Assembly (NCBI GenBank): GCA_023144005.1
Contig: JAGLGN010000014.1
Location: 1-64,000 of the forward strand
Reading direction: 5' to 3'
Origin: a bacterium
Lineage (GTDB): Bacteria; AUK180
DNA: 64,000 nt
This document shows positions 1 to 64,000 of this stretch, piece after piece. A program made the position numbers and the translations under genes. Below the pieces are notes generated by a model, which was not told the origin of the DNA, made no database searches, and saw nothing but the letters and a program-made list of their open reading frames with translations. Position 1 is the stretch's first letter. The number at the start of each line of letters is the position of its first letter.

Positions 1-35
1 TGAACAATGTACAATTGACAATGAACAATTATGAG
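1..35. repeat. Heptanucleotide tandem repeat (NNNACAA type)
   Basis: Five consecutive 7-nt units: TGAACAA, TGTACAA, TTGACAA, TGAACAA, TTATGAG. The same 7-nt period and near-identical units recur at 3833, 29158 and 34095 (the last two on the opposite strand), always between genes. No coding potential is evident. Confidence 0.75.
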
Positions 36-112
36 ATAAAATGGATCTATATTTGCCATTCCTAACTTGATCGGGAATCTATCTGATATTTACTTTTTCT
101 GCTTTCCCCCAC

Positions 113-137
113 TATTCATTATTCACTATTCACTTCT
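113..137. repeat. Heptanucleotide repeat (ATTCACT type)
   Basis: Units ATTCATT, ATTCACT and ATTCACT in 7-nt register, preceded by a C-rich run. The block at 17801-17830 has the same units and the same C-rich lead-in, so this is a second sequence variant of the heptamer family. A 7-bp hairpin (143-149 pairing with 155-161) follows directly. Confidence 0.65.
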
Positions 138-284
138 CCTTTGACTGCCACGGAGGCAGTCTGCGGTCTTCGAATCCACGCGAAACATGAAGTGGTTTAT
201 GTTTCTCCCTCTCCAAGTTTATACACAGGAAAATAACGGTTACGATGAAAATTAATGTTGATTCATGTGAATACAGTATATTTG

Positions 285-376
<92 letters not shown>

Positions 377-377
377 A

Positions 378-454
378 TGGCACGCCCGGCGGGATTCGAA
401 CCCACGACCTTTGGAACCGCAGTCCAACGCTCTATCCAGCTGAGCTACGGGCGT
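378..454 (-). tRNA. tRNA-Arg (anticodon GCG)
   Basis: Acceptor ACGCCCG/CGGGCGT, discriminator G and encoded CCA (378-380). The D-loop has the A20 typical of tRNA-Arg. The anticodon stem TTGGA/TCCAA encloses CTGCGGT, giving anticodon GCG, which would read CGC and CGU. Most bacteria use ACG (modified to ICG) for these codons, so this anticodon is unusual. It is the first gene of a two-tRNA transcript. Confidence 0.92.
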
Positions 455-465
455 AATGAAGATTT

Positions 466-494
466 AATGTAGCAGATTTTATTAAATTTTGCAA
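466..494 (-). promoter_or_regulatory. Promoter of tRNA-Arg/tRNA-Ser
   Basis: On the minus strand -35 TTGCAA (489-494), 17-bp spacer, -10 TACATT (466-471); the tRNA-Arg 5' end is 11 nt downstream of the -10. Inferred from consensus and position only. Confidence 0.7.
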
Positions 495-531
495 GGGAGT
501 ACCCTGAGAGAATACATACTTCCTTATCAAA

Positions 532-1323
532 TCACTGGCTACCAGTCTGAAGAAAATTGCTGTTTAGATATTCCATAAAGAGAGCTACCTTTTTTGAATC
601 ACTCGGCTTGGCGATAAATGGAGTTAGATCCACCGCGAGATGATGAAAATCATAATCTTTACAATGATCAATTAATTTCTCCTTAAGATCATCCATGTTT
701 TCTATACTAAGTTTCTCCGATAGATATTGCATATCTGGCTGGACTCTACCGTGTAAATATACTATGTCAAAGAAATCACGGCCCATTGGCCTTGATCGTG
801 TAAAAACCGCACATATCTTTTGAGAAAGCAGTAGGTCTTGAGGGACTACAAGAATATTCGTGAAAACCTCAAACTTATTGATCAATATTTTTTCCGGAGT
901 ATAGTTATAATCTTGTGGTTCTGTATCGAATTGAATATCCAATTTTGCATCCAAATGTCCTGTAATGCCCATACTCGAAAGTAATTCTAAAAATTTGAAA
1001 TGGCACTTAAACGCTTTCTTTGTGGTTACTTTGATTTCTATTATATATCCTTCAAGACTTAGTTTTTTCTGTACTAATTCTGTAAGATCGACGAATTGCT
1101 CTTTTGTAATGCCTAAATTATCAAAATCAAGATCCTCAGAAAATCGCGTATTTCCGTGAATAATCTTTATTGCTGTGCCACCCATGAATACAAGCTTTTT
1201 GCTGTATTGAGAATCGTAGATTATTTCTAGTATTTTATACTGCAAATACTCCCTTAAGATATTTTTTTTGAAAGACCTTAAATTCTCAGGAAAAAAACTG
1301 CTTAGATGTTCAATATCTATCAT
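532..1323 (-). CDS. AbiEii-type nucleotidyltransferase toxin
   Basis: The protein of 263 residues matches the AbiEii/AbiGii (DUF1814) nucleotidyltransferase-like toxin family of type IV toxin-antitoxin and abortive-infection systems. Visible motifs are GGTA (residues 48-51) and RFSEDLDF (60-67), the nucleotide-binding and acidic catalytic signatures of the fold. Members of the family are thought to transfer nucleotides to tRNA acceptor ends. The reading frame overlaps the end of the upstream AbiEi-like gene by 14 bp, the usual order of antitoxin then toxin. Its neighbours on the downstream side are tRNA genes, a common location for mobile defence genes, although I see no integrase or attachment repeat. 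Confidence 0.88.
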   Translation of the reverse strand: MIDIEHLSSFFPENLRSFKKNILREYLQYKILEIIYDSQYSKKLVFMGGTAIKIIHGNTRFSEDLDFDNLGITKEQFVDLTELVQKKLSLEGYIIEIKVTTKKAFKCHFKFLELLSSMGITGHLDAKLDIQFDTEPQDYNYTPEKILINKFEVFTNILVVPQDLLLSQKICAVFTRSRPMGRDFFDIVYLHGRVQPDMQYLSEKLSIENMDDLKEKLIDHCKDYDFHHLAVDLTPFIAKPSDSKKVALFMEYLNSNFLQTGSQ

Positions 1324-1933
1324 TTTTTAGAAACCTCAATAATTTATTTATTCTCAGCGACAATTTATTTTGCGCGAAACGGGCAACATAGCTCTTAAGT
1401 TTATACTCATCAATATTATCCCAAAATACCTCTTGGTTGAATCGTAATTCTGAAAAATCCTTTTTCGTATTATAGTGGGGATTCAAATACAAAAAATCGA
1501 GGATGGATTTTTCAAGATCAGCTATTTTATATGCAATATTATCGCTTTGTACAATTTCATACCCAAAAAATAATCCGGGCTTCATGGCTCTATAATAGAA
1601 TTGTCCTATATCCGTTTCGAAGCTATACTTCCGCCTTGAAGAAACCGATGTAATTGTATAAACACTTTCAGGGATCAAATTATGATAGGACAATGCCATT
1701 TCAAGCGACACATATGACGGTGAATATATCCGATTCGCTATACAATATAAAGCGGCATCGTCAATTATTTTATCTGAGAACATGTAGTATTTGCTGATGA
1801 TTTTTTTTATATATCCCTTTTTTTGCCATTCATTTAATCTGGAATGATAAAAGGTTCCATCTAACTTTCTTATATCGGCTAGAGAAAACACTGTGTAATT
1901 TGATAATTCTTGTCTAAGCTCTAAATATCTCAT
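1310..1933 (-). CDS. AbiEi-type antitoxin / transcriptional regulator
   Basis: A 207-residue protein whose first ~60 residues form a winged helix (ending in KGYIKKIISKYYMF), like the N-terminal domain of AbiEi antitoxins. Residues ~70-130 resemble the AbiEi-type middle domain (YSPSYVSLEMALSYH and the following ITSVS). In this family the protein represses its own operon through inverted repeats. Here a near-perfect 18-bp palindrome sits 14 nt upstream of the ATG, over the expected transcription start. No Shine-Dalgarno is evident. It is paired by a 14-bp overlap with the toxin gene. The assignment rests on family resemblance and the gene pairing. Confidence 0.82.
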   Translation of the reverse strand: MRYLELRQELSNYTVFSLADIRKLDGTFYHSRLNEWQKKGYIKKIISKYYMFSDKIIDDAALYCIANRIYSPSYVSLEMALSYHNLIPESVYTITSVSSRRKYSFETDIGQFYYRAMKPGLFFGYEIVQSDNIAYKIADLEKSILDFLYLNPHYNTKKDFSELRFNQEVFWDNIDEYKLKSYVARFAQNKLSLRINKLLRFLKNDRY

Positions 1934-1946
1934 ATTTATTCATATT

Positions 1947-1964
1947 TGTACGATATTTCGTACA
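1947..1964. promoter_or_regulatory. Palindromic operator of the abiE-like operon
   Basis: TGTACGATATTTCGTACA consists of 7-bp perfect inverted arms around TATT. It lies directly downstream of the -10 box of the antitoxin promoter, covering the predicted start of transcription, so a bound repressor would block initiation. AbiEi-type autoregulation is known for the family; binding here is inferred. Confidence 0.75.
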
Positions 1965-1971
1965 TCTAAGA

Positions 1972-2002
1972 ATTATATAGCATATATTAATAGAAAAGTC
2001 AA
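1972..2002 (-). promoter_or_regulatory. Promoter of the abiE-like operon
   Basis: Minus strand -35 TTGACT (1997-2002). The -10 is TATAAT (1972-1977, spacer 19) or TATATA (1974-1979, spacer 17). The operator palindrome follows immediately. Confidence 0.7.
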
Positions 2003-2014
2003 TGTATTTCCTAT

Positions 2015-3748
2015 TTAATCAAAATACGCGGACAGCACATATTGATATACCATGCGGTGAGTATTAAAGAAAGAGCCGTTAAAGCCGATTGAATTCTGCA
2101 TAATGCGCATCCAGCCCTCTCTATTGTCATAATAAGTAGGAAGAATTACATTTTCAAGTTTATCGTAGAGGTTTTCCAGCTCTTTGGCTCTGGAATTCTC
2201 CGCTGCCGGCTTTCCGATGGATGGCCTTTCATTGATCGACCATCCCGTAACATTCTCCACATGACCCTCAAGCCACCATCCGTCCAATATGCTTAGATTA
2301 GGAACGCCATTAACACCTGCCTTCATTCCGCTGGTACCGGAGGCTTCTTTCGGAGGTTGAGGATTATTGAGCCAAAGATCGACTCCTGCCACAAGCTTTT
2401 TCGCCAGCGCCATATTATAATTCTCAAGATACACCACATTCATCTTGTCGGAAAGCTCGGCCATCGCCTTCTTTATCTCAATAATGATCTTTTTTCCTTC
2501 GTGATCTTTCGGGTGGGCTTTACCGGCAAAGATCACCTGGAGGCCTCCCGAGGATTCAACGATCTTCCTTATTCTATCCTTGTCGGAAAAGAACATATAC
2601 GGTCTTTTATACGCCGTGATCCTTCTTGCAAAACCTATGGTGAATTTTTCCCTGTCAAAAGAAAGTCCGTACTTCTTGTTAATCCCAGATACCAGCTCTC
2701 CCTTTGCCTCGTGATGAGCTGCCCATATCTCCTCCAGAGGAATATTGAAGGCATTGCGCAAAGTGAACGGATCTTTTTTCCATTCCACTAAGTACTTGTC
2801 AAAGAGCCTTTTCATGGGCTCTGAAGACCAGAAGGCGGTATGTATCCCGTTCGTGATCGAATCTATTCTAAATCCGGGAAACATTTCTCTTGATATCTCA
2901 CCGTGTTTTTTGGCGACTCCGTTGATATATTTACTTGAATTCAATGCCAGGAGAGTCATGTTCAATCCTTCTCCGGGACACATTTTTTTATATTCCGCTT
3001 CGGTAAGATAATCACCCAGCAACTCTTTCACCAGATCGATAGCGAACTTGTCATGACCTGCCGGAACAGGGGTATGCGTCGTAAATACGCATCTGTTGTG
3101 AACCTTCTTCTCCACCTTCTCGTCAAAAATATCCCAGGTGCCGTCATCGGTCAGATCCTTTCTCAGCTCCAGGGTCAATAATGCGGAATGGCCCTCGTTC
3201 ATATGATATTTCGCGATATCATAATAACCGAGCTGCTTCAGGATCCGATAACCGCCGATACCAAGAATGAGCTCCTGTGAAAGGCGGTATCTTCGGTCTC
3301 CGCCGTATAAGCGATGTGTGATCTTTCGCATCTCCGGGGAGTTTTCTTCCAGATCTGTGTCCATGAAATAGATAGGGACCAAGTGGCCGCCGATACCCCG
3401 AAGATCGTAGCGCCACGCCCTGACTATGACTTCTTCTCCGTTGATCCTCACGGTCACTCGCTGTTTCACTTCCTGCATAAAGCGTGAGATCTCCCACTCG
3501 CATGGTTCTTCTATCTGCATTCCTTTATCATCGAATTTCTGAATAAAATACCCCTTGTTAGAGATCAGGGTTACACCTAGGATCGGAACTTCAAGGTCTG
3601 CGCATGATCTCAGCGTATCACCCGCCAGAATTCCTAATCCTCCGGAGTATGTTGGTATTTCTTCGTGGAAGCCGATCTCCATACTGAAGTATGCGATCTT
3701 CACAGTGTCCTTGTACAATTGTTTCATTTTATGTATTCCGTATTCCAT
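2015..3748 (-). CDS. glgP: Alpha-glucan phosphorylase (GT35, short form)
   Basis: The 577-residue protein belongs to the glycogen/maltodextrin phosphorylase family in the short form (alpha-glucan family phosphorylase), which releases glucose-1-phosphate from glycogen or maltodextrins in the cytoplasm. The PLP-binding signature GTSGMKAG is present with Lys476. The N-terminus has the typical YFSMEIGFHEEIPTYSGGLG. It is shorter than the ~800-residue classical enzymes, as expected for this subgroup. The ATG at 3748 follows AGAGGAAAT and a -35 TTGAAC/17 bp/-10 TATAAT promoter at 3770-3798. It stands alone. A CBM48-like domain at 29.4 kb is another possible hint of glycogen metabolism in this genome. 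Confidence 0.93.
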   Translation of the reverse strand: MEYGIHKMKQLYKDTVKIAYFSMEIGFHEEIPTYSGGLGILAGDTLRSCADLEVPILGVTLISNKGYFIQKFDDKGMQIEEPCEWEISRFMQEVKQRVTVRINGEEVIVRAWRYDLRGIGGHLVPIYFMDTDLEENSPEMRKITHRLYGGDRRYRLSQELILGIGGYRILKQLGYYDIAKYHMNEGHSALLTLELRKDLTDDGTWDIFDEKVEKKVHNRCVFTTHTPVPAGHDKFAIDLVKELLGDYLTEAEYKKMCPGEGLNMTLLALNSSKYINGVAKKHGEISREMFPGFRIDSITNGIHTAFWSSEPMKRLFDKYLVEWKKDPFTLRNAFNIPLEEIWAAHHEAKGELVSGINKKYGLSFDREKFTIGFARRITAYKRPYMFFSDKDRIRKIVESSGGLQVIFAGKAHPKDHEGKKIIIEIKKAMAELSDKMNVVYLENYNMALAKKLVAGVDLWLNNPQPPKEASGTSGMKAGVNGVPNLSILDGWWLEGHVENVTGWSINERPSIGKPAAENSRAKELENLYDKLENVILPTYYDNREGWMRIMQNSIGFNGSFFNTHRMVYQYVLSAYFD

Positions 3749-3769
3749 ATTTCCTCTTTATCTTGAATA

Positions 3770-3798
3770 ATTATATAACATTACCATTTTCGGTTCAA
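3770..3798 (-). promoter_or_regulatory. Promoter of glgP
   Basis: Minus strand TTGAAC (3793-3798), 17-bp spacer, TATAAT (3770-3775). A ~15-nt leader carrying AGAGGAAAT follows, so this is a conventional led transcript. Confidence 0.75.
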
Positions 3799-3832
3799 GT
3801 GGTTGATTGATAAATAGAGGCCCCTAGAGAAA

Positions 3833-3860
3833 TGGACAATGGACAATTGACAATGGACAA
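3833..3860. repeat. Heptanucleotide tandem repeat (TGGACAA)
   Basis: Four exact 7-nt units: TGGACAA, TGGACAA, TTGACAA, TGGACAA. Same family as 1-35; intergenic. Confidence 0.75.
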
Positions 3861-3925
3861 TTAAAGAAAAATGAATAGTAAACAATAGAGAGACGAATAA
3901 ATACAATGAAGGAGAAGGGGATAAA

Positions 3926-4009
3926 TTCCGACTTCTATAGGAATGACATTCAAAGATGTGCGGAAAATGTTTCCGGGTGATTCTAAACTCATTCTCCCGC
4001 CACCCACCC
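3926..4009 (+). repeat. Dispersed intergenic repeat, family 2, copy 1
   Basis: An ~84-bp segment containing GAATGACATTCAAAGATGTG, then GGAAAATG, GATTCTAAAC, CATTCTCC and CCACCCACC. Related copies lie at 17684-17750 (inverted) and 19431-19494. It sits downstream of the GAF-protein gene. No coding potential is seen. Confidence 0.6.
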
Positions 4010-4029
4010 AGGTGATCTGAGTCATAACA

Positions 4030-4485
4030 CTATAGCAAAGGTTCTACCAAAGCTGCGATCTCGCCGAGAAATTCTATATCATCATGCGAAAAGGGATTCA
4101 AGTCATGGGAATCAATATCAACTTCACCGAGAATACGGCCGACCCTCTTTATTGGAATGACGATCTCCGAAAGCACCTTCGCGCTGCAGGATAAATAATT
4201 GCTCTCCTTTGAGACATCCTGAATAATAAAGGGCTGGCCGGTTTCCGCGGCCTGTCCGCAGATACCCTTGCCATAAGGGATACGCAAATGTTCGGTCGTG
4301 GGGCCCGCAAATGGGCCTAATTCAAGCACTCGCTCTTGATCCGGAGCATTTAAATAAAAGCCCACCCAATGATAATGAGGGACTTCATTCTTCAGCAGAT
4401 CACAGATCCCCTGCAAGAAACTATTAAGGTCTGCTGTGTCACGGCCTCGGATCTGTTCGTATAAGCGCAGAAAGAGATCATTCAT
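4030..4485 (-). CDS. GAF-domain protein, fRMsr-like (free methionine-R-sulfoxide reductase family)
   Basis: A single GAF domain of 151 residues with the fRMsr hallmarks: GKGICG (72-77), LSCSAKVLSEIVIPI (around 98-112) and EVDIDS (121-126). Enzymes of this family reduce free methionine-R-sulfoxide. Of the three cysteines used by the E. coli enzyme, two have counterparts (Cys76 and Cys100, the latter at the catalytic position). The third position (in LRIP, 67-70) is preceded by His rather than Cys, so recycling chemistry may differ, or the protein may be a GAF sensor. The frame overlaps the AhpD-like gene by 8 bp, so the two are translationally coupled and probably serve oxidative-stress repair. 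Confidence 0.75.
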   Translation of the reverse strand: MNDLFLRLYEQIRGRDTADLNSFLQGICDLLKNEVPHYHWVGFYLNAPDQERVLELGPFAGPTTEHLRIPYGKGICGQAAETGQPFIIQDVSKESNYLSCSAKVLSEIVIPIKRVGRILGEVDIDSHDLNPFSHDDIEFLGEIAALVEPLL

Positions 4486-4846
4486 CTGATCCCTCCTGGA
4501 GGAGATCCCACTCCTTGAACATCCTTCTCAAATGGGGAATTATAATGGATCCGCCGACAATCAGCGCGATATCCGCCGCTTCCGTCAACTCCTTCGAGGT
4601 GAGGCCCGAAGAAAAGCAATTGTGAAGATGATATGTGATACAATCGTCGCAACGCAGCACAAGAGAGGCGGTAAGGCCGAGCATTTCCTTTACCTTCACA
4701 CTAAGAGCGCCTTCGGTATATGCCGATGTATCCAAATTGAAAAATCTTTTGATTCCAATGTCTGCATACTTCATTACCGTATCATTCAATGATTCTCTTT
4801 GCTCAAAAAATCTTTTTGCAGAGGGCGAACTGTCCCGTTTTTTCAT
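4478..4846 (-). CDS. AhpD-like / carboxymuconolactone decarboxylase family protein
   Basis: A 122-residue protein of the CMD/AhpD fold with the redox motif CDDC (Cys66, Cys69) followed by His73 and Cys77, as in alkylhydroperoxidase-like proteins. The start is placed at the ATG at 4846 because GCGAGGAT lies 6-9 nt upstream. The open frame continues to 4915, but those extra codons are encoded by the end of a MITE and are not native. Coupled by 8-bp overlap to the downstream fRMsr-like gene. The MITE end is only 16 bp upstream of this start, so the original promoter has probably been displaced or replaced. Confidence 0.82.
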   Translation of the reverse strand: MKKRDSSPSAKRFFEQRESLNDTVMKYADIGIKRFFNLDTSAYTEGALSVKVKEMLGLTASLVLRCDDCITYHLHNCFSSGLTSKELTEAADIALIVGGSIIIPHLRRMFKEWDLLQEGSDE

Positions 4847-4862
4847 AATATCCTCGCTATGA

Positions 4863-5133
4863 GTGTTCTGATTCATAATTACCTTGGCAATGGCTGATGC
4901 TATTTTGTTCCGCATTCAAGGCGCGAGGAACGCTGCATACCCACAGCGGTATGTAAGCAACGAGCAACGCAGAAGACAGAAAAAGAGCACCAGCCCGAAG
5001 GGAATATCATCTTTGGTCAATTTCTTCCTCTCTCTTCACTTACGGACCACCAAGGGTACGCGGCGCTCATTGTTCGTTGGAATTGACTCAAATTTAAACA
5101 TTCCATTGGCAAGGTAATTATGAATCAGAGCAC
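4863..5133. mobile_element. MITE copy A (271 bp, ~31-bp terminal inverted repeats)
   Basis: The left end begins GTGTTCTGATTCATAATTAC and the right end, read on the other strand, begins GTGCTCTGATTCATAATTAC. The match continues to CAATGG with only two differences over 31 bp. The interior shares CTGATGCTATTTTG, CGCATTCAAGG, GGTATGTAAG and TTTGGTCAATTTCTTCC with the copies at 13996-14540. It encodes no transposase, so it must be moved in trans. I find no clear target-site duplication. It occupies the region between the divergent AhpD-like and TonB-domain genes. Confidence 0.85.
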
Positions 5134-5217
5134 TAATTAAAATTTACATTAAATCCTCTTTAAAGTCAATGGTAACCACAGCCCTTGATTTGTTAGCTGA
5201 TATATACTATAATTCTA

Positions 5218-5404
5218 GTGCTCGGATTCATAGATACGATGACAGTCGTTCACAAGCGAACGAGGTACGAGGTTAGATGTACGAAGTGTGAAGTGGAAAT
5301 AAAAACAATATTCACGCTCATAGTGGGTATGCGGCGTTCCTCGCGCCTTGAATGCGGAACAAAATAGCATCAGCCATTGTTACCGTCTTTATGAATTAGA
5401 ACAC
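5218..5404. mobile_element. MITE copy B (187 bp, rearranged)
   Basis: The left end is GTGCTCGGATTCATAGATAC; the right end read on the minus strand is GTGTTCTAATTCATAAAGAC. The right half carries the standard left interior of copy A in inverted orientation (CAATGGCTGATGCTATTTTG at 5360-5381 on the minus strand). The other half is replaced by unrelated sequence including a heptamer block. It is a deleted or recombined member of the same family. Confidence 0.75.
5260..5294. repeat. Heptanucleotide repeat (ACGAGGT type) inside MITE B
   Basis: Five 7-nt units: ACGAGGT, ACGAGGT, TAGATGT, ACGAAGT, GTGAAGT. The complement of the same units forms the block at 19697-19731. Confidence 0.7.
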
Positions 5405-5424
5405 AAAAGATTAGGAGATAGATA

Positions 5425-6435
5425 ATGAATAAGAGCCAAAAGAGTATTTTGATCATTGAGGCGATTCTGCTCGTTGTCGGGCTGGGGATTTATTTCCTTA
5501 TTCCTGAAAAGACAATCGACCTTTCAGATCTCCAATTCCGGTTCGAAGAATCCATACAACAATACAATAAGATTCAATCAGTAGATTACTCTATCGTCGC
5601 AACAAGGGTATTGCTTCTTGATAAGCGGTCTGATGAAATTGAAGATCTTTTCAATGACAAAAAGGCCACATATGAGGAGTTGAGCTCCCTTATCTCAATG
5701 TTCGAGCGAGAGATCAAGGATATTCTGGGATTAAATGAGCTTTACGAAAGAGGATTGAAGCAATTACAGGAAACCAAAGGCCGACTGAATAAATGGGTAA
5801 TTGTAAATCAAGATACCATCGATTCTTCAGCCTCGATCTCTTCTGAAGTCGATACTGTACAGAAATTTTTTAAATCCGTGGAAGCGAAGTTCGTATCCGC
5901 AAATTCCGAGGAAGAAGTGAAGTACGCAGTTGAAAAAATGGCTGAGATAAAAGGGAAAATATCATACTTCAACACCTTGGTCAGAGATCAGGAAAAAAGA
6001 GATGCCGATAAGAGGCGAAACAATGCCGCTTATCAGAAAAAGCTGGATGCGAGAAAAAGACAAGAGGCATTGGCGAGAAAGAAAGCAGAAGAATTAAAGA
6101 AAAAGCAGGAGGAGGCCGAGGCTAAAGCCCTCAAAGACCAGAAAGAGGAGAGCGTGGGAAAGACCTCCAGTGCGAGATTAACCTTTCGGGCAATACCTGA
6201 ATACCCCATTCGAATGAGGGAAATGGGATTCGGAGGACAAGTCAAGATCAAGGTAACCGTCGGAACCGACGGTAAGCCCAAGAATATCAAGATATTAAGA
6301 AGTTCAGGAAACGATACTCTTGACTTCAATGCTGAAAAAGCCGCTGAGAAATGTGTATTCGCACCAGCATATCAGAACGGCAAACCAATTGAAGAAGATT
6401 TCATTATCCCTTATGACTTTTCACCGGATGAATAA
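5425..6435 (+). CDS. TonB C-terminal domain protein with long periplasmic stalk
   Basis: 336 residues: an N-terminal membrane anchor (8-26), a long helical and charged region rich in Lys/Glu/Ala (~30-240, coiled-coil-like), and a C-terminal TonB domain (~250-336) with YPIRMREMGFGGQVKIKV and the typical VGTDGKPKNIKILRSSG. TonB proteins transmit proton-motive energy from ExbB/ExbD to outer-membrane receptors, so this supports a diderm envelope. Neither ExbB/D nor a TonB-dependent receptor is in the window. The ATG follows AGGAGATAGATA. It overlaps the next gene by 8 bp. Function beyond the TonB fold is not clear. Confidence 0.82.
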   Translation: MNKSQKSILIIEAILLVVGLGIYFLIPEKTIDLSDLQFRFEESIQQYNKIQSVDYSIVATRVLLLDKRSDEIEDLFNDKKATYEELSSLISMFEREIKDILGLNELYERGLKQLQETKGRLNKWVIVNQDTIDSSASISSEVDTVQKFFKSVEAKFVSANSEEEVKYAVEKMAEIKGKISYFNTLVRDQEKRDADKRRNNAAYQKKLDARKRQEALARKKAEELKKKQEEAEAKALKDQKEESVGKTSSARLTFRAIPEYPIRMREMGFGGQVKIKVTVGTDGKPKNIKILRSSGNDTLDFNAEKAAEKCVFAPAYQNGKPIEEDFIIPYDFSPDE

Positions 6436-6967
6436 GATCCTCTTTCTCGCAGTTTCTTTATTTCTGCTGTCAAATTGCACAATTACATTGAGGCCCAGGA
6501 TCGATGTAAATGTAATTGACGTTACAGACTCATTGGAAAAACAGATCCTCGGCGAATTCAAAATCATCGAATCTAATTATTTATATATAGACGAACCGTC
6601 CTCAAAGGTAGAAACTAACGGCTCAAAAGTAGACACGGACTTCTATAAAGCCATGAAAGAGAGGATCTATTTTTCTGATATCATTGACAATTATAAGATA
6701 AAACGCCTGATTGGCGAAGGTGCGGATGGATTACTGCGCGTAATCGAAAGCGAGATCTTTATTAAGGACTCACTCCTTTTGGAAGAGGTTACAGAAATAG
6801 TGGACATCGACAATAGAGCAAGGAAAACAATAGTGGAATATATTGCGGAAAAAAACAAAGAGCAAAATAATATTGACTTCTATTGGAATACTTTTCACAA
6901 GATCAGCGTGAAACGGTCACCGACTGGCACGCTTTTTGAGGAAGAAGGGGTATGGAAAGAAAAATAA
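6428..6967 (+). CDS. DUF1318 (YdbL-like) lipoprotein
   Basis: 179 residues. The start is set at 6428 because the protein then begins with a lipoprotein signal (MNKILFLAVSLFLLSNC, lipobox LSNC, Cys17); the open frame extends upstream to 6320 only by overlapping the TonB gene. The mature part shows the DUF1318/YdbL pattern: DFYKAMKERI, then GEGADGLLRVIES, then a DNRARKTIVEYIAEKN motif near the end. YdbL-type proteins are small envelope proteins of unknown precise function, often next to large AsmA-like proteins, which are absent here. Start and stop overlaps on both sides suggest a three-gene operon with the TonB-domain and thioredoxin-like genes. Confidence 0.75.
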   Translation: MNKILFLAVSLFLLSNCTITLRPRIDVNVIDVTDSLEKQILGEFKIIESNYLYIDEPSSKVETNGSKVDTDFYKAMKERIYFSDIIDNYKIKRLIGEGADGLLRVIESEIFIKDSLLLEEVTEIVDIDNRARKTIVEYIAEKNKEQNNIDFYWNTFHKISVKRSPTGTLFEEEGVWKEK

Positions 6968-7764
6968 AATTTTGGATCATTTGTTTCTTGGGAATATTAT
7001 TGCTGAAGGGATTCGTTTTTGTTAACCTTGTTGACATTGAAGGCCAGAGAGTTAATCTGAGAAATAATACAAAGGGCAAGGTCATACTTCTTTCATTTTT
7101 CGCGACCACCTGCAAACCCTGTCAGAAAGAACTCCCTGAGATAAAAAAGATGCTGGCGGAAATGAACGGTTCTAAATTGGAATTCATTCTGGTATCGGAA
7201 GATGGTTCTGATGTATCGTCCGACACGATCACCGCGTTCTTGAAGCCGATATTCAATGATAAAATGCCCAAGATATTGAGAGATATCTATCATCAGCAGT
7301 ACCAATTGAACGCCGAGAAGGGCTCCCCCGTCTCCATCCCCCGCAATGTGATCCTGGTAAACGGGAAAGCGGTATTGGATATCTGCGGATTTCACGAGGA
7401 TTCTATTCAGAAGATACAATCTGTCCTGAAGGAAAAATTAAGCGCTAGTACGAATAAAGAGCGTTCCGTCTATCGTCTTGATTTTCACTCACAAGGAATG
7501 GAAGAAGCCGGTAAGGCGCAATATATATCTCTGGTCAAGGCCTTCTGCGCAAGTCATAATGTGATCGCGAACGAAAGTTTGACCGATACTTCAGCTGACA
7601 TTTTGAAATTCGAGATCAAACCGGTCGGTTCATATAAATTGTTCAAGGTTTCCCTTTTAGACCCCGCCGGGTCTGAAACGAAATCAAAATCTGTGGTGGT
7701 CTATCAGGAAGCGGAGAGCAAGAAGAAACTGAAAAGCTTAGTAAATCAAGTATTTTCTAATTAA
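6952..7764 (+). CDS. TlpA/ResA-like thioredoxin-fold protein
   Basis: 270 residues with an N-terminal membrane segment (7-25), then a TlpA/ResA-type thioredoxin domain: NLVDIEGQRVNL, FFATTCKPCQKELPEI with the redox pair Cys54-Cys57, and a cis-Pro region (SIPRNVILV). Such proteins reduce disulfides of periplasmic or exported proteins, including cytochrome c. A further ~100-residue C-terminal domain (about 165-270) is not recognised. It overlaps the lipoprotein gene by 16 bp and uses GAAGGGG as ribosome-binding site. Envelope location is inferred from the N-terminal segment. Confidence 0.8.
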   Translation: MERKIKFWIICFLGILLLKGFVFVNLVDIEGQRVNLRNNTKGKVILLSFFATTCKPCQKELPEIKKMLAEMNGSKLEFILVSEDGSDVSSDTITAFLKPIFNDKMPKILRDIYHQQYQLNAEKGSPVSIPRNVILVNGKAVLDICGFHEDSIQKIQSVLKEKLSASTNKERSVYRLDFHSQGMEEAGKAQYISLVKAFCASHNVIANESLTDTSADILKFEIKPVGSYKLFKVSLLDPAGSETKSKSVVVYQEAESKKKLKSLVNQVFSN

Positions 7765-7835
7765 AAAATGCCAAAACCTTTCACCTTTTGAACAATCTTC
7801 TATTCCCCGCACATTGAATACGGAACAAAAATGAC

Positions 7836-7864
7836 TTGAAAAGACATTGCATTTAGTTTATAAT
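7836..7864 (+). promoter_or_regulatory. Leaderless promoter of the TPR/ExeA operon
   Basis: TTGAAA (7836-7841), 17-bp spacer, TATAAT (7859-7864). The ATG at 7872 begins 7 nt after the -10, so transcription should start at or next to the start codon. No Shine-Dalgarno fits in this space. Confidence 0.8.
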
Positions 7865-7871
7865 AGTACTT

Positions 7872-10169
7872 ATGGAAAGCGTAGATAAAAGAGCGCTCAT
7901 ACAAAGAGCGCAAACCTATTATCAGCAAGGACGTTTAGATCTTGCTACAAATGAATTCTTAAAGATCGTAAGTATTGACCCCTACGATATTGTAGCATTA
8001 AATACTTTGGGAGATATCTACTCAAGACAATCTGACGGCCAACAGGCGTTTACCATGTATCAAAGGGTAGCCAAGATATACATTGAGAAGGGTGAATACA
8101 CCAAGGCTATCGGCGTTTATAAAAAGATCACTCATATCGACGATAAAAATGCGGTTGCCTTCTATGAATTAGGCAAACTTTATGAGAATGAGGGGATGGT
8201 CAACGAAGCGCTTGCGTGTTATATGAAGGCGCTGGATAATCTGCCGGCTACTCAGGATGAGATCATCACCAATATTTATTCCCGTATGGCCCAGTTGGAT
8301 CCCGAGAATATTGATCTCCATTTGAATCTCGTAACGAATTTCGTATCTCAAGGAAAGAACACCGAAGCCAAAGATGAGCTGCTAGCTGTCATCAAAGGGT
8401 ATCTTGCCAAGGATGAGATCAAGAAAGCCGAGGAGCAAGTAAAAATGCTCACGGAATTGGCGGGTGAAGAAGATGTGCTTTTCGCAAAGGGGCTGATCGC
8501 CCAGAAAAGTGAAGAATTCAGCGGAGCGGAGATGCTATTTAAGAAAGTGATCGGGATCAATAAATACTTTGTTGATGCCTATTATCAGCTGGGGGTTACC
8601 CGCGTTCTTGCGGGGCGGGACCAACAGGCCATGGTACCTTTTCAGCAATGTCTTAAATACAAACCGGATTTTATTCCTGTTTTGGAAATACTCGGATCCA
8701 ATTATGAGAAGCAGGGCAAGGCTGAAATGGCGGTCGAGAAGTATGAGAGTGCCGTAAAGAGCGCTCTTGATAAATCACTTTTCAACGAGGCGAAAAAATT
8801 GCTGACAAAGATCATCATGCTTGACCCGAATAATATTCCCGCCTTGGAAAGATTGAAATCATTGGGAGAAGAAGTACCCGACGCGCCGGCAGCTCCGATC
8901 TCGGCACAAATAGAATCCGAGGTCAGGGAAGCCGCTATGGTAGATGACACCAAAAGCGTGGCGGCTCTTAATATGGATATCCCTGCAGTTAGCATTGATT
9001 TCACTACCAAGCGCAAACTCGCGGACCTCCTGGATGAGGCAAATAAATTTCAGGTCGGCGGACTCGATGACAAGGCGGAAGAGAATTTCAGAAAAGTGTT
9101 AGCGATCGACCCGAATAGTGAAACGGCATTGAACGCTCTGGCTGAAAGTCTTATGATGATGGGAAACAACAACGATGCCGTAGGATTTTACAAAAGCCTG
9201 ATCAAGGTGTTTTACAATAGAGGGGAATTTGAGGATGCCTTAAAAATATATACCAGAGCTTTGCAATTAGCGCCCGCTGACAAGGAATTACCTCTTTTCA
9301 AAGATGAGATCGAAAAGCGGAAAAGCGTCATAGCTCAGATGGAATCGGGCGATTTTGATAATATCGATGTTTCTGAACCGGACGAGCCTGTACCTTCTAT
9401 GGACGAGATGCCTGTCGAGGCACCACCGGCAGAGCCCGTAGCGGCGGCACCCGAACAGACAACAGAAAGCGCACCGGCACCCGAACAGGCCGCTGCAAGT
9501 CAAACGGTCAACGCAGAGGAAATGAAAGGCGACGATGAAGAGGATTTCGTTGACAATTTTGCCGATAAGGTAGGAGAGGTCATCGGCGATGATCTGCAGG
9601 GACATTACGACATGGGTATCGCATTCTATCAGATGCAGCTCTTCTCTAAGGCCATTTATGAGTTTCAGGTAGCCTCCAAGGAGCCGGATCTTTTTCTACC
9701 GGCCTGTGAACAGATCTCTCAGTGCTTTCTCGATCAGGGGCTTCCCGAGGCTACACTTAAATGGATCGACAAGGCCTTTGTCATCAGTAATATAGAAGAA
9801 ACCGCAATGCTGAGCTTAAAATTTATTCAGGCGACCGCATATGAAATGCTGGGGGATAAAAATCAGGCATTCAAGATCTTCCTGGAAATATATCAGGATA
9901 ACGCTAAATTCCACAATGTGGGAAAAATTATAAAGAGAATGAAAAAGGAGTTAAATCTTGGCACTCAGAGTACAATGGCAGCGGAGATGAAGGGTACGGA
10001 TAACATTATGCAATCCTTGAACAATGTTACCGGCGACGCGGAAAAAGGAAAAGTTGCGCCCGACACACAGCCGCCACCGGCACAACCAGCATCACAACCA
10101 GCGCCGGCGGAAAAGAAAGAGGAAGGCAACGATCCTCCTCCAGCAAACCCCAAGATCAGCTTCCTTTAG
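7872..10169 (+). CDS. Large TPR-repeat protein
   Basis: 765 residues of tetratricopeptide repeats in at least two blocks (about 10-330 and 375-490, with a further block near 570-700), separated and ended by Pro/Ala/Glu-rich linkers (about 500-555 and 715-760). No signal peptide is seen, so a cytoplasmic scaffold is likely. TPR solenoids bind partner proteins; the ExeA-like ATPase encoded 8 nt downstream is the obvious candidate partner. It is the first gene of an operon running through ATPase, tRNA-Gly, PHP protein, TPR/NTF2-like protein and MoxR. The transcript appears leaderless. Confidence 0.8.
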   Translation: MESVDKRALIQRAQTYYQQGRLDLATNEFLKIVSIDPYDIVALNTLGDIYSRQSDGQQAFTMYQRVAKIYIEKGEYTKAIGVYKKITHIDDKNAVAFYELGKLYENEGMVNEALACYMKALDNLPATQDEIITNIYSRMAQLDPENIDLHLNLVTNFVSQGKNTEAKDELLAVIKGYLAKDEIKKAEEQVKMLTELAGEEDVLFAKGLIAQKSEEFSGAEMLFKKVIGINKYFVDAYYQLGVTRVLAGRDQQAMVPFQQCLKYKPDFIPVLEILGSNYEKQGKAEMAVEKYESAVKSALDKSLFNEAKKLLTKIIMLDPNNIPALERLKSLGEEVPDAPAAPISAQIESEVREAAMVDDTKSVAALNMDIPAVSIDFTTKRKLADLLDEANKFQVGGLDDKAEENFRKVLAIDPNSETALNALAESLMMMGNNNDAVGFYKSLIKVFYNRGEFEDALKIYTRALQLAPADKELPLFKDEIEKRKSVIAQMESGDFDNIDVSEPDEPVPSMDEMPVEAPPAEPVAAAPEQTTESAPAPEQAAASQTVNAEEMKGDDEEDFVDNFADKVGEVIGDDLQGHYDMGIAFYQMQLFSKAIYEFQVASKEPDLFLPACEQISQCFLDQGLPEATLKWIDKAFVISNIEETAMLSLKFIQATAYEMLGDKNQAFKIFLEIYQDNAKFHNVGKIIKRMKKELNLGTQSTMAAEMKGTDNIMQSLNNVTGDAEKGKVAPDTQPPPAQPASQPAPAEKKEEGNDPPPANPKISFL

Positions 10170-10177
10170 GATAAGGT

Positions 10178-11005
10178 ATGAATGTAGAGGAATTTTTTAA
10201 TTTAAAAGAACATCCCTTCAAGACAACGGTCGATGAAAGGTATTATTTCAGTTCAATGCAGCATACAAACGCATTTGATAAAATAAAATACCTGATCGAC
10301 ACCATGGGCGGGCTATCCGTACTCATAGGCGGAGCCGGAATGGGGAAGTCTATGCTGGCACGCCGGCTTATTATGAATCTCAACCCTGATCAATATGAGT
10401 TCGGTCTCATTATTGTAATCCACACCGAGATCCCGGGAGTCTGGCTTCTGCGCCAGATAGCCAAGCTGATGGGGGTGGAGAACGCCGATGAGAAAGACCC
10501 CATAGGGACCATTTCTAAATTATACGCCCGTTTAACCGAATTGCATTCTCAGGGCAAAAAGCCCGTGATCCTCATCGATGAGGCTAATATGCTGACAAAA
10601 AAGGATCAGATGGAAGAGCTCCGAGGACTGACCAATCTGGAGATCAACGGCCAGAAGATGATCAATATTGTCCTTCTCGGCATTCCCGAGCTTGAGGATT
10701 CTCTGCGGTTGGACCCCGCGTTGGCGCAAAGAGTGACCGTCAAGATCACCCTTGGGCCGATGCAGCAGGGCGAGATCCGCAATTATATAGAGCACCGTAT
10801 AAAATTCGCGGGAGGATCACCGGATATGTTCGACCCTGATGCCTACAATATTATTTACAATATCACGAAAGGAATACCCAGACTAATAAATACGCTTTGC
10901 TACAATGCGCTTTGGCAGGCAAAAGATGCCGGAATGAAGAAGATCGATGCCAATATACTGTCGGATGTGGCAAAGTCCAGCTTAAGTCATTTAGGAGGAT
11001 TTTAG
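10178..11005 (+). CDS. ExeA/GspA-like AAA+ ATPase
   Basis: 275 residues of an AAA+ ATPase: the N-terminal FNLKEHPFKTTVDERYYF is characteristic of the ExeA family, with Walker A GGAGMGKS (51-58), Walker B VILIDEAN (~128-135) and a sensor region GIPELEDSLRLDPALAQRV. ExeA-type proteins help assemble secretins or other envelope structures through peptidoglycan; the peptidoglycan-binding domain and membrane anchor of full-length ExeA are missing, so this is the short cytoplasmic form seen with many unrelated partners. The stop codon TAG (11003-11005) is directly followed by the first base of a tRNA-Gly gene. SD-like AGGATAAGG precedes the ATG. Confidence 0.85.
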   Translation: MNVEEFFNLKEHPFKTTVDERYYFSSMQHTNAFDKIKYLIDTMGGLSVLIGGAGMGKSMLARRLIMNLNPDQYEFGLIIVIHTEIPGVWLLRQIAKLMGVENADEKDPIGTISKLYARLTELHSQGKKPVILIDEANMLTKKDQMEELRGLTNLEINGQKMINIVLLGIPELEDSLRLDPALAQRVTVKITLGPMQQGEIRNYIEHRIKFAGGSPDMFDPDAYNIIYNITKGIPRLINTLCYNALWQAKDAGMKKIDANILSDVAKSSLSHLGGF

Positions 11006-11077
11006 GCGGGATTAGCTCAGTGGTAGAGCATCTGCTTCCCAAGCAGACGGCCACGGGTTCAAGTCCCGTATCCCGCT
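11006..11077 (+). tRNA. tRNA-Gly (anticodon CCC), inside an operon
   Basis: Acceptor GCGGGAT/ATCCCGC, discriminator T73 (normal for tRNA-Gly), D-arm TAGCTCAGTGGTAGAGC, anticodon loop TTCCCAA between TCTGC/GCAGA giving CCC (reads GGG), T-arm ACGGGTTCAAGTCCCGT. CCA is not encoded (TTA follows), unlike the other three tRNAs of the window. It begins on the base after the upstream stop codon and ends 10 nt before the next ATG, so it must be cut out of a mixed mRNA/tRNA transcript or be transcribed from within the ATPase gene. Confidence 0.95.
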
Positions 11078-11087
11078 TTAAAAAAAA

Positions 11088-11927
11088 ATGAAAGTCGACC
11101 TGCATTTACACACCACGGCATCCGATGGAATACTCTCCCCCAAGAGATTGCTCAGATATGTTAAACTAACAAAACACGAGCTCATCGCGATAACCGATCA
11201 TGATACGGTGGAGGGTATAAAAGAGGGCGTGCTCGAAGGTGAGCGTTTAGGTGTTGATGTTATCCCGGGTGTCGAAATATCAACATATAAGGAAGGCAAA
11301 GAACATCATATTCTGGGGTATTATTTCGACTGGCGGGATTCAGAGCTCGAAGATCTATTCGCCTCCATGAAACATGTCAGAGAAGATCGGATAAAGAAGA
11401 TCCTTAACAATCTTTTTGTTCACTTCAATATCCGCATTACATTTGAAGAGCTGAGCGCCCATTTCAATGTTCGCAACTACGGGCGGCCGCATATCGCCCT
11501 TGTATTATTTAAGAAGGGATTAGTCGAAAGTGTACAGCAGGCATTCGATCTTTACCTTTATGATGACGGCCCGTGCAATGCGGGGAAATTCCCGTTTTCA
11601 TCTAGAGAAGCAGTAGATATTATCCATCGGAAGGGAGGGATAGCAATTTTAGCGCATCCTGGCATACATATTGCTCAAAATACGGATATGCTGGATGAGT
11701 TCATGGAAATGGGTATGGATGGCATCGAAGTTTTTCATCCTACCCACACACCTGAGCTCGCTGAAATGTACTTGGATTATGCAAATGAGAGGGACCTGAT
11801 AGTCACCGGAGGTTCCGATTACCACGGATATCTCAACGAGGATGTCTTCTCTCTCAATATTGACCTCGCTCAGGAGCAGGTCAATAGAATGCTTGCTAAG
11901 GTAAGAAGGCCCTTGCTCTACCTTTAG
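11088..11927 (+). CDS. PHP-domain phosphoesterase (RNase AM / YciV-like)
   Basis: 279 residues of a PHP metal-dependent phosphoesterase: DLHLHTTASDG (4-14), ITDHDT (~39-44), GVEIS (~63-67), an HPG motif (AILAHPG) and the C-terminal GGSDYHG, together the metal ligands of the family. YciV/TrpH relatives remove 5' nucleotides from RNA (RNase AM) and hydrolyse 3',5'-bisphosphonucleotides. The ATG lies 10 nt after the tRNA-Gly 3' end, with only an A-run between and no Shine-Dalgarno, so tRNA 3' processing would give it a nearly leaderless mRNA. A possible RNA 5'-processing enzyme beside an embedded tRNA is notable but may be coincidence. Confidence 0.87.
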   Translation: MKVDLHLHTTASDGILSPKRLLRYVKLTKHELIAITDHDTVEGIKEGVLEGERLGVDVIPGVEISTYKEGKEHHILGYYFDWRDSELEDLFASMKHVREDRIKKILNNLFVHFNIRITFEELSAHFNVRNYGRPHIALVLFKKGLVESVQQAFDLYLYDDGPCNAGKFPFSSREAVDIIHRKGGIAILAHPGIHIAQNTDMLDEFMEMGMDGIEVFHPTHTPELAEMYLDYANERDLIVTGGSDYHGYLNEDVFSLNIDLAQEQVNRMLAKVRRPLLYL

Positions 11928-11936
11928 GAGGATACG

Positions 11937-12983
11937 ATGAGAAAATTTTCTTTGACTCTGATATTAATATTAACGCTGACTGTCACGATTTTGGGCATCA
12001 ACTTACGTGAAGAGGCTAAGAAGCATAAAATAAATGCCGAGAAATATTTCACTGAGGGGCATTTTGAACTGGCGGTAGAAGAGTATAAGAAGGTTCTGTC
12101 ATTCGCTCCCGAGATGGATGACGAGATCAGAGAGAACTTCAAGACGGCTCAGCTCAATTATGGCGTATCTATCATAGATTCAAGAAAAAAGGAAGCAATG
12201 AAGATCTTCGCCGAATTGGCCTTTCTCAGGCCTGATTACTCCCCTCCTCATTATTATCTCGGTTATATCAGCGAGAAGGAAAAGGATTACGAAAATGCGA
12301 AAAAGCATTATCAAAAATTCCTTGAATTGGAAAAAACCGATGTCGAAAAGAAATTGGATGTCAGGGACAAGATCGCGGCGTGGCAGGTCGATATGGACGC
12401 CTATATGAGCGGCATCGAATTCATGTCAAATGGGGAATTCGCCCTTGCGGTAGAAGAATTTTCCAGAGTGAAGACGATCAATAAGAAAAATGCAGATTAC
12501 TATATTCAGAAAGCCACCGTTATTTTAACCGGGAGCGCCCCTGTTGATCCCCCAAAAGATACTGTACACGCGAAGGCGAATACATCCGGCTCTGATACTA
12601 AAGTTGGACTGACCGAAAGGTCAGCCATAATAGAAAGTTTCAAAACAGCCATCGCAAATGAAGACAGCGGACTTCTCGCTTCTATTATTTCACCGAATTA
12701 TATCTCATCTGTCGGCGATAAGAACTCATTTATCGGATACTGGGAGGATTTCTGGTTCTTGCTCTTTCAATCAATAACACTCACATATTCCAATGTTCAG
12801 GAGAGCATGATTTCCGGCTCTGATTATATTATTTCTTTTGATTATCAGCTCATAGCAATATACAGCGGAAAGGATATGTCGCTTTACAAGGAAGAATTCG
12901 CTTTCGGTAATGAGATCTCCCGTAGCGGGACTATGATATTCTCCGTCAAGAACGAGAATGGGAAATGGGCAATAGTTCAATGA
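11937..12983 (+). CDS. Exported TPR protein with C-terminal NTF2-like domain
   Basis: 348 residues. The N-terminus is a Sec signal or anchor (about 4-20). TPR-like helices follow: NAEKYFTEGHFELAVEEYKK at ~32-51, PPHYYLGYISEKEKDYENAKK at ~104, and a third near 160. A C-terminal domain of about 130 residues beginning ERSAIIESFKTAIANEDSGL resembles the NTF2/SnoaL-like fold with alternating strands and a final GKWAIVQ. Probably periplasmic. AGGAGGATACG precedes the ATG. The stop overlaps the MoxR start (ATGA). The specific role is unknown; TPR proteins often accompany MoxR ATPases. Confidence 0.72.
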   Translation: MRKFSLTLILILTLTVTILGINLREEAKKHKINAEKYFTEGHFELAVEEYKKVLSFAPEMDDEIRENFKTAQLNYGVSIIDSRKKEAMKIFAELAFLRPDYSPPHYYLGYISEKEKDYENAKKHYQKFLELEKTDVEKKLDVRDKIAAWQVDMDAYMSGIEFMSNGEFALAVEEFSRVKTINKKNADYYIQKATVILTGSAPVDPPKDTVHAKANTSGSDTKVGLTERSAIIESFKTAIANEDSGLLASIISPNYISSVGDKNSFIGYWEDFWFLLFQSITLTYSNVQESMISGSDYIISFDYQLIAIYSGKDMSLYKEEFAFGNEISRSGTMIFSVKNENGKWAIVQ

Positions 12984-13954
12984 CAAATATCAAAAGTCTC
13001 TTGAAGACCGCGGAAAAATTCGTCAAAAACACCAGAGAAGGACTTTCTTCTGTCGTGATCGGTCAAGTAAAGGTAAAGGATCTTATCCTGATCTCCGTTC
13101 TTTCCAATGGACACTCTATCATTACCGGAGTTCCCGGATTGGCAAAGACGATGCTGATAAGAAATTTAGCAAAATTATTCGCCCTGGAATTCAAGAGGAT
13201 ACAATTCACACCTGACCTGATGCCTTCAGATATCATAGGCGCTGAGATCATTGACCTTGACAGCAATGGGAAAAAGCATTTCCGCTTGTACAAAGGTCCG
13301 ATTTTCGCGAATATGATCCTTGCCGACGAGATAAACAGAACGCCGCCCAAAACACAATCCGCTTTACTTCAGGCCATGGAAGAAAAGATCGTATCAATAG
13401 GCGGAGAAACACATCAGCTGCCGCATCCGTTCTTCGTTTTCGCAACGCAGAATCCCATCGAACAAGAGGGTACTTACCCGCTTCCTGAAGCCGAGCTTGA
13501 CCGTTTTTTATTTAATATTGAGATCACTTACCCTGAGAGCGCGGATGAATTTCAGATCGCAAAACGCTATCCGAATTTTGAGAATATCGAATTGAAGGCG
13601 GCCGTTAAGCAAAAGGATCTTGTAGAGCTCATCAAAGGAGTTGAAGACATCGGCATCTCAGAAGAGTCACTGCAGCGGATCATCCGCATTGTTCAAAGCA
13701 CACGGCCCGTCAATACCGCCATAGATCATGTTAAGAAGTATGTTTTGTGGGGAGCGGGTCCGAGAGCAAGCCAGTATTTGGCCCACGCTGCGAAAGCGAA
13801 TGCGATGATCAAGGGACACGCGGTGGTCTCTGACGGAGATATCGACGAGCTCCTATTCCCTGTTCTTAAGCACCGGATGATCCTTAATTTTGCAGCTCAG
13901 GCGGAAGGGGTCGGCAGGGAAGAGATCATAAGCAAGATCGTCGAGAAATCCTGA
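12980..13954 (+). CDS. MoxR-family AAA+ ATPase
   Basis: 324 residues from the ATG at 12980, which overlaps the preceding stop as ATGA; an in-frame ATG at 12965 would add five residues. Typical MoxR features: VVIGQ near the N-terminus, Walker A GVPGLAKT, LMPSDIIGAEI, Walker B MILADEINRTPPKTQSALLQAMEE, sensor 1 FATQNP. MoxR ATPases act as chaperones, usually with DUF58 and VWA-domain proteins encoded just downstream. Those partners are missing: the gene is followed by nested MITEs after 41 bp. The operon may have been interrupted there. Confidence 0.92.
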   Translation: MTNIKSLLKTAEKFVKNTREGLSSVVIGQVKVKDLILISVLSNGHSIITGVPGLAKTMLIRNLAKLFALEFKRIQFTPDLMPSDIIGAEIIDLDSNGKKHFRLYKGPIFANMILADEINRTPPKTQSALLQAMEEKIVSIGGETHQLPHPFFVFATQNPIEQEGTYPLPEAELDRFLFNIEITYPESADEFQIAKRYPNFENIELKAAVKQKDLVELIKGVEDIGISEESLQRIIRIVQSTRPVNTAIDHVKKYVLWGAGPRASQYLAHAAKANAMIKGHAVVSDGDIDELLFPVLKHRMILNFAAQAEGVGREEIISKIVEKS

Positions 13955-13995
13955 TCATTTCTTTTTCACACCAAATATCACTACCGTTAGCACAA

Positions 13996-14540
13996 GTGCT
14001 CTGATTCATAAATACATCAGCAATGGCTGATGCTATTTTGCTCCGCATTCAAGGCGCGAGGAGCGCCGCATACCCTTGCGGTATGTAAGTGACTATAGTG
14101 CTCTGATTCAAAATCCGATAACAATGGCTGATGCTATTTTGTTACGTATTCAAGGAGCGAGGAACGATGCATACCCACGGCGGTATGTAAGGGACGAGAA
14201 ACGTAGAAGACGACAAAAGAGATTCACCCGGAGGGAATATCATCTTTGGTCAATTTCTTCCTCATTCTTCGCTCACGGACCACAGAGGGTACGCTATGCT
14301 CATTATTCGTTGGAATTGCCTCAAATCTAAACATTCCATTGTCAACGGATTTTAAATCAGAGCACTTGCAACGCAGAAGACAGGAAAAAGAGCATCAGCC
14401 CGAAAGGGGAATATCGTCTTTGGTCAATTTCTTCCTCTCTCTTCGCTTACGGACCACTAAGGGTACGCTGCGCTCATTGTTCATTGAAATTGCCTCAAAT
14501 CTAATAATTCCATTGTTAATGTATTTATGAATCAGAGCAC
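13996..14540. mobile_element. MITE copy C (outer element, carrying a nested copy)
   Basis: The left end reads GTGCTCTGATTCATAAATAC and so does the right end on the other strand; over 31 bp the ends differ at two positions. It is interrupted at 14098-14365 by a second family member. Without that insert it is 277 bp, close to copy A (271 bp), and the interior is similar. The right end lies within the reading frame of the DoxX-like gene and has replaced its original C-terminus. Confidence 0.87.
14098..14365. mobile_element. MITE copy D, inserted into copy C
   Basis: 268 bp with ends GTGCTCTGATTCAAAATCCG (left) and GTGCTCTGATTTAAAATCCG (right, other strand). Copy C sequence resumes on the other side (GGTATGTAAG before, CAACGCAGAAGACAGG after), as in uninterrupted copy A. 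This shows transposition of one member into another; it must be the younger insertion. No target duplication is obvious. Confidence 0.83.
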
Positions 14541-14907
14541 CTAGGAGGATCAAGGTCAAATGATATATCAGATTATGTACGGTATCGTCAAAACTGAATA
14601 CCTTAGGAAATTCTTTTAGGTAGATCGGCCAATTTAGTATAAATTTGCCGATCGTCGCGCAAATAACAACAAGCGCCAGCAAGAGTCCAGCCTGTTTCAT
14701 ATACTTACCCGTTAAAAAGGATAATGCCGCCGCAAATTCAAGAAGCACGATCAATATAACAGCCAGCATCGCGAATATCCCCAGTATCTGGAACTCTTCC
14801 AATGAACCTTGAAAATTCACCGATCTGAATATAGCGGCCGCGGTGAATGAAAAGACCAGTATTGCCCTCAGAATAAGGAGAAATCTTTCTCTATACTTTT
14901 TTTCCAT
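14395..14907 (-). CDS. DoxX-like membrane protein with a MITE-derived C-terminus
   Basis: 170 residues. Residues 1-122 form a four-helix DoxX/MauE-like membrane protein (segments about 8-28, 38-65, 70-90, 105-122), with a start at 14907 overlapping the CPBP protease gene by 17 bp. From about residue 123 the frame runs into the right end of MITE copy C (boundary 14540), so the last 48 residues, highly basic (RKRRERKK), are encoded by the transposable element, and the stop codon is supplied by it. DoxX-like proteins take part in thiol or quinone redox chemistry. Whether the extended protein works is unknown. Confidence 0.7.
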   Translation of the reverse strand: MEKKYRERFLLILRAILVFSFTAAAIFRSVNFQGSLEEFQILGIFAMLAVILIVLLEFAAALSFLTGKYMKQAGLLLALVVICATIGKFILNWPIYLKEFPKVFSFDDTVHNLIYHLTLILLGALIHKYINNGIIRFEAISMNNERSVPLVVRKRRERKKLTKDDIPLSG

Positions 14908-15727
14908 TGGTGTTCTGCTTCATAAATACATCACTTATAGCCAACTCCCTTTTTATTACCCTTATCGCGGGGAGAAGAAGAAGCATTGTAACGATTATCG
15001 ATCCTTCCGGACCGTATCCGCCTCCCCAAAGCAAGCCCTGGACCTCAGGCAAGTTTGGTCTAAATATAGAGAACCCTGCATTGATACCGCTTAATGTGAA
15101 TCCGAAAACATTAAAAAGCATCAAATTCCAAACAAAATGGAAAGCGGTAGCACCGGAAAGATTCTCATCCTTTAGAAAGAGGCCGCCTATTATTATTCCG
15201 AACATAAATGTGTTTATATAACTAAAAGGATTAAAGTTCGCATTAAAAAGATGTGCCATTGACCAAAGCATTGAGGTGATCAGAAGGCCAGTCATTCTTT
15301 TTTTCCTTTCTCGGAATTTTTCAAGGATCACACCCCTGAAAATTATTTCCTCCGCAAAAGAGATCGAAAAAACACCGGCAATGGTCAGCAGTATGCGAAA
15401 AGAAACGATGCCTTTTCCAATGCCGCCATTCAAATAGAAGATCAGAGCAGTAAGTAATGTAAGAATAAACGCGTACCGAGCTCCAAAAAGAGTGGGACGC
15501 GCGGGAAAGCTCATTATCTTTTTCGGTAGATACCTTCTGAGCAGAAGATAAAGGATCGGTGAAAGAAGTAATTGGCTTTCCAGTATATAGTCCTTTATAT
15601 TTAATTTTAACATCTGCAGGATCGCAGAAGCGATCACATCATTAATCAAGGAGGCAAGGATTCCCGTAACGATCGCAATTATGGTCAATGCCGTAAGGCT
15701 GATACGGCTGAATATTTTCTCTCTCAT
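14891..15727 (-). CDS. CPBP-family intramembrane metalloprotease (CAAX-like)
   Basis: 278 residues with about eight membrane segments and the Abi/CPBP motifs: EEIIFRG (EExxxR), SMAHLFNANFNP (second motif His) and FHFVWNLMLF (third motif His). These are intramembrane glutamic/metal proteases that process prenylated or small membrane proteins. The last codons (about residues 265-273) coincide with a solo MITE terminal repeat, so the C-terminus may also be element-derived. Start ATG 15727 with the -10 TATAAT 11 nt upstream and no Shine-Dalgarno, that is, a very short leader. Confidence 0.85.
   Translation of the reverse strand: MREKIFSRISLTALTIIAIVTGILASLINDVIASAILQMLKLNIKDYILESQLLLSPILYLLLRRYLPKKIMSFPARPTLFGARYAFILTLLTALIFYLNGGIGKGIVSFRILLTIAGVFSISFAEEIIFRGVILEKFRERKKRMTGLLITSMLWSMAHLFNANFNPFSYINTFMFGIIIGGLFLKDENLSGATAFHFVWNLMLFNVFGFTLSGINAGFSIFRPNLPEVQGLLWGGGYGPEGSIIVTMLLLLPAIRVIKRELAISDVFMKQNTNGKKV
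14910..14933 (+). repeat. Solo MITE terminal repeat at the CPBP/DoxX gene junction
   Basis: 24 bp starting GTGTTCTGCTTCATAAATAC match the left terminal repeat of copy C at 22 of 24 positions. The rest of the element is absent. It lies in the C-terminal codons of the CPBP protease and 3 bp upstream of the DoxX-like start. Confidence 0.7.
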
Positions 15728-15738
15728 AGGCGTTGAAG

Positions 15739-15767
15739 ATTATATCACATTCAGCATATTTGTCCAA
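15739..15767 (-). promoter_or_regulatory. Promoter of the CPBP/DoxX operon
   Basis: Minus strand TTGGAC (15762-15767), 17-bp spacer, TATAAT (15739-15744); ATG 11 nt further on, leaving a leader of only a few nucleotides. Divergent with the promoter at 15775-15803. Confidence 0.75.
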
Positions 15768-15774
15768 TCTGATT

Positions 15775-15803
15775 TTGATTGTTTGCCGTAAAAAGGTTAG
15801 AAT
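15775..15803 (+). promoter_or_regulatory. Promoter of the lipoprotein/barrel pair
   Basis: TTGATT (15775-15780), 17-bp spacer, TAGAAT (15798-15803). A leader with TAGGAG leads to the ATG at 15823. Confidence 0.7.
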
Positions 15804-15822
15804 ATGAAATAGGAGATTACAT

Positions 15823-16608
15823 ATGAAGGGTATCATCTATTTGATCATGATCGCACTTGCACTGATGGGCTGTACAAACGGCAAAGGCGGCACTGCTGAA
15901 CAATCTCAGCAAGACGCACCGGCGAAACAAAGCAAGGCACCGGAGAATGCGAAAGTCGATTTAGAAGGAAATGCTCCTAAATCGGAGGCGATACTTGGCG
16001 ATTGGATTGGGGTTTCGGGGACCGATTGGGAGGAGATATCTTTTGACGAGGATGGCAATTACTTCTCTTACCTTCATTCAAGACCCTATGAATGCGGGAA
16101 ATGGGAGATCATTGAGGGGCTGTTAAAGGTCCAGGCGGAATCCGGTGAAGAATATATATTCATTTCTATGGAAACGGCAAAGAACACCATCGCTCTCAGG
16201 ATGAAAAATGGGAATATATGGGTACTTAAAAACTCCAAAGCCGTTATAGTAGATGATATCAAGGCAAATATTCAGGGATACTTCAACGGCATGGTGAAAT
16301 TCACCGGATTGAATATGGAAAGTTTCGTACCCAAGGGTGTCGAATGGTATGATGGAAAACAATTACAAAAATTTGACGGGTTTTATGCTGTTTTCTATTC
16401 CAGTGAAATGGTAACCCACGAAGGGCGCGGCGAAATATCACAGCAGGTGTTTGAATACTTCCGTGGTGTCGGCTTTGAAAGCGACGGCTACAATACCACG
16501 GAGATATTTGACGGAATTACCGATGGGAAATACGCCTTCAAGGTCGAATGGGAGAGCTGGGACGAAGAAGCGGCACTTGGCATATGGGGATTTAAGATAG
16601 GAAAGTAA
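15823..16608 (+). CDS. Lipoprotein of unknown function
   Basis: 261 residues with a lipoprotein signal (MKGIIYLIMIALALMGC, Cys17) followed by a Gln/Ala/Lys-rich linker (~20-50). The rest looks like two small beta-rich domains: one around 60-125 with DWIGVSGTDWEEISFDEDGN, reminiscent of lipocalin-like domains, and one around 150-260. I do not recognise the family. The next gene starts 1 nt after its stop, so it is co-transcribed with the outer-membrane barrel. Confidence 0.7.
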   Translation: MKGIIYLIMIALALMGCTNGKGGTAEQSQQDAPAKQSKAPENAKVDLEGNAPKSEAILGDWIGVSGTDWEEISFDEDGNYFSYLHSRPYECGKWEIIEGLLKVQAESGEEYIFISMETAKNTIALRMKNGNIWVLKNSKAVIVDDIKANIQGYFNGMVKFTGLNMESFVPKGVEWYDGKQLQKFDGFYAVFYSSEMVTHEGRGEISQQVFEYFRGVGFESDGYNTTEIFDGITDGKYAFKVEWESWDEEAALGIWGFKIGK

Positions 16609-16609
16609 T

Positions 16610-17401
16610 ATGAAGAAAGTTCTAAGCACAATAATATTGATCCTGTTGCTTTGCTCCTGCGTTCACGGCGTACAAACAGCGGGACGCTCATGGAATTACC
16701 TTTCCTCCACCTTTACCATTTCCAGATCACTCTCCTGGGTTTTATTGGGAGGGATCAGGCATGAATTCTCCAGATGGGACGAGGGTACTTCGATCGCCAC
16801 CAAAGGGCTTTACTTCAATGAATTATTCACCGGGCCGGTCTATGTAAAGAAATTCGGTCCTGTTATCGGAGTGTTTCCGGTATTTTTTTATTATATGGGA
16901 TTCCCGATCAAGGCGGCAGACACCTATACTTACGGCTACAGCCTGGAATTCGCACCCACCTTCATTTATAAGATCGGAAAGGTCTCTATGTCCAACAGAT
17001 TCATTTTCCATAATAAAATATTTTCTAATTTCTATTCCGAAATATTGGGAGACGCAAGTTGGAATTCGGGATATTCTCTCATGATACGCTGGAAATTCAT
17101 GCTGCAATACCGTTTATCTGACAAATTAATCATTGAGGTAGCTGAAGAGCCGTTCTTCGGCATCATTGAAGATCCCGATGCGCCGGCGGTAACCGGGCCG
17201 GGATTCTCTGAAAAGGGCTTAGACATGAATAGGTTCTACCTCGGATTTATCTACAATGTGAACAAGAGAATAGGGATAGAGGTAAATTATGTTTATGAGA
17301 CCTCTTACGCCAATGATGTCAAGGACATCAAACAACTGACACAAAAGGCGCATTATATCTTTCTTACATTAAAAACCAAATATCCGCTGTTTAAGAAATG
17401 A
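16610..17401 (+). CDS. Predicted outer-membrane beta-barrel (DUF2490-like)
   Basis: 263 residues: N-terminal signal (MKKVLSTIILILLLCSC, which could be a lipobox or a normal Sec signal cut after VHG), then alternating amphipathic strands with aromatic girdles, ending with YIFLTLKTKYPLF. The pattern NRFYLGFIYNVNKRIGIEVNYVYE is typical of DUF2490 barrels, whose function is unknown. Coupled to the lipoprotein gene upstream. Confidence 0.65.
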   Translation: MKKVLSTIILILLLCSCVHGVQTAGRSWNYLSSTFTISRSLSWVLLGGIRHEFSRWDEGTSIATKGLYFNELFTGPVYVKKFGPVIGVFPVFFYYMGFPIKAADTYTYGYSLEFAPTFIYKIGKVSMSNRFIFHNKIFSNFYSEILGDASWNSGYSLMIRWKFMLQYRLSDKLIIEVAEEPFFGIIEDPDAPAVTGPGFSEKGLDMNRFYLGFIYNVNKRIGIEVNYVYETSYANDVKDIKQLTQKAHYIFLTLKTKYPLFKK

Positions 17402-17683
17402 ATAAAATTGTTCAAAGGTTGAAAAGTTCAGAAGTTCAAGGTTAGTGCAAAGGAGAATAAGAAAGAATGTTATTTGATTTCCCACTTGAAAAAGGAAAAT
17501 AAAAACACATCCGAAACCGAAAAATCGTTATTTAGGTGCTTTCATTAAAATCATCCGTTAAAACAATAGAACGCCGGAGCTATCAGCCTACGGGACGGCT
17601 GGTTGAATATTTTAACTTAATACATCAAATTTAGACAAATAATTGGGTTGAAAAATTCACCACCACCGTCCCTGGCGTATTAG

Positions 17684-17750
17684 GGTGGGTGGAGGGAGAA
17701 TGGGTATAGAATCGCACGCAACCATTCTTCACATATCTTTGAATGTAATT
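17684..17750 (-). repeat. Dispersed intergenic repeat, family 2, copy 2
   Basis: On the minus strand it reads GAATTACATTCAAAGATATG, then GAATGG, GATTCTATACCCATTCTCC and CCACCCAC, matching copy 1 at 3926-4009. Confidence 0.6.
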
Positions 17751-17800
17751 CTCATTGAGCGGATCCGTCTGGCATTTGTTTCTTCTTCCCCTCCCCCATT

Positions 17801-17830
17801 ATTCACTGTTCATTGTTCACTATTCACTTC
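17801..17830. repeat. Heptanucleotide repeat (ATTCACT type)
   Basis: Units ATTCACT, GTTCATT, GTTCACT, ATTCACT in register, after a C-rich run, as at 113-137. It ends 1 bp before the symporter stop codon. Confidence 0.7.
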
Positions 17831-17831
17831 T

Positions 17832-19283
17832 CTATAAGCCTCTAGTCTCCAGCCTCTTCTTAGAACGGAATATCAGGGATATCAAGGGCGGAGTTGCCAA
17901 TGATACCATCATCCCAATGGTGCCGGCCTGTGGTGAAGATATTCCTCTTAAATACAGGAACATACACACACCCAGACCAAGCGCCGATCCCGTGATGGCT
18001 CCTGTCTTTGAGACCCACTTTGTGAAGAGCCCCCAAATGAACGGTCCCAGAAATACCGCGCCGATCGCTCCCCAGGAAACGCCCAATATACTTACTATCG
18101 TGGCAGGCTTGAAATAAGCCAATATCACGGCGAGCAGAATAAACACGGCCGAGATCACACGCATCAAGAGTGTCAACCTATTGTCGTCAGACCCCTTATT
18201 TATAAAACCCGCATAAAGGTCTTTGACTACGGACGAGCTTGAAATAAGAATGAGCGCTGCCAGTGTGGACATTGATGCGGATAAGATCAAAAGCAGCATC
18301 AGAACAGATAATGACCCGGGAACCACATTCGCAATTATCTCCGGCATTAAGGCATCGACGAGCGGCTTGCCATTTGCAAAAGCCGCCGGTGTCGTTTCGG
18401 GAGAAAGGAAAAATCTCGTTGTAGCTCCGGTAAAATATGCGATACCGGTAATGATCAAAGCGAATCCCGTCGAGGCATACATCCCTATTCTGATCGAACG
18501 CTTATCTTTGATCGCATAGAATTTCTGAATTAGCTGCGGCATGCCGAAGGGTGCGACACTGGTCAGGAAGACAAGCGAGAAAAGCGGCCAGAAACCCGGA
18601 GGGCCCACGCTTTTTACCAACTTCGGATTGATCTCCTTCAATTTAGCGATGATATTGGCCAGTCCGTCTGCCTTATCCAATATACTCCACAAAAGTATGA
18701 ATACGCCGGCGGTCATTATTATCCCGAATACCACATCGATCATTGTCATGGATTTATAACCGCCTAATACCAAGTATATTGCGGTGAATCCGCCCATCAG
18801 CACCAAGGCGAGTGTATAGTCGATATTAAAATTAGAGGTAAAGAGATATGACAGTCCCATAAATACAGCGGATGTATAGGGGACAAAGAATACAAATATC
18901 GCGATGGATGCGAAGAGTTTTAAAAAGCGGCTGTCAAATCGTTTCTCCAAGAATTCCGGCATAGTAGCGACCTTGTATTCTTCGGACATGATCCGGATCT
19001 TCGGGCCGATCAGCCACCAAACACAGAAAACGCCGATCAGGGAATTTCCCAAGGCCACCCAGAGCCCTGAAAGGCCGAATCCCCAACCTATATTTCCGGC
19101 AAAACCGATGAACAAGACGGCGGAGAAGTATGCAGTTCCGTAGGTAAAAGCGGTCATCCACGGACCAATACTCCTACCTCCCAGGAAAAAATCCTCAAAT
19201 GATTTTGTTTTCCTTAGGCCAAGCAGGCCGAAAAAGATCACCATCAAACCGTAAATGGAAAGTACAATAATCTTGAGAGCCAT
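17832..19283 (-). CDS. Sodium:solute symporter (SSS family)
   Basis: 483 residues with about 13 membrane segments and the SSS pattern: FEDFFLGGRSIGPWMTAFTYG near the N-terminus, YFSAVLFIGFAG, and VAPFGMPQLIQKFYAIKD in the middle. Such carriers couple uptake of sugars, amino acids, carboxylates or vitamins to sodium; the substrate cannot be told. The ATG at 19283 is preferred over an in-frame GTG at 19289 because AGGAG lies 5 nt upstream. It has its own promoter at 19304-19332 and no operon partner. Confidence 0.9.
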   Translation of the reverse strand: MALKIIVLSIYGLMVIFFGLLGLRKTKSFEDFFLGGRSIGPWMTAFTYGTAYFSAVLFIGFAGNIGWGFGLSGLWVALGNSLIGVFCVWWLIGPKIRIMSEEYKVATMPEFLEKRFDSRFLKLFASIAIFVFFVPYTSAVFMGLSYLFTSNFNIDYTLALVLMGGFTAIYLVLGGYKSMTMIDVVFGIIMTAGVFILLWSILDKADGLANIIAKLKEINPKLVKSVGPPGFWPLFSLVFLTSVAPFGMPQLIQKFYAIKDKRSIRIGMYASTGFALIITGIAYFTGATTRFFLSPETTPAAFANGKPLVDALMPEIIANVVPGSLSVLMLLLILSASMSTLAALILISSSSVVKDLYAGFINKGSDDNRLTLLMRVISAVFILLAVILAYFKPATIVSILGVSWGAIGAVFLGPFIWGLFTKWVSKTGAITGSALGLGVCMFLYLRGISSPQAGTIGMMVSLATPPLISLIFRSKKRLETRGL

Positions 19284-19303
19284 GATCACTCCTTTGTTAA
19301 ATA

Positions 19304-19332
19304 ATTATATACTGCCAGAGAAATTGAGTCAA
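19304..19332 (-). promoter_or_regulatory. Promoter of the sodium:solute symporter
   Basis: Minus strand TTGACT (19327-19332), 17-bp spacer, TATAAT (19304-19309), followed by a leader with AAAGGAG. Confidence 0.75.
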
Positions 19333-19430
19333 GCCCCGGTGAAGCGTTGCTTCACCGAGCACAAGGGACAAGTAGGAACTGAGGTGCGAGGTTGGAAACG
19401 ATGTTTGAAACGGAGAAAAGAAAGGAGGTA

Positions 19431-19494
19431 GATTCCCCGCTTTCGCGGGAATGACATTAAAAGATGTGTAGAAAATGGTTCCGTTAGATTCTAA
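19431..19494 (+). repeat. Dispersed intergenic repeat, family 2, copy 3
   Basis: Contains a CCCCGC/GCGGG inverted pair, then GAATGACATTAAAAGATGTG, GAAAATGG and GATTCTAACGG, matching copies 1 and 2. Confidence 0.6.
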
Positions 19495-19696
19495 CGGGGC
19501 AAAGAGTTTACACGCTCCGGCTTCCTGTCAACTCTTTGCTTGGAACTTTTACATCGGGACAGACGAACGCCTGCGGCGTACGACATGTCCCATATCTTGT
19601 TTGGGGTACGGCGCGATATGATTGTAACAGGAGAATTACTGAGTTAATCGAAATAACGATTTTCCGGTTACGGATGTGGATATTGGCATCGTTTTC

Positions 19697-19731
19697 ACCT
19701 CGCACATCGTACCTCGTACTTCGTACTTCTT
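19697..19731. repeat. Heptanucleotide repeat (ACCTCGT type)
   Basis: Five perfect-register units: ACCTCGC, ACATCGT, ACCTCGT, ACTTCGT, ACTTCTT. Complementary to the block at 5260-5294. It abuts the RND pump stop codon. Confidence 0.75.
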
Positions 19732-22700
19732 TTAGCGTACGCGTTTACTCATATCCGCCGAGATCATATACAGCGAAGGGAGGAAGAAAAGGGTCAGGAG
19801 CGTGGCGAATATAAGCCCGTAACACAATGCCACAACGACCGGCTGTATCATTTCCGAGGTACCACCCCAGCCGAAAACCGTAGGAACAAGTCCGGCCACC
19901 GTTGTTAATGTTGTCAGGATGATGGGCCGGAGGCGAACTCTGGCACCCTCGGCGATTGCCGAGATTATCGCCTGTTTATCGGAAACCTTGTTTTCTTTGA
20001 ATATCTTATTGATGAATGTTACGAGAACGATATTATCATTTACAATAACACCGATAAGGCCGATAATGCCTATTAAACCCATAAATGTTAGCGGCATGCC
20101 GTGTATCTTAAACCCGATTAGCGCGCCTATAACACCAAATGGCAGCAGCACCAGGATAATAAATGGCTGTGAAGGTGAATTGAAAAGCAGGGCAAGAATG
20201 AAGTAGATGAATACCAGAGCGAGAATGAATGCATATGTCAGGTCTTTCAATGAAGAAGCTGTTTCCTTGGCTTCACCGCCGTGAAGAATATATACATCTC
20301 CGTATTTCATATTCATATACTTGCTGAATTTTTTACTCACCTGCTTCATGACCTGTTTTGAAGTAGCTAATTTCCCATCGACATCACCGCTGATCGTGAT
20401 CGCCTGTTCTCCATTATAATGTTCGATATTCGCGGCTCCCTTCTTTTCCTCAAAATACGCGATAGTCCCGAGCTTGATCAATCGCCTGCTCTTATTGGGG
20501 ATCGTCAGATCCTTCAGAAATGCTTTGTCCTTCTGATATTTCGGATCGATCTCCACACGGAAATCTACTTCCTTCTCATTATTTTGTATGGAGGTTGCAA
20601 TGGCTCCGTGATATGCTATTCGAATGGTTTGCGCTACTGTTGCCACATCGATATCCAATTGTGCCATCTTCTCCATATTAAAGCGCACCCTGATCTCATC
20701 TTTGCCGGAGGTTAGATTATCCTCGATATCAGAAACTCCGGGAATGGCGGTCAAATATTCTTTGATGCTGTCGGCAAGCTCCCGTGACTTCTGCTCATTA
20801 TTGCCGACTACCTGAATATCAATGGCATTTCCGACATCGGGGCCGAATATCTTTTTCTTGAAGGTCATCAGCTTAAATTTCTTTTTTGCTTTGGGCGGGA
20901 TGGCTTTTCTTATCTGTTGTATCAGGGCCTTCGCGGATCTATCTCTTTTTGTACTCGGGACCAGGTATATCCGCAATTGCGCCCAATTATCATGGTAACC
21001 TTCCACATTGAATGTTCTGCTGTCATGATGTCCGATGGCGGTTTTTACCGATAATAACTCGTTGGCTTTCACCGTTTTCAAAACAGTATCTTCTATGGCG
21101 CTGACATATTTTGTCGTCATTGCGCGCGAGGTGCCCAGCGGGGTTTCGAGGTTAATTGTGATCATATCCGAAGACGAATCAGTAGTAAGTGCGAATTTAT
21201 CCATACCCTTAACGAACGCTCCAACAGTCAGGACAAATATCAGAATAAATACCACAAGTATGATATAGCGGAATTTCAATACACGCTTTAAGAGTTTGGA
21301 ATATGAAAAGGCGAGGGGTTCGAACCAGTCTTTTTTAATCTTTTTGCTTTTCTTTTTGGCCTTGCCGTGGAGAAGGTGATTCGGAAGAAGAAAGAAGGAC
21401 TCAAAGAGCGAGGTGAGAAGCGCGACGGAAACGATCACGGGAAATACATAGACGAATTTACCCATCTTTCCCCCGATAAACGCCATCGGAACAAAGGCGG
21501 CAATGGTGGTCAATACCGAGATCACCACGGCGGGGGCAACCTCGGAAGTTCCCTTCAGCGAAGCGTCAAACGCATTATTGCCAAGCCGGCGGTATCTGAA
21601 AATATTTTCAGAGATCACAATACCGTCATCGACAAGAATACCCATGATCGTAATTATCGCTCCCAGTGACATTATATTCAGCGTCATGTCAGAGAAGTAT
21701 AAATAAGCCAGGGTAACAAGCATTATCACGGGAATGCCGAAGGCGGTCCAGAATGCGCTTTTTATATCCAGAAATACCATCAATATGAGAAATACCAGTA
21801 GAAATCCGATTATCAGATTGGATTGAACAACATCAAGGAGAGCCTTGATCGAAAGGGATTGGTCGGCTATCGTTTCGATCTCGAATTTCTTCGGGAAAAT
21901 ATTTTTATTCTCTGCCAGATAGTTTTTAATGCCCTCGGCTGTTTTCATCACATCGGCATTCTCCTTTTTAACGATGCTTAAGGCAATACCTGTGGTCTTA
22001 TTTATTCTGACATCAACATCCTTATCCTTGAAGCCCTTTTTAATATCAGCGACATCTTTTATATAAACCCTCTTGCCCTCGTAACTGGAGCGGATTATAA
22101 CACTTCCAACATCCATGACATCGTCAAATTGCCCTACCGTAACGATCGTCATGTCTTCATGCACACCCTGAAGGGTGCCGCCGGTAGCCCGCACATTTTC
22201 CGCTTGAATACTTTGAACGATCTCGTTCAGGGAGATATAATAATCCTTCAATTTGGAGGGGGATACATATATATGTACTTCAGGATCGGCATAGCCCTCT
22301 TTCTTAACCTCCCCAACGCCATCCAATTTCAGCAATGTGGATTCAAGGCGGTCTGCGAAGCCATACAATTCTTCAAGGGATGCGGATTGGTCTTCTTTGA
22401 CCCTCAAGCCAATGGTGTAAACCGATTTTAATTTGGGGTTCGCGTCTATCAGATGTATCTCCGCTTCTTCGGGAAGCGTGGGAAGTCCGGTCATCGCGCG
22501 GAATACCTCATCCTTGACCTTTTGTGTATTCTTGAGCTCGCTATCTATATTCACAATGATACGAGCACCGTTCTCTATGGAGATGGCGGTGTATTCGTCT
22601 ATACCCGAGATCTGTTTCAATTCATTTTCAACGGGGATAACGGTATTCAGTTCAACATCTTCCGGACTCGCACCTGGGTATGTGATATTGACGAGTACCT

Positions 22701-22836
22701 TGTCCATCTCCGTTTCAGGAAATACGTCTCTTTTCACATTCAAAACACCCGTGATCCCTATCATGATTATGAAGACGAGCAGCATTGTAGATACCACTCT
22801 ATTTTGCGCGAAGTACTTAAATATTGTTTTAAACAC
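19732..22836 (-). CDS. RND efflux transporter, inner-membrane permease
   Basis: 1034 residues, the normal length for AcrB-type permeases, with 12 membrane segments and two large periplasmic loops. The TM4 proton-relay pair is present in GILVDDGIVISEN. The TM10 Lys of AcrB is replaced (GVIVNDNIVLV), as in many non-AcrB RND subgroups. FPETEMDKVLVNITYPGASPEDVE at the start of the first loop is typical. The TolC-like gene lies 54 bp upstream in the same direction, but no HlyD-type periplasmic adaptor gene is between or beside them. Substrate unknown. Confidence 0.93.
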   Translation of the reverse strand: MFKTIFKYFAQNRVVSTMLLVFIIMIGITGVLNVKRDVFPETEMDKVLVNITYPGASPEDVELNTVIPVENELKQISGIDEYTAISIENGARIIVNIDSELKNTQKVKDEVFRAMTGLPTLPEEAEIHLIDANPKLKSVYTIGLRVKEDQSASLEELYGFADRLESTLLKLDGVGEVKKEGYADPEVHIYVSPSKLKDYYISLNEIVQSIQAENVRATGGTLQGVHEDMTIVTVGQFDDVMDVGSVIIRSSYEGKRVYIKDVADIKKGFKDKDVDVRINKTTGIALSIVKKENADVMKTAEGIKNYLAENKNIFPKKFEIETIADQSLSIKALLDVVQSNLIIGFLLVFLILMVFLDIKSAFWTAFGIPVIMLVTLAYLYFSDMTLNIMSLGAIITIMGILVDDGIVISENIFRYRRLGNNAFDASLKGTSEVAPAVVISVLTTIAAFVPMAFIGGKMGKFVYVFPVIVSVALLTSLFESFFLLPNHLLHGKAKKKSKKIKKDWFEPLAFSYSKLLKRVLKFRYIILVVFILIFVLTVGAFVKGMDKFALTTDSSSDMITINLETPLGTSRAMTTKYVSAIEDTVLKTVKANELLSVKTAIGHHDSRTFNVEGYHDNWAQLRIYLVPSTKRDRSAKALIQQIRKAIPPKAKKKFKLMTFKKKIFGPDVGNAIDIQVVGNNEQKSRELADSIKEYLTAIPGVSDIEDNLTSGKDEIRVRFNMEKMAQLDIDVATVAQTIRIAYHGAIATSIQNNEKEVDFRVEIDPKYQKDKAFLKDLTIPNKSRRLIKLGTIAYFEEKKGAANIEHYNGEQAITISGDVDGKLATSKQVMKQVSKKFSKYMNMKYGDVYILHGGEAKETASSLKDLTYAFILALVFIYFILALLFNSPSQPFIILVLLPFGVIGALIGFKIHGMPLTFMGLIGIIGLIGVIVNDNIVLVTFINKIFKENKVSDKQAIISAIAEGARVRLRPIILTTLTTVAGLVPTVFGWGGTSEMIQPVVVALCYGLIFATLLTLFFLPSLYMISADMSKRVR

Positions 22837-22890
22837 CGTCCACTCCTTTTTTTATATCTTGCGCGGATGACTGAAATACATCTTTGCTAT

Positions 22891-24324
22891 TTAATTGATC
22901 TCGCCGATAATAAGGCGAAGATCCGCCTCAAGTATATGATAATCCGCGATGGCTTTGTAAAGTTCCGTCTGCGCATTGTTCATATCATTTTCATACTCAA
23001 GTATCCATTGAATAGAAGAACGCCCGCGGGCATATTTCTTTTTCTCCAGTTTCAACTTCTTCTCTTCCAATTCAAGCGACTGCCGCGCGGCAATAATGTA
23101 TTTAGCCTGAGCCTTGAGCTCTCTTGCCAGGGCCAGACAGCCGGCCTTGATCTCCAGCTTTTGCTCCTGTAAGGCAAGGGCGCTCTTTTCAAGCTCGTGA
23201 TCACTTGCCCGCAGCTCGCTTTTTGCGGCTTTATTCCACGGGAACAATTTCATATTAAGTCCGATATACCATGAGGGATGATCGGCTGAAAATATCGCAT
23301 CGTAATTATCGGATATCGCGGAGGAAGTGTTCTCAACTCCCACTTGAGCGACAAGATCTATCATCGGAAGGGCCTCATTTTTCATATTCTCCGCATATAA
23401 TTTCTTGATCTCTATTGCCGTTTCCAATACCTTCAATTGAGGATTTTCGGCAAATGCCTTTTTGATGATCTCTTGCGGAGATATTTCCTTGTGGTCTATC
23501 ACGGGGTGAAGAGATATATCAAAGCGACATTCTTCGTCCAGAGGCAGGCCGATGAGCTGTTTCAGATTTTCCTCACTTGAAATGATTGAATTCTCTCCGG
23601 GAAGGATCGAGGCCGACAGAATATTGACCCTTGATTCGCTGGCGATGATATCCACCTCTTCCACTAGGCCGTCCTTGAACTTCCTTCTATTTGTCTCCAG
23701 TATCTTCTTCACTCGTTCAAGATAAGAGTTCTGTGCTTTCAGATTTTTTCCGGCAAGGTCCAGAGAGATCATGATCTTCTCTATCTGATTGGTCAGAAAG
23801 AGTTTTTGATAATCATAGGCCAGAGCCACGATTTTCTTATTCATTCCTGCTATTTCAAGCGCACGCTTGTCATTAACGCCGAGAAAATTGCGAGCAAGCG
23901 GCTGAACATATGCCAGGCGGATCGAAGAATCATAAGTTGGATCGCCCAATTGCGGTGTTGCGTCTGATTCCGTAGCCTGATTCAGCCATTCCAGACTCAG
24001 GACACCGCCGGAAAGGCTGAACTTCTTGCCCAATCCCATAATTATCTGGCAGATCTCCCGTTCAGACCCGGATTGAGGATTTATCATGGAGAATTCACTA
24101 TCGGACTTGACCAGGTCTAATTTAATAAAGAGGTCGTATTGGGATACGAACTTCTCTATCTCTTCTTCCGAAAGTAATTTGTCATAATTGCTGCTCTTCA
24201 TCTGAAGATTATTTTCGATACCCGTCTTTATGCATTCATCCAGAGTGTATATTTTGATATCCGTACCGAATGCCGGATTTGTCATGAGCAGGACCATCAG
24301 AAACAGCGTTAGTGTTTTGTACAT
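22891..24324 (-). CDS. TolC-family outer-membrane efflux protein
   Basis: 477 residues from the ATG at 24324 (GGAG 9 nt upstream and the protein then begins with signal MYKTLTLFLMVLLMTNPAFG). Long alpha-helical hairpins repeat twice (for example residues ~170-250 and ~380-470), the TolC/OEP layout that forms a trans-periplasmic tunnel. YTLDECIKTGIENNLQMKSS at the mature N-terminus is typical of OEP proteins. It is the first gene of the operon with the RND permease. Confidence 0.9.
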   Translation of the reverse strand: MYKTLTLFLMVLLMTNPAFGTDIKIYTLDECIKTGIENNLQMKSSNYDKLLSEEEIEKFVSQYDLFIKLDLVKSDSEFSMINPQSGSEREICQIIMGLGKKFSLSGGVLSLEWLNQATESDATPQLGDPTYDSSIRLAYVQPLARNFLGVNDKRALEIAGMNKKIVALAYDYQKLFLTNQIEKIMISLDLAGKNLKAQNSYLERVKKILETNRRKFKDGLVEEVDIIASESRVNILSASILPGENSIISSEENLKQLIGLPLDEECRFDISLHPVIDHKEISPQEIIKKAFAENPQLKVLETAIEIKKLYAENMKNEALPMIDLVAQVGVENTSSAISDNYDAIFSADHPSWYIGLNMKLFPWNKAAKSELRASDHELEKSALALQEQKLEIKAGCLALARELKAQAKYIIAARQSLELEEKKLKLEKKKYARGRSSIQWILEYENDMNNAQTELYKAIADYHILEADLRLIIGEIN

Positions 24325-24350
24325 ATCAGTATTCTCCAATTTTCACTTTA

Positions 24351-24379
24351 ATTATAACAATAGGATGAAAATTTATCAA
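24351..24379 (-). promoter_or_regulatory. Promoter of the tolC-like/RND operon
   Basis: Minus strand TTGATA (24374-24379), 17-bp spacer, TATAAT (24351-24356). Confidence 0.75.
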
Positions 24380-24409
24380 TTCTGCTGATTCTCAATTACT
24401 CGCTTCGTT

Positions 24410-24437
24410 TTGATATTGATCTTCAATATGTTATACT
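24410..24437 (+). promoter_or_regulatory. Promoter of the 24.5-kb accessory genes
   Basis: TTGATA (24410-24415), 16-bp spacer, TATACT (24432-24437). Divergent with the tolC promoter. Confidence 0.55.
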
Positions 24438-24494
24438 TTTTTTGTAATGTAAGAACCGTATTAAAAGTACTTACATAGTTCCCGGAGGAAAGCC

Positions 24495-25040
24495 TTGGCG
24501 ACCACAGCGCTAATTATATCAATTATTTCACTAGTTATTTCCGTTATCTTCGGAATTTCTCACTACATTCTAAGCATTAAGCAACGGGAGATAAGTGACC
24601 TTATCCTCAAAGAAAAGAAGCGTAATATGCCCATCCTAGTGATGCGCAACAACAAACCTGAAACCCCAACTACAGAAGCTGGCGTGGCAATGCCAACCTT
24701 GTGCCTAAGACTAATTCTACTGAATCCCGAGGAACGGATAATTAAAATTACCGCTCCATTCCAACTTTCGTATAATAAACAAGTGTATGATCTCGAATAT
24801 CCAATACTTTATAATGAGGACAATCTCGTTATCCAAGGGGATGAAGTAAATCTTTACTTCAAAATCGTTAATACCTTTCGATGGGATCATTCAGGACTAC
24901 ACAAGCCTTTTTCTGAGATCTATAATGATGGAGAAACTACGAAAATATTCACAGTTACTATGAGGTGTAATGATCAAATTGAAGACTTAGAGTTAAAGTG
25001 TGATGTAAAATTGATCATACCTGAATTATATTTGAGCTAA
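24495..25040 (+). CDS. Membrane-anchored protein of unknown function
   Basis: 181 residues starting with TTG, 5 nt after a strong CGGAGG site. One N-terminal membrane segment (about 3-25, TALIISIISLVISVIFGISH), a short basic stretch (KQREISDLILKEKKRN), then a ~140-residue beta-rich domain without a recognised family. AT-rich relative to flanking genes. The next gene starts 13 bp downstream with the same kind of TTG start and strong Shine-Dalgarno, so the two form an operon of membrane proteins with similar layout. Confidence 0.68.
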   Translation: MATTALIISIISLVISVIFGISHYILSIKQREISDLILKEKKRNMPILVMRNNKPETPTTEAGVAMPTLCLRLILLNPEERIIKITAPFQLSYNKQVYDLEYPILYNEDNLVIQGDEVNLYFKIVNTFRWDHSGLHKPFSEIYNDGETTKIFTVTMRCNDQIEDLELKCDVKLIIPELYLS

Positions 25041-25053
25041 ACGGAGGGCAAAA

Positions 25054-25677
25054 TTGAAATTTCTAAGGATCGTTTTTTTCGTTATAACAGTACTACTATT
25101 TTTTGGATTTCTATATCTTACAATTTCCGATGTGATGAAAATAAATTTGGCAACAAAATTGAGCTTGCTCTGGTTTCCCTTCGCAGCATATATTTACACT
25201 ACAATTTCCGTATATTTTCAACTTAGAGATAATATTTATTCAATCAAAATTATGAAGCCCAAGATAGTTTATAAAGAAGAAAACGAAGTGTATAATATTG
25301 ACATATCGTTGAATGCAAAGAACAAATCATTTCATTCCGTACAGTTAAAAAGCTGGGAAATATCAACTGATAAAGGCAAAATTCATAATCCTTCACCTAA
25401 GAAATTGTGGTTTAGTGGAGATGTTCAGGATTTTTCCTTTTCAATAGCGCCTCCTAAAAGCGACATAAAGAACATAAATTTATGCCACCACCACATAGAA
25501 AAGTTTGAAGTATTATCATCAGAGATAATAATTATAACCATTTTTTACAACGAATCAAAGAAGATTAAAAAAGTGAACAATCCGATAAGCCAGGAGATAC
25601 TAAATATTTTACCCAAATATCGACAAATGTTTGATGAGCTTCTAGCAGAAGAGAAGAATATAGCACGGCATATGTAA
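25054..25677 (+). CDS. Membrane protein of unknown function
   Basis: 207 residues starting with TTG after CGGAGGG. Two membrane segments (about 4-26 and 36-56) followed by a ~140-residue beta-rich domain (IVYKEENEVYNIDISLNAKN...). No recognised family. Architecture resembles its upstream partner (membrane anchor plus beta-rich domain), and both may be subunits of one envelope complex; this is inference only. Confidence 0.68.
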   Translation: MKFLRIVFFVITVLLFFGFLYLTISDVMKINLATKLSLLWFPFAAYIYTTISVYFQLRDNIYSIKIMKPKIVYKEENEVYNIDISLNAKNKSFHSVQLKSWEISTDKGKIHNPSPKKLWFSGDVQDFSFSIAPPKSDIKNINLCHHHIEKFEVLSSEIIIITIFYNESKKIKKVNNPISQEILNILPKYRQMFDELLAEEKNIARHM

Positions 25678-25686
25678 TTCAAGAGA

Positions 25687-25703
25687 GCAACTACGGTGGT
25701 TGC
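25687..25703 (+). terminator. Hairpin after the accessory membrane-protein pair
   Basis: GCAACTA, loop CGG, TGGTTGC: a 7-bp stem (one G-T pair) followed by ATTTTG. A weak terminator candidate 9 bp after the stop codon. Confidence 0.4.
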
Positions 25704-25706
25704 ATT

Positions 25707-25904
25707 TTGACATTAATCTCAAACGTATTATACGTTATTGGCAAAGTAAAGCAGTGCTGGGCGGCCTACGATTTTGTAAAGGGAAAGAATGGAGATGCTA
25801 TATATTGCCGTACTATAGTACTTTATACACAACTGATTCGTGGAGGGAAATATATTTATTACACAGATCGGGAAATATCTGTACACAAAAGACTTTACAA
25901 TTAG
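25707..25904 (+). CDS. Possible small protein, unrecognised
   Basis: A 65-codon open frame with a TTG start and a GGTGG 7 nt upstream. The composition (aromatic, basic; KGKNGDAIYCRT, GGKYIYYTDREI) looks protein-like, but the TTGACA at its start also fits a -35 box (TATACG 16 bp on). It could be a leader or degenerate gene instead. Confidence 0.3.
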   Translation: MTLISNVLYVIGKVKQCWAAYDFVKGKNGDAIYCRTIVLYTQLIRGGKYIYYTDREISVHKRLYN

Positions 25905-25973
25905 GAAGCAATCTCGAATGCCAACAAATGAACCTGCCAGCAGGTATGAAGATATTGGCAAAGGAGACTTATT

Positions 25974-26324
25974 ATGAGGAATAAGAAAGTTCCCGGCATT
26001 ATTGAAACTATTAATCATAATTACCCCGTTCTCATTTTTGAAAAAATTGAATATTCTTTATCAGTAAAGAGACGCTTTAGAAGCCCTAAGATACAGATAA
26101 ATATTAGCACTCCCATTCTTGGTTCAAGACAAGGACAGGAGAAATATATAAAGTCAAAAATAAAAGTAACCTCCAAAACTATTGATTTCACAGACTTAGG
26201 CACTGGAGCAAATAATAAACAAGTTCCTACATATCGCGTCCCAGGAAGTAGGCCTTGGGATATTGTATTTACTCTTTATGATTCTTTGGGAGTGAAGCAC
26301 TCTTTTAAAATTAACTACAAATAA
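25974..26324 (+). CDS. Small protein of unknown function
   Basis: 116 residues from an ATG with AAAGGAG 8 nt upstream. Basic, beta-rich, no signal peptide or membrane segment; ends SRPWDIVFTLYDSLGVKHSFKINYK in part. No family recognised. Part of the AT-rich accessory stretch. Confidence 0.6.
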   Translation: MRNKKVPGIIETINHNYPVLIFEKIEYSLSVKRRFRSPKIQINISTPILGSRQGQEKYIKSKIKVTSKTIDFTDLGTGANNKQVPTYRVPGSRPWDIVFTLYDSLGVKHSFKINYK

Positions 26325-26451
26325 TAGGGCAATGCTGGGGACGGTAGTTGCCTCTTGGTTTTGGCTTGAATGAAAATATTGGCGTTATACCGGTGAAAAC
26401 AGGGAAGTGGTGAAAAAGAACCGGGGGGGGATTCTGAATTGAGAGGACGCC

Positions 26452-27003
26452 CTAAAGTAACCAACTTAATAATATGCTGACTATTGAAATACTAACAAGC
26501 AGTGCAAGGAAAACTCCAATACAACCCCCTTGTTGTAAGATAGCATATTTTGCGGATGTTCCCAGATTTTCAGCAGTAAATGTTTCTTCCAGAGCCTTTT
26601 CGATGAATGACTTGCTTGGTGTTCTTGGTGATGGACTATGTTGCCAACATCCATAATGCTCAGTCTTTCCAGAAATTGTAGTGCCCTGAGAACATATTCC
26701 ATATTCATTACAAAACTCACAGTTAGCACAGTTCCGAGTTTTGGGCCAAAACGATAGACATTTTAGTTTAGTAGAATGACCTTTAGTGCAGGCAGGGCAA
26801 GCAGAAAGATAATCACATTTATTACATTTAGCTGTATGGGTCCTGTTAGCAGTATAGCTGGAATCTTCACAAGGACTCTGGATATACAAATCACCAGAGA
26901 TATATCTCATCCGAATATAACCTATTTGGTCCTCTAGGTTTTTAGAACAGTTGCCGGAAACAAAAAATACACAACCTTCGCATAATTTCGTTTTAGCTGT
27001 CAT
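26452..27003 (-). CDS. Cys-rich protein with C-terminal membrane anchor
   Basis: 183 residues. Contains about 19 cysteines, many in CxxC or CxxxxxC pairs (CEGCVFF at 8, CNKCDYLSACPAC at ~60-72, CANCEFCNEYGIC at ~92-104), suggesting several zinc- or iron-sulfur-binding knuckles. The last ~25 residues form a single membrane helix (IGVFLALLVSISIVSILLSWLL), so it is tail-anchored with the Cys-rich part in the cytoplasm by the usual topology. AAGGAG precedes the ATG by 6 nt. No family recognised. Confidence 0.7.
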   Translation of the reverse strand: MTAKTKLCEGCVFFVSGNCSKNLEDQIGYIRMRYISGDLYIQSPCEDSSYTANRTHTAKCNKCDYLSACPACTKGHSTKLKCLSFWPKTRNCANCEFCNEYGICSQGTTISGKTEHYGCWQHSPSPRTPSKSFIEKALEETFTAENLGTSAKYAILQQGGCIGVFLALLVSISIVSILLSWLL

Positions 27004-27429
27004 AATATCTCCTTCCCTCAGAATAAGTTATCGAGATTTGCATTGTAGCATTCATTACCAACTAATTCAAACTCACTACTATAATAAATGACGGAATGCA
27101 ATAAATTACTCAGAAAGGAACAAGAAGATTAGAGACGCTCGTTGCATTTGTTGCAAATTGCTTTATCATCAGATATGATCTCCCATTATCATTATAACTA
27201 TGTATCATTTTCAGATTGAAGTGCAAATCCATACCTAAACAATACTATTAATAATCAGAGAAGAACCAAGTAGAGATTCTCTCCTATATACAACTATTTA
27301 TTGAATACTCTCTATGATTTTGCACCAACTACCCCCTTTTTCATAAGTTTCTTTAGAAGCTACCTATTTTTACCCGACAAAGAATTCTTTCCTATCTATA
27401 TAGAGAAGAAGATTTCTCTAGGAGGAATA
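27004..27429. other. Gene-free stretch
   Basis: AT-rich, 426 bp between divergent genes, presumably holding both promoters; a frame runs in from 27301 but has no start signal before 27430. I see no RNA gene or repeat here. Confidence 0.5.
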
Positions 27430-27564
27430 ATGAAGGAATTCATAGATATTCTACGTTGGCTAGGTTATTTGTATCAAGTAGCCAAATATGTTTCGGACAG
27501 AAATGACGATGATACAAAATGGTATTATGACATGATGAAAAAAATTCGGAAAATTCATCCTTAA
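27430..27564 (+). CDS. Small protein of unknown function (44 aa)
   Basis: 44 residues from an ATG preceded by a near-perfect CTAGGAGGAATA site, one of the best ribosome-binding sites in the window. Sequence MKEFIDILRWLGYLYQV then KYVSDRNDDDTKWYYDMM: amphipathic N-terminal helix and acidic/aromatic middle, basic end. No membrane segment. No family recognised; expression is suggested only by the ribosome-binding site. Confidence 0.5.
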   Translation: MKEFIDILRWLGYLYQVAKYVSDRNDDDTKWYYDMMKKIRKIHP

Positions 27565-27710
27565 CAGCCCATTTCTGCTAAAATGTGGTTGGAGGAATGA
27601 ATATGGTGGGAAAAGACAGGGTGAAAGAAAGCTGGATTCCGCGGTCGCAAGCTCCCTCTGGATAACACTCCGTAATTATCCATTCCCATTGTTAAGTGGG
27701 GAATAATGTA

Positions 27711-28184
27711 CTACTGTTCTCTTTTAATGTTATAATATTTGACGTACTTATCTAACAACCATGTATAAGTCATCATTCCATCTATCGTAAGGATCTCTTT
27801 GTTAACATGTTTAACCATCTTTCTGGCTATGGATGCATCTTTCTCCTTTCGATTTCTTCTAAGCTCCTCCACATATTTGTTTCCCTCAAGCGCTTTCTCA
27901 AAATATAGCTGATAAAGAAGAAAATTCTCTGGATCATAGCTGATCAATGTCTCCAAATGTTGTAGATATGAAAGATATTTATTCTTATCTATAGACTGAT
28001 CTTTCAACTGAGGTATAATGACTTTATTATGATATCCTCTGGCCATCTCCCAGCCCGCGCTTTTGTAAAGAGCTTTGTATACAGTGGTTGAATTATACAA
28101 GTAATAACTATTAAGTACTGCAAATATTGAAAGAGCCAAAGCAAGGACCGAAAAGAGAAGCGTTAGTTTTTTCATATTAATCAC
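27711..28184 (-). CDS. Signal-anchored helical protein of unknown function
   Basis: 157 residues from GTG 28184, which overlaps the preceding stop as GTGA; an ATG at 28175 is the alternative start. One N-terminal membrane segment (about 7-27) followed by a helical, charged domain with a TPR-like feel (NKYLSYLQHLETLISYDPENFLLYQLYFEKAL). Coupled to the lipoprotein gene upstream. No family recognised. Confidence 0.6.
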   Translation of the reverse strand: MINMKKLTLLFSVLALALSIFAVLNSYYLYNSTTVYKALYKSAGWEMARGYHNKVIIPQLKDQSIDKNKYLSYLQHLETLISYDPENFLLYQLYFEKALEGNKYVEELRRNRKEKDASIARKMVKHVNKEILTIDGMMTYTWLLDKYVKYYNIKREQ

Positions 28185-28978
28185 GACTTTGTGCAGACTT
28201 CTTCGCAGTTGAGATCACCAGATGTATCAACGCTGCCTTGGATACACTCTACTTCATCACCGTAAATCTCTTCACATTTCCCCAAGCATTCTCCTGAATC
28301 CGTTATCCCCCAGCCAGCGCACAGATCACTTATATTTACAAATACATCTCTGCTTATGCCATCATAACAACCACAGATTAATATTGACTGAGGTAAGTAT
28401 AGATTTCCCTCGGGATTTTCCACCATCCAATAGGTAGCCTCGATATACATCTTAAATATCCGCTCAAATTCTGGGGACTGAATCCATTCGATGTTGCGGT
28501 ATAGCTGATCAAGTTGATGCAATGCGGGATTAAATTGACGTTGACTTATCAAATGACTCACTACGGAAATCTTGTGCAAATACGCCTTTGAGTGTCCAGT
28601 AGTATCAAATTCAACCCAGGCCAATTCAATGAAAGTAGACATTCTTTCAAGAAACGAGAAGAACTTGGGGTCAACTGGAATATACTCTCGATCATGTTCA
28701 ATTCCCTTATCTACTTGAAGAAACGGATTTTCAATACGCTCATGATTTACCGATATTTGAGTTTGACAAGGAGCGGTTTCGTACAAAAATATAATATAAC
28801 CATTCCCATCAGATTCAATGATATCTATCATATCAGAGAATTCACTATAATGAAGCGAATACTCACTACTTGTATTGAACCTATAGAATGACTCTTCAGG
28901 TGTGGTTAATTCCGTATGTTCCTGACACCCTAAAAAAAAGACGCTTAGAAAAACTATAATAAGTAGATATTTTCTCAT
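28181..28978 (-). CDS. Lipoprotein with Cys-rich C-terminus
   Basis: 265 residues. The start is set at ATG 28978 because GGAGGAG lies 3-9 nt upstream and the protein then begins MRKYLLIIVFLSVFFLGC, a lipoprotein signal with Cys18; the open frame runs upstream to 29089 without a start signal. The last ~70 residues contain nine cysteines (LICGCYDG, LCAGWG, ECLGKCEEI, ECIQG, NCEEVCTKS), likely disulfide-bonded outside the cytoplasm. No family recognised. Own promoter at 28998-29026; forms an operon with the next gene. Confidence 0.65.
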   Translation of the reverse strand: MRKYLLIIVFLSVFFLGCQEHTELTTPEESFYRFNTSSEYSLHYSEFSDMIDIIESDGNGYIIFLYETAPCQTQISVNHERIENPFLQVDKGIEHDREYIPVDPKFFSFLERMSTFIELAWVEFDTTGHSKAYLHKISVVSHLISQRQFNPALHQLDQLYRNIEWIQSPEFERIFKMYIEATYWMVENPEGNLYLPQSILICGCYDGISRDVFVNISDLCAGWGITDSGECLGKCEEIYGDEVECIQGSVDTSGDLNCEEVCTKS

Positions 28979-28997
28979 ATCTCCTCCGACTGGCGAC

Positions 28998-29026
28998 AGT
29001 ATAACACGGGCTACTATTAATATCAA
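28998..29026 (-). promoter_or_regulatory. Promoter of the Cys-rich lipoprotein operon
   Basis: Minus strand TTGATA (29021-29026), 17-bp spacer, TATACT (28998-29003). Confidence 0.7.
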
Positions 29027-29091
29027 GCACAGTTTTTTCCTGGACAGGCGATTCCTTCTCCCGCTAAAATGTGGCAGAATGAAAGGCAAAG

Positions 29092-29149
29092 GGATGGATT
29101 CCTGATATCAAACCTTGTCCCTGGGACACTGGGTCCACTGGGTCACTGC
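29092..29149 (+). repeat. Dispersed intergenic repeat, family 3, copy 1
   Basis: GGATGGATTCCTGATATCAA, then ACCTTGTCCCTGGGACACTGG and GTCACTGC; almost identical to 34042-34090, with an internal 9-bp duplication (GGGTCCACT). Both copies are followed within 10 bp by a heptamer block of the TCCATTG type. Confidence 0.7.
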
Positions 29150-29157
29150 GAAGCGTG

Positions 29158-29192
29158 TCAATTGTCCATTGTTAATTGTACATTGTTCATTA
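29158..29192. repeat. Heptanucleotide repeat (TCCATTG type)
   Basis: Five units: TCAATTG, TCCATTG, TTAATTG, TACATTG, TTCATTA. Complement of the family at 1-35 and 3833-3860. Confidence 0.75.
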
Positions 29193-29295
29193 ATTTTTCT
29201 GGATTCTTCACGTGACACATACAGGAGATGGATCTTTCGTTTAACTCAAGACCCCCAGAGACGGGCAGGTCAAGCCCTGTCCCTACGGCTTTGCA

Positions 29296-29334
29296 ATAAA
29301 TGCCATTTATCCAGCACTTTTTCGAAGGTGCTGG
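29296..29334 (-). terminator. Tandem hairpins downstream of the bactofilin operon
   Basis: CCAGCAC (29311-29317) pairs with GTGCTGG (29328-29334), and ATAAATG pairs with CATTTAT (29296-29310). They lie just after the stop of the TPR/CBM48-like gene. There is no T-run, so termination is only a guess. Confidence 0.4.
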
Positions 29335-29356
29335 ACTACCGCCTATATTGCTTCCC

Positions 29357-30127
29357 CTAAAGACTTATTATCCAGTTCGCTCCCTTATTGTTATCACATT
29401 CCCCTTTTTCATTAAGGAAAGTGAATTCTACGGTATTAGTTCCTTCAGGTATCCTTATTATGATGATCCACAGATCATCGGAAATATTAATCATTTTCCT
29501 GTCATGAATGTCCTGCCAGTCATTGAAGCCGGAATGCAGTTTCATCTTCACAGCTGTGGGAAAGATCGTTCTGTAAAGGATATTCGCTTCATTCCCCTTT
29601 TCATGCGCTGATATTGAAAAACTGATGCTTCCTTTTTCCTTTACTTCCTCCAGCTGCAGGAATCCGAAGATATCCTTTAGTATCTGCTCTTTGAATTCAC
29701 TGCCGGGCTCTCTTTTAAGAAACTCATAATAGTTGGAAATAGTTTCGTTCTTCCGGCGGTTCAAAAGATGGAGGTTGGCGAGATAGTAATACGGATCCGG
29801 AAAATCCTTGTCCCTATCGATAGAGTTAGTGAACTCCTTCTCCGCTATATCAAGATTGTCCATCAGATAATAAAGCAGGCCTACATCGAAATGAAGTTGG
29901 GAATCATCCTCTCCCAATTCAAGAAGTGTGTTGTAATACTTTAGCGATTGATCATAATCATTCTTTAAATAATATGAATACGCAAGGGAATTCAGTACAT
30001 CAATGTTCTTGCTGTCAATGTCATAAGCTTTCCGAAACTCTTTCAGGGCTTCATCGAGGGAATTGTCCTCTAAATACAGTTCCCCCATTTCGATAAGATC
30101 CCTGATGTTACTTTTGTTTTCTTCCAT
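29357..30127 (-). CDS. TPR protein with C-terminal CBM48/AMPK-like glycan-binding domain
   Basis: 256 residues: about four TPR units (residues 8-150: LYLEDNSLDEALKEFRKAYD, AYSYYLKNDYDQSLKYYNTL and so on), then a ~80-residue immunoglobulin-like domain (about 170-256) with FNDWQD and FTFLNEKGECDNN, resembling the early-set/CBM48-type domains that bind alpha-glucans in glycogen-branching enzymes and AMPK-beta. No signal peptide, so cytoplasmic. It is the last gene of an operon with two bactofilins (31 bp gap). The combination may link a cytoskeletal polymer to glucan or partner proteins; this is inference. Confidence 0.68.
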   Translation of the reverse strand: MEENKSNIRDLIEMGELYLEDNSLDEALKEFRKAYDIDSKNIDVLNSLAYSYYLKNDYDQSLKYYNTLLELGEDDSQLHFDVGLLYYLMDNLDIAEKEFTNSIDRDKDFPDPYYYLANLHLLNRRKNETISNYYEFLKREPGSEFKEQILKDIFGFLQLEEVKEKGSISFSISAHEKGNEANILYRTIFPTAVKMKLHSGFNDWQDIHDRKMINISDDLWIIIIRIPEGTNTVEFTFLNEKGECDNNKGANWIISL

Positions 30128-30157
30128 TTCTTTACACCACTTTGCACAAGACTTCTG

Positions 30158-30709
30158 CTATTTCCTTTTCTTGCGCTTAATATTTGGCCCCACATTCTTC
30201 TTTTCGGATTTCACCTCTGTCTTTTCTTCTTTTTTTACTTCTTCTTTCGCAGGTTTCTCTTCTTCCTTTGCTTCGGCTTCTTTTTCCGCTACAGGCTCTT
30301 CTTTCACTTCTTCAACGGGTGCAGGTTCTACTTTTTTCTCCTCGGCAGGCGCATCTTTTTTGGGAGAAATTTTAAGATCCCCCATATCAATTTTCAGCAT
30401 ATCAATATTACCGCGAAATTTAGCTCCATCTTTGATAACAAGCCTTGGTGCCTTGATGTCTCCTATCATTCTCCCGGATTCGGTTATCTCGATCTTATCA
30501 TTTACTGTAATATTCCCGTTTATCCGACCACTGATCTCGGTGTTTTGAGTCTGAACATCCGCCTCAAGCACCCCGGTCTCCATTATTGTAAGATTCTTAT
30601 TTAACTTGATCGACCCCTCAACTCTTCCTTCAATGATCAGATCTTCATCACCTTCAAGTTCACCTTTGATAACAATCGTTTTTCCAATGACAGTATGTTT
30701 ATCTTCCAT
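30158..30709 (-). CDS. Bactofilin with long acidic/basic tail
   Basis: 183 residues: a bactofilin (DUF583) right-handed beta-helix core (about 5-110) with the repeated pattern IEGRVEGSI, ISGRINGNI, ESGRMIGDIKAPRLVIKDGAKFRGNI. The tail (about 115-183) is rich in Glu, Lys, Pro and Ala and ends with KRKKRK, far longer than in the sister protein. Bactofilins form nucleotide-free polymers used for cell shape, stalk or polar scaffolds. Second of two adjacent bactofilins, 18 bp after the first. Confidence 0.92.
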   Translation of the reverse strand: MEDKHTVIGKTIVIKGELEGDEDLIIEGRVEGSIKLNKNLTIMETGVLEADVQTQNTEISGRINGNITVNDKIEITESGRMIGDIKAPRLVIKDGAKFRGNIDMLKIDMGDLKISPKKDAPAEEKKVEPAPVEEVKEEPVAEKEAEAKEEEKPAKEEVKKEEKTEVKSEKKNVGPNIKRKKRK

Positions 30710-30727
30710 GTGCTTCCTCCTTTTGGA

Positions 30728-31132
30728 TTATTCCTTGTCTTCTGCGCTTTTCTGCATATCGATACTCCCCCGGAATACCGCACCGTCAGCTAAAACAACT
30801 CTGGGAGATTTGATATCTCCAGTCATTTTTCCATGATCCGTTATCTCAACGCGGTTGGTCGCTATGATATTTCCTGTGAGTTTTCCCGAGACCTTGATCT
30901 CCGAAGTATCAATATCAGCTTTGACATCTCCCGTCATATCAATAAGAAGATGCTTCTTCAGATTGATATTTCCCTCGATCTTACCTTTAATAATAAGATC
31001 CTCTTTACCAGATACCTCCCCTCTTATCAGTATAGATTCTCCAATGACGGTAGGTTTGGATTCGCTTGACGCACCGGCGTTTTTGTATTCCCCGGGCTTA
31101 CCTTGCTCATTTAATTTTCTGTTATCATCCAT
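30728..31132 (-). CDS. Bactofilin (short)
   Basis: 134 residues from ATG 31132, chosen because AGGAGG lies 8 nt upstream; the open frame continues to 31180 but overlaps the promoter. Core pattern KGKIEGNI, VSGKLTGNI, DHGKMTGDIKSPRVVLADGAVFRGSI is the bactofilin beta-helix. First gene of a three-gene operon (bactofilin, bactofilin, TPR/CBM48-like) and divergent from the coiled-coil gene. Confidence 0.92.
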   Translation of the reverse strand: MDDNRKLNEQGKPGEYKNAGASSESKPTVIGESILIRGEVSGKEDLIIKGKIEGNINLKKHLLIDMTGDVKADIDTSEIKVSGKLTGNIIATNRVEITDHGKMTGDIKSPRVVLADGAVFRGSIDMQKSAEDKE

Positions 31133-31151
31133 GATTCTATCCTCCTGTAAA

Positions 31152-31180
31152 ATCTTAACACATAACCCGGGATATGTCAA
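31152..31180 (-). promoter_or_regulatory. Promoter of the bactofilin operon
   Basis: Minus strand TTGACA (31175-31180), 17-bp spacer, TAAGAT (31152-31157), then a leader with AGGAGG. Confidence 0.75.
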
Positions 31181-31421
31181 TTCTTTGATTGATGCCTGAT
31201 TTGATTAATGCCATAACATATTGGACTTTTGCTTCCGCTCCATATAGTTCTCCATGTAATACTCTATCGTTGACGTTTTCCTTTCCTTTTTACCGCTAAC
31301 GGACATCTATATTTAAATATTTCTGCTTTCCTTGCATAATTCCAGCGGATCATCTTTTCTCTCTTGCACATAATGGCACTCTGTTCTTTTCATGTGTGTT
31401 ATCTATTTGTGATAATAACAA

Positions 31422-31450
31422 TTGAATAAGAAAAGCATTTTTGGTATAAT
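31422..31450 (+). promoter_or_regulatory. Leaderless promoter of the coiled-coil gene
   Basis: TTGAAT (31422-31427), 17-bp spacer, TATAAT (31445-31450); the ATG at 31456 is 5 nt after the -10. Confidence 0.8.
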
Positions 31451-31455
31451 TCACC

Positions 31456-33513
31456 ATGATAAACAAGGATCGCTTGCCTAAACTAGAGAAACTTCCTTCA
31501 TATGGCAAATTCGGCTCCCTGATCAAACTTAATGATGTGGAGAAACTTGTTTCAAAATACCTTCTGGCATTCGACGAACTCTTTAATGAAATTGAAAAAT
31601 CGAGAGAATTAACATCACAGTTCAAAGAATTGAAAGCTGAACATCAAAAGATCCTGAAGAGAAAAGATAAGAATGAAGAAGAATTACAGAGAAAACTTGG
31701 ACTGGCCAAAGATAGATTCCTGAATATGAAAAGTGAGATCAAGGGCCTTAACAAGCAGATCAGCGACCTGAAAAAACAAACCGAATCGGTGGGCGCATCC
31801 TTTGAAGAAATTGAAAAAGACCGTAATGAAAAAGATAATGAACTCAAGGCCCTTGAAAATAGCAATGACGGGATTAAAAACGACCTGAAGGACGCGAAGA
31901 AAGAGAATAGACGGCTTTTAAAGGAAAACACAACCGCGGTGGAGGCTTTGGAAAAACTGGAGAATGATCAGAAAGAAAAGACTTCCGAGATTTCCGGGTT
32001 AAGGTTAAAAATCGACGAGATTCAAGCTGAGAAAGAAAGAATTCAAAACGAATTCGATGGTCTGAACAATAATTTGTCCGATTATGCTTTTGACAAGGAG
32101 AACCTGAACGAGCAGCTTGAAAAGGTCACAACTAAACTATCGGATAATGAAAGCGCTTTGAAGAACAACAACAATATCATCAAGAATCTGAGTGCGACCA
32201 TAGATGAACTCAGAGGTGAAATAAAAGACCTTGATAAGGACAAGGAGGATCACAGAATCGGAATGAAGGAATTGCAATCACTTCAGAAGGCCGCTGACAA
32301 AGATAAGGTGAAACGGGAAAATAAAATTGTCAAATTTGAGAATAAAATAGAAAAACTGGAGTCAGAAAAAAGGGCCGTTGCCGATGAAAGGGATTCTATT
32401 TCAGAAGACTTGAAAAAACAAATAGATAAACTGAATATCGATATATCCGAATTTGAGGAACTGCTTTCCGATTCCGAGGTCGACCAGGATCGTTTAAAAA
32501 GCGATACTGAAGATAGTAAGGCTCACATTAAAGACCTTGAGGCTACTATAGATAGCCTCAGAAAGAGTCTTGAAGAAAATGATGAAAAACTAAAAGAGAA
32601 CGAAGCAGAAAAAGAAAGGTGCGCCTCTGAGCTGAAGAACAATCTAGAATCGAGGGACAGTGAGATCTCACAAATCAGCAGAGAACTCGATGCAATCACG
32701 CAGGACGATTTATCGGCACAGAATGAGCTCAAGGAAAAAGAACAAAGTATAACCATGCTGAACAGGGAGATAGAAGACAAAGATAAGCAGATCGATCGGC
32801 TCGGAATAAAGCTTGAGGAATTATCTAAGGACGACCTTGATAGAAAATCGGAGCTAAAAGAAAAGGCGTCGCTTATTGACAAACTGAGTAAAAACATTTT
32901 TGAAATGACTTCTGAAAATTCCGGGCTTAAGGATGACCTGGAAAAACTGAGCAATGAAAGAGACGAAAAAGTAACTCTTGTCTCAGAGCTGAGTGAAAAG
33001 ATCGGGCAGCTTGAAGATCAGGACGGTAATATAAAAAGCAGTATTGCTGAAAAAGAAGGGTTGATCGCAAATCTGGAAAAGGCTAATGCGGATATCCTGA
33101 AAGAAAGGGAGGATCTTAGTAAAGAAATAAAGATTATCCTCGAAGAGATAAAAAAGGAAAAAGAGAATAACAAAGAATTGAGTAAACAATTGAAATTAAG
33201 AGAAAAGGAAATGGAGGGACTTCTTAAAAAGATAGACGAGGTTCTGGGGACTCAACTTAAAGAGGTCGAGGATCCACTTGCGGAATATCTGAATCTCCAG
33301 AAACTGGAACTAGAGGAAATACCCAGCGACAAACAAACAACTGGCGGAGATGAATCAGATATGCAAAGCAAATTGATGAACACCATGAAGGAAAACAAGG
33401 AATTGAGAGAGCAGATGACAGAACTGCAAGACATTCTGCAATCCAGGGGGAATGAGCTAATCCGTTTCAAAGAGCAAGTGGCGGCTCTTCAGAAAAGGCT
33501 TGACGGATCTTGA
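31456..33513 (+). CDS. Large coiled-coil protein
   Basis: 685 residues, almost entirely predicted coiled coil from ~residue 40 to 600 (very high Glu/Lys/Leu/Asp/Asn, heptad-like hydrophobic spacing), with a short non-coiled N-terminus containing KLEKLPSYGKFGSLIKLNDVEK and a second short coil at 640-685. No ATPase motifs, signal peptide or membrane segment, so it is not an SMC protein but a cytoplasmic filament-like scaffold. Its place beside two bactofilins suggests a role in cell shape or polarity; that is inference from context. Transcribed from a leaderless promoter. Confidence 0.72.
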   Translation: MINKDRLPKLEKLPSYGKFGSLIKLNDVEKLVSKYLLAFDELFNEIEKSRELTSQFKELKAEHQKILKRKDKNEEELQRKLGLAKDRFLNMKSEIKGLNKQISDLKKQTESVGASFEEIEKDRNEKDNELKALENSNDGIKNDLKDAKKENRRLLKENTTAVEALEKLENDQKEKTSEISGLRLKIDEIQAEKERIQNEFDGLNNNLSDYAFDKENLNEQLEKVTTKLSDNESALKNNNNIIKNLSATIDELRGEIKDLDKDKEDHRIGMKELQSLQKAADKDKVKRENKIVKFENKIEKLESEKRAVADERDSISEDLKKQIDKLNIDISEFEELLSDSEVDQDRLKSDTEDSKAHIKDLEATIDSLRKSLEENDEKLKENEAEKERCASELKNNLESRDSEISQISRELDAITQDDLSAQNELKEKEQSITMLNREIEDKDKQIDRLGIKLEELSKDDLDRKSELKEKASLIDKLSKNIFEMTSENSGLKDDLEKLSNERDEKVTLVSELSEKIGQLEDQDGNIKSSIAEKEGLIANLEKANADILKEREDLSKEIKIILEEIKKEKENNKELSKQLKLREKEMEGLLKKIDEVLGTQLKEVEDPLAEYLNLQKLELEEIPSDKQTTGGDESDMQSKLMNTMKENKELREQMTELQDILQSRGNELIRFKEQVAALQKRLDGS

Positions 33514-33534
33514 TCCGGATATTATCAGGGACGG

Positions 33535-33891
33535 TCAGTCTGAATTTTTATCGATATAATCTGAAATTAATCTGACATCGGTGTCAGACATATCTTTGAA
33601 TTCTATACCGAAATCATACAGAGTCCTATTATTTTCGTGCTTTGTAAATACCCTCACCACCTGACCCTGACACTCGATCACCTTATCTTCAAATTCAAGA
33701 TCAAAGACAAGCGGTTTAAATACAGAAAGTTCGATCACACTGTCAGTTTCAAGATCTAACTCCAGACAGGTCCCCCCTCCGCTTATATTAATCAGTTTGG
33801 CCGAATATTCCTTTGCATCTCCGCCAAACATGAATTTAATATCAGCGCTATGAGTGTGCAGCCGCTCATGTTTTCTCTTATTCTCATTCAT
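33535..33891 (-). CDS. PilZ-domain protein
   Basis: 118 residues forming one PilZ domain: N-terminal RKHERLH (the RxxxR c-di-GMP motif) and NISGGGTCLEL (the D/NxSxxG motif), then a beta-barrel ending FGIEFKDMS. Such stand-alone domains bind cyclic di-GMP and control motility, surface polysaccharide or envelope functions. Promoter at 33916-33944 and AGGAG before the ATG. Convergent with the coiled-coil gene, 21 bp away. Confidence 0.85.
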   Translation of the reverse strand: MNENKRKHERLHTHSADIKFMFGGDAKEYSAKLINISGGGTCLELDLETDSVIELSVFKPLVFDLEFEDKVIECQGQVVRVFTKHENNRTLYDFGIEFKDMSDTDVRLISDYIDKNSD

Positions 33892-33915
33892 TTAAATTCT
33901 CCTTTATATAAAAGC

Positions 33916-33944
33916 AGTATATAATAAAATACCCGGATTATCAA
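33916..33944 (-). promoter_or_regulatory. Promoter of the PilZ gene
   Basis: Minus strand TTGATA (33939-33944), 17-bp spacer, TATACT (33916-33921). Confidence 0.7.
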
Positions 33945-34041
33945 GATAGCCTGATCCAAAGTTGGAGTATTGTAATGCAGGAATCGTCAATAGCTTCCCT
34001 TGATATCGGCTTCGCTTTACCCCACACTTCACACTTTCAAT

Positions 34042-34090
34042 GGATGGATTCCTGATATTAAACCTTGTCCCCGGGACACTGGGTCACTGC
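34042..34090 (+). repeat. Dispersed intergenic repeat, family 3, copy 2
   Basis: GGATGGATTCCTGATATTAA, then ACCTTGTCCCCGGGACACTGG and GTCACTGC. Same as 29092-29149. Confidence 0.7.
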
Positions 34091-34094
34091 TTTC

Positions 34095-34129
34095 GGCATT
34101 GTCCATTGTCAATTATACATTGTCCATTG
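34095..34129. repeat. Heptanucleotide repeat (TCCATTG type)
   Basis: Five units: GGCATTG, TCCATTG, TCAATTA, TACATTG, TCCATTG. Immediately downstream of tRNA-Leu on the minus strand. Confidence 0.75.
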
Positions 34130-34138
34130 TGTTTATCG

Positions 34139-34227
<89 letters not shown>

Positions 34228-34310
34228 GATTTGAAAAGGATGCCTTTCGGCTACCTTTGAGTTTGTTAACTACTTATTGTACTGTCTCGTAAATAAAGTA
34301 CACAGCCTAC

Positions 34311-34703
34311 TTATTTATTGTCTGGCTTTGCTGCCGGAGCAGGTTCTGCGGGCTCAGGTGTTTCTGTGACCGGCATTGCCGCTGTCTCACCCTGTCCGGG
34401 GAGAGGCATTTCACTTTCCTGCTGAACCTCTGTCTGACCGGTTGTCCCCGCCTTTTTCATAAGAGAGGTTTCCGCCCTCTTGGTACTACCAGCAAGGATC
34501 AAAGAGATCACAAAAAAGAGTATGGCCAATATGGTCGTGAGTCTGTTCAGGAACTTGTTCCCTCCGGTAGCACCGAAGAATGAATCTCCGCCGCCGCCGC
34601 CAAACAAACTTGACATATTTCCACCCTTGCCTGATTGTAAAAGAACAGAAATAATGAGTATTATACAAACAATAATGTAGATTGTCAATAAAAGTGCAAA
34701 CAT
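34311..34703 (-). CDS. secG: SecG, preprotein translocase subunit
   Basis: 130 residues. Two membrane segments (about 3-22 and 52-72) around the SecG signature SVLLQSGKGGNMSSLFGG, with FGATGGNKFLNRLT before the second helix. SecG is the small SecYEG subunit. The C-terminal 55 residues are a Pro/Ala/Glu-rich tail, longer than usual. The ATG is 2 nt after the tpiA stop; the gap-pgk-tpiA-secG order is common in many bacterial groups. Confidence 0.93.
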   Translation of the reverse strand: MFALLLTIYIIVCIILIISVLLQSGKGGNMSSLFGGGGGDSFFGATGGNKFLNRLTTILAILFFVISLILAGSTKRAETSLMKKAGTTGQTEVQQESEMPLPGQGETAAMPVTETPEPAEPAPAAKPDNK

Positions 34704-34705
34704 TC

Positions 34706-35452
34706 TTAATCCTCCCTTGAAAGTCTAGTGATCTGAGCGAAGGTTTCAGGAGATAAGCTTGCGCCGCCCACCAAAAAACCGTCTATATCTTTCATATTCA
34801 TTAATTGTTTTGTGTTATCCGGCTTAACGCTGCCGCCATATAATATGGATGTGGCATCACCGCAGCCTTCACAGAATTTTTCAACCGTTTTACGGATGAA
34901 GGCATGAGCTTCCTGGGCGATTTCCGGCGTAGCCGTTTCACCTGTTCCGATAGCCCATACTGGTTCATACGCAATTATCAGGTCTGAGACACACCCGATG
35001 GATTTCAAGCCTTCCTTGAGCTGGTGGCCGAGAACATCAAAGGTCTTGCCTGATTTTCTTTCTTCCAGTGTTTCACCAATACAGAATACCGGAATAAGAT
35101 TGTTCTTCAAAGCGGAAACGACTTTGCGATTTAATAATTCGTCTTTCTCTCCGAAGACATGCCTTCTTTCAGAATGGCCGACAAGGATATATTTGCAGCC
35201 AAGGTCACGGAGCATTCCGGGAGAGATCTCGCCTGTGAACGCACCCTTTTCCTTATCATACATATTTTCTCCGCCATAAAGCATCTTGTCCTGCTCCTGA
35301 AAGAGGTGAAGGTAGATCGAAGGAGGAAAAATAATGTTCTTCACACCCTCAATATCCGCCACCAATTGCGGGAAATCTTTAATAAAATCGGCAATAGCCA
35401 ATGAATTCAAATTCATCTTCCAATTGCCTGCAACTATCTTTTCTCTCATCAT
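34706..35452 (-). CDS. tpiA: Triosephosphate isomerase
   Basis: 248 residues. GNWKMN (N-terminal catalytic Lys), GHSERR (catalytic His), AYEPVWAIGTG (catalytic Glu) and LYGGSVKP are all present. Interconverts dihydroxyacetone phosphate and glyceraldehyde-3-phosphate. The start is ATGATG: 35452 overlaps the pgk stop, 35449 has better spacing from GGAGG; one residue differs. Coupled to pgk and secG. Confidence 0.97.
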   Translation of the reverse strand: MMREKIVAGNWKMNLNSLAIADFIKDFPQLVADIEGVKNIIFPPSIYLHLFQEQDKMLYGGENMYDKEKGAFTGEISPGMLRDLGCKYILVGHSERRHVFGEKDELLNRKVVSALKNNLIPVFCIGETLEERKSGKTFDVLGHQLKEGLKSIGCVSDLIIAYEPVWAIGTGETATPEIAQEAHAFIRKTVEKFCEGCGDATSILYGGSVKPDNTKQLMNMKDIDGFLVGGASLSPETFAQITRLSRED

Positions 35453-36633
35453 TCCTCCAATGCCCTGAATCCGGGAAGGTTCACTCCCGATAACATCTCC
35501 AGCGAAGCTCCGCCGCCGGTTGAGATGTGGGACATTTTATCACTTTTATTAAATTTCTTTACCGACGAGGCGGAATCTCCTCCACCCACTACGGTAATAC
35601 CCTCGCACTCTGCCATCGCGTCAATAACGGCAACGGTGCCCCGGGCGTATTCATCTATTTCAAAGATCCCCATGGGGCCGTTGAATACAACAGAACCCGA
35701 TTTAACTATCAGGCCGCTGAATAATTCACAGGTCCGCGGGCCGATATCCACTCCTATATCCGAATCCTGCATGGCGATGACATCACGGATCTCCTTGTAC
35801 TTCGGAGATTCAATGCTGTCAACCGCGAGAGTATCCACGGGAAGCACTAATTTGTCACCCGCCCTTTCCATTATTCTCGATGCGATGTCAAGAGATTCCT
35901 CTTCCAGCAAAGACTTTCCGACATTATAGCCCTTTGCCTTCAGGAAAGTGAACATCATTCCGCCGCCGATAAGTATATGGTCGGCCTGCACTATCATTGT
36001 TTCCAATAGTCCTATCTTGTCTTTTACTTTGGCGCCTCCGCTTATTACCGAATACGGCCTTTCCGGAGTTGTGAGCTTTTCATTCAAATACATATACTCT
36101 TTTTCCACAAGGAAGCCCATCGCTTTGTTCTCCATGGGAAAAAGCCCGGGCAGGGTGAAGACGGAAGCATGTTCTCTGTGCATTGTACCAAAGGCATCAT
36201 TTACATAGAATTTCGCGCCGAGAGCAGATAATTGTTTCGCAAATTCAGCATCGCCTTTCTTTTCGGCTTTGTGGAACCGGAGATTCTCAAGCAAGAGAAT
36301 TTGGCCCGACTGAAGGTCAGAAACGAGGCTGTTGACATCCTCGCCGATCACTTGCTTAGAATATTTAACATTCGCGCTGCCAAGATACTCCTGTAATTTC
36401 TCAAATACGGGCTTCAGAGAAAATTCCTCTTCATAACCGATACCGGAAGGTCGCCCCAAATGCGAAGCTACTATTACCCTAGCGTCTTTTTCCAGTAGAT
36501 ATTTGATCGTCGGCAGGGCGGCATCGATCCTTTTAGTATCTTTAATAATACCATCTTTAACCGGGACATTGAAATCCACCCTAAGAAAAACTACATCGGC
36601 TTTCCCGATGGTAAGCCGCTTTATCGAGTTCAT
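35449..36633 (-). CDS. pgk: Phosphoglycerate kinase
   Basis: 394 residues. RVDFNVP near the N-terminus, SHLGRPSG, LLLENLRFH, the nucleotide site NGPMGIFE and VVGGGDSASSV. Produces ATP from 1,3-bisphosphoglycerate. Starts on the base after the gap stop codon; overlaps tpiA. Confidence 0.98.
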   Translation of the reverse strand: MNSIKRLTIGKADVVFLRVDFNVPVKDGIIKDTKRIDAALPTIKYLLEKDARVIVASHLGRPSGIGYEEEFSLKPVFEKLQEYLGSANVKYSKQVIGEDVNSLVSDLQSGQILLLENLRFHKAEKKGDAEFAKQLSALGAKFYVNDAFGTMHREHASVFTLPGLFPMENKAMGFLVEKEYMYLNEKLTTPERPYSVISGGAKVKDKIGLLETMIVQADHILIGGGMMFTFLKAKGYNVGKSLLEEESLDIASRIMERAGDKLVLPVDTLAVDSIESPKYKEIRDVIAMQDSDIGVDIGPRTCELFSGLIVKSGSVVFNGPMGIFEIDEYARGTVAVIDAMAECEGITVVGGGDSASSVKKFNKSDKMSHISTGGGASLEMLSGVNLPGFRALEE

Positions 36634-37647
36634 TTATTCTTTATCTGCCATGTATTTTATGAGGTCGGCCATTCTACAGGAATAACCCCATTCATTGTCA
36701 TACCATGAGAATATCTTTGCCGTCTTTCCCATCACTCTGGTCATTGCAGGATCAAATATTGAGGAGTGTGAATTACCGATAAAATCGGTTGAGACAAGCG
36801 GGTCTTCTTCATATTCCAAAATTCCCTTCAATTCTCCATTGGCGTATTCTTTCATCTTACCATTGAGTTCTTCTACCGTAACTTCTTTGTTAAGCTCTAC
36901 CGTAAGGTCGACCATGGAAGCGTCCGGGGTAGGAACTCTGACTGCAAGGCCGTCAAGTTTTCCATCCAATTCAGGAATTACAAGGCCAACGGCTTTTGCG
37001 GCACCGGTGGTGGTGGGGATCATGGACATAGCCGCGGCACGGCCTCTTCTGAGGTCGCTATGGGGCAGGTCAAGGATCTTCTGATCGTTCGTATAGGCAT
37101 GTATCGTTGTCATAAACCCGTGGTCCAGCCCGAATTCCTTATTCAGAACATAGGCGACAGGGGCAAGACAATTTGTTGTACAGGAAGCATTCGAGATAAT
37201 GAAATGCTTTGCCGGATCATAATTTTTATGGTTAACACCCATTACAAAGGTCGCGTCCGCACCGGGAGAACCTTTTGCGGGAACACTCAGAACAACACGC
37301 TTGGCTCCTGCCTGAAGATGAAGAGATGCCTTCTCATGTGTTCTGAAGATACCTGTGCATTCCAGCACATAATCTACTCCCAATTCCTTCCAGGGAAGTT
37401 TTGAGGGGTCTCTTTCTTTGTATATTTTGAACTTTTTACCGCTTATGTTCAGAAATTCACCTTCAACCTTTACCGGATGGGGAAATTTCCCGTGAACACT
37501 ATCATATTTCAGAAGATGGGCCAATGTTGCGGGATCGGTCAGATCATTAATAGCAACTACATCAATATCCGAAAAGCAATCACAGCTCAATAACCTCTTG
37601 AAAACAAGGCGGCCGATTCTACCAAAACCATTAATTGCAACTTTCAT
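36634..37647 (-). CDS. gap: Glyceraldehyde-3-phosphate dehydrogenase
   Basis: 337 residues. NAD-binding GFGRIGR at 7-13, catalytic Cys in [12 protein letters not shown], and the C-terminal [10 protein letters not shown]. Catalyses oxidative phosphorylation of glyceraldehyde-3-phosphate. GGAGG precedes the ATG. Follows the PorV-like gene by 26 bp on the same strand and may be co-transcribed with it; first of the glycolytic set gap-pgk-tpiA-secG. Confidence 0.98.
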
Positions 37648-37673
37648 AAAATAAATCCTCCAATCAATAAAGT

Positions 37674-38624
37674 CTATTTAAACAATAAACTGATTCCCAA
37701 GTGATTTGTCTCGCCGATATCACCGAAGGGAACATAGGCATAATCGAACTGCAGAGTAAGGATATCAACCTTTCTGTTGCCCTGGGTCTTCTGAAAAGTA
37801 TGATCAAACCCAACTCCGAAGCCTACGCTTCCTGTCTCCACATTGGAATATCCCACACGAAGAGGGATGGCGCCGAACAAGGAATACTCAAGGCCCACAG
37901 ATATTACCGCCGGATTTCCCGAAGGTATGGATGCCTGAAGCGAAAGATCCATTCCTTTGATGAGTTTGTAATTACCGCCGATAACAATATTCATGGGTAT
38001 CTTTTCTGTCGGTACTTCATAATCGCCTATGACATCCCGCTCGTACAAGAGGCCCGAGCCGAGGTTTGAAATAGCAAGGCCGACATTTCCATTGCCTATC
38101 TTATACTTCATACCGATATCCATAAGAAAGGTCTCCGCGAGAACATTCGCAAGTTCTTCTTTGTAAAATTTACCCGCGATGGCAAAGGAGAAGTTATCTC
38201 CTAATTTTTTCCCGTATGTCAAAAAGAATTGATTGTAACTCACATCGAACTGCTCGACCGACTCTTCCCAGCTTCCCCATGTAAATGCGTCTATGGGCTC
38301 TGTAAAAAACACATTGACCGCAAGGCCGAAGAAATCTGTTTCCGTGAAGGGAATGCAGAACGCGAAATATTCCATGGATGTATCCACGAGGTAATTTGTC
38401 TGGCCGATTGAAACAGAGGCCGCGGTAAAGGAAGTTACATTCGCAGGGTTGTAGAATATTGCCAAGGGTTCATTGCTTGAGGTGACCATGGCATTTCCCA
38501 GCGCATATGCCTTTGCTCCGATGGGCATTAAAAGGAATGCTCCGGAGGTCTCACCGTTAGAAGCCGCAAATGTGGATACTGCAAAAAGGATGACCACCAG
38601 TGTTATTATTATTTTTTTCATCAT
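37674..38624 (-). CDS. PorV/PorQ-family outer-membrane beta-barrel
   Basis: 316 residues: signal peptide ([20 protein letters not shown]), then the PorV hallmark [19 protein letters not shown] and [12 protein letters not shown], and about 14 amphipathic strands ending LGISLLFK. PorV-type barrels act as shuttle or assembly partners for proteins with C-terminal sorting domains in type IX secretion. The upstream gene, 7 bp away, encodes exactly such a protein. The barrel is likely its outer-membrane partner, although core T9SS genes are not in this window. Confidence 0.85.
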
Positions 38625-38631
38625 TGTCTCC

Positions 38632-41600
38632 TTATCTCACTATTACAAGTTTCCCTTTCTTGACATCCTCGTCATCGTCAGGGTTGGTTATAACATAGAA
38701 ATACAATCCGGTAGCTATCGCTTTGCCGTCCTCATTCATCAGATCCCACTTCTCACCACCGTCACCATAAGTGGTTTCGCTGGTGGCGGAATGCTCAATG
38801 GCTCTGATAAGACCGCCTTTAATATCGTAAATAGTAATAGTCGCATTTTCAGTCAGCTGCACGAATACCATGTGATTGTTTTCCTGAAGAGCGTCCGCGG
38901 TTCCGTAGATGAAAGGATTGGGAACACAATGCGCCAGTTCAAGATTCTGCTCTTTATCAAAGTCCTTTGAAACAGTGGCGACATTAGAAGGCTGGCTTTC
39001 AAGATCCGTGGTTCTGTTAAATGAGGTCACAAAATAGTAATATGTGGCATACTCCGTAATATAGGTGTCAACGAATGTATAAGTGTCAGCGGTCGTTGCA
39101 TCGGCAGCACCGATCTTCACAACATAATCTTCATCCAACGGCTCTACACTGTCGTATATCGCGGCACTTGAACATCTGTAAACATAGTATCTGAAAATAT
39201 CTCCTGCTGCTTTGTCCCAAGTGAGTGTAATACTCTTATTGGTATCTTCGGCCGCAAGGTTCGTAGGATAATCAGGAGAGCTTTCCAGGGTAAACGGGTC
39301 AGATGTCGTAATGTCAATGAAGGGTGTCAGAAAGTCAAGCTTCTTCACATAATACTGATAACTGGAATCACCAGCAAGAGGTGTATCCGAATAATCAATA
39401 ATCGTTTCCGGATCTCCTTCAAGGTAGATCCCTGCAATTGTAAATGACTGCGTCTCATACATTACGGTCTTGGTCGTTCCTGTCTCGGAAAGATAATAGG
39501 TCGCGCCCCAATCATCGAGCTTCTCCCACCAGAGCATTGCTGTCGGGGTATCCCAATAAACATCCGTGTTGGTCGTTGAACCGGTCCAGATCATCTTGTA
39601 CTGGGTAGTATCAACATCGCTGACCGTGAAGGGTGATTCCCCTTCGATGTTCTGGATGAAGAAATTATTTATTATAAGGTCATCAGAGTCGTCATTGAAT
39701 CCGGGAAGAGCGAGAATGACCTCGTTGAGAGGATCGCTTGCATTGAATGTCAGGTCCGCCGCATTAACGATATATTCTTCACCGTCGATGAACATCAGGA
39801 TATCAGATGTCGTATCCGAACCGATAAATTCATAAACACCGCCCTGAAGATATATTGACTCCTCCAAATTGCCTGCTCTGTAAAGCTCGTACCTATCGAG
39901 GTCCTTTTCTCTGGATGCCGGGGAGCTCCAGGATAAAAGAAATACATTGGAGTTATCCTCATAGGCAAATTCACCTTCCAGGTCAATTGCCGCAGGTACA
40001 AGATGGAATTCATAATAAGCTGGCATACTTTCATTGAAATAAGCAGATTCTAATTGCGGGACCGAAGTATTGGAATCCCACCACGCATCGTCATTCGAAG
40101 AAAGCGCAAATGCGTAATTTATAAAATCGGATCCGTTCATTTCTGATTTGAACTGCTCGGCAGGGACAATAAAATTATCATCCGTATATGGAGTATATGC
40201 AGTAGGCGCACCCTTCAAAGTACCGCAAAGCTGAGTAACATCACCCGTTTTCAACCTTCTGTACTTAATTGACGGATTAGTACTGCTCAAGCCGTCCCAA
40301 GTGGAATAATATAAATTGTATCCGCAACCGGCGGGAACAGAATCATTGCCAGCGCCAAAATCAATATTGTCCCATACAATATGTATATTGATACCACCAT
40401 CCGATACATCATATTTCTCGTACATATCAATGATCTCAGGTTTCGGTGATGGTGATTTATCAAGGCTGTTCGCGGGAGAGTAGAAATTCGTAGCTCCGAC
40501 AACGCCTGTTTTATAGGCAGTATCGGCATAGCCGAAGGCCGTATCCAAATTGCCCTTCAATGTAACAAGGTCCGCGCTGTCTCCATAAGCGCCGGCAATA
40601 ACAAACGGCACTACCGTGGTCTCACCGGCATCGAGCTGAATCGGGCCGACTGTGACCGCGATCGCATAATTACCGGGAACCGTTGCAGGGGCATCGAAAT
40701 CACCCGGAGCAACGAAGTCATCGTAAAGATCGCCGCTTGAAAAATAATCCATGGGATTCAGCGGTTTTAGGAAATTATCTAAAGTATACCACCAGGTTCT
40801 TTCAGGATCACCGGTGGCATCGTAATAGAAAGTATAAGGGGCAAGCTCCGGATTCTTAGTCCATAGCGCGGAGGGCATAACACCCGGACCGGAGTATCTA
40901 TACGAGTACCTTATCAATCTGTTGTCAACATCGGTAAGCCCGGCTATCGACGAAGCGGAATTATCGGGTTGATACTGAACGATATTGAATGCGACCGGCG
41001 CATGCGTAAGCGCCTTGATACCAACCGCAACGGGGTGATCCGCGCCGAGAGTAAAATCGTACATAAAGCCGAAATCACCATCATAAAGACCGCCGATAGG
41101 ATCCTGCCATGCGGCATAATCGTTGAATTCGCCGTTGTCTTCAGTCTTGTAATAAAAGATATCATACAAGCCGTCACTGGAGCTGCTTGCTGTAAGTCCG
41201 GAAGTGGTCCATTTTGTATTAATGGCAAGGTCGGCACGGTATGTGATATATATCTCCTTGTCTTCAGCGGAGTTGTTGGTTATAATATAATCCTTGATCA
41301 GAACATCTTCATAATCATCATAAGTCTCGTCCGCAGAAACCCCCCAATCAGACCATGTAAAAATGCTATTGACCTTTGAGGATGCATATTGGTAGGTCCT
41401 ATGAGTAATGGATATCCCAGAAGCGGGTGAATATGCTTCCGATTTTGTCTCTACCGTTCCACAAACAGAATAATGAGGCTCTTCATAATTTCCCCAGACA
41501 TATGTATATCCCTCAAAGGAAAGGACAGGGTTTTGAACCAGATATGATTTCAGAAAAGGGGTATTTCTGAAGTCTTTAAAAGTCTCGACATTACCGGCAT

Positions 41601-41964
41601 CGTCAGATATGATAATCGTTCCCATGAACATCTGCTCATACTCGGTCTGCTCGAAATACATACCGTCACCACCCTGAGGGTAATTGTAAAACTCACCGTA
41701 CCATGCATGTCCGGGATGAGCATAAGCATCAAAAACAACACCATCCGAGATACCCGTAGCGGTGCCGCTGTAGATAAAACTATTGTCGTAAAACGCACCA
41801 TTGCCCAAGTAGTCCTGTCCGGTAACCATACTGTACAGGAAATTCGAGTAGAATGTATTGATCTCAACATAGGGCGTTCTGTACAGCGTTGCCGCACTGG
41901 GAAAAAGCCCAACCACAAGAAGGACAGCAACTACAAGTATTGCCTGAAGCTTGAATCTTTTCAT
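38632..41964 (-). CDS. Giant secreted protein with Fn3 and FlgD-like C-terminal sorting domain
   Basis: 1110 residues from ATG 41964 (GGAGG 4 nt upstream, giving the signal MKRFKLQAILVVAVLLVVGLF); the open frame extends to 42015 across its promoter. The large N-terminal part (to ~830) is beta-rich and unrecognised, with repeated Asp/Tyr/Gly-rich strands; a fibronectin III-like domain lies around 905-1005. The last ~95 residues form a FlgD-like sorting domain: CVPNPF, ITIYDIKGGLIRAIEH, GLYFYVI and a final GKLVIVR with basic end. Surface-exposed or secreted product inferred. Confidence 0.82.
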   Translation of the reverse strand: MKRFKLQAILVVAVLLVVGLFPSAATLYRTPYVEINTFYSNFLYSMVTGQDYLGNGAFYDNSFIYSGTATGISDGVVFDAYAHPGHAWYGEFYNYPQGGDGMYFEQTEYEQMFMGTIIISDDAGNVETFKDFRNTPFLKSYLVQNPVLSFEGYTYVWGNYEEPHYSVCGTVETKSEAYSPASGISITHRTYQYASSKVNSIFTWSDWGVSADETYDDYEDVLIKDYIITNNSAEDKEIYITYRADLAINTKWTTSGLTASSSSDGLYDIFYYKTEDNGEFNDYAAWQDPIGGLYDGDFGFMYDFTLGADHPVAVGIKALTHAPVAFNIVQYQPDNSASSIAGLTDVDNRLIRYSYRYSGPGVMPSALWTKNPELAPYTFYYDATGDPERTWWYTLDNFLKPLNPMDYFSSGDLYDDFVAPGDFDAPATVPGNYAIAVTVGPIQLDAGETTVVPFVIAGAYGDSADLVTLKGNLDTAFGYADTAYKTGVVGATNFYSPANSLDKSPSPKPEIIDMYEKYDVSDGGINIHIVWDNIDFGAGNDSVPAGCGYNLYYSTWDGLSSTNPSIKYRRLKTGDVTQLCGTLKGAPTAYTPYTDDNFIVPAEQFKSEMNGSDFINYAFALSSNDDAWWDSNTSVPQLESAYFNESMPAYYEFHLVPAAIDLEGEFAYEDNSNVFLLSWSSPASREKDLDRYELYRAGNLEESIYLQGGVYEFIGSDTTSDILMFIDGEEYIVNAADLTFNASDPLNEVILALPGFNDDSDDLIINNFFIQNIEGESPFTVSDVDTTQYKMIWTGSTTNTDVYWDTPTAMLWWEKLDDWGATYYLSETGTTKTVMYETQSFTIAGIYLEGDPETIIDYSDTPLAGDSSYQYYVKKLDFLTPFIDITTSDPFTLESSPDYPTNLAAEDTNKSITLTWDKAAGDIFRYYVYRCSSAAIYDSVEPLDEDYVVKIGAADATTADTYTFVDTYITEYATYYYFVTSFNRTTDLESQPSNVATVSKDFDKEQNLELAHCVPNPFIYGTADALQENNHMVFVQLTENATITIYDIKGGLIRAIEHSATSETTYGDGGEKWDLMNEDGKAIATGLYFYVITNPDDDEDVKKGKLVIVR

Positions 41965-41986
41965 AAGGCCTCCATAATTTTTCAAT

Positions 41987-42015
41987 ATTATAGCATTTTT
42001 CATAATCAATTTCAA
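41987..42015 (-). promoter_or_regulatory. Promoter of the FlgD-domain protein/PorV operon
   Basis: Minus strand TTGAAA (42010-42015), 17-bp spacer, TATAAT (41987-41992), then a ~20-nt leader with GGAGG. Confidence 0.75.
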
Positions 42016-42220
42016 TGAATAAATAAAGGATTCAACGGTGATTATTACGCTCTATTTCAAATGCCCGTACTTGTGATGTCACTTCACATTTATATCAGAC
42101 AATATCAACGGACCAAACTGCAGGAATTTCTATAGTCAGTAGTATTTAATGTCTCTGAAAAACCGCTTCAAAATGGAGAAGGGAATTCCTCTTTCGATTG
42201 AGCTTTCTCGGAATCAGCAG

Positions 42221-42937
42221 TTAAGAATAGTCACATCTGATGACCAATTTCCACCAAAGTTTAAATAGCGCATAAAAGACCCGTATCAGTCGGCGGGTCG
42301 TAAAGAACCGAGAGCTACCATGGCGGCGGGAATAATGATGTACCGGTATTTGCTTTATTCTATATCCCGCCCGCTCAATTTTCTTTACCATTTCAACACA
42401 AATCACTCCGGTATCGGAATTTATACTTATTCTGTCGAATACATTTTTTCGGATCAGCCGAAAATTACAATCTACTTCTTTTAGTTTTATTCTAAATACG
42501 ATCTTCACAAAAATATTGTACATTCTACCGGCAAGAATTCTATAGAAAGGATCTGAACGATTTGCTCTGATACCGTTTACCATATCAATCTCTTCTCCCA
42601 GAAGATCGTACAAAACATGCAATTCTCTTAAGTCATACTGACCGTCGCCGTCAGCATAAAATATCAAATCTTTGGTTGAGTTGGCAAAGCCGCTTTTCAG
42701 AGCAGCTCCATATCCCCGATTGATTCCATGATGAATAACTTTTAGGTTTTCATACTCTCCTAACATTCTGGACAATACTTCCTTGCTTCCGTCTGTGCTG
42801 CCGTCATTTACGACTATTACTTCATAGTCATCCGTGAGTTGGCTCATTGTTTCAATAGCAACTTTGACTACATTTTCTATCGCGTTGACTTCATTTAAGC
42901 AGGGAAAAAAGGCGGAAATAGAGGATCGATCTTTCAT
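42221..42937 (-). CDS. Glycosyltransferase family 2 (DPM1/polyprenyl-phosphate type)
   Basis: 238 residues from ATG 42937 (MKDRSSISAFFPCLNE); the open frame extends to 42973 through the promoter. GT-A features: FPCLNEVNAIE, VVNDGSTDGS, ADGDGQYD (DxD-type metal site). Resembles polyprenyl-phosphate sugar transferases used to build surface glycans. No membrane domain. Transcribed from a perfect leaderless promoter. Confidence 0.88.
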   Translation of the reverse strand: MKDRSSISAFFPCLNEVNAIENVVKVAIETMSQLTDDYEVIVVNDGSTDGSKEVLSRMLGEYENLKVIHHGINRGYGAALKSGFANSTKDLIFYADGDGQYDLRELHVLYDLLGEEIDMVNGIRANRSDPFYRILAGRMYNIFVKIVFRIKLKEVDCNFRLIRKNVFDRISINSDTGVICVEMVKKIERAGYRIKQIPVHHYSRRHGSSRFFTTRRLIRVFYALFKLWWKLVIRCDYS

Positions 42938-42944
42938 TTTTGGT

Positions 42945-42973
42945 ATTATATCTATTATCCAAGGATATGTCAA
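42945..42973 (-). promoter_or_regulatory. Leaderless promoter of GT2 gene 1
   Basis: Minus strand TTGACA (42968-42973), 17-bp spacer, TATAAT (42945-42950), both perfect consensus; ATG 7 nt after the -10. Confidence 0.85.
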
Positions 42974-43016
42974 TTGATTCTTGACTGAGAATGTATATTT
43001 AAATCTGAATGGGAAG

Positions 43017-43958
43017 CTATTCCACTTCCCTTTTTTCGCGAATAACGAATTGGGGAGATCTGTTGGTATTCAGAAAGAGGCGGCCGATGTACTCCCCTAT
43101 AACGCCAAGCGATAAGAGTTGGATCCCACCAAGAAAGAGCAGCACAGACGCAATAGACATCCAGTCCGGAGTTGCTAAAGTATTAAAATATATTCTTTCC
43201 ACAAGGGAATATATGAGAAAAACAAAAGCGATAATTGAAACGAATATCCCCATCCATGTAATTGTCCGCAAGGGGATAATTGAGAAATTTGTAATTGAAT
43301 TACTCCATACAGACAGCAGCCTTCGCATAGTATAATTGCTTCGGCCCTTTTTGCGTTTGCGGTGGGTGACATCTATCTGCCCATAATTATCCGTTGTCCT
43401 CATGACCAGACAGTCGATACAAGGAAAGGGGCCCTCATACTTCAGCATTTCTCTCAATACAGACCTTGTGATAATCTTGAATGATGAAAGATAGAGCCCT
43501 TTTCGTTTTTTAAGCAACAGCGTTGCCATTCGATTATTCACCGCACTACCGAAATTTTTAAATAGAGACTGGCGTTTTCGGCTAAACCGCCCGAAAACGA
43601 CATCAAGATCATTCTCTTTCATGTGCGTCAACAGGACGGGGATATCTTCCGGACTTTGCTGCAAGTCGTCATCCATTATTATGACCTTGCCTCCACGGCA
43701 TGATCGAAGGCCGGCAAAGACAGCGTTATCCTGGCCGAAATTCTTTGACAGACGGATAATATTTATTTTGCCGGATTTATCGTATAAGCTATTCAGAGTA
43801 TTCCATGAATCATCTCGGCTTGAGTCGTCCACATATATTATTTCATATGATCCCGAGATATCCTCCATGGCGGAAGTTATCTTATCCGTAAGTTCTCTGA
43901 GAGTGCCCTCGGAGTTATATACGGGAATGACAACAGAAAATTCTTTCGATTCACTCAT
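43017..43958 (-). CDS. Glycosyltransferase family 2 with two C-terminal membrane helices (ArnC/GtrB-like)
   Basis: 313 residues: VVIPVYNSEGTL, DDSSRDDSW, MDDDLQQSPEDIP (metal/UDP-sugar site), conserved THRKRKKGRSNYTMRR, then two membrane segments (about 225-250 and 265-290). This layout matches undecaprenyl-phosphate sugar transferases such as ArnC/GtrB that load lipid carriers for surface glycan modification. Leaderless start at 43958. Confidence 0.92.
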   Translation of the reverse strand: MSESKEFSVVIPVYNSEGTLRELTDKITSAMEDISGSYEIIYVDDSSRDDSWNTLNSLYDKSGKINIIRLSKNFGQDNAVFAGLRSCRGGKVIIMDDDLQQSPEDIPVLLTHMKENDLDVVFGRFSRKRQSLFKNFGSAVNNRMATLLLKKRKGLYLSSFKIITRSVLREMLKYEGPFPCIDCLVMRTTDNYGQIDVTHRKRKKGRSNYTMRRLLSVWSNSITNFSIIPLRTITWMGIFVSIIAFVFLIYSLVERIYFNTLATPDWMSIASVLLFLGGIQLLSLGVIGEYIGRLFLNTNRSPQFVIREKREVE

Positions 43959-43963
43959 GAGAG

Positions 43964-43992
43964 ATTATAACCTAAATCACTTGAAGAATCAA
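43964..43992 (-). promoter_or_regulatory. Leaderless promoter of GT2 gene 2
   Basis: Minus strand TTGATT (43987-43992), 17-bp spacer, TATAAT (43964-43969); ATG 5 nt after the -10. Confidence 0.82.
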
Positions 43993-44061
43993 TTTCACAA
44001 TTGATACTATAACAATCCGGATTTTTGCATCCGATCCACTTTCGTACTCTACATTCAAATA

Positions 44062-45738
44062 TCACTTTGACTCCTTTTCTGTATTTAACCTTTCAGATAT
44101 AGGGTTCAATTTGAGGATACTGAACAATTCTCCGCTATAAACGACATCATAAGCCCCGGAGTAATCCCTGTAATTATCAAGAAGATAATTATTGAAGTGA
44201 TCTAATAATGTTTTTCCTATAGCATCGTTCGTAGCGGCTATCAGGATTTTTCCTTGAACAGCTTGCTCCATAAGTTCCTCTGATGAATCGATGCTGTAGC
44301 ACTTAAGAGAGCGGTAATAATAAGGAGAATAAGTGTTCCACCCTCCTGGAATTGTTTCGTATTCCGGATAATCTTTAAACTCCTTCATCGGCGATGCACA
44401 TTCATAATTCTGCCATGCGGGATGGATAGGAAGAATAGGCGCAATAGGTCCGTTTAGTTTTTTTGTCATCTTTCTCATTTCTATTAAATGCCTTCGGAAA
44501 TGATCGGCTTTGACAATATTTGATCTTCCAATATCGAAATAATTCAGAAGAAAAAAGACCGAGAGAAGCATTATCACCGTAACTCCAAGGGCTTTACGCA
44601 CCGGCACGGCATCCATACAGAGCACTCCGTGAAATACGAAATAGAAAATAAGAGGTGCCCAAATTCGCTCAGGAAGGCGGATAAATGAAAAGACAAATAT
44701 TCCGAGCAAGACCCACACCACTGAGATCACAAGGGGGTCGAACCGTCGGTCCATACGAAAAAGGAAGAGAAAGATTGATAATAAAACATATAATGCGACA
44801 GTAAAGTGAATAGATATCGGAGTCGTCTCTATGTATTCCTTAAGCACTTTGATCTGTGCGTATTTAAATATTCCCGTTTTATTTTCACGGTTGAAACTTT
44901 CGAAGGCAACGGCATTGAATGTCTTTTCACCTTGGAAAAAAAAGTGTTTTGCGAGTTCGTACTCAGCTTTGCTCCAATTTGCTTTCTTTAGAGCTCCTTC
45001 GGTATTCTCATTCTCTTCATGAATATATGTCCCGTTTAAATAACCTCGAGCTTTTTGAAATTTCTGAAATTCCAATGACAGAGTTCTTTTATAATAGATC
45101 CCATTTCCCGCGATCAGGAAAAATGACAGCGCTATACTGGAAATAAGAAGTACTGTTTTTTTCTTTCCGCCTTTGACTAATATCCAGATAATCACGGGTA
45201 GAAAGAACAATAAAAAGAATGGAAGGAATTCAGATCTTATCAAAAAAGATAGCGGCAGTAAAAGATAGGGTATGATCCCTGTCCATTTTAAAGAGGTGCT
45301 ATGCTTGATATCGATCATAAGATATAAAAAGAATGCACTCTGCATAAACAATGCCGTCTTCGTGAAGGTCAGCAAGAAGAAAATTCGATAGAAGAAAATT
45401 CCAGTAGTAAGAAGCCCGGCAAGAACAGCCTTGGTGTTTTTCAGTTTTGTCAAAGACGAAATAATCACAAACAGTGAAAATATGGTCAAGATATTCAGGA
45501 TTAACCCGTACCATGGAATACCGGGGGCGGCTTTATAAAGCACGCCTAGAGATGAGCTGAAAAGAATATTCGGGAACAATGCCTTCGCAGAAGCGACTGG
45601 ACCAAGCCGACCGCTAACCATACGGATGATCAACATATCGTCATTGGTCTCAAATGTCTGGGGGGAAAATATGGTGCCGGCAAGAATGATCAGGGTGCCG
45701 ACAAAGATAAAAACCGTATTTCTGCTATATTTAGTCAC
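44062..45738 (-). CDS. Polytopic membrane protein, probably GT-C-type glycosyltransferase
   Basis: 558 residues with about 11 membrane segments and a ~130-residue soluble C-terminus. The first external loop carries ETNDDMLIIR, an acidic pair as in GT-C catalytic loops. Its neighbours are GT2 enzymes that make lipid-linked sugars, the donors for GT-C enzymes. No family recognised with certainty. GTG start overlaps the upstream membrane-protein gene by 8 bp. Confidence 0.65.
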   Translation of the reverse strand: MTKYSRNTVFIFVGTLIILAGTIFSPQTFETNDDMLIIRMVSGRLGPVASAKALFPNILFSSSLGVLYKAAPGIPWYGLILNILTIFSLFVIISSLTKLKNTKAVLAGLLTTGIFFYRIFFLLTFTKTALFMQSAFFLYLMIDIKHSTSLKWTGIIPYLLLPLSFLIRSEFLPFFLLFFLPVIIWILVKGGKKKTVLLISSIALSFFLIAGNGIYYKRTLSLEFQKFQKARGYLNGTYIHEENENTEGALKKANWSKAEYELAKHFFFQGEKTFNAVAFESFNRENKTGIFKYAQIKVLKEYIETTPISIHFTVALYVLLSIFLFLFRMDRRFDPLVISVVWVLLGIFVFSFIRLPERIWAPLIFYFVFHGVLCMDAVPVRKALGVTVIMLLSVFFLLNYFDIGRSNIVKADHFRRHLIEMRKMTKKLNGPIAPILPIHPAWQNYECASPMKEFKDYPEYETIPGGWNTYSPYYYRSLKCYSIDSSEELMEQAVQGKILIAATNDAIGKTLLDHFNNYLLDNYRDYSGAYDVVYSGELFSILKLNPISERLNTEKESK

Positions 45739-47842
45739 TTGACCCGTCCGGTGTTATCTTTGCAGTAAATTCCCCGAAATCCAGAGAATTCCATGAGAAA
45801 ACATCAAAATATATTGGATATACAATGCGCTTGCGGTTGTAGTAAGGCCATGAGTCCAAAAAGAATTTTGTAATATTTCTTACTCCTTTATCTGTTTGCA
45901 GATGAACATAGAATTTCATTTCCGGTTGGATCTTCTTTTTGATCAATATTTCAAACTCAAACACGGTATATCCATGTATTGGCGAAACAGTATATGACTC
46001 GACATCAAAATGTTCAAATTGCTTTTTTTCCGGAAAATAGATCTCCTCGTGCTGAGGGACCTGACCGGCTCTGAAAAGATAAATACCCTTCTCTTGAAAG
46101 ACAAGCTCTCTGGAAACAAGCATCTTTGCTAAAGCGCTCCGTGGCATATCATAGATATCATAAAGGATGTAATCTATGCGGTACTTCTTCTCGATAGAGG
46201 CCATGTAATCTATTCCATAAAGCGGGGAAAAATATCTGTACATCTCTACAAGCCGCAATTCTCGACCGGTGGACTGGGCAGGGAAATAATCCCATGGGAG
46301 AACATGGACATCATTTGAAGTAAAAGACGATATCAGATAGCTTGATTGAGGAAACGCCAGATATTTTCCCGTAGGAAGATTGGAATATACCTCAGAGAAC
46401 ATCCTATTTTTTGCAAAATACTTTACCGGAAACAATTTATAATCATTTCGAGTAAGCCACGGCGGAATGTAGCTGATCAATAAAAATATAGCTGCGACCC
46501 AAATAAGCTTGTCTCCGGATACTTTTTTCTGATACTTGTGAATAAGGAGCAGTAATATAAATGAAACGACGACCGGAATAAGGATGATGACCCGGTATTT
46601 ATTCATATATACCACAGGGAGTACTTTATATGCCGAAGATGGAATAAGAACCATAAATATCCATGGTAAAATAGTGAAAAAGAGCAAGATCGATATGCGC
46701 AAATATCCCGTTAACAGCCATAAAACAACAACAATTGTAGCGAGAATGACGGGGAAATACCATTGTTGTTTCACATGATCAACTTTCTTTGATATTTCGA
46801 TCTGTTCACATACCTGTACATTATCCATTGAATGGGGGTTCTCATTTCTAATAACCATTCTATTTCGATAATAATCCTCCGAGGGCGGCATTAGAGGTCC
46901 CTTTAGCACCAGAAGAAAGGAAATCGCCAAAAACACCAGTAAAGCCTTTTCTAGAAATTTGCCCTTATCGGTAAGCAGCAGGTACAGCAGAAACACTGAC
47001 AATATCGCGAAGCCGCTGATCATGTGAACCAGGAACAGGCATAGAAATATCGGTACAAGAAGATACTTCTTTTCTTGCAGCAGGAGTATGCCCGGAATAA
47101 AAAACAGCTGAGCAAAGACCCAGGGCTTGAAATATGAGTTACCGTAATCATCATGTCTGTACATAAGAAAATTCACCGCAAGCAGCAAAAGAACAAAGAT
47201 CAGGCCGTGAGAAGGTGAGAATTTTTCAACCAACTCATAGAATCCTATCAAGGCGAAGAGGAGAAATAATAGAGATGAGATATGCCAGACCAATTCGATG
47301 GATACGGCGCTGAATGAATGGGAAAAGGCGAGGAAGGCGAATTGGCCGGAAAAAGCATATTTAGAATCAGGCCATTTCGAGAAGAATGGATCAAGAACTG
47401 TCATTGTATCATTCTGTATAATGTTGATCGCTCGGGCGGCATAATACGGCGTGTCGGGGTGAACATCACCGATAAACAGTATAAGCGGCAGTACAAAGAG
47501 CCCGATCAAAAAATATTCCTTTTTCACTATCGGCATCAGGGAAGGCCTGTAGAAAAGTATGGCGACCGCTGTGAGTGCAATACAGGAATACTGATAATAC
47601 ACAAACGGAAGATTGAATATATAAAATGGAAGAGATAGCATAAACAATGTGTTAATTCCCAGAAAGAAAGTGGTGAAAAGGTCTTTTCGGCGAAATATCA
47701 CAGTTCCGATGATCAACGGCATAAGAAAGACAAAGATCAATGAAGGAAGGCCCGTTTTCAGAAAAGCGCTTACCGTAAGCAAGGTGAGGAGTAGGATTTT
47801 TACTGGAAGGCCTTCTTTTAACTGCATCTTAACCGCTGACAT
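45731..47842 (-). CDS. Polytopic membrane protein, GT-C-like
   Basis: 703 residues: about 12 membrane segments (to ~480), then a large soluble domain (~490-703). First loop has GDVHPDTPYYAARA, an acidic/aromatic motif at the position expected for GT-C active sites. The C-terminal domain is beta-rich. Probably transfers sugar from a lipid carrier at the outer face of the inner membrane; the acceptor is unknown. Leaderless start at 47842 (or an internal ATG, MQLKEG, five codons on). Confidence 0.62.
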   Translation of the reverse strand: MSAVKMQLKEGLPVKILLLTLLTVSAFLKTGLPSLIFVFLMPLIIGTVIFRRKDLFTTFFLGINTLFMLSLPFYIFNLPFVYYQYSCIALTAVAILFYRPSLMPIVKKEYFLIGLFVLPLILFIGDVHPDTPYYAARAINIIQNDTMTVLDPFFSKWPDSKYAFSGQFAFLAFSHSFSAVSIELVWHISSLLFLLFALIGFYELVEKFSPSHGLIFVLLLLAVNFLMYRHDDYGNSYFKPWVFAQLFFIPGILLLQEKKYLLVPIFLCLFLVHMISGFAILSVFLLYLLLTDKGKFLEKALLVFLAISFLLVLKGPLMPPSEDYYRNRMVIRNENPHSMDNVQVCEQIEISKKVDHVKQQWYFPVILATIVVVLWLLTGYLRISILLFFTILPWIFMVLIPSSAYKVLPVVYMNKYRVIILIPVVVSFILLLLIHKYQKKVSGDKLIWVAAIFLLISYIPPWLTRNDYKLFPVKYFAKNRMFSEVYSNLPTGKYLAFPQSSYLISSFTSNDVHVLPWDYFPAQSTGRELRLVEMYRYFSPLYGIDYMASIEKKYRIDYILYDIYDMPRSALAKMLVSRELVFQEKGIYLFRAGQVPQHEEIYFPEKKQFEHFDVESYTVSPIHGYTVFEFEILIKKKIQPEMKFYVHLQTDKGVRNITKFFLDSWPYYNRKRIVYPIYFDVFSWNSLDFGEFTAKITPDGSSD

Positions 47843-47848
47843 GGCAAT

Positions 47849-47877
47849 AATATATCAAATTATTTGCCATTATCCAA
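47849..47877 (-). promoter_or_regulatory. Leaderless promoter inside the end of the SGNH gene
   Basis: Minus strand TTGGAT (47872-47877), 17-bp spacer, TATATT (47849-47854); ATG 6 nt after the -10. Overlaps the last codons of the upstream gene. Confidence 0.65.
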
Positions 47878-48879
47878 GTCATTAATATGTTCAGCCATCG
47901 CATTTCCAATGATCTTATGTACCAATATCGAGGGGTGAGCATCCATGCGGGAAACAACGAGTTTTTTTTCGGGGATCTGAGAAATACTGTCGGTAATGTC
48001 GGTATATCCTATTTCTGCGATATCCAGAAATTCGGCAAGCCGGGTCATAAGCGAACGGCTGGCCGCGAGGCCGGCAAGGTCCGGCACAAGGATCACGTGA
48101 AAACCGGTTGAATACTGAGAAAGGTATTCCCGTATCGACTCGATATTTTCGACATGTTCGATAAGCATATTATCCGATCTATAGATTTCTAATAGATATT
48201 CCCAATATTGCTCACCCAATTCACTATTTGCACCTTTGTAAATATTCCAAAACAATGAATTAAAGATAAGTGTATTATTGACGAGAAGGCTTATGAACGG
48301 AATTGAAGGGACATCCGGATATGCAGCTCTTTCTACATGATACTTTCTTCCAAGATAATCTACGTCATTTATATAGTGTACAAGAAAGACAAAAGCAGGC
48401 GTATCGGATCTGGTTTTCAGAGCTGCAACCTGGTCGGGAGTATCCCAACCGCACTTTGCGATGGTGTTAACCGTTAAGTCCGGCCCTACCTCTGAAGCAA
48501 GATAAGCCGCCATTCTATTTTTGATATTCTTGATGCCATGCCCTGCAGCCACTGAATCGCCTAAAACGACTATCTTTGCTTTAGCTGTATCAGTACTTAT
48601 TTCATTGTCTCGATATCCTTGTTCATTGATCGGTTTCCAATAACGCTGCAACCATATTTTAGACGAAAGAGTGAAGCCAAAGCTATCCGAATTAATGAAA
48701 AAGGCGTTGAATGATATCTCCAATAAACTGAATATTAAAGTAATGATCGACAATAATCTTACTGCTGCATGTATTATTCTGAATACCCGACCTTTATTTC
48801 TGAATTTACTCAAATACCTGAATAATGCGATAAATATGGTGGGGATCAGGATTAAGGACAGCCAATAAAATGCGCCCAT
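47860..48879 (-). CDS. Membrane-anchored SGNH/GDSL-type hydrolase
   Basis: 339 residues: two membrane segments (about 3-22 and 35-58), then an SGNH fold with VVLGDSVAAGHG (nucleophile Ser), VHYINDVDYLG (block III-like Asn) and SRMDAHPSILVH (catalytic DxxH). Likely adds or removes acyl groups on surface glycans in the periplasm. Its start overlaps the stop of the ligase gene as TAATG. Confidence 0.78.
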   Translation of the reverse strand: MGAFYWLSLILIPTIFIALFRYLSKFRNKGRVFRIIHAAVRLLSIITLIFSLLEISFNAFFINSDSFGFTLSSKIWLQRYWKPINEQGYRDNEISTDTAKAKIVVLGDSVAAGHGIKNIKNRMAAYLASEVGPDLTVNTIAKCGWDTPDQVAALKTRSDTPAFVFLVHYINDVDYLGRKYHVERAAYPDVPSIPFISLLVNNTLIFNSLFWNIYKGANSELGEQYWEYLLEIYRSDNMLIEHVENIESIREYLSQYSTGFHVILVPDLAGLAASRSLMTRLAEFLDIAEIGYTDITDSISQIPEKKLVVSRMDAHPSILVHKIIGNAMAEHINDLDNGK

Positions 48880-51404
48880 TAATACGACAAGAATATTATT
48901 TTAAAGTATGGATACTTCTCCACATCAATTATATCCTTATCGATCTCAATCGTAGGATCAAATCCGTTAATCGTTTCAAGAGATGTTTTATACAAAAAAT
49001 ATTCCTCCGCTGTCAACTGCGATCTTTTTTCAAATTTCTCAAGTATTTCCCTTGCTTCGCTCTTCCCCCAGGTTTTATCTTCCAGTTTCTGTCTGAGAAT
49101 TGATTTAGCAAATCTCAAGGCCTTTTTCTCATAAGAATTCATCAAAGAATCCTCTCTCAAACAGTATTCTATCAGATGCTCCCATTTTCCCGAGACCACC
49201 ATATCATATGCCAGCCTTTCCCATCCTATCTCAGATACCGAATTGCCAAATAATTCATCATGACGGATCGCGATCTCCACTGCATTTTCAAGCGATATAC
49301 CCCGCAACTTGAAATAATAATTTCTTAAATTACTTTTTTTGGATGGATTAAAAAGATAGGAGGTCAATACTTGTTTTTCCTTAGGGGTATTTTTCGGAAT
49401 ATTAAAATGGAATTTTTTCACATTACTCCCACTTAGATCCCTCGCTTCAACATTAAAAAATATATGCAGATGCTCCTTCAAGAATTCTAATCCAGGGAAA
49501 ATATCATATAATATCTGCATACTCCTTTGATCCGGAATATCCCCTTGTATCATCATTAAATAGTGATAAGTAGGATTAATAATACTGATGGGATTATCAT
49601 TTATAACCGGAGGAAGAGGGGAGAGGGCATCTTCCAATGTGTAAACACTCCGGGAAAGTTCGCTGATCGCGGCGTTATCCCAGATACTTGAATTAGATCT
49701 ACTCATTTCATCCCTGATATATTTTGCTTTATCTGCCTGAGACTGCTCTACATCGGTGTGGACAAGTGACGATAATTCCTCCGAAAGCCCGGTTACCGCA
49801 TATGCGAACAGCGCGTCTTTGCGTCTGAGCTTATGTATCCTTAAAAATTCAATACCTTCCTTGAATCTTCCTGAATTAAACAGGCTTACAAAGAGCACAA
49901 AATTAATATTCTCATCATTTTTAACATAACGGCGCATCTTGAACAATTCTTGATTTAGCTCCTCCCATCTTTCCTGCTGCCATAGTATGTCGGTAAGAAG
50001 TTTTCTTGATATAAGCTCCTCAGGAACCATTGAAATGGATGTTCTCAGATCCTTTTCGGCTCCCTTAAGATCGCCTGCAGCCAAACGGAGAGATGCGAGG
50101 TATTTCAGATGAGCCGGATAAACATCTTCCTTAAAATAATCATTAAGATATGCTTCGGCAAAAGAGAAGGGGAGAAATTTATCCATTTGCTTTGCCCGGG
50201 ATAGTACATATTCCTGTCTATCGCAGAAATGCGTTATGGGAGAAAATTTACTTAATACTTCGTAACTGTTTACCAATAACACAAAGATCAATACTGCCGA
50301 TACCGCGATTTCCTTTGCTTTTGAGTTTCTGCTTTTTACCGTTTTGGTAAAGAGGACGCCATTCAGCGTGGTAATAATGAAAAATGCAGCAAGGGGTTGA
50401 TGCAGCGGGTATTCAAATGCGAAGGACAGCAGATATGCGTAGATCGGCCAATATTGTCTCCAATTATCCCTTCGCAAAAGTTTGCTCACTATAAAAATAT
50501 AGAGAAAAATGAAAAGAGCAAAGCCCAACACCCCGCTTTCAACAGCGATGTGGAGAAATTCATTATGCGCACGCTTTACAAATATCTTACGGCTGTTCAG
50601 CAAGGAATCATCTTTATTCTCTTTTGCTAATTGAAATTTGTATGCGGAAGGAAATCGCCCCAGACCCGCGCCGAGCGGGTTACTCTTGATACGAGCCAAG
50701 GTAATTTTAAATATCTTACCCCGGGTATTCCAGGGAAGATCAATACTCAATATAAGGATCAGAAATACCACGGGAAGCAATAAAAGCATCACTTTCATAA
50801 TCTTTCTGGATGTGATCGCGCGCAGAAGAACCATTAAAAAAAGCAGGCCTATAGCGCCTTTTGAATATGTTGCAATTAAGGCAACGGAATATATCAAAGG
50901 AAAGATCCATTTTCTCTTTTGCGCTGAAAAGAGTTCAAATAGAGTCCCAAGCAGAAGAAGAAGGCCTAATTCATTCGGATTTCCAACGGTGGCGAATACT
51001 TTTTTACTTCCCCAGTCAAAGTCCCAGATGGCAAGATCTACAGAAAAATATTGAAGCAAGGCATAGATAGATATCAAGATCAATGATATCCTGATGCCGG
51101 GAAGAAGATCGCGGTCTCGTCTAAAAGAAAGAAGGGCCGCAAAAAGGATCACCTGGCAGAATTGATATATCCCGGGGCGGCTTGGCAATATTAACAATAA
51201 GATCGCCAGAGGAAAGATGACCAAGAACGGAATATAGGAGATATTCTTCTGCTTACGGGAAAAAAAGCTCCACAAAACAAATATTGATATCAAAAGAAGT
51301 TTGACTGCCGTGAACGGATTCGACCCCACGGGGATAAATGCTAAAAATATCGCGATGATCAAAAAATTATCGATTATCTTCTTTATCCCAAATGATCGTT
51401 CCAT
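48879..51404 (-). CDS. O-antigen ligase/polymerase (Wzy/WaaL-like) with TPR C-terminus
   Basis: 841 residues: about 11 membrane segments (to ~400) with the Wzy_C/WaaL signature RAHNEFLHIAVESGVLG, then ~430 residues of helical repeats (TPR-like: DLKGAEKDLRTSISMVPEEL) and no further recognised domain. Ligases of this family join or polymerise lipid-linked glycan units in the periplasm. A large C-terminal TPR extension is known in some families. Leaderless start at 51404. Confidence 0.85.
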   Translation of the reverse strand: MERSFGIKKIIDNFLIIAIFLAFIPVGSNPFTAVKLLLISIFVLWSFFSRKQKNISYIPFLVIFPLAILLLILPSRPGIYQFCQVILFAALLSFRRDRDLLPGIRISLILISIYALLQYFSVDLAIWDFDWGSKKVFATVGNPNELGLLLLLGTLFELFSAQKRKWIFPLIYSVALIATYSKGAIGLLFLMVLLRAITSRKIMKVMLLLLPVVFLILILSIDLPWNTRGKIFKITLARIKSNPLGAGLGRFPSAYKFQLAKENKDDSLLNSRKIFVKRAHNEFLHIAVESGVLGFALFIFLYIFIVSKLLRRDNWRQYWPIYAYLLSFAFEYPLHQPLAAFFIITTLNGVLFTKTVKSRNSKAKEIAVSAVLIFVLLVNSYEVLSKFSPITHFCDRQEYVLSRAKQMDKFLPFSFAEAYLNDYFKEDVYPAHLKYLASLRLAAGDLKGAEKDLRTSISMVPEELISRKLLTDILWQQERWEELNQELFKMRRYVKNDENINFVLFVSLFNSGRFKEGIEFLRIHKLRRKDALFAYAVTGLSEELSSLVHTDVEQSQADKAKYIRDEMSRSNSSIWDNAAISELSRSVYTLEDALSPLPPVINDNPISIINPTYHYLMMIQGDIPDQRSMQILYDIFPGLEFLKEHLHIFFNVEARDLSGSNVKKFHFNIPKNTPKEKQVLTSYLFNPSKKSNLRNYYFKLRGISLENAVEIAIRHDELFGNSVSEIGWERLAYDMVVSGKWEHLIEYCLREDSLMNSYEKKALRFAKSILRQKLEDKTWGKSEAREILEKFEKRSQLTAEEYFLYKTSLETINGFDPTIEIDKDIIDVEKYPYFKIIFLSY

Positions 51405-51409
51405 GGTGA

Positions 51410-51438
51410 AATATATCAGAATTCCCCTATTTTTTCAA
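51410..51438 (-). promoter_or_regulatory. Leaderless promoter of the O-antigen ligase gene
   Basis: Minus strand TTGAAA (51433-51438), 17-bp spacer, TATATT (51410-51415); ATG 5 nt after the -10. Overlaps the end of the upstream coding region. Confidence 0.7.
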
Positions 51439-53640
51439 ACCGAGACGGCGATGAAGGCGAGTGATCCGGTGGGTATATCCGGTATAATACTCACATTTAG
51501 GGGCCAGATCCCTGTTTAACAGACCCGGGTCTTTAACGATCAGCACAGGTATTGATCTTATAGCGGTGCGCATATGTCCAATCTCTGTAAAGATAGATGC
51601 CAGCGAATTGAATCTCTCTTCATCAAAATCTATTGCTATATCCGAAGCTACGCCAAAGAATCCCAATTGCGGGGTGGTGAAGAAGCGGATATGTTCAAAT
51701 ACATGATCGATCGTTGCGGGAACAATATATTGTTCATCTGACCAAAAAAGAAGAACGCCATTATCGGACAGGGCAGTTCGGAGCAATTGGAAAAACTCCA
51801 AAGAGTACAGATTGTTTGAATATGCGGTCGTGGTTCTCAATGGGTCCATCATTATCAGATCGTATTTTTTTGTATTTTCATATAAGAATCTTCTGCCGTC
51901 ACCGACAATATAATTGATCTTATTTTGATCGAATAAGAATTCAGTCGATTTTGTATTTCGAAGATTCTCCAACAGTGAAGGGTTTAATTCCACGACATCT
52001 ATTTTTTTTGTATCATCACAAAATACGGCAACTTCAACAAAAGTGCCCGTGCCCATGCCGATAATTAATACATTTTCAGGAACAGGCGTAGAGGAAAGGC
52101 CATAAGCGGCCTCCAGTTGAAATTCCACTCCGGGACGAAAGCCATGCCCCAAACCGTTTAGCACATTTTTCACTTTTTCCCCGTTGCTTCCCGTCACCAC
52201 AACCCCTTCTGTGCTCTCCGAGATCAGAATGGTTGCCATCCCGCTCAACGATCCTTTGTGAATACTTTTATATAGCTGTGTTTTATTCGGAAATATTATG
52301 AATACCATGATCAAAAAAGCAACCCATAAGAAGGTCATGCGAAGAGATCTTTTTCTGAGCAGCAGCGGGATTAAAAATAACACCGCACCGATTCCGAGGA
52401 TTAAAAATGTAATAGAGGTCCCGAAAACATTCAATAAGACAAAACCCGTAATAAGCGCGCCAAGAATATTACCAAGCGTAGAAAAGGAATATACAATACC
52501 GGATGAGTATCCCCTTGAGACACCCTTTTCGTGAAACAGTGTGGTGATCAATGGGAATGAGGCCCCCATGAGAAAGGCGGGTGGAAATACGAAAATGATC
52601 GGCCAGAGAAAAAGATCAATAGCATACCAGATATTTGACCATTTCAGATATAACGGTGGATGCAATAAGTATTGAAAGGAATTCTGTGTAAATGCGGTGA
52701 TTACTCCCCATTTATTCAAATAGTAAAATCCCGTTATAGAAAAGATTACATAGATTCCAATTAGGCCCTGTAAAAGAAAATATGTATTGCGATCAGACCG
52801 AAGACGGGACGATCTAAGGGTGTAATACCCGCCTATACCCAGAGCTGATATAAAAACAAAGAGAACTGTAGAGAATACATACGGAGAGCCCTTCAATATT
52901 ACCGAGAGAAATCTGATATATACCATTTCCAGCCCTAAGGAAATAAATCCGGAAAGAGTTACCAGAAGCAGGATGGAAACAGAGTGAGATGCTTTTTGTT
53001 TATATACTGAATTTGATCGAATGCCCGTTTGCCGTGGTAGATACCGTAGCGCCAGAAGCGCGGAAATGACGTTAATTGATGATGCGCTTATAAGACCAAA
53101 ATTCATATCCATATAGGAGAGTATCCAGTATGATGAAAGGAGGATGCCGAATCCGCTTCCGATCGTATTGAGAAAGTAAAATCTTGAGATCGAATTTTGA
53201 AATGAACTCTCTTTTATCGCACTCACCCCAAAGGGAAATGCTGCGCCAATAAGTATCGTTGGGATTGACAAAAACAAGAAGATAAATACACCACCGTAAA
53301 GGGGGGTTGAAGATGATATAAGAGCTCCAAGTGATGGCAAAAAAGAAAGCGTCACAAGAACAAAGACAGAAAGAAATAGCTGGGCCAAGATAAATCCCCG
53401 CTTACCTGAAACCCCTTTTTTAGAAAAATACGCTCCGAGCAGTGAGCCAGCGCCTAATCCGAACATATAAGAAGCAAGTACAATTGAAGTAGAGCCGAAT
53501 GAGACTCCATAATAGGCAGAGAAGATCCGCTGCCAGACGATCTGATAAATGAGTGCTGCCGTACCATAGAGCAAAATCGAAAGGTGAGAGAGAAACACGG
53601 TTTTTTTTTTCGGTTTCTGGTGCTTATTCACTTCAGTCAC
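51427..53640 (-). CDS. Membrane-fused spermidine synthase-like protein
   Basis: 737 residues: N-terminal ~480 residues with about 13-14 membrane helices (MFS-like), then a Rossmann domain of the spermidine-synthase fold: NVLIIGMGTGTFVEVA (motif I), DVVELNPSLL, YIVGDGRRFL, YDLIMMDPLR. Such fusions occur in many bacteria; true polyamine synthesis is often doubtful, and export of polyamine-like products or methyl transfer has been suggested. Within a polysaccharide locus it may modify an envelope component. Its stop region overlaps the ligase promoter; its start overlaps wbqC by 8 bp. Confidence 0.82.
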   Translation of the reverse strand: MTEVNKHQKPKKKTVFLSHLSILLYGTAALIYQIVWQRIFSAYYGVSFGSTSIVLASYMFGLGAGSLLGAYFSKKGVSGKRGFILAQLFLSVFVLVTLSFLPSLGALISSSTPLYGGVFIFLFLSIPTILIGAAFPFGVSAIKESSFQNSISRFYFLNTIGSGFGILLSSYWILSYMDMNFGLISASSINVISALLALRYLPRQTGIRSNSVYKQKASHSVSILLLVTLSGFISLGLEMVYIRFLSVILKGSPYVFSTVLFVFISALGIGGYYTLRSSRLRSDRNTYFLLQGLIGIYVIFSITGFYYLNKWGVITAFTQNSFQYLLHPPLYLKWSNIWYAIDLFLWPIIFVFPPAFLMGASFPLITTLFHEKGVSRGYSSGIVYSFSTLGNILGALITGFVLLNVFGTSITFLILGIGAVLFLIPLLLRKRSLRMTFLWVAFLIMVFIIFPNKTQLYKSIHKGSLSGMATILISESTEGVVVTGSNGEKVKNVLNGLGHGFRPGVEFQLEAAYGLSSTPVPENVLIIGMGTGTFVEVAVFCDDTKKIDVVELNPSLLENLRNTKSTEFLFDQNKINYIVGDGRRFLYENTKKYDLIMMDPLRTTTAYSNNLYSLEFFQLLRTALSDNGVLLFWSDEQYIVPATIDHVFEHIRFFTTPQLGFFGVASDIAIDFDEERFNSLASIFTEIGHMRTAIRSIPVLIVKDPGLLNRDLAPKCEYYTGYTHRITRLHRRLGLKK

Positions 53641-54328
53641 TAGATAAAATATATCTTAATGTATCTTCGCCACAGTTAAATAATGTATCAAGAATTGAAA
53701 CTCCGTGAACAAAGGGACCGAATAACTGTGGATATTTCCGATAATTCGCATAATCCTTGTAGATTATTTCAATGCCGGTTTTATCAAGAAGATCCTTCTC
53801 CACATATGCTTGAGCACGAGGCCCCGAAATGTAAATCTCTGAATTGAAATGATCGCACATAGACATGATTAATTGAGTTTTTCTATCATCAATACCGATA
53901 TCGCTTGCGTAATGGAACTCTGTATTCAAATCCAAAATCTGTGCGAGCTTTTTTATAATGAACGTATCAAGTTCAGATAGATGCTCCCATTTGTTATTTA
54001 CATATATTTCTTCCACTAGAAAAAAATACTTTTTGAAATACGGAGCGTGGGAATAACTGTGTATCAGGGATTCACGATGCTTGTACTGCCAATGCCAGAA
54101 ATTATCGATACGGGCGTCTCTTATCAGCTGATCACGTCCACCTTTCACGGGAACTATAAGTGGAATAAGGCCGTTGGGGCCTTTTATGAAATTCTTATTT
54201 CTCCAATCCCGGACAGTGTATTGGACATTATCCAGAAAGACGAAAATATCCGAATCCTTGATAATCTCAAAATAGCCCTTCCACGGAATATATGAGGGCT
54301 GTATTATTGCTAACTTTAGACGGTCCAT
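53633..54328 (-). CDS. WbqC-family protein
   Basis: 231 residues from ATG 54328. WbqC signature at the N-terminus (LAIIQPSYIPWKGYFEII, then FLDNVQYTVRDWRNKN) and a C-terminal YPQLFGPFVHGVSILDTLFNCG. WbqC-like proteins are found in O-antigen and glycan loci and are thought to take part in formylation or transfer steps for unusual sugars. Start is leaderless and divergent with the methyltransferase gene. Confidence 0.9.
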   Translation of the reverse strand: MDRLKLAIIQPSYIPWKGYFEIIKDSDIFVFLDNVQYTVRDWRNKNFIKGPNGLIPLIVPVKGGRDQLIRDARIDNFWHWQYKHRESLIHSYSHAPYFKKYFFLVEEIYVNNKWEHLSELDTFIIKKLAQILDLNTEFHYASDIGIDDRKTQLIMSMCDHFNSEIYISGPRAQAYVEKDLLDKTGIEIIYKDYANYRKYPQLFGPFVHGVSILDTLFNCGEDTLRYILSSD

Positions 54329-54333
54329 TAGCA

Positions 54334-54362
54334 ATTATACTGCATTTGCCCTATATTTTCAA
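54334..54362 (-). promoter_or_regulatory. Leaderless promoter of wbqC-like gene
   Basis: Minus strand TTGAAA (54357-54362), 17-bp spacer, TATAAT (54334-54339); ATG 5 nt after the -10. Confidence 0.82.
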
Positions 54363-54369
54363 ACTTGTT

Positions 54370-54397
54370 TTGAGGCGAAGAAAGAATATGTTATAAT
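54370..54397 (+). promoter_or_regulatory. Leaderless promoter of the methyltransferase/acyltransferase pair
   Basis: TTGAGG (54370-54375), 16-bp spacer, TATAAT (54392-54397); ATG at 54405 is 7 nt after the -10. Its -35 lies just 7 bp from that of the divergent wbqC promoter. Confidence 0.75.
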
Positions 54398-54404
54398 CAT
54401 TCTA

Positions 54405-55103
54405 ATGAATATCATTACAATATTTTGGAAATCCATTTGGGAGCTAAGAGCAAAGATCCACAAAGATCCCTTGAGGGCAACAGGAAGAGATCTAAACCCG
54501 GAAGTTTATCCCCATCTTGCACAGGAGATCTCTGAGAAACTCCATTTGGTCGAGGGTGATTACCTTATTGATATCGGTTGTGCCAAGGGAGCATTAGACC
54601 TTTTGCTTTCTACAAAGGTTTCTTCGATTATGGCAACGGATTATTCTCAAAGCATGATAGATTGCGCAATAATGAGAAATTCTGCCAATAATATTGAGTT
54701 CCGGCAAGACAATGGCGAGAAGCTGAATCTCTTTTCACAGAAGTTTAATAAAATACTTATATATTCCGTATTTCATTATTTTTCCTCATTAACAAAGGTT
54801 AAAAACCTTCTAATTAAAATATTCGAGAAATTGCCAAGAGGTGGAGAGGTTCTCATCGGGGACCTACCGGATAAAAATAGAAGGCAATTGTTTCCAAGGA
54901 GATATTACTGCGAGCAGAAAGGTATTAAAAGAATAGTCGAATATATTGTCTTTTTTTTATCCTATCATCTCTGGCAATGGTTCACTAAGGATTCCCTTTC
55001 TGAAATATGTAAACAGATCGGTTTTGAATACAGCTTTCTCCCGCAGGAGACCGAACAACCCACGAGCAGAGACAGGTTTGATCTATGGCTGAAAAAGAAC
55101 TAA
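54405..55103 (+). CDS. Class I SAM-dependent methyltransferase
   Basis: 232 residues: motif I YLIDIGCAKGALDLL, motif II region MATDYSQSMID, acidic loop EFRQDNGEKLNL and GGEVLIGDLPDKN, typical of small-molecule or sugar methyltransferases (Methyltransf_11/25 type). Overlaps the following acyltransferase by 19 bp. Likely methylates a sugar or lipid of the glycan made by this locus; substrate unknown. Confidence 0.83.
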   Translation: MNIITIFWKSIWELRAKIHKDPLRATGRDLNPEVYPHLAQEISEKLHLVEGDYLIDIGCAKGALDLLLSTKVSSIMATDYSQSMIDCAIMRNSANNIEFRQDNGEKLNLFSQKFNKILIYSVFHYFSSLTKVKNLLIKIFEKLPRGGEVLIGDLPDKNRRQLFPRRYYCEQKGIKRIVEYIVFFLSYHLWQWFTKDSLSEICKQIGFEYSFLPQETEQPTSRDRFDLWLKKN

Positions 55104-56137
55104 AACCTCTGGATCCGGCCGGCGAGGATCTATGGAATGACTTCCTGAAGGAAAGAGAGCACACTTATTTTCATACACTTAAGTATATGAAATTTATTTG
55201 CCAAGTCTACCCTGACTTGAAAAGCGCTTATTCTATCCTGATGAGTGAAGGGGAGGCTCGGGGAATAATCCCCCTTTTCTACAGTCCCTCTATCTTCTGG
55301 GGGAAGAAGATCTCACCGGTTCAATTCAATATGTATGGCGGACCTTTGCTTGACGACCCCGGAGATATTGATATCGTCGCCAAGGAATTATTCACGCTTT
55401 TTCCAAAGAGCACCTATATTGCATTCAGGGATTATTATGGGCGGTTTCCTTCCTCAAGGCACAACAGGACGATCAATGCAGACGCTTATTTCACAATCGT
55501 TAAATTGAGCAAAAAAGAAAATTTAGCCAAACTGATCTATCGAGAGAGGTTTATTGAAAAGATCCGCTCACTTAAGAAAAATAATGCTCTATCATTTCGC
55601 AAGATCGGAAAAGATGAACTACATGATCTTTATTGTTTATCCGTAAAATTCTTTAAAAAACGATTTGGCGTTTCATCTTATCCTGAGAAGTACTTTGAGA
55701 TCATTTTAGATACTATCGTGAAAGGTGGAAATGGGGAATTGATCGGTTGCTTCTTAGACAAGAGATTAATAGCAGGAACATTTTTTATCAAATACAGAAA
55801 CTCCGCCATCTATATGTGGGGCTGTTACGATCTGGCATTGTCACATTTATCACCGATCGCACTCTTATTAGACCATCAGATAATTAAATTAGCCTCGGAG
55901 GGGTACAAAGAATTAGATCTGGGACAAACCCAAATTGGAAATCAAGGACTTCTTTTTTTCAAAGAGAACTTAGGCGGTGTACATAGAAAGTTAAATAAAG
56001 TGTACATCCCTAAGGCAAAAAGTTTTAGGATACCTGCGGGAGACAACTCGTTTTCTATTGCTAAAAATGTTTTCCGCGTCTTGCCAGACTGGTTAGTGAA
56101 AACCCTAACCCCCCTTATATTCAGACTCTATAGATAG
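55085..56137 (+). CDS. FemAB/BioF2-like GNAT acyltransferase
   Basis: 350 residues of the duplicated-GNAT FemAB-like type (Acetyltransf_6): N-terminal YFHTLKYMKFICQVYPDLKS, central basic region RSLKKNNALSFRK, and C-terminal LDLGQTQIGNQGLLFFKENLGG, where the Gx4-5F(K)E pattern is typical. These enzymes attach amino acids or acyl groups to peptidoglycan or surface glycans; in PEP-CTERM/exosortase loci similar proteins accompany polysaccharide genes. No exosortase is seen here. Confidence 0.8.
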   Translation: MAEKELKPLDPAGEDLWNDFLKEREHTYFHTLKYMKFICQVYPDLKSAYSILMSEGEARGIIPLFYSPSIFWGKKISPVQFNMYGGPLLDDPGDIDIVAKELFTLFPKSTYIAFRDYYGRFPSSRHNRTINADAYFTIVKLSKKENLAKLIYRERFIEKIRSLKKNNALSFRKIGKDELHDLYCLSVKFFKKRFGVSSYPEKYFEIILDTIVKGGNGELIGCFLDKRLIAGTFFIKYRNSAIYMWGCYDLALSHLSPIALLLDHQIIKLASEGYKELDLGQTQIGNQGLLFFKENLGGVHRKLNKVYIPKAKSFRIPAGDNSFSIAKNVFRVLPDWLVKTLTPLIFRLYR

Positions 56138-56237
56138 ATATGAAGTCCCCTGAATGAATATAGGGACGTTTTCCTACGGTACTATTATTATGCGGAGATG
56201 ATCATATTTCGCTTCTTGCTCTTCCATCAGATAACAC

Positions 56238-57389
56238 TCAGTTCTTATCGGCATTGATCGGTTCCGCCAGGATCTCTTTTGCCAATATCTCACCTACCTT
56301 ATGTTGACCGGCTAAATTCAGATGATAATCTACTGGATCGTAAAGGTCTTCCCCTGTACTTTCATAAGAGCTCCTCAAAACAGGAACGAAATTAAGGAAG
56401 TCGATTTGCTTATGCTGCAATACCTTAATGAATTCTGCTACGATAAGATCATCGATCTTAAGATCCTGCGGCTCCAGGTCCGGAACGGATTTACAAAAAG
56501 AAATATAATCCTGATTTGCCCCTTGAACCTGCATCATCGTGGGCAATATCAGGACTTTCAGTAAAATATTTTTTTGTCTGCATAGAGAAATGAGGTCATC
56601 TAATACCGCGGCATATTTATCAAACCATCTCGCCTGTTCAAGAGTTCTAAGCCATCTCACCTGCCCGATGTCCTGCCCAAGCATGGGGTTTGAAGAAAAA
56701 GTATTTTTCGGAACAAGGCGAAAATATATCATGGCAACCAGATTTGAATGCTCAACAAGCCACGGAAACGCTCTCCTTTTGGCCGGTAATATTATGGCTT
56801 TGCCATCTATAACTTCCACGCTCGGATAGTGATCATGAAATCCGATAAGATCAACAAGATCATTGCCCGTATAAAAAGTAAGCAGCGCCATATCCGGCTT
56901 TATAATATCACTGTTCTCTTTCAGAAAAAGGTACATCTGTTGGATAGACCAGCTCAATGTGCCGGAATTGATGACATTGTACGGGGAATCATCATGCTGG
57001 CGATTCAAAATACTTTCGGAAACATTAGGGAAAGTGTCATTTACTTTGCAATTGCCGTCCACGTGTGAATCGCCCAATACCAGGATGCGATATTCATTTT
57101 CCGCCTTTTCTCTAATTACATTTTCCTCTCTCAAGCCCTGGGCATTCGTCCGGTATATATAAAACCCTTCATCATATCGTGCGGTCTTTACATGAAGACG
57201 CGCGAATTTACTGTGCTTCATCCCATACTCTTTATCTGAAACGACACCCAGTTGATTCACATGGAAGAATTTACCATCATATTTCATTATATATGATGTG
57301 CGGAATAATGTTTCAAGTACAAGAAATAGTAATATCAGGAAACTCAGGATCCGAATGGTAATAAAAAGGTTTCTTATAAATTTTTCCAC
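56238..57389 (-). CDS. Membrane-anchored SGNH hydrolase-like protein
   Basis: 383 residues: one membrane segment (about 8-28), then an SGNH-type domain with RILVLGDSHVDGN (Ser nucleophile block), TFYTGNDLVDL (block III-like Asn) and DYHLNLAGQHKVG (catalytic DxxxN/LxxxGH region). Probably acts on acylated glycans in the periplasm like AlgX/PatB-type proteins. GTG start overlaps the comEC stop (TGAGTG), so it is translated downstream of the DNA-uptake cluster although its function fits the polysaccharide locus. Confidence 0.75.
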   Translation of the reverse strand: MEKFIRNLFITIRILSFLILLFLVLETLFRTSYIMKYDGKFFHVNQLGVVSDKEYGMKHSKFARLHVKTARYDEGFYIYRTNAQGLREENVIREKAENEYRILVLGDSHVDGNCKVNDTFPNVSESILNRQHDDSPYNVINSGTLSWSIQQMYLFLKENSDIIKPDMALLTFYTGNDLVDLIGFHDHYPSVEVIDGKAIILPAKRRAFPWLVEHSNLVAMIYFRLVPKNTFSSNPMLGQDIGQVRWLRTLEQARWFDKYAAVLDDLISLCRQKNILLKVLILPTMMQVQGANQDYISFCKSVPDLEPQDLKIDDLIVAEFIKVLQHKQIDFLNFVPVLRSSYESTGEDLYDPVDYHLNLAGQHKVGEILAKEILAEPINADKN

Positions 57390-60290
57390 TCAGAATTCAT
57401 GTTGAAGATCCGCGATCTCCATATCGCCAGAGGAATTGCCGGAGGTAAATCTCAGTAATTTGCCGTCACATATCTTATATCTTACATAACCCACTGAGAG
57501 ATCATAGAAGTTGGTGCCGGCCTTATCCTTCAGATAACTAAAATCCTTCTGGAATTGAGCTAACTCCTTGCCCTTGTTGAAATAATCTATATGAAAAAGC
57601 ATGTCCATGGGCAATGCGAGATTCAGCATATCCTTGAGTTTGTAGTTATACAGGAAGCGTGTGGGCATAAGGACCACATCGACCTTATCGAAATACTGCT
57701 TGTATGACATCAGTTTATCCACTTCCCCCCTGTCCAGATCAGCGGCTAATAAAAACTGTTTTCTTGAGATCTCAATACCCTTTTTCTTCAAGATATAGTC
57801 CGCTTTGAGTACCATATTATCCTGAAAATAGTCCTCTTTGTCGCTGCTTTCCGGGTAGATAGCATATATCTCAAACACATATTCACTATTCCCCACCTTC
57901 TTACTCTCTCTTAGAATATAATCACCCGCCTTTACCACGACATGGGGTATTTTGCTGGACATTAGGGTGTTGCTTACCTTCTGACACGTTTCATATCTGC
58001 TTTTTACCCAATAAGCCTGGCCTCTTTCCAGTAAATACTCATTATCAGTAGATTTCAAGAAATCTTCATAGCTAGATGCGGATGCTTTTTGCACATCTGT
58101 GGGAATATAGACCTTCCCCACGGGGTATTCCCTCAGTATTGTGGTAACCGCCGAGTTATTATCCTGAGAATAATCCGTCAGGATCAGATCGTCTATACGG
58201 TTGATACCGTAAGACATCAAAATGCTCATGACCACACGGTCGGCCTCGTCCCACTCCCTTCTGTTATAGAGAGAATGCTTACCTGCATTTATCAGCACAT
58301 TTCTTCCCGAAGGCGTTTTGATGAAAACGACATTGCCCTTTGAAAGGGAAAAGAAGGTTATATCAACTTCATTATCCCTTTTTGTGGGTATCAGCAGAAG
58401 TATGGAGCCCAGCAGGACAATAGCGATTATGATCGCGGGCAGAAACTTAAATATACGCGCCCTCTTATCATGTTTCTGTTTGAATACCGTCAATTTATAT
58501 TTATAGTCAAGCCACTTACTTTTGATATACGGAAGATTGATAATGATAAGCAGCGCCACAAAATAGAATATCAGCCCGCCGAAGGTGAACTTCTTCACAT
58601 ACGGATATGGGAAAGTGGTCGAAAAGAAATGCGCGGACTGTATAAAGAGCTTCAACAGCAGATAATTAGCGGCATTGATGAACAGTCCCATATATATCCC
58701 TACAACGGGTATCAGAGACAGAATTGCCGCGATCATCCCCAATTGGACATTGATGCCGATGAGGGGTATGGCGATGTAATTGGCGTACATACCCGCAATT
58801 GGATATCTGCCAAAATAATATGCGGAAAGCGGGATCATCATTCCCAGCTGTATCGCAAATTGTGCCGATATGAAGGATATCAGCCAAGGCGGCATCTTTC
58901 TGTAGGATGGAGCGGCAAGCTGCTTTTTTTCCTCAAATTTATTGGATAAATACAAAAACACCCCGGAAGCGGCAAAAAATCCCCACAGAAACAGTGAATT
59001 AAAGAAATAGCTCTTGAAGATGATGATAAGCGCGGTGAAGGAGGCGAAAACAAAGCAAGCCGCCCAAAAGGTATATCCGATCAGATACTTCTTGAAAATA
59101 TCATCCAGAAACGGCGTGATAAGGACAAGTGATAGCACCGCCCCAAACGATAGAGTAAAGGATGCTTCTCTCAATAGAAGCGGGTTCACAAATAATATCA
59201 TAAGAGCGGCAACGGAAATACCCACCTCGATCGAGGTTCGCAGCCCCTTGCCGGAAAGAACCCATGCCATCAGCACGGCGCTATTCATTATTACGGCCCG
59301 CAAAGTGGATGGCCGTCCGCCGGTGATTATCGCGAATATCACTAAAAAGAGTATCGTAATAATTGCATAAACTCTTCTGGGAACCCCTATCAGTGAGAAT
59401 ATCCCGACAAAGAATATCATAAGGATCGTAACATGAAGCCCCGACACGGCCAGTACATGATTCACACCCGCCCTTTTGAACTCATCCTTTATCTGATATC
59501 GGGCATCAGGCAGGAAGATCCCGTCCATGCCGTATCTCAACCCCAGGGTAATACCGCCTAAAAATGCCGACTCCGGGTATTTCACCGTTCTTCGAATGGT
59601 TTTCAGGAATTTCTGTTTGATACCCAATGAGAAGGCGACAAAAGGATTCTTCTTCGTCAGCTCATCGGGGGTGATGCGCGACGCATCCTTGAAATACGCA
59701 GTATAATATACTCCGGTGCTTTCCAGAAATTTTCTATAATCAAAGCCGCCCGGATTCGTTGCTTTCTGCGGCCTCTTCAAGTCCGTTTCAAAAGTGATAT
59801 AGTGCCCGTATGAGAGAAATTCCGGGAATTTCCCCTTCTTGAATGAATAATTAAGAAGTATCTTGCCCTTTTTCACTTCTTTCGAACGGGCGCCGTTAAC
59901 TGAGATCTTCAGGGGCTTGACATATACCCGCATCCGATTTTCAAAATACTCGGGTTCTCTGTACACATAACCTTCGACCGTTGCGGATATTTTGTCTTCT
60001 CCTCCGGTAACGGTCAGTATATGCCCTTTTCTATCGATATTCAGAGCATTGTGTGTAAAAGCCAATCCCAACACAAAGGGCAAAAGGTAAAAGGCCATCA
60101 GCATAGGTATCTTCTTGATATACCCCCAGCGCTTATAAGAATAAAACCCCACTGCGATAGCCGCGAGAAGAACGACGGCAGAAAGGATGAAAAGAAAAAA
60201 CGGAGAGGCCAGAGGGAAGACACCGAAACTGATGAGTATGCCGAGGACAAAGAACAATGTAAAGAGGTAGAGTTTATTTTCCCAATACAT
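57390..60290 (-). CDS. comEC: ComEC/Rec2-like DNA channel with degenerate metallo-beta-lactamase domain
   Basis: 966 residues: N-terminal DUF4131-like region, central competence domain with the ComEC signature GRPSTLRAVIMNSAVLMAW and LREASFTLSFGAVLSLV, ten or so membrane helices, then a C-terminal metallo-beta-lactamase-like domain (~675-966). In active ComEC this last domain carries an HxHxDH-type metal site; here the corresponding stretch reads DDLILTDYSQDNNSAV, lacking the histidines. ComEC moves single-stranded DNA across the inner membrane during natural transformation. The ATG overlaps the stop of the 49-aa gene (TAATG). Confidence 0.92.
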   Translation of the reverse strand: MYWENKLYLFTLFFVLGILISFGVFPLASPFFLFILSAVVLLAAIAVGFYSYKRWGYIKKIPMLMAFYLLPFVLGLAFTHNALNIDRKGHILTVTGGEDKISATVEGYVYREPEYFENRMRVYVKPLKISVNGARSKEVKKGKILLNYSFKKGKFPEFLSYGHYITFETDLKRPQKATNPGGFDYRKFLESTGVYYTAYFKDASRITPDELTKKNPFVAFSLGIKQKFLKTIRRTVKYPESAFLGGITLGLRYGMDGIFLPDARYQIKDEFKRAGVNHVLAVSGLHVTILMIFFVGIFSLIGVPRRVYAIITILFLVIFAIITGGRPSTLRAVIMNSAVLMAWVLSGKGLRTSIEVGISVAALMILFVNPLLLREASFTLSFGAVLSLVLITPFLDDIFKKYLIGYTFWAACFVFASFTALIIIFKSYFFNSLFLWGFFAASGVFLYLSNKFEEKKQLAAPSYRKMPPWLISFISAQFAIQLGMMIPLSAYYFGRYPIAGMYANYIAIPLIGINVQLGMIAAILSLIPVVGIYMGLFINAANYLLLKLFIQSAHFFSTTFPYPYVKKFTFGGLIFYFVALLIIINLPYIKSKWLDYKYKLTVFKQKHDKRARIFKFLPAIIIAIVLLGSILLLIPTKRDNEVDITFFSLSKGNVVFIKTPSGRNVLINAGKHSLYNRREWDEADRVVMSILMSYGINRIDDLILTDYSQDNNSAVTTILREYPVGKVYIPTDVQKASASSYEDFLKSTDNEYLLERGQAYWVKSRYETCQKVSNTLMSSKIPHVVVKAGDYILRESKKVGNSEYVFEIYAIYPESSDKEDYFQDNMVLKADYILKKKGIEISRKQFLLAADLDRGEVDKLMSYKQYFDKVDVVLMPTRFLYNYKLKDMLNLALPMDMLFHIDYFNKGKELAQFQKDFSYLKDKAGTNFYDLSVGYVRYKICDGKLLRFTSGNSSGDMEIADLQHEF

Positions 60291-60439
60291 TATTTTTCTT
60301 CCAAAAACCCGTAATACGATTCATTGGACCTGAGATTTCCCTCGATCGTATAATTCTTATCAAAGGCCAGAACCAGGATCGCGGCAATCGCAATGATAAT
60401 TATTCCTATTAAAATAAAGGTCTTCTTTCCTTTTTTCAT
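60290..60439 (-). CDS. Small single-pass membrane protein (49 aa)
   Basis: Found by reading between the two large genes: ATG at 60437-60439, stop TAA at 60290-60292. Basic N-terminus (MKKGKK), one membrane helix (7-25, rich in Ile/Ala/Leu), then a short polar tail (DKNYTIEGNLRSNESYYGF). GGAG lies 6 nt before the ATG. The start overlaps the stop of the upstream gene and its own stop overlaps the comEC start, both as TAATG, so it is translationally coupled on both sides. Function unknown; an accessory of ComEC or the barrel is likely from context. Confidence 0.75.
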   Translation of the reverse strand: MKKGKKTFILIGIIIIAIAAILVLAFDKNYTIEGNLRSNESYYGFLEEK

Positions 60440-62430
60440 TAACTTCTCCAGTCAAGATAGAATTTGAAAGCCCTCTGCGGAACCGTATTATCAGCCCTTG
60501 CCGAATTGTCCTGAATATAATACCTTCTTTTGTACCCTATTTTCAGCTTCAGATTCTTTCTCCAGAGGTTTTTGCTGTAATCAACAGACCACTCCCGGTA
60601 TTCCTCTGAGGTGGATGAGTCCGACTTCCTGTAAATATTATTGTCCGTGGATTTAAATGAGAACAGGAATGTACCCAGAGCGGGTTTCCAGTTCGCCTTC
60701 AGCTGATAGGATGCGTTGGCCTTTCTCTGAGGCAGTGAATGTTCCATATAGGTATTGAAGCGGTAAACGCCTGTCAGGCGTAATTTCTCGGATAGATTGT
60801 AATTAAAAGTCACATAAGTCCTGGTGCTTTTGTCCGATTCGGAATAATCCGTAATATATGAATCATTCAAGTCCCTTGCCAGATCGTTATCTTTGTACCG
60901 CTGCGTCACCGCCATATCAACGAGCGGTGTTATAGGATATTGAAATTTTACCGAGCCGTCGAAATTGGTCTGAAGGGTTGAATAATATCTCCAGATATCC
61001 GCTTTGGGAGTGATCTCTAATTTCCCCAATTTTAAAAGCGCATCGAATTTAATGCCCCTTTCGTTCTGGGCGGAAAGCTCCGCAGGAGATTCATATGTAG
61101 CGAATGTATATGAGTAGGGATTTTCAAATTCCCTGTGGAAATCCCTGTAAATAAAATTGATCCGCGCGGTTTTCTTTTTCATGGTCATCTTCAATAAGAA
61201 GCCGTGAGCGCCGGATTCCAATTGCCCGAATTCCGCCTGAATAGCCGATTTTTTAAAAGGAGTCCACCGCATATTCAATCCCCATACCCATGCATCGAAC
61301 ATGTCTTCAGAGTAATTATTCGGCTTGTAGAGATCAGAGGCATAGATCTCCTTATTATGATAAACGGTCATTCCGATAAAATTGTCCTCTCCGCCGATTC
61401 GCATATGTCCGCCGAAAATGGTCTTGTTGACATAATTCGGAATGGAAAGAGCGATCGTGTCTTCGTCGAAATCGGTCTCTGAATACGCCGATTCATCCGC
61501 GCTGAAATCAGCCGAACTGACCAGAAGATGCGAATACTGATAGAGCTTGTCCTGTATCTGTGACGCGAAGATGAAAATCTCCGCCGGTCCCAGCACCGTT
61601 CGCATGCCGGCACCCAGGAGATTCAGATTAAAATCGGAAGTAACATCACTTGAACGGTCTCCTTTGAAGCCGTAGAGATTTTTGTTATCGGATTCATTAA
61701 AGACCACGCCAAGGCCGAAGCCCGCCATGTAATTTCCCGTGATCAATTGGAAGTTCTTTGTATTCCAATTTATAAATACCTTAGGCAGGGGCCATATTGT
61801 TTTCTTCGGGTCAACTATCACTTCGCCGGGCTGAAGGAAGATCTCGCCGTTTTCATCATAGGTAACAGGCCCGTCATATTCCTCAAAGCTGTATGTAGCG
61901 TATCTGCGTTCCTGAAGAATTCCTATATCCAATACCTTTCCGAGGCGGAAGCGGTACTTGAACTGTACATAGGGCGTTTCTTCCGATTTGGTCGTGGAAG
62001 AGACCTCGTCCCGGAATTTAAAGTTGAGGTCCGTTTTCCTTTTCAATACCTTCTTACCCTTGACCTTCTTTATCTTGACTGGAGGAATGATACGCATAAA
62101 TCCCTCAACAAAACTGAAGTCGGTACGCCCAAGGATCTTTTTGAGCGGCTTGTCATCTTTAAATGGCCGGTTCTTGATGATCTCATTAGCGATCTCAAGG
62201 TTTACCTTGGGAAGCCGTAACAGCTCGCTCTTGGGAGCGCTATTGACCTCTATCGGATTTGAGAAGAGTTCCCAAAGCATAATATACTGCTCTTGATCGA
62301 TATCTCCGGACTCGTAGAGATCCGCGATCTCGTCTTCCGTAGATATGGGTATCGAAAGATCATAATCCTGAGCAAATGCAAAAGAGGCCAAAAACAAAAC
62401 GATCAGAAATAGTATTCTACCTTTCATCAT
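60439..62430 (-). CDS. Helix-hairpin-helix protein fused to an outer-membrane beta-barrel
   Basis: 663 residues: signal peptide (MMKGRILFLIVLFLASFAFA), then a ComEA-like helix-hairpin-helix region (~55-110: PIEVNSAPKSELLRLPKVN...ANEIIKNRPF...KKILGRTDFSFVEGFMRII), a basic linker (KIKKVKGKKVLKRK at ~117-132) and a C-terminal beta-barrel of ~500 residues with alternating aromatic strands, ending AFKFYLDWRS. HHH domains of this type bind double-stranded DNA in ComEA. Overlaps the upstream barrel/ComEA gene by 4 bp (ATGA). Confidence 0.82.
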   Translation of the reverse strand: MMKGRILFLIVLFLASFAFAQDYDLSIPISTEDEIADLYESGDIDQEQYIMLWELFSNPIEVNSAPKSELLRLPKVNLEIANEIIKNRPFKDDKPLKKILGRTDFSFVEGFMRIIPPVKIKKVKGKKVLKRKTDLNFKFRDEVSSTTKSEETPYVQFKYRFRLGKVLDIGILQERRYATYSFEEYDGPVTYDENGEIFLQPGEVIVDPKKTIWPLPKVFINWNTKNFQLITGNYMAGFGLGVVFNESDNKNLYGFKGDRSSDVTSDFNLNLLGAGMRTVLGPAEIFIFASQIQDKLYQYSHLLVSSADFSADESAYSETDFDEDTIALSIPNYVNKTIFGGHMRIGGEDNFIGMTVYHNKEIYASDLYKPNNYSEDMFDAWVWGLNMRWTPFKKSAIQAEFGQLESGAHGFLLKMTMKKKTARINFIYRDFHREFENPYSYTFATYESPAELSAQNERGIKFDALLKLGKLEITPKADIWRYYSTLQTNFDGSVKFQYPITPLVDMAVTQRYKDNDLARDLNDSYITDYSESDKSTRTYVTFNYNLSEKLRLTGVYRFNTYMEHSLPQRKANASYQLKANWKPALGTFLFSFKSTDNNIYRKSDSSTSEEYREWSVDYSKNLWRKNLKLKIGYKRRYYIQDNSARADNTVPQRAFKFYLDWRS

Positions 62431-63905
62431 TCACCTCCCTGTCCATTGTCAACAGCTGGATCGTATTCTCCCGTTTTTATCATATTTCTCATATTCTCAA
62501 AGGTCTTGGGGCCTATTCTGGGAACATTCATAATATCCTCTATGTTCTTAAATCCGCCGTTTTGCTTCCTGTAGGAAAGAATGTTCGCCGCTGTCTTCAC
62601 TCCTACGCGCGGAAGTTTCTGCAGCTCCGCACTGTCCGCGGAGTTGATATCTATTAGCGGTCCGCTGTAAGAGGTCTTCGAGGCGGTGGAAGTGGACGAG
62701 GAACTGCGTGACGGTACAATTTGAGACGATGACTCATATTTACTGCCAACGGTAATATAGGACCGTATTTTTTCAACGGTCTTAGCGCCGATCCTGGAGA
62801 CATTCTGCAGGTCTTCCACTCTTCTGAACGGCCCGTTCACCTTCCGGTATTCCACTATACGCTCTGCCGTCTTACTGCCGATACCCGGGATCGCGGATAG
62901 CTCCTCCGCATTTGCGAGGTTAATATTTATCCTGCCGTTGATCACCGAGAGTTCGGGTTTGGATTCTTTGTTTCCGAGTCCAAAGGCAAAGGTATGTGTG
63001 GCGCCCAGCTCCGGATGTACCTTCAAGGCGTATGAAACCGCCATACCGCCACCGTAAATACCGAGACCGGCAGAATAGGAAAGACGCTCCGAGTGAAGAT
63101 ATTCAATGCCGCCGAATAGAGCAAAGTTATCCGTCATATCATACTTGATGCCAAAATGATATTCGGAATAGAGGTCCCGTTTAGCCGCGAAATTTTCCAG
63201 ATATGCGTCATAGTCGGCAAAATCACCGACCGCCTCTTCTATCTCCGCTTCCTCGGCGTCGGTATAGCTCCCGAGTCCGTAAGTATGTTTCAGAAACGAT
63301 GCGGGAATATTTGCGATCAAATTGAAATAAATATTCAATTGTACAAATGGCGTATATGATACCCCTATGCCGACATCCCTCGCCATGTATTCCTGGCCGA
63401 TATACGGCGCCGAAACATTTCTGAATCTTGCTCCGAAATAAAGTTCCTGATTTACAAAAAGCACCATTCCCATATCCAGGGCAAGTGTGGATGCCGAACC
63501 GATCTCATCGATAACGACACTCATATATTTCCCTTTGAAGCCAAGTGCGAAATTAGAGCCCACATTAAAGGCGCCGGCGAATTGTATCTGCTGCTCCGCA
63601 TACAGCCATGAGCCGAATTTTATAAGGTTCAGGCCCATTGTCATGGAACCGAAGCGCTTAATATAATTTGCTGAGGTATTTGCGAGCTCATCCATGCCGT
63701 AGAGCCGGGATGTGGTAAAATTCAAATGGACATTCTCCAGATAGGCCAGCATGGCGGGATTATTGTATATCGCCTCCGGGCCCATAAGGACCAGATTTGC
63801 TCCGCCGGTAGCGAGGTTCAGGGGCATATTCCCCTCAAATTCAAAGGCAGTCCATCCATTGGCGGCCAGAATGATCGCGCAAACTACTATTATTATTTTT
63901 TTCAT
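62427..63905 (-). CDS. PorV-like beta-barrel fused to two ComEA-type HHH domains
   Basis: 492 residues: signal peptide (MKKIIIVVCAIILAANGWTA); a PorV/UPF0164-like barrel (~20-310) with NLATGGANLVLMGPEAIYNNPA; first ComEA domain (~320-385) with ININLANAEELSAIPGIGSK and VSRIGAKTVEKI; a Ser/Thr-rich linker (~388-415); second ComEA domain (~420-480) with IDINSADSAELQKLPRVGVK and VPRIGPKTFENM. ComEA binds incoming DNA in the periplasm in transformable bacteria. AGGGGG precedes the ATG. First gene of the cluster leading to comEC; a TTGAGA/17 bp/TTATAA promoter may lie at about 63947-63975. Confidence 0.88.
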   Translation of the reverse strand: MKKIIIVVCAIILAANGWTAFEFEGNMPLNLATGGANLVLMGPEAIYNNPAMLAYLENVHLNFTTSRLYGMDELANTSANYIKRFGSMTMGLNLIKFGSWLYAEQQIQFAGAFNVGSNFALGFKGKYMSVVIDEIGSASTLALDMGMVLFVNQELYFGARFRNVSAPYIGQEYMARDVGIGVSYTPFVQLNIYFNLIANIPASFLKHTYGLGSYTDAEEAEIEEAVGDFADYDAYLENFAAKRDLYSEYHFGIKYDMTDNFALFGGIEYLHSERLSYSAGLGIYGGGMAVSYALKVHPELGATHTFAFGLGNKESKPELSVINGRININLANAEELSAIPGIGSKTAERIVEYRKVNGPFRRVEDLQNVSRIGAKTVEKIRSYITVGSKYESSSQIVPSRSSSSTSTASKTSYSGPLIDINSADSAELQKLPRVGVKTAANILSYRKQNGGFKNIEDIMNVPRIGPKTFENMRNMIKTGEYDPAVDNGQGGE

Positions 63906-64000
63906 GGCAGCCCCCTACATCCTTTTCCCAATGGCAACGACTTCTTTCTTATAAATAGATTTCGTTTCATTTCTCAATTCGATGTATAGAATATATACAC

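Follow-up and report, generated by a model that had tools for sequence, protein, structure and literature searches.

ComEA domains fused to a PorV/FadL-type barrel in a conserved comEC operon of Candidatus Mcinerneyibacteriota

The window analysed here, 64,000 nucleotides of contig C6, belongs to a 2.67 Mb genome that is 96% complete and that we refer to as Candidatus Mcinerneyibacteriota, a phylum name taken from a relative of the same class. Four ORFs on its minus strand follow one another at 63905-62427 (492 aa), 62430-60439 (663 aa), 60439-60290 (49 aa) and 60290-57390 (966 aa). They are joined by an ATGA junction (4 bp overlap) and two TAATG junctions (1 bp each), as a first-pass annotation of the sequence had described. 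We call their products PorV-HHH, a PorV/FadL-type barrel whose C-terminal part holds two ComEA (HHH) domains; HHH-barrel, an N-terminal ComEA-like domain followed by a strand-rich, probably barrel, region; the 49-aa peptide; and ComEC. The operon reaches upstream past the coordinates of that annotation, with gaps of a few bases, through a gene for a lamin-tail-domain (LTD) protein of 1020 aa, whose 3' end (63915-64000, minus strand) is the part within the window, a gene for a PorQ-like barrel of 294 aa and one for another LTD protein (1174 aa), which extends up to contig position 71396. The upstream LTD proteins bear C-terminal FlgD-like domains, and the barrel encoded with them is matched by PorQ/PorV models. 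At the other end, a 383-aa gene with a GTG start (window positions 56238-57389) begins one base past the comEC stop; by inspection its product has a GDSH motif resembling SGNH hydrolases, with no match in Pfam, and the gene found after comEC varies among relatives. Elsewhere in the window we noted an AbiEii-type nucleotidyltransferase gene (type IV toxin-antitoxin) at 532-1933, which overlaps a 207-aa gene, and at 51427-53640 a gene for a 737-aa protein in which a spermine-synthase domain is joined to an MFS-like membrane part.

PorV-HHH (62427-63905, minus strand) was assigned from Pfam and NCBIfam matches, AlphaFold models and comparison with PDB structures. AlphaFold models of four orthologues place 14 strands in the stretch from residue 60 to residue 310, and residues 25-313 (62967-63833) superimpose on FadL with a Z score of 29.6 and an rmsd of 2.3, and on PorV with a Z score of 28.1. 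Across the PorV/FadL barrels the fold agrees with Z scores of 27-30 and rmsd values of 2.3-3.4 (Z 28-30 over residues 25-313 for PorV, PorQ and FadL barrels), the difference being that PorV-HHH adds the C-terminal ComEA domains. In FadL-type barrels the C terminus is on the periplasmic side, and the ComEA domains of PorV-HHH would therefore be expected to hang in the periplasm. These domains give two HHH_3 matches (1.9e-46) and a match to the ComEA repeat TIGR00426 (1.5e-36). The first occupies residues 323-387 (62745-62939) and the second residues 417-478 (62472-62657), and each keeps both DNA-binding hairpins, PGIG and SRIG in the first and PRVG and PRIG in the second. Residues 415-479 match Geobacillus ComEA (8dss) with a Z score of 12.7, an rmsd of 1.0 and 37% identity, so that fold and hairpins are alike in the two proteins. 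Known ComEA proteins are either free in the periplasm (Vibrio/Neisseria) or anchored in the cytoplasmic membrane (Bacillus/Geobacillus) (PMC9747964), whereas PorV-HHH bears two copies on a barrel of the outer-membrane type. PorV-HHH would thus work like ComEA, yet it is no ordinary ComEA. These data bear out the first-pass description of a PorV-like barrel carrying two ComEA domains, tethered in this way in the same operon as ComEC.

The second protein, HHH-barrel (60439-62430, minus strand), gave a less clear picture. Its N-terminal domain (residues 57-115; 62086-62262) has one HHH_3 match slightly below the cut-off (25.9 bits against 27) and has lost the glycine of the first hairpin, so that it lacks the pair of DNA-binding hairpins characteristic of ComEA. 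This glycine is absent in 37/37 members of the HHH-barrel family, not all of them independent, and the HHH domains of these 37 members are net acidic in sum. By comparison, HHH domains attached to PorV-type barrels keep it in all 13 cases. Because of this difference the DNA-binding reading fits the first protein and not the second, and the earlier proposal that both barrels carry DNA-binding domains has to be given up for HHH-barrel; judged by its motifs, PorV-HHH alone of the two would be expected to bind DNA. Residues 155-662 (60445-61968) are strand-rich, with about 22 strands, in a low-confidence AlphaFold model (mean pLDDT 56) in which the barrel is not closed, and comparison with the PDB returned only a loose resemblance to general outer-membrane barrels with large rmsd values. 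The earlier description of an HHH domain fused to a barrel of about 500 residues therefore stands as far as an HHH-like domain and a strand-rich region are concerned, but the HHH is degenerate and the predicted barrel, although likely, is not closed in the model. Structure prediction accordingly upheld the first barrel as a FadL/PorV-type fold and left the second at low pLDDT.

Between HHH-barrel and comEC lies the gene for a predicted single-pass membrane peptide of 49 aa (60290-60439, minus strand). A matching peptide with a common tail is encoded at the same place in four relatives (G001, G002, G005 and G006), which makes five genomes in all, and dN is lower than a saturated dS. A chance ORF was rejected on these grounds, and by its sequence conservation the peptide is a real gene. 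The last protein (57390-60290, minus strand) is ComEC, with Pfam Competence (2e-38) and DUF4131 (2.9e-24) domains and an MBL-like C-terminal part without HxHxDH; this metal motif is replaced in 6/6 ComEC sequences of the phylum, which thus lack an intact nuclease motif. An intact MBL nuclease motif is present in many ComECs, though not in all. ComECs whose MBL domain is inactive or missing have been described (PMC12455585, PMC6299819), and in one such organism, with an inactive-MBL ComEC, EndA degrades the strand (PMC12455585). Our ComEC resembles that protein in having the Competence and DUF4131 domains and in missing the metal-binding MBL motif; in place of EndA, a secreted MBL protein with HHH domains encoded elsewhere in the genome (see below) is a candidate substitute.

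We examined conservation in seven Candidatus Mcinerneyibacteriota genomes, the homologous loci coming from MAGs. As far as contigs reach, four relatives share this gene order, a check that the first-pass annotation had proposed, and this rules out an orphan operon of one genome. The whole seven-gene order, including the upstream LTD and PorQ-like genes, is kept in G002, and the part from PorV-HHH to comEC in G006; the locus is cut at its 5' end by the contig in G001 and divided between two contigs in G005. In G004 one contig ends in an LTD gene and another begins inside comEC. G003, a draft genome of the same genus, is the one case that has neither ComEC nor the ComEC-linked HHH-barrel; it encodes, at another locus, a protein akin to those of the LTD genes, and it keeps a second HHH-barrel paralogue. 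In the genome under study that paralogue (872 aa) is found on contig C13 (L111:7164-10642), preceded by PorV-like and LTD genes and followed by one for a barrel-like protein of 424 aa. The HHH-barrels linked to ComEC form a group of their own (100/100), from which the C13 paralogue is separate. DprA was detected in each of the seven genomes, though weakly in G006, and, since these include the ComEC-less G003, it is uninformative as a correlate of the operon.

Beyond the phylum, the HHH-barrel profile identified relatives in many families; the libraries we searched gave no name for this protein family. Of the 18 loci picked by this profile alone (loci partly chosen for having PorV were left out of the count), 5 have a PorV-like gene directly upstream and 7 have one no more than a few genes away; these come from 4 of the 12 families, and the same PorV model matched none of 191 background ORFs. 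LTD proteins are also frequent neighbours, and short HHH (ComEA-type) genes adjoin the HHH-barrel loci in G289, G152 and G100. A further fusion occurs in G100 (L054:10469-12403): within a gene cluster coding for several HHH proteins, a PorV-type barrel is joined to two OB folds and one HHH domain. We saw linkage to ComEC in this phylum alone, except in G214 (L106:5890-14522), where LTD, PorV and HHH-barrel genes and a gene for a 397-aa protein are followed two genes further by comEC; the ComEC of G214 retains most of the MBL motif. The HHH-barrel family, which extends to many other families and often has PorV and LTD genes alongside, represents an uncharacterised outer-membrane module. Our literature searches found no paper combining 'lamin tail domain' and 'PorV' and no description of ComEA-barrel fusions.

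The first-pass annotation also suggested an alternative to the secretin route, and a check of the genome for secretin and pilus genes weakened it. Three secretin genes match the PilQ model, below its cut-off, and pilin, PilM, PilN, PilO, PilC and several T2SSE-family ATPases are encoded, so that the gene set of type IV pilus-dependent competence (secretin, pilin, PilM/N/O/C and motor ATPases) is present, unlinked to the operon. The secretin route is therefore available, and another passage through the outer membrane is possible and not required. On contig C25 (L013:5164-6015, 9044-9895) two near-identical 283-aa ORFs adjoin minor-pseudopilin and secretin genes; by inspection only, they resemble small REP-type transposases. 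Contig C24 (L110:7214-12587) encodes a membrane-anchored ComEA-like protein (357 aa), a UvrD-like helicase and the secreted MBL protein mentioned above, which begins with what looks like a signal peptide and combines an MBL part whose HPDADH motif is intact with four HHH domains. A homologue of this locus is also present in the ComEC-less G003, where the MBL-HHH gene is cut by the contig end.

The operon is a variant of the ComEA-ComEC system in which the fusion to an outer-membrane barrel is what is new. We consider it somewhat better than an even chance (about 55%) that it is an outer-membrane-anchored ComEA module working with ComEC in DNA uptake. This reading draws support from the coupled genes ending in comEC, their conserved order, the PorV/FadL fold with its ComEA match and intact hairpins, the joint absence in G003, the presence of PilQ-like secretins and pilus genes, and the occurrence together of PorV, HHH-barrel and ComEA-type genes in other families, including the PorV-OB-HHH fusion of G100. 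It is weakened by the missing DNA-binding hairpins of HHH-barrel, by the separate membrane-anchored ComEA-like protein, by the confinement of ComEC linkage to the phylum (bar G214), by the fact that joint absence was seen in one draft genome and by the presence of DprA in that same genome. From these observations we infer that the products of the operon would be partners in DNA uptake. PorV-HHH would sit in the outer membrane with its two ComEA domains hanging into the periplasm, where they would bind incoming DNA and keep it from sliding out again, in the manner of a ComEA ratchet on a tether. HHH-barrel would be its outer-membrane partner, with the degenerate HHH probably docking protein rather than DNA, and the 49-aa peptide probably links or stabilises ComEC. 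DNA would most likely still enter the periplasm via a type IV pilus secretin, and ComEC would carry one strand inward; with the nuclease motif of ComEC itself degenerate, removal of the other strand would fall to another nuclease. The conserved arrangement suggests that incoming DNA is gripped at the outer membrane and not by a protein floating freely.

An unlikely reading, though the best placed of the alternatives, is that the cluster sorts or displays surface proteins, with the PorV/PorQ-like barrels acting on both LTD proteins in a type IX-like manner and comEC a mere neighbour. The FlgD-like C-terminal domains of the LTD proteins, the PorQ/PorV matches of the neighbouring barrel and the adjacency of LTD and PorV genes in several other families are in agreement with it, but it leaves the ComEA domains and the joint absence in G003 unexplained. 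Moreover SprA (PF14349) was detected in 39/145 genomes searched and in none of the seven of the phylum, where a diverged SprA could be missed; this argues against ordinary type IX secretion, which we rejected as an explanation.

We regard it as improbable that the barrels themselves provide a secretin-independent passage for DNA through the outer membrane, as the first-pass annotation suggested. FadL/PorV-type barrels are narrow, which speaks against such a passage, as do the PilQ-like secretins and pilus genes and the failure of the model to resolve the second barrel. In its favour, two barrel-type proteins share the operon with ComEC, and Riemerella anatipestifer depends for transformation on an HHH protein and on a predicted barrel of the outer membrane, in a study that reports no pilus genes among the hits (PMC8459023). 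That system also has ComEC, but its HHH protein and barrel, both essential, are encoded by separate genes, unlike the fusions here, and its barrel has the carboxypeptidase regulatory-like domain that TonB-dependent receptors typically carry (PMC8459023). Equally improbable, in our estimate, is a complete pilus- and secretin-independent importer, in which LTD proteins would capture surface DNA, HHH-barrel and PorV would mediate its crossing, the tethered ComEA domains would act as ratchet and the peptide would couple the complex to ComEC; if true, many bacterial families would possess, in their LTD-PorV-HHH-barrel cluster, a machine for nucleic acids at the outer membrane that has gone unrecognised. 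Least probable of all is that LTD proteins, ComEA domains and the secreted MBL-HHH protein make up a set that degrades DNA, for the use of extracellular DNA as food or for surface-DNA handling other than transformation, since, although the MBL-HHH protein has an intact motif and LTD and HHH domains are discussed for a halophile DNase (PMC4486849), the operon contains the ComEC channel and the C24 locus is separable from it, being present in G003.

Moving DNA across the outer membrane, or holding it there, is the least understood step of transformation. An outer-membrane-anchored ComEA module bears on this step, as a ComEA joined to a barrel would keep the ratchet in place at that membrane, and the conserved operon names candidate partners for it. 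The analysis also brings to light a widespread family of HHH-barrel proteins, whose genes often adjoin those of PorV and LTD proteins.
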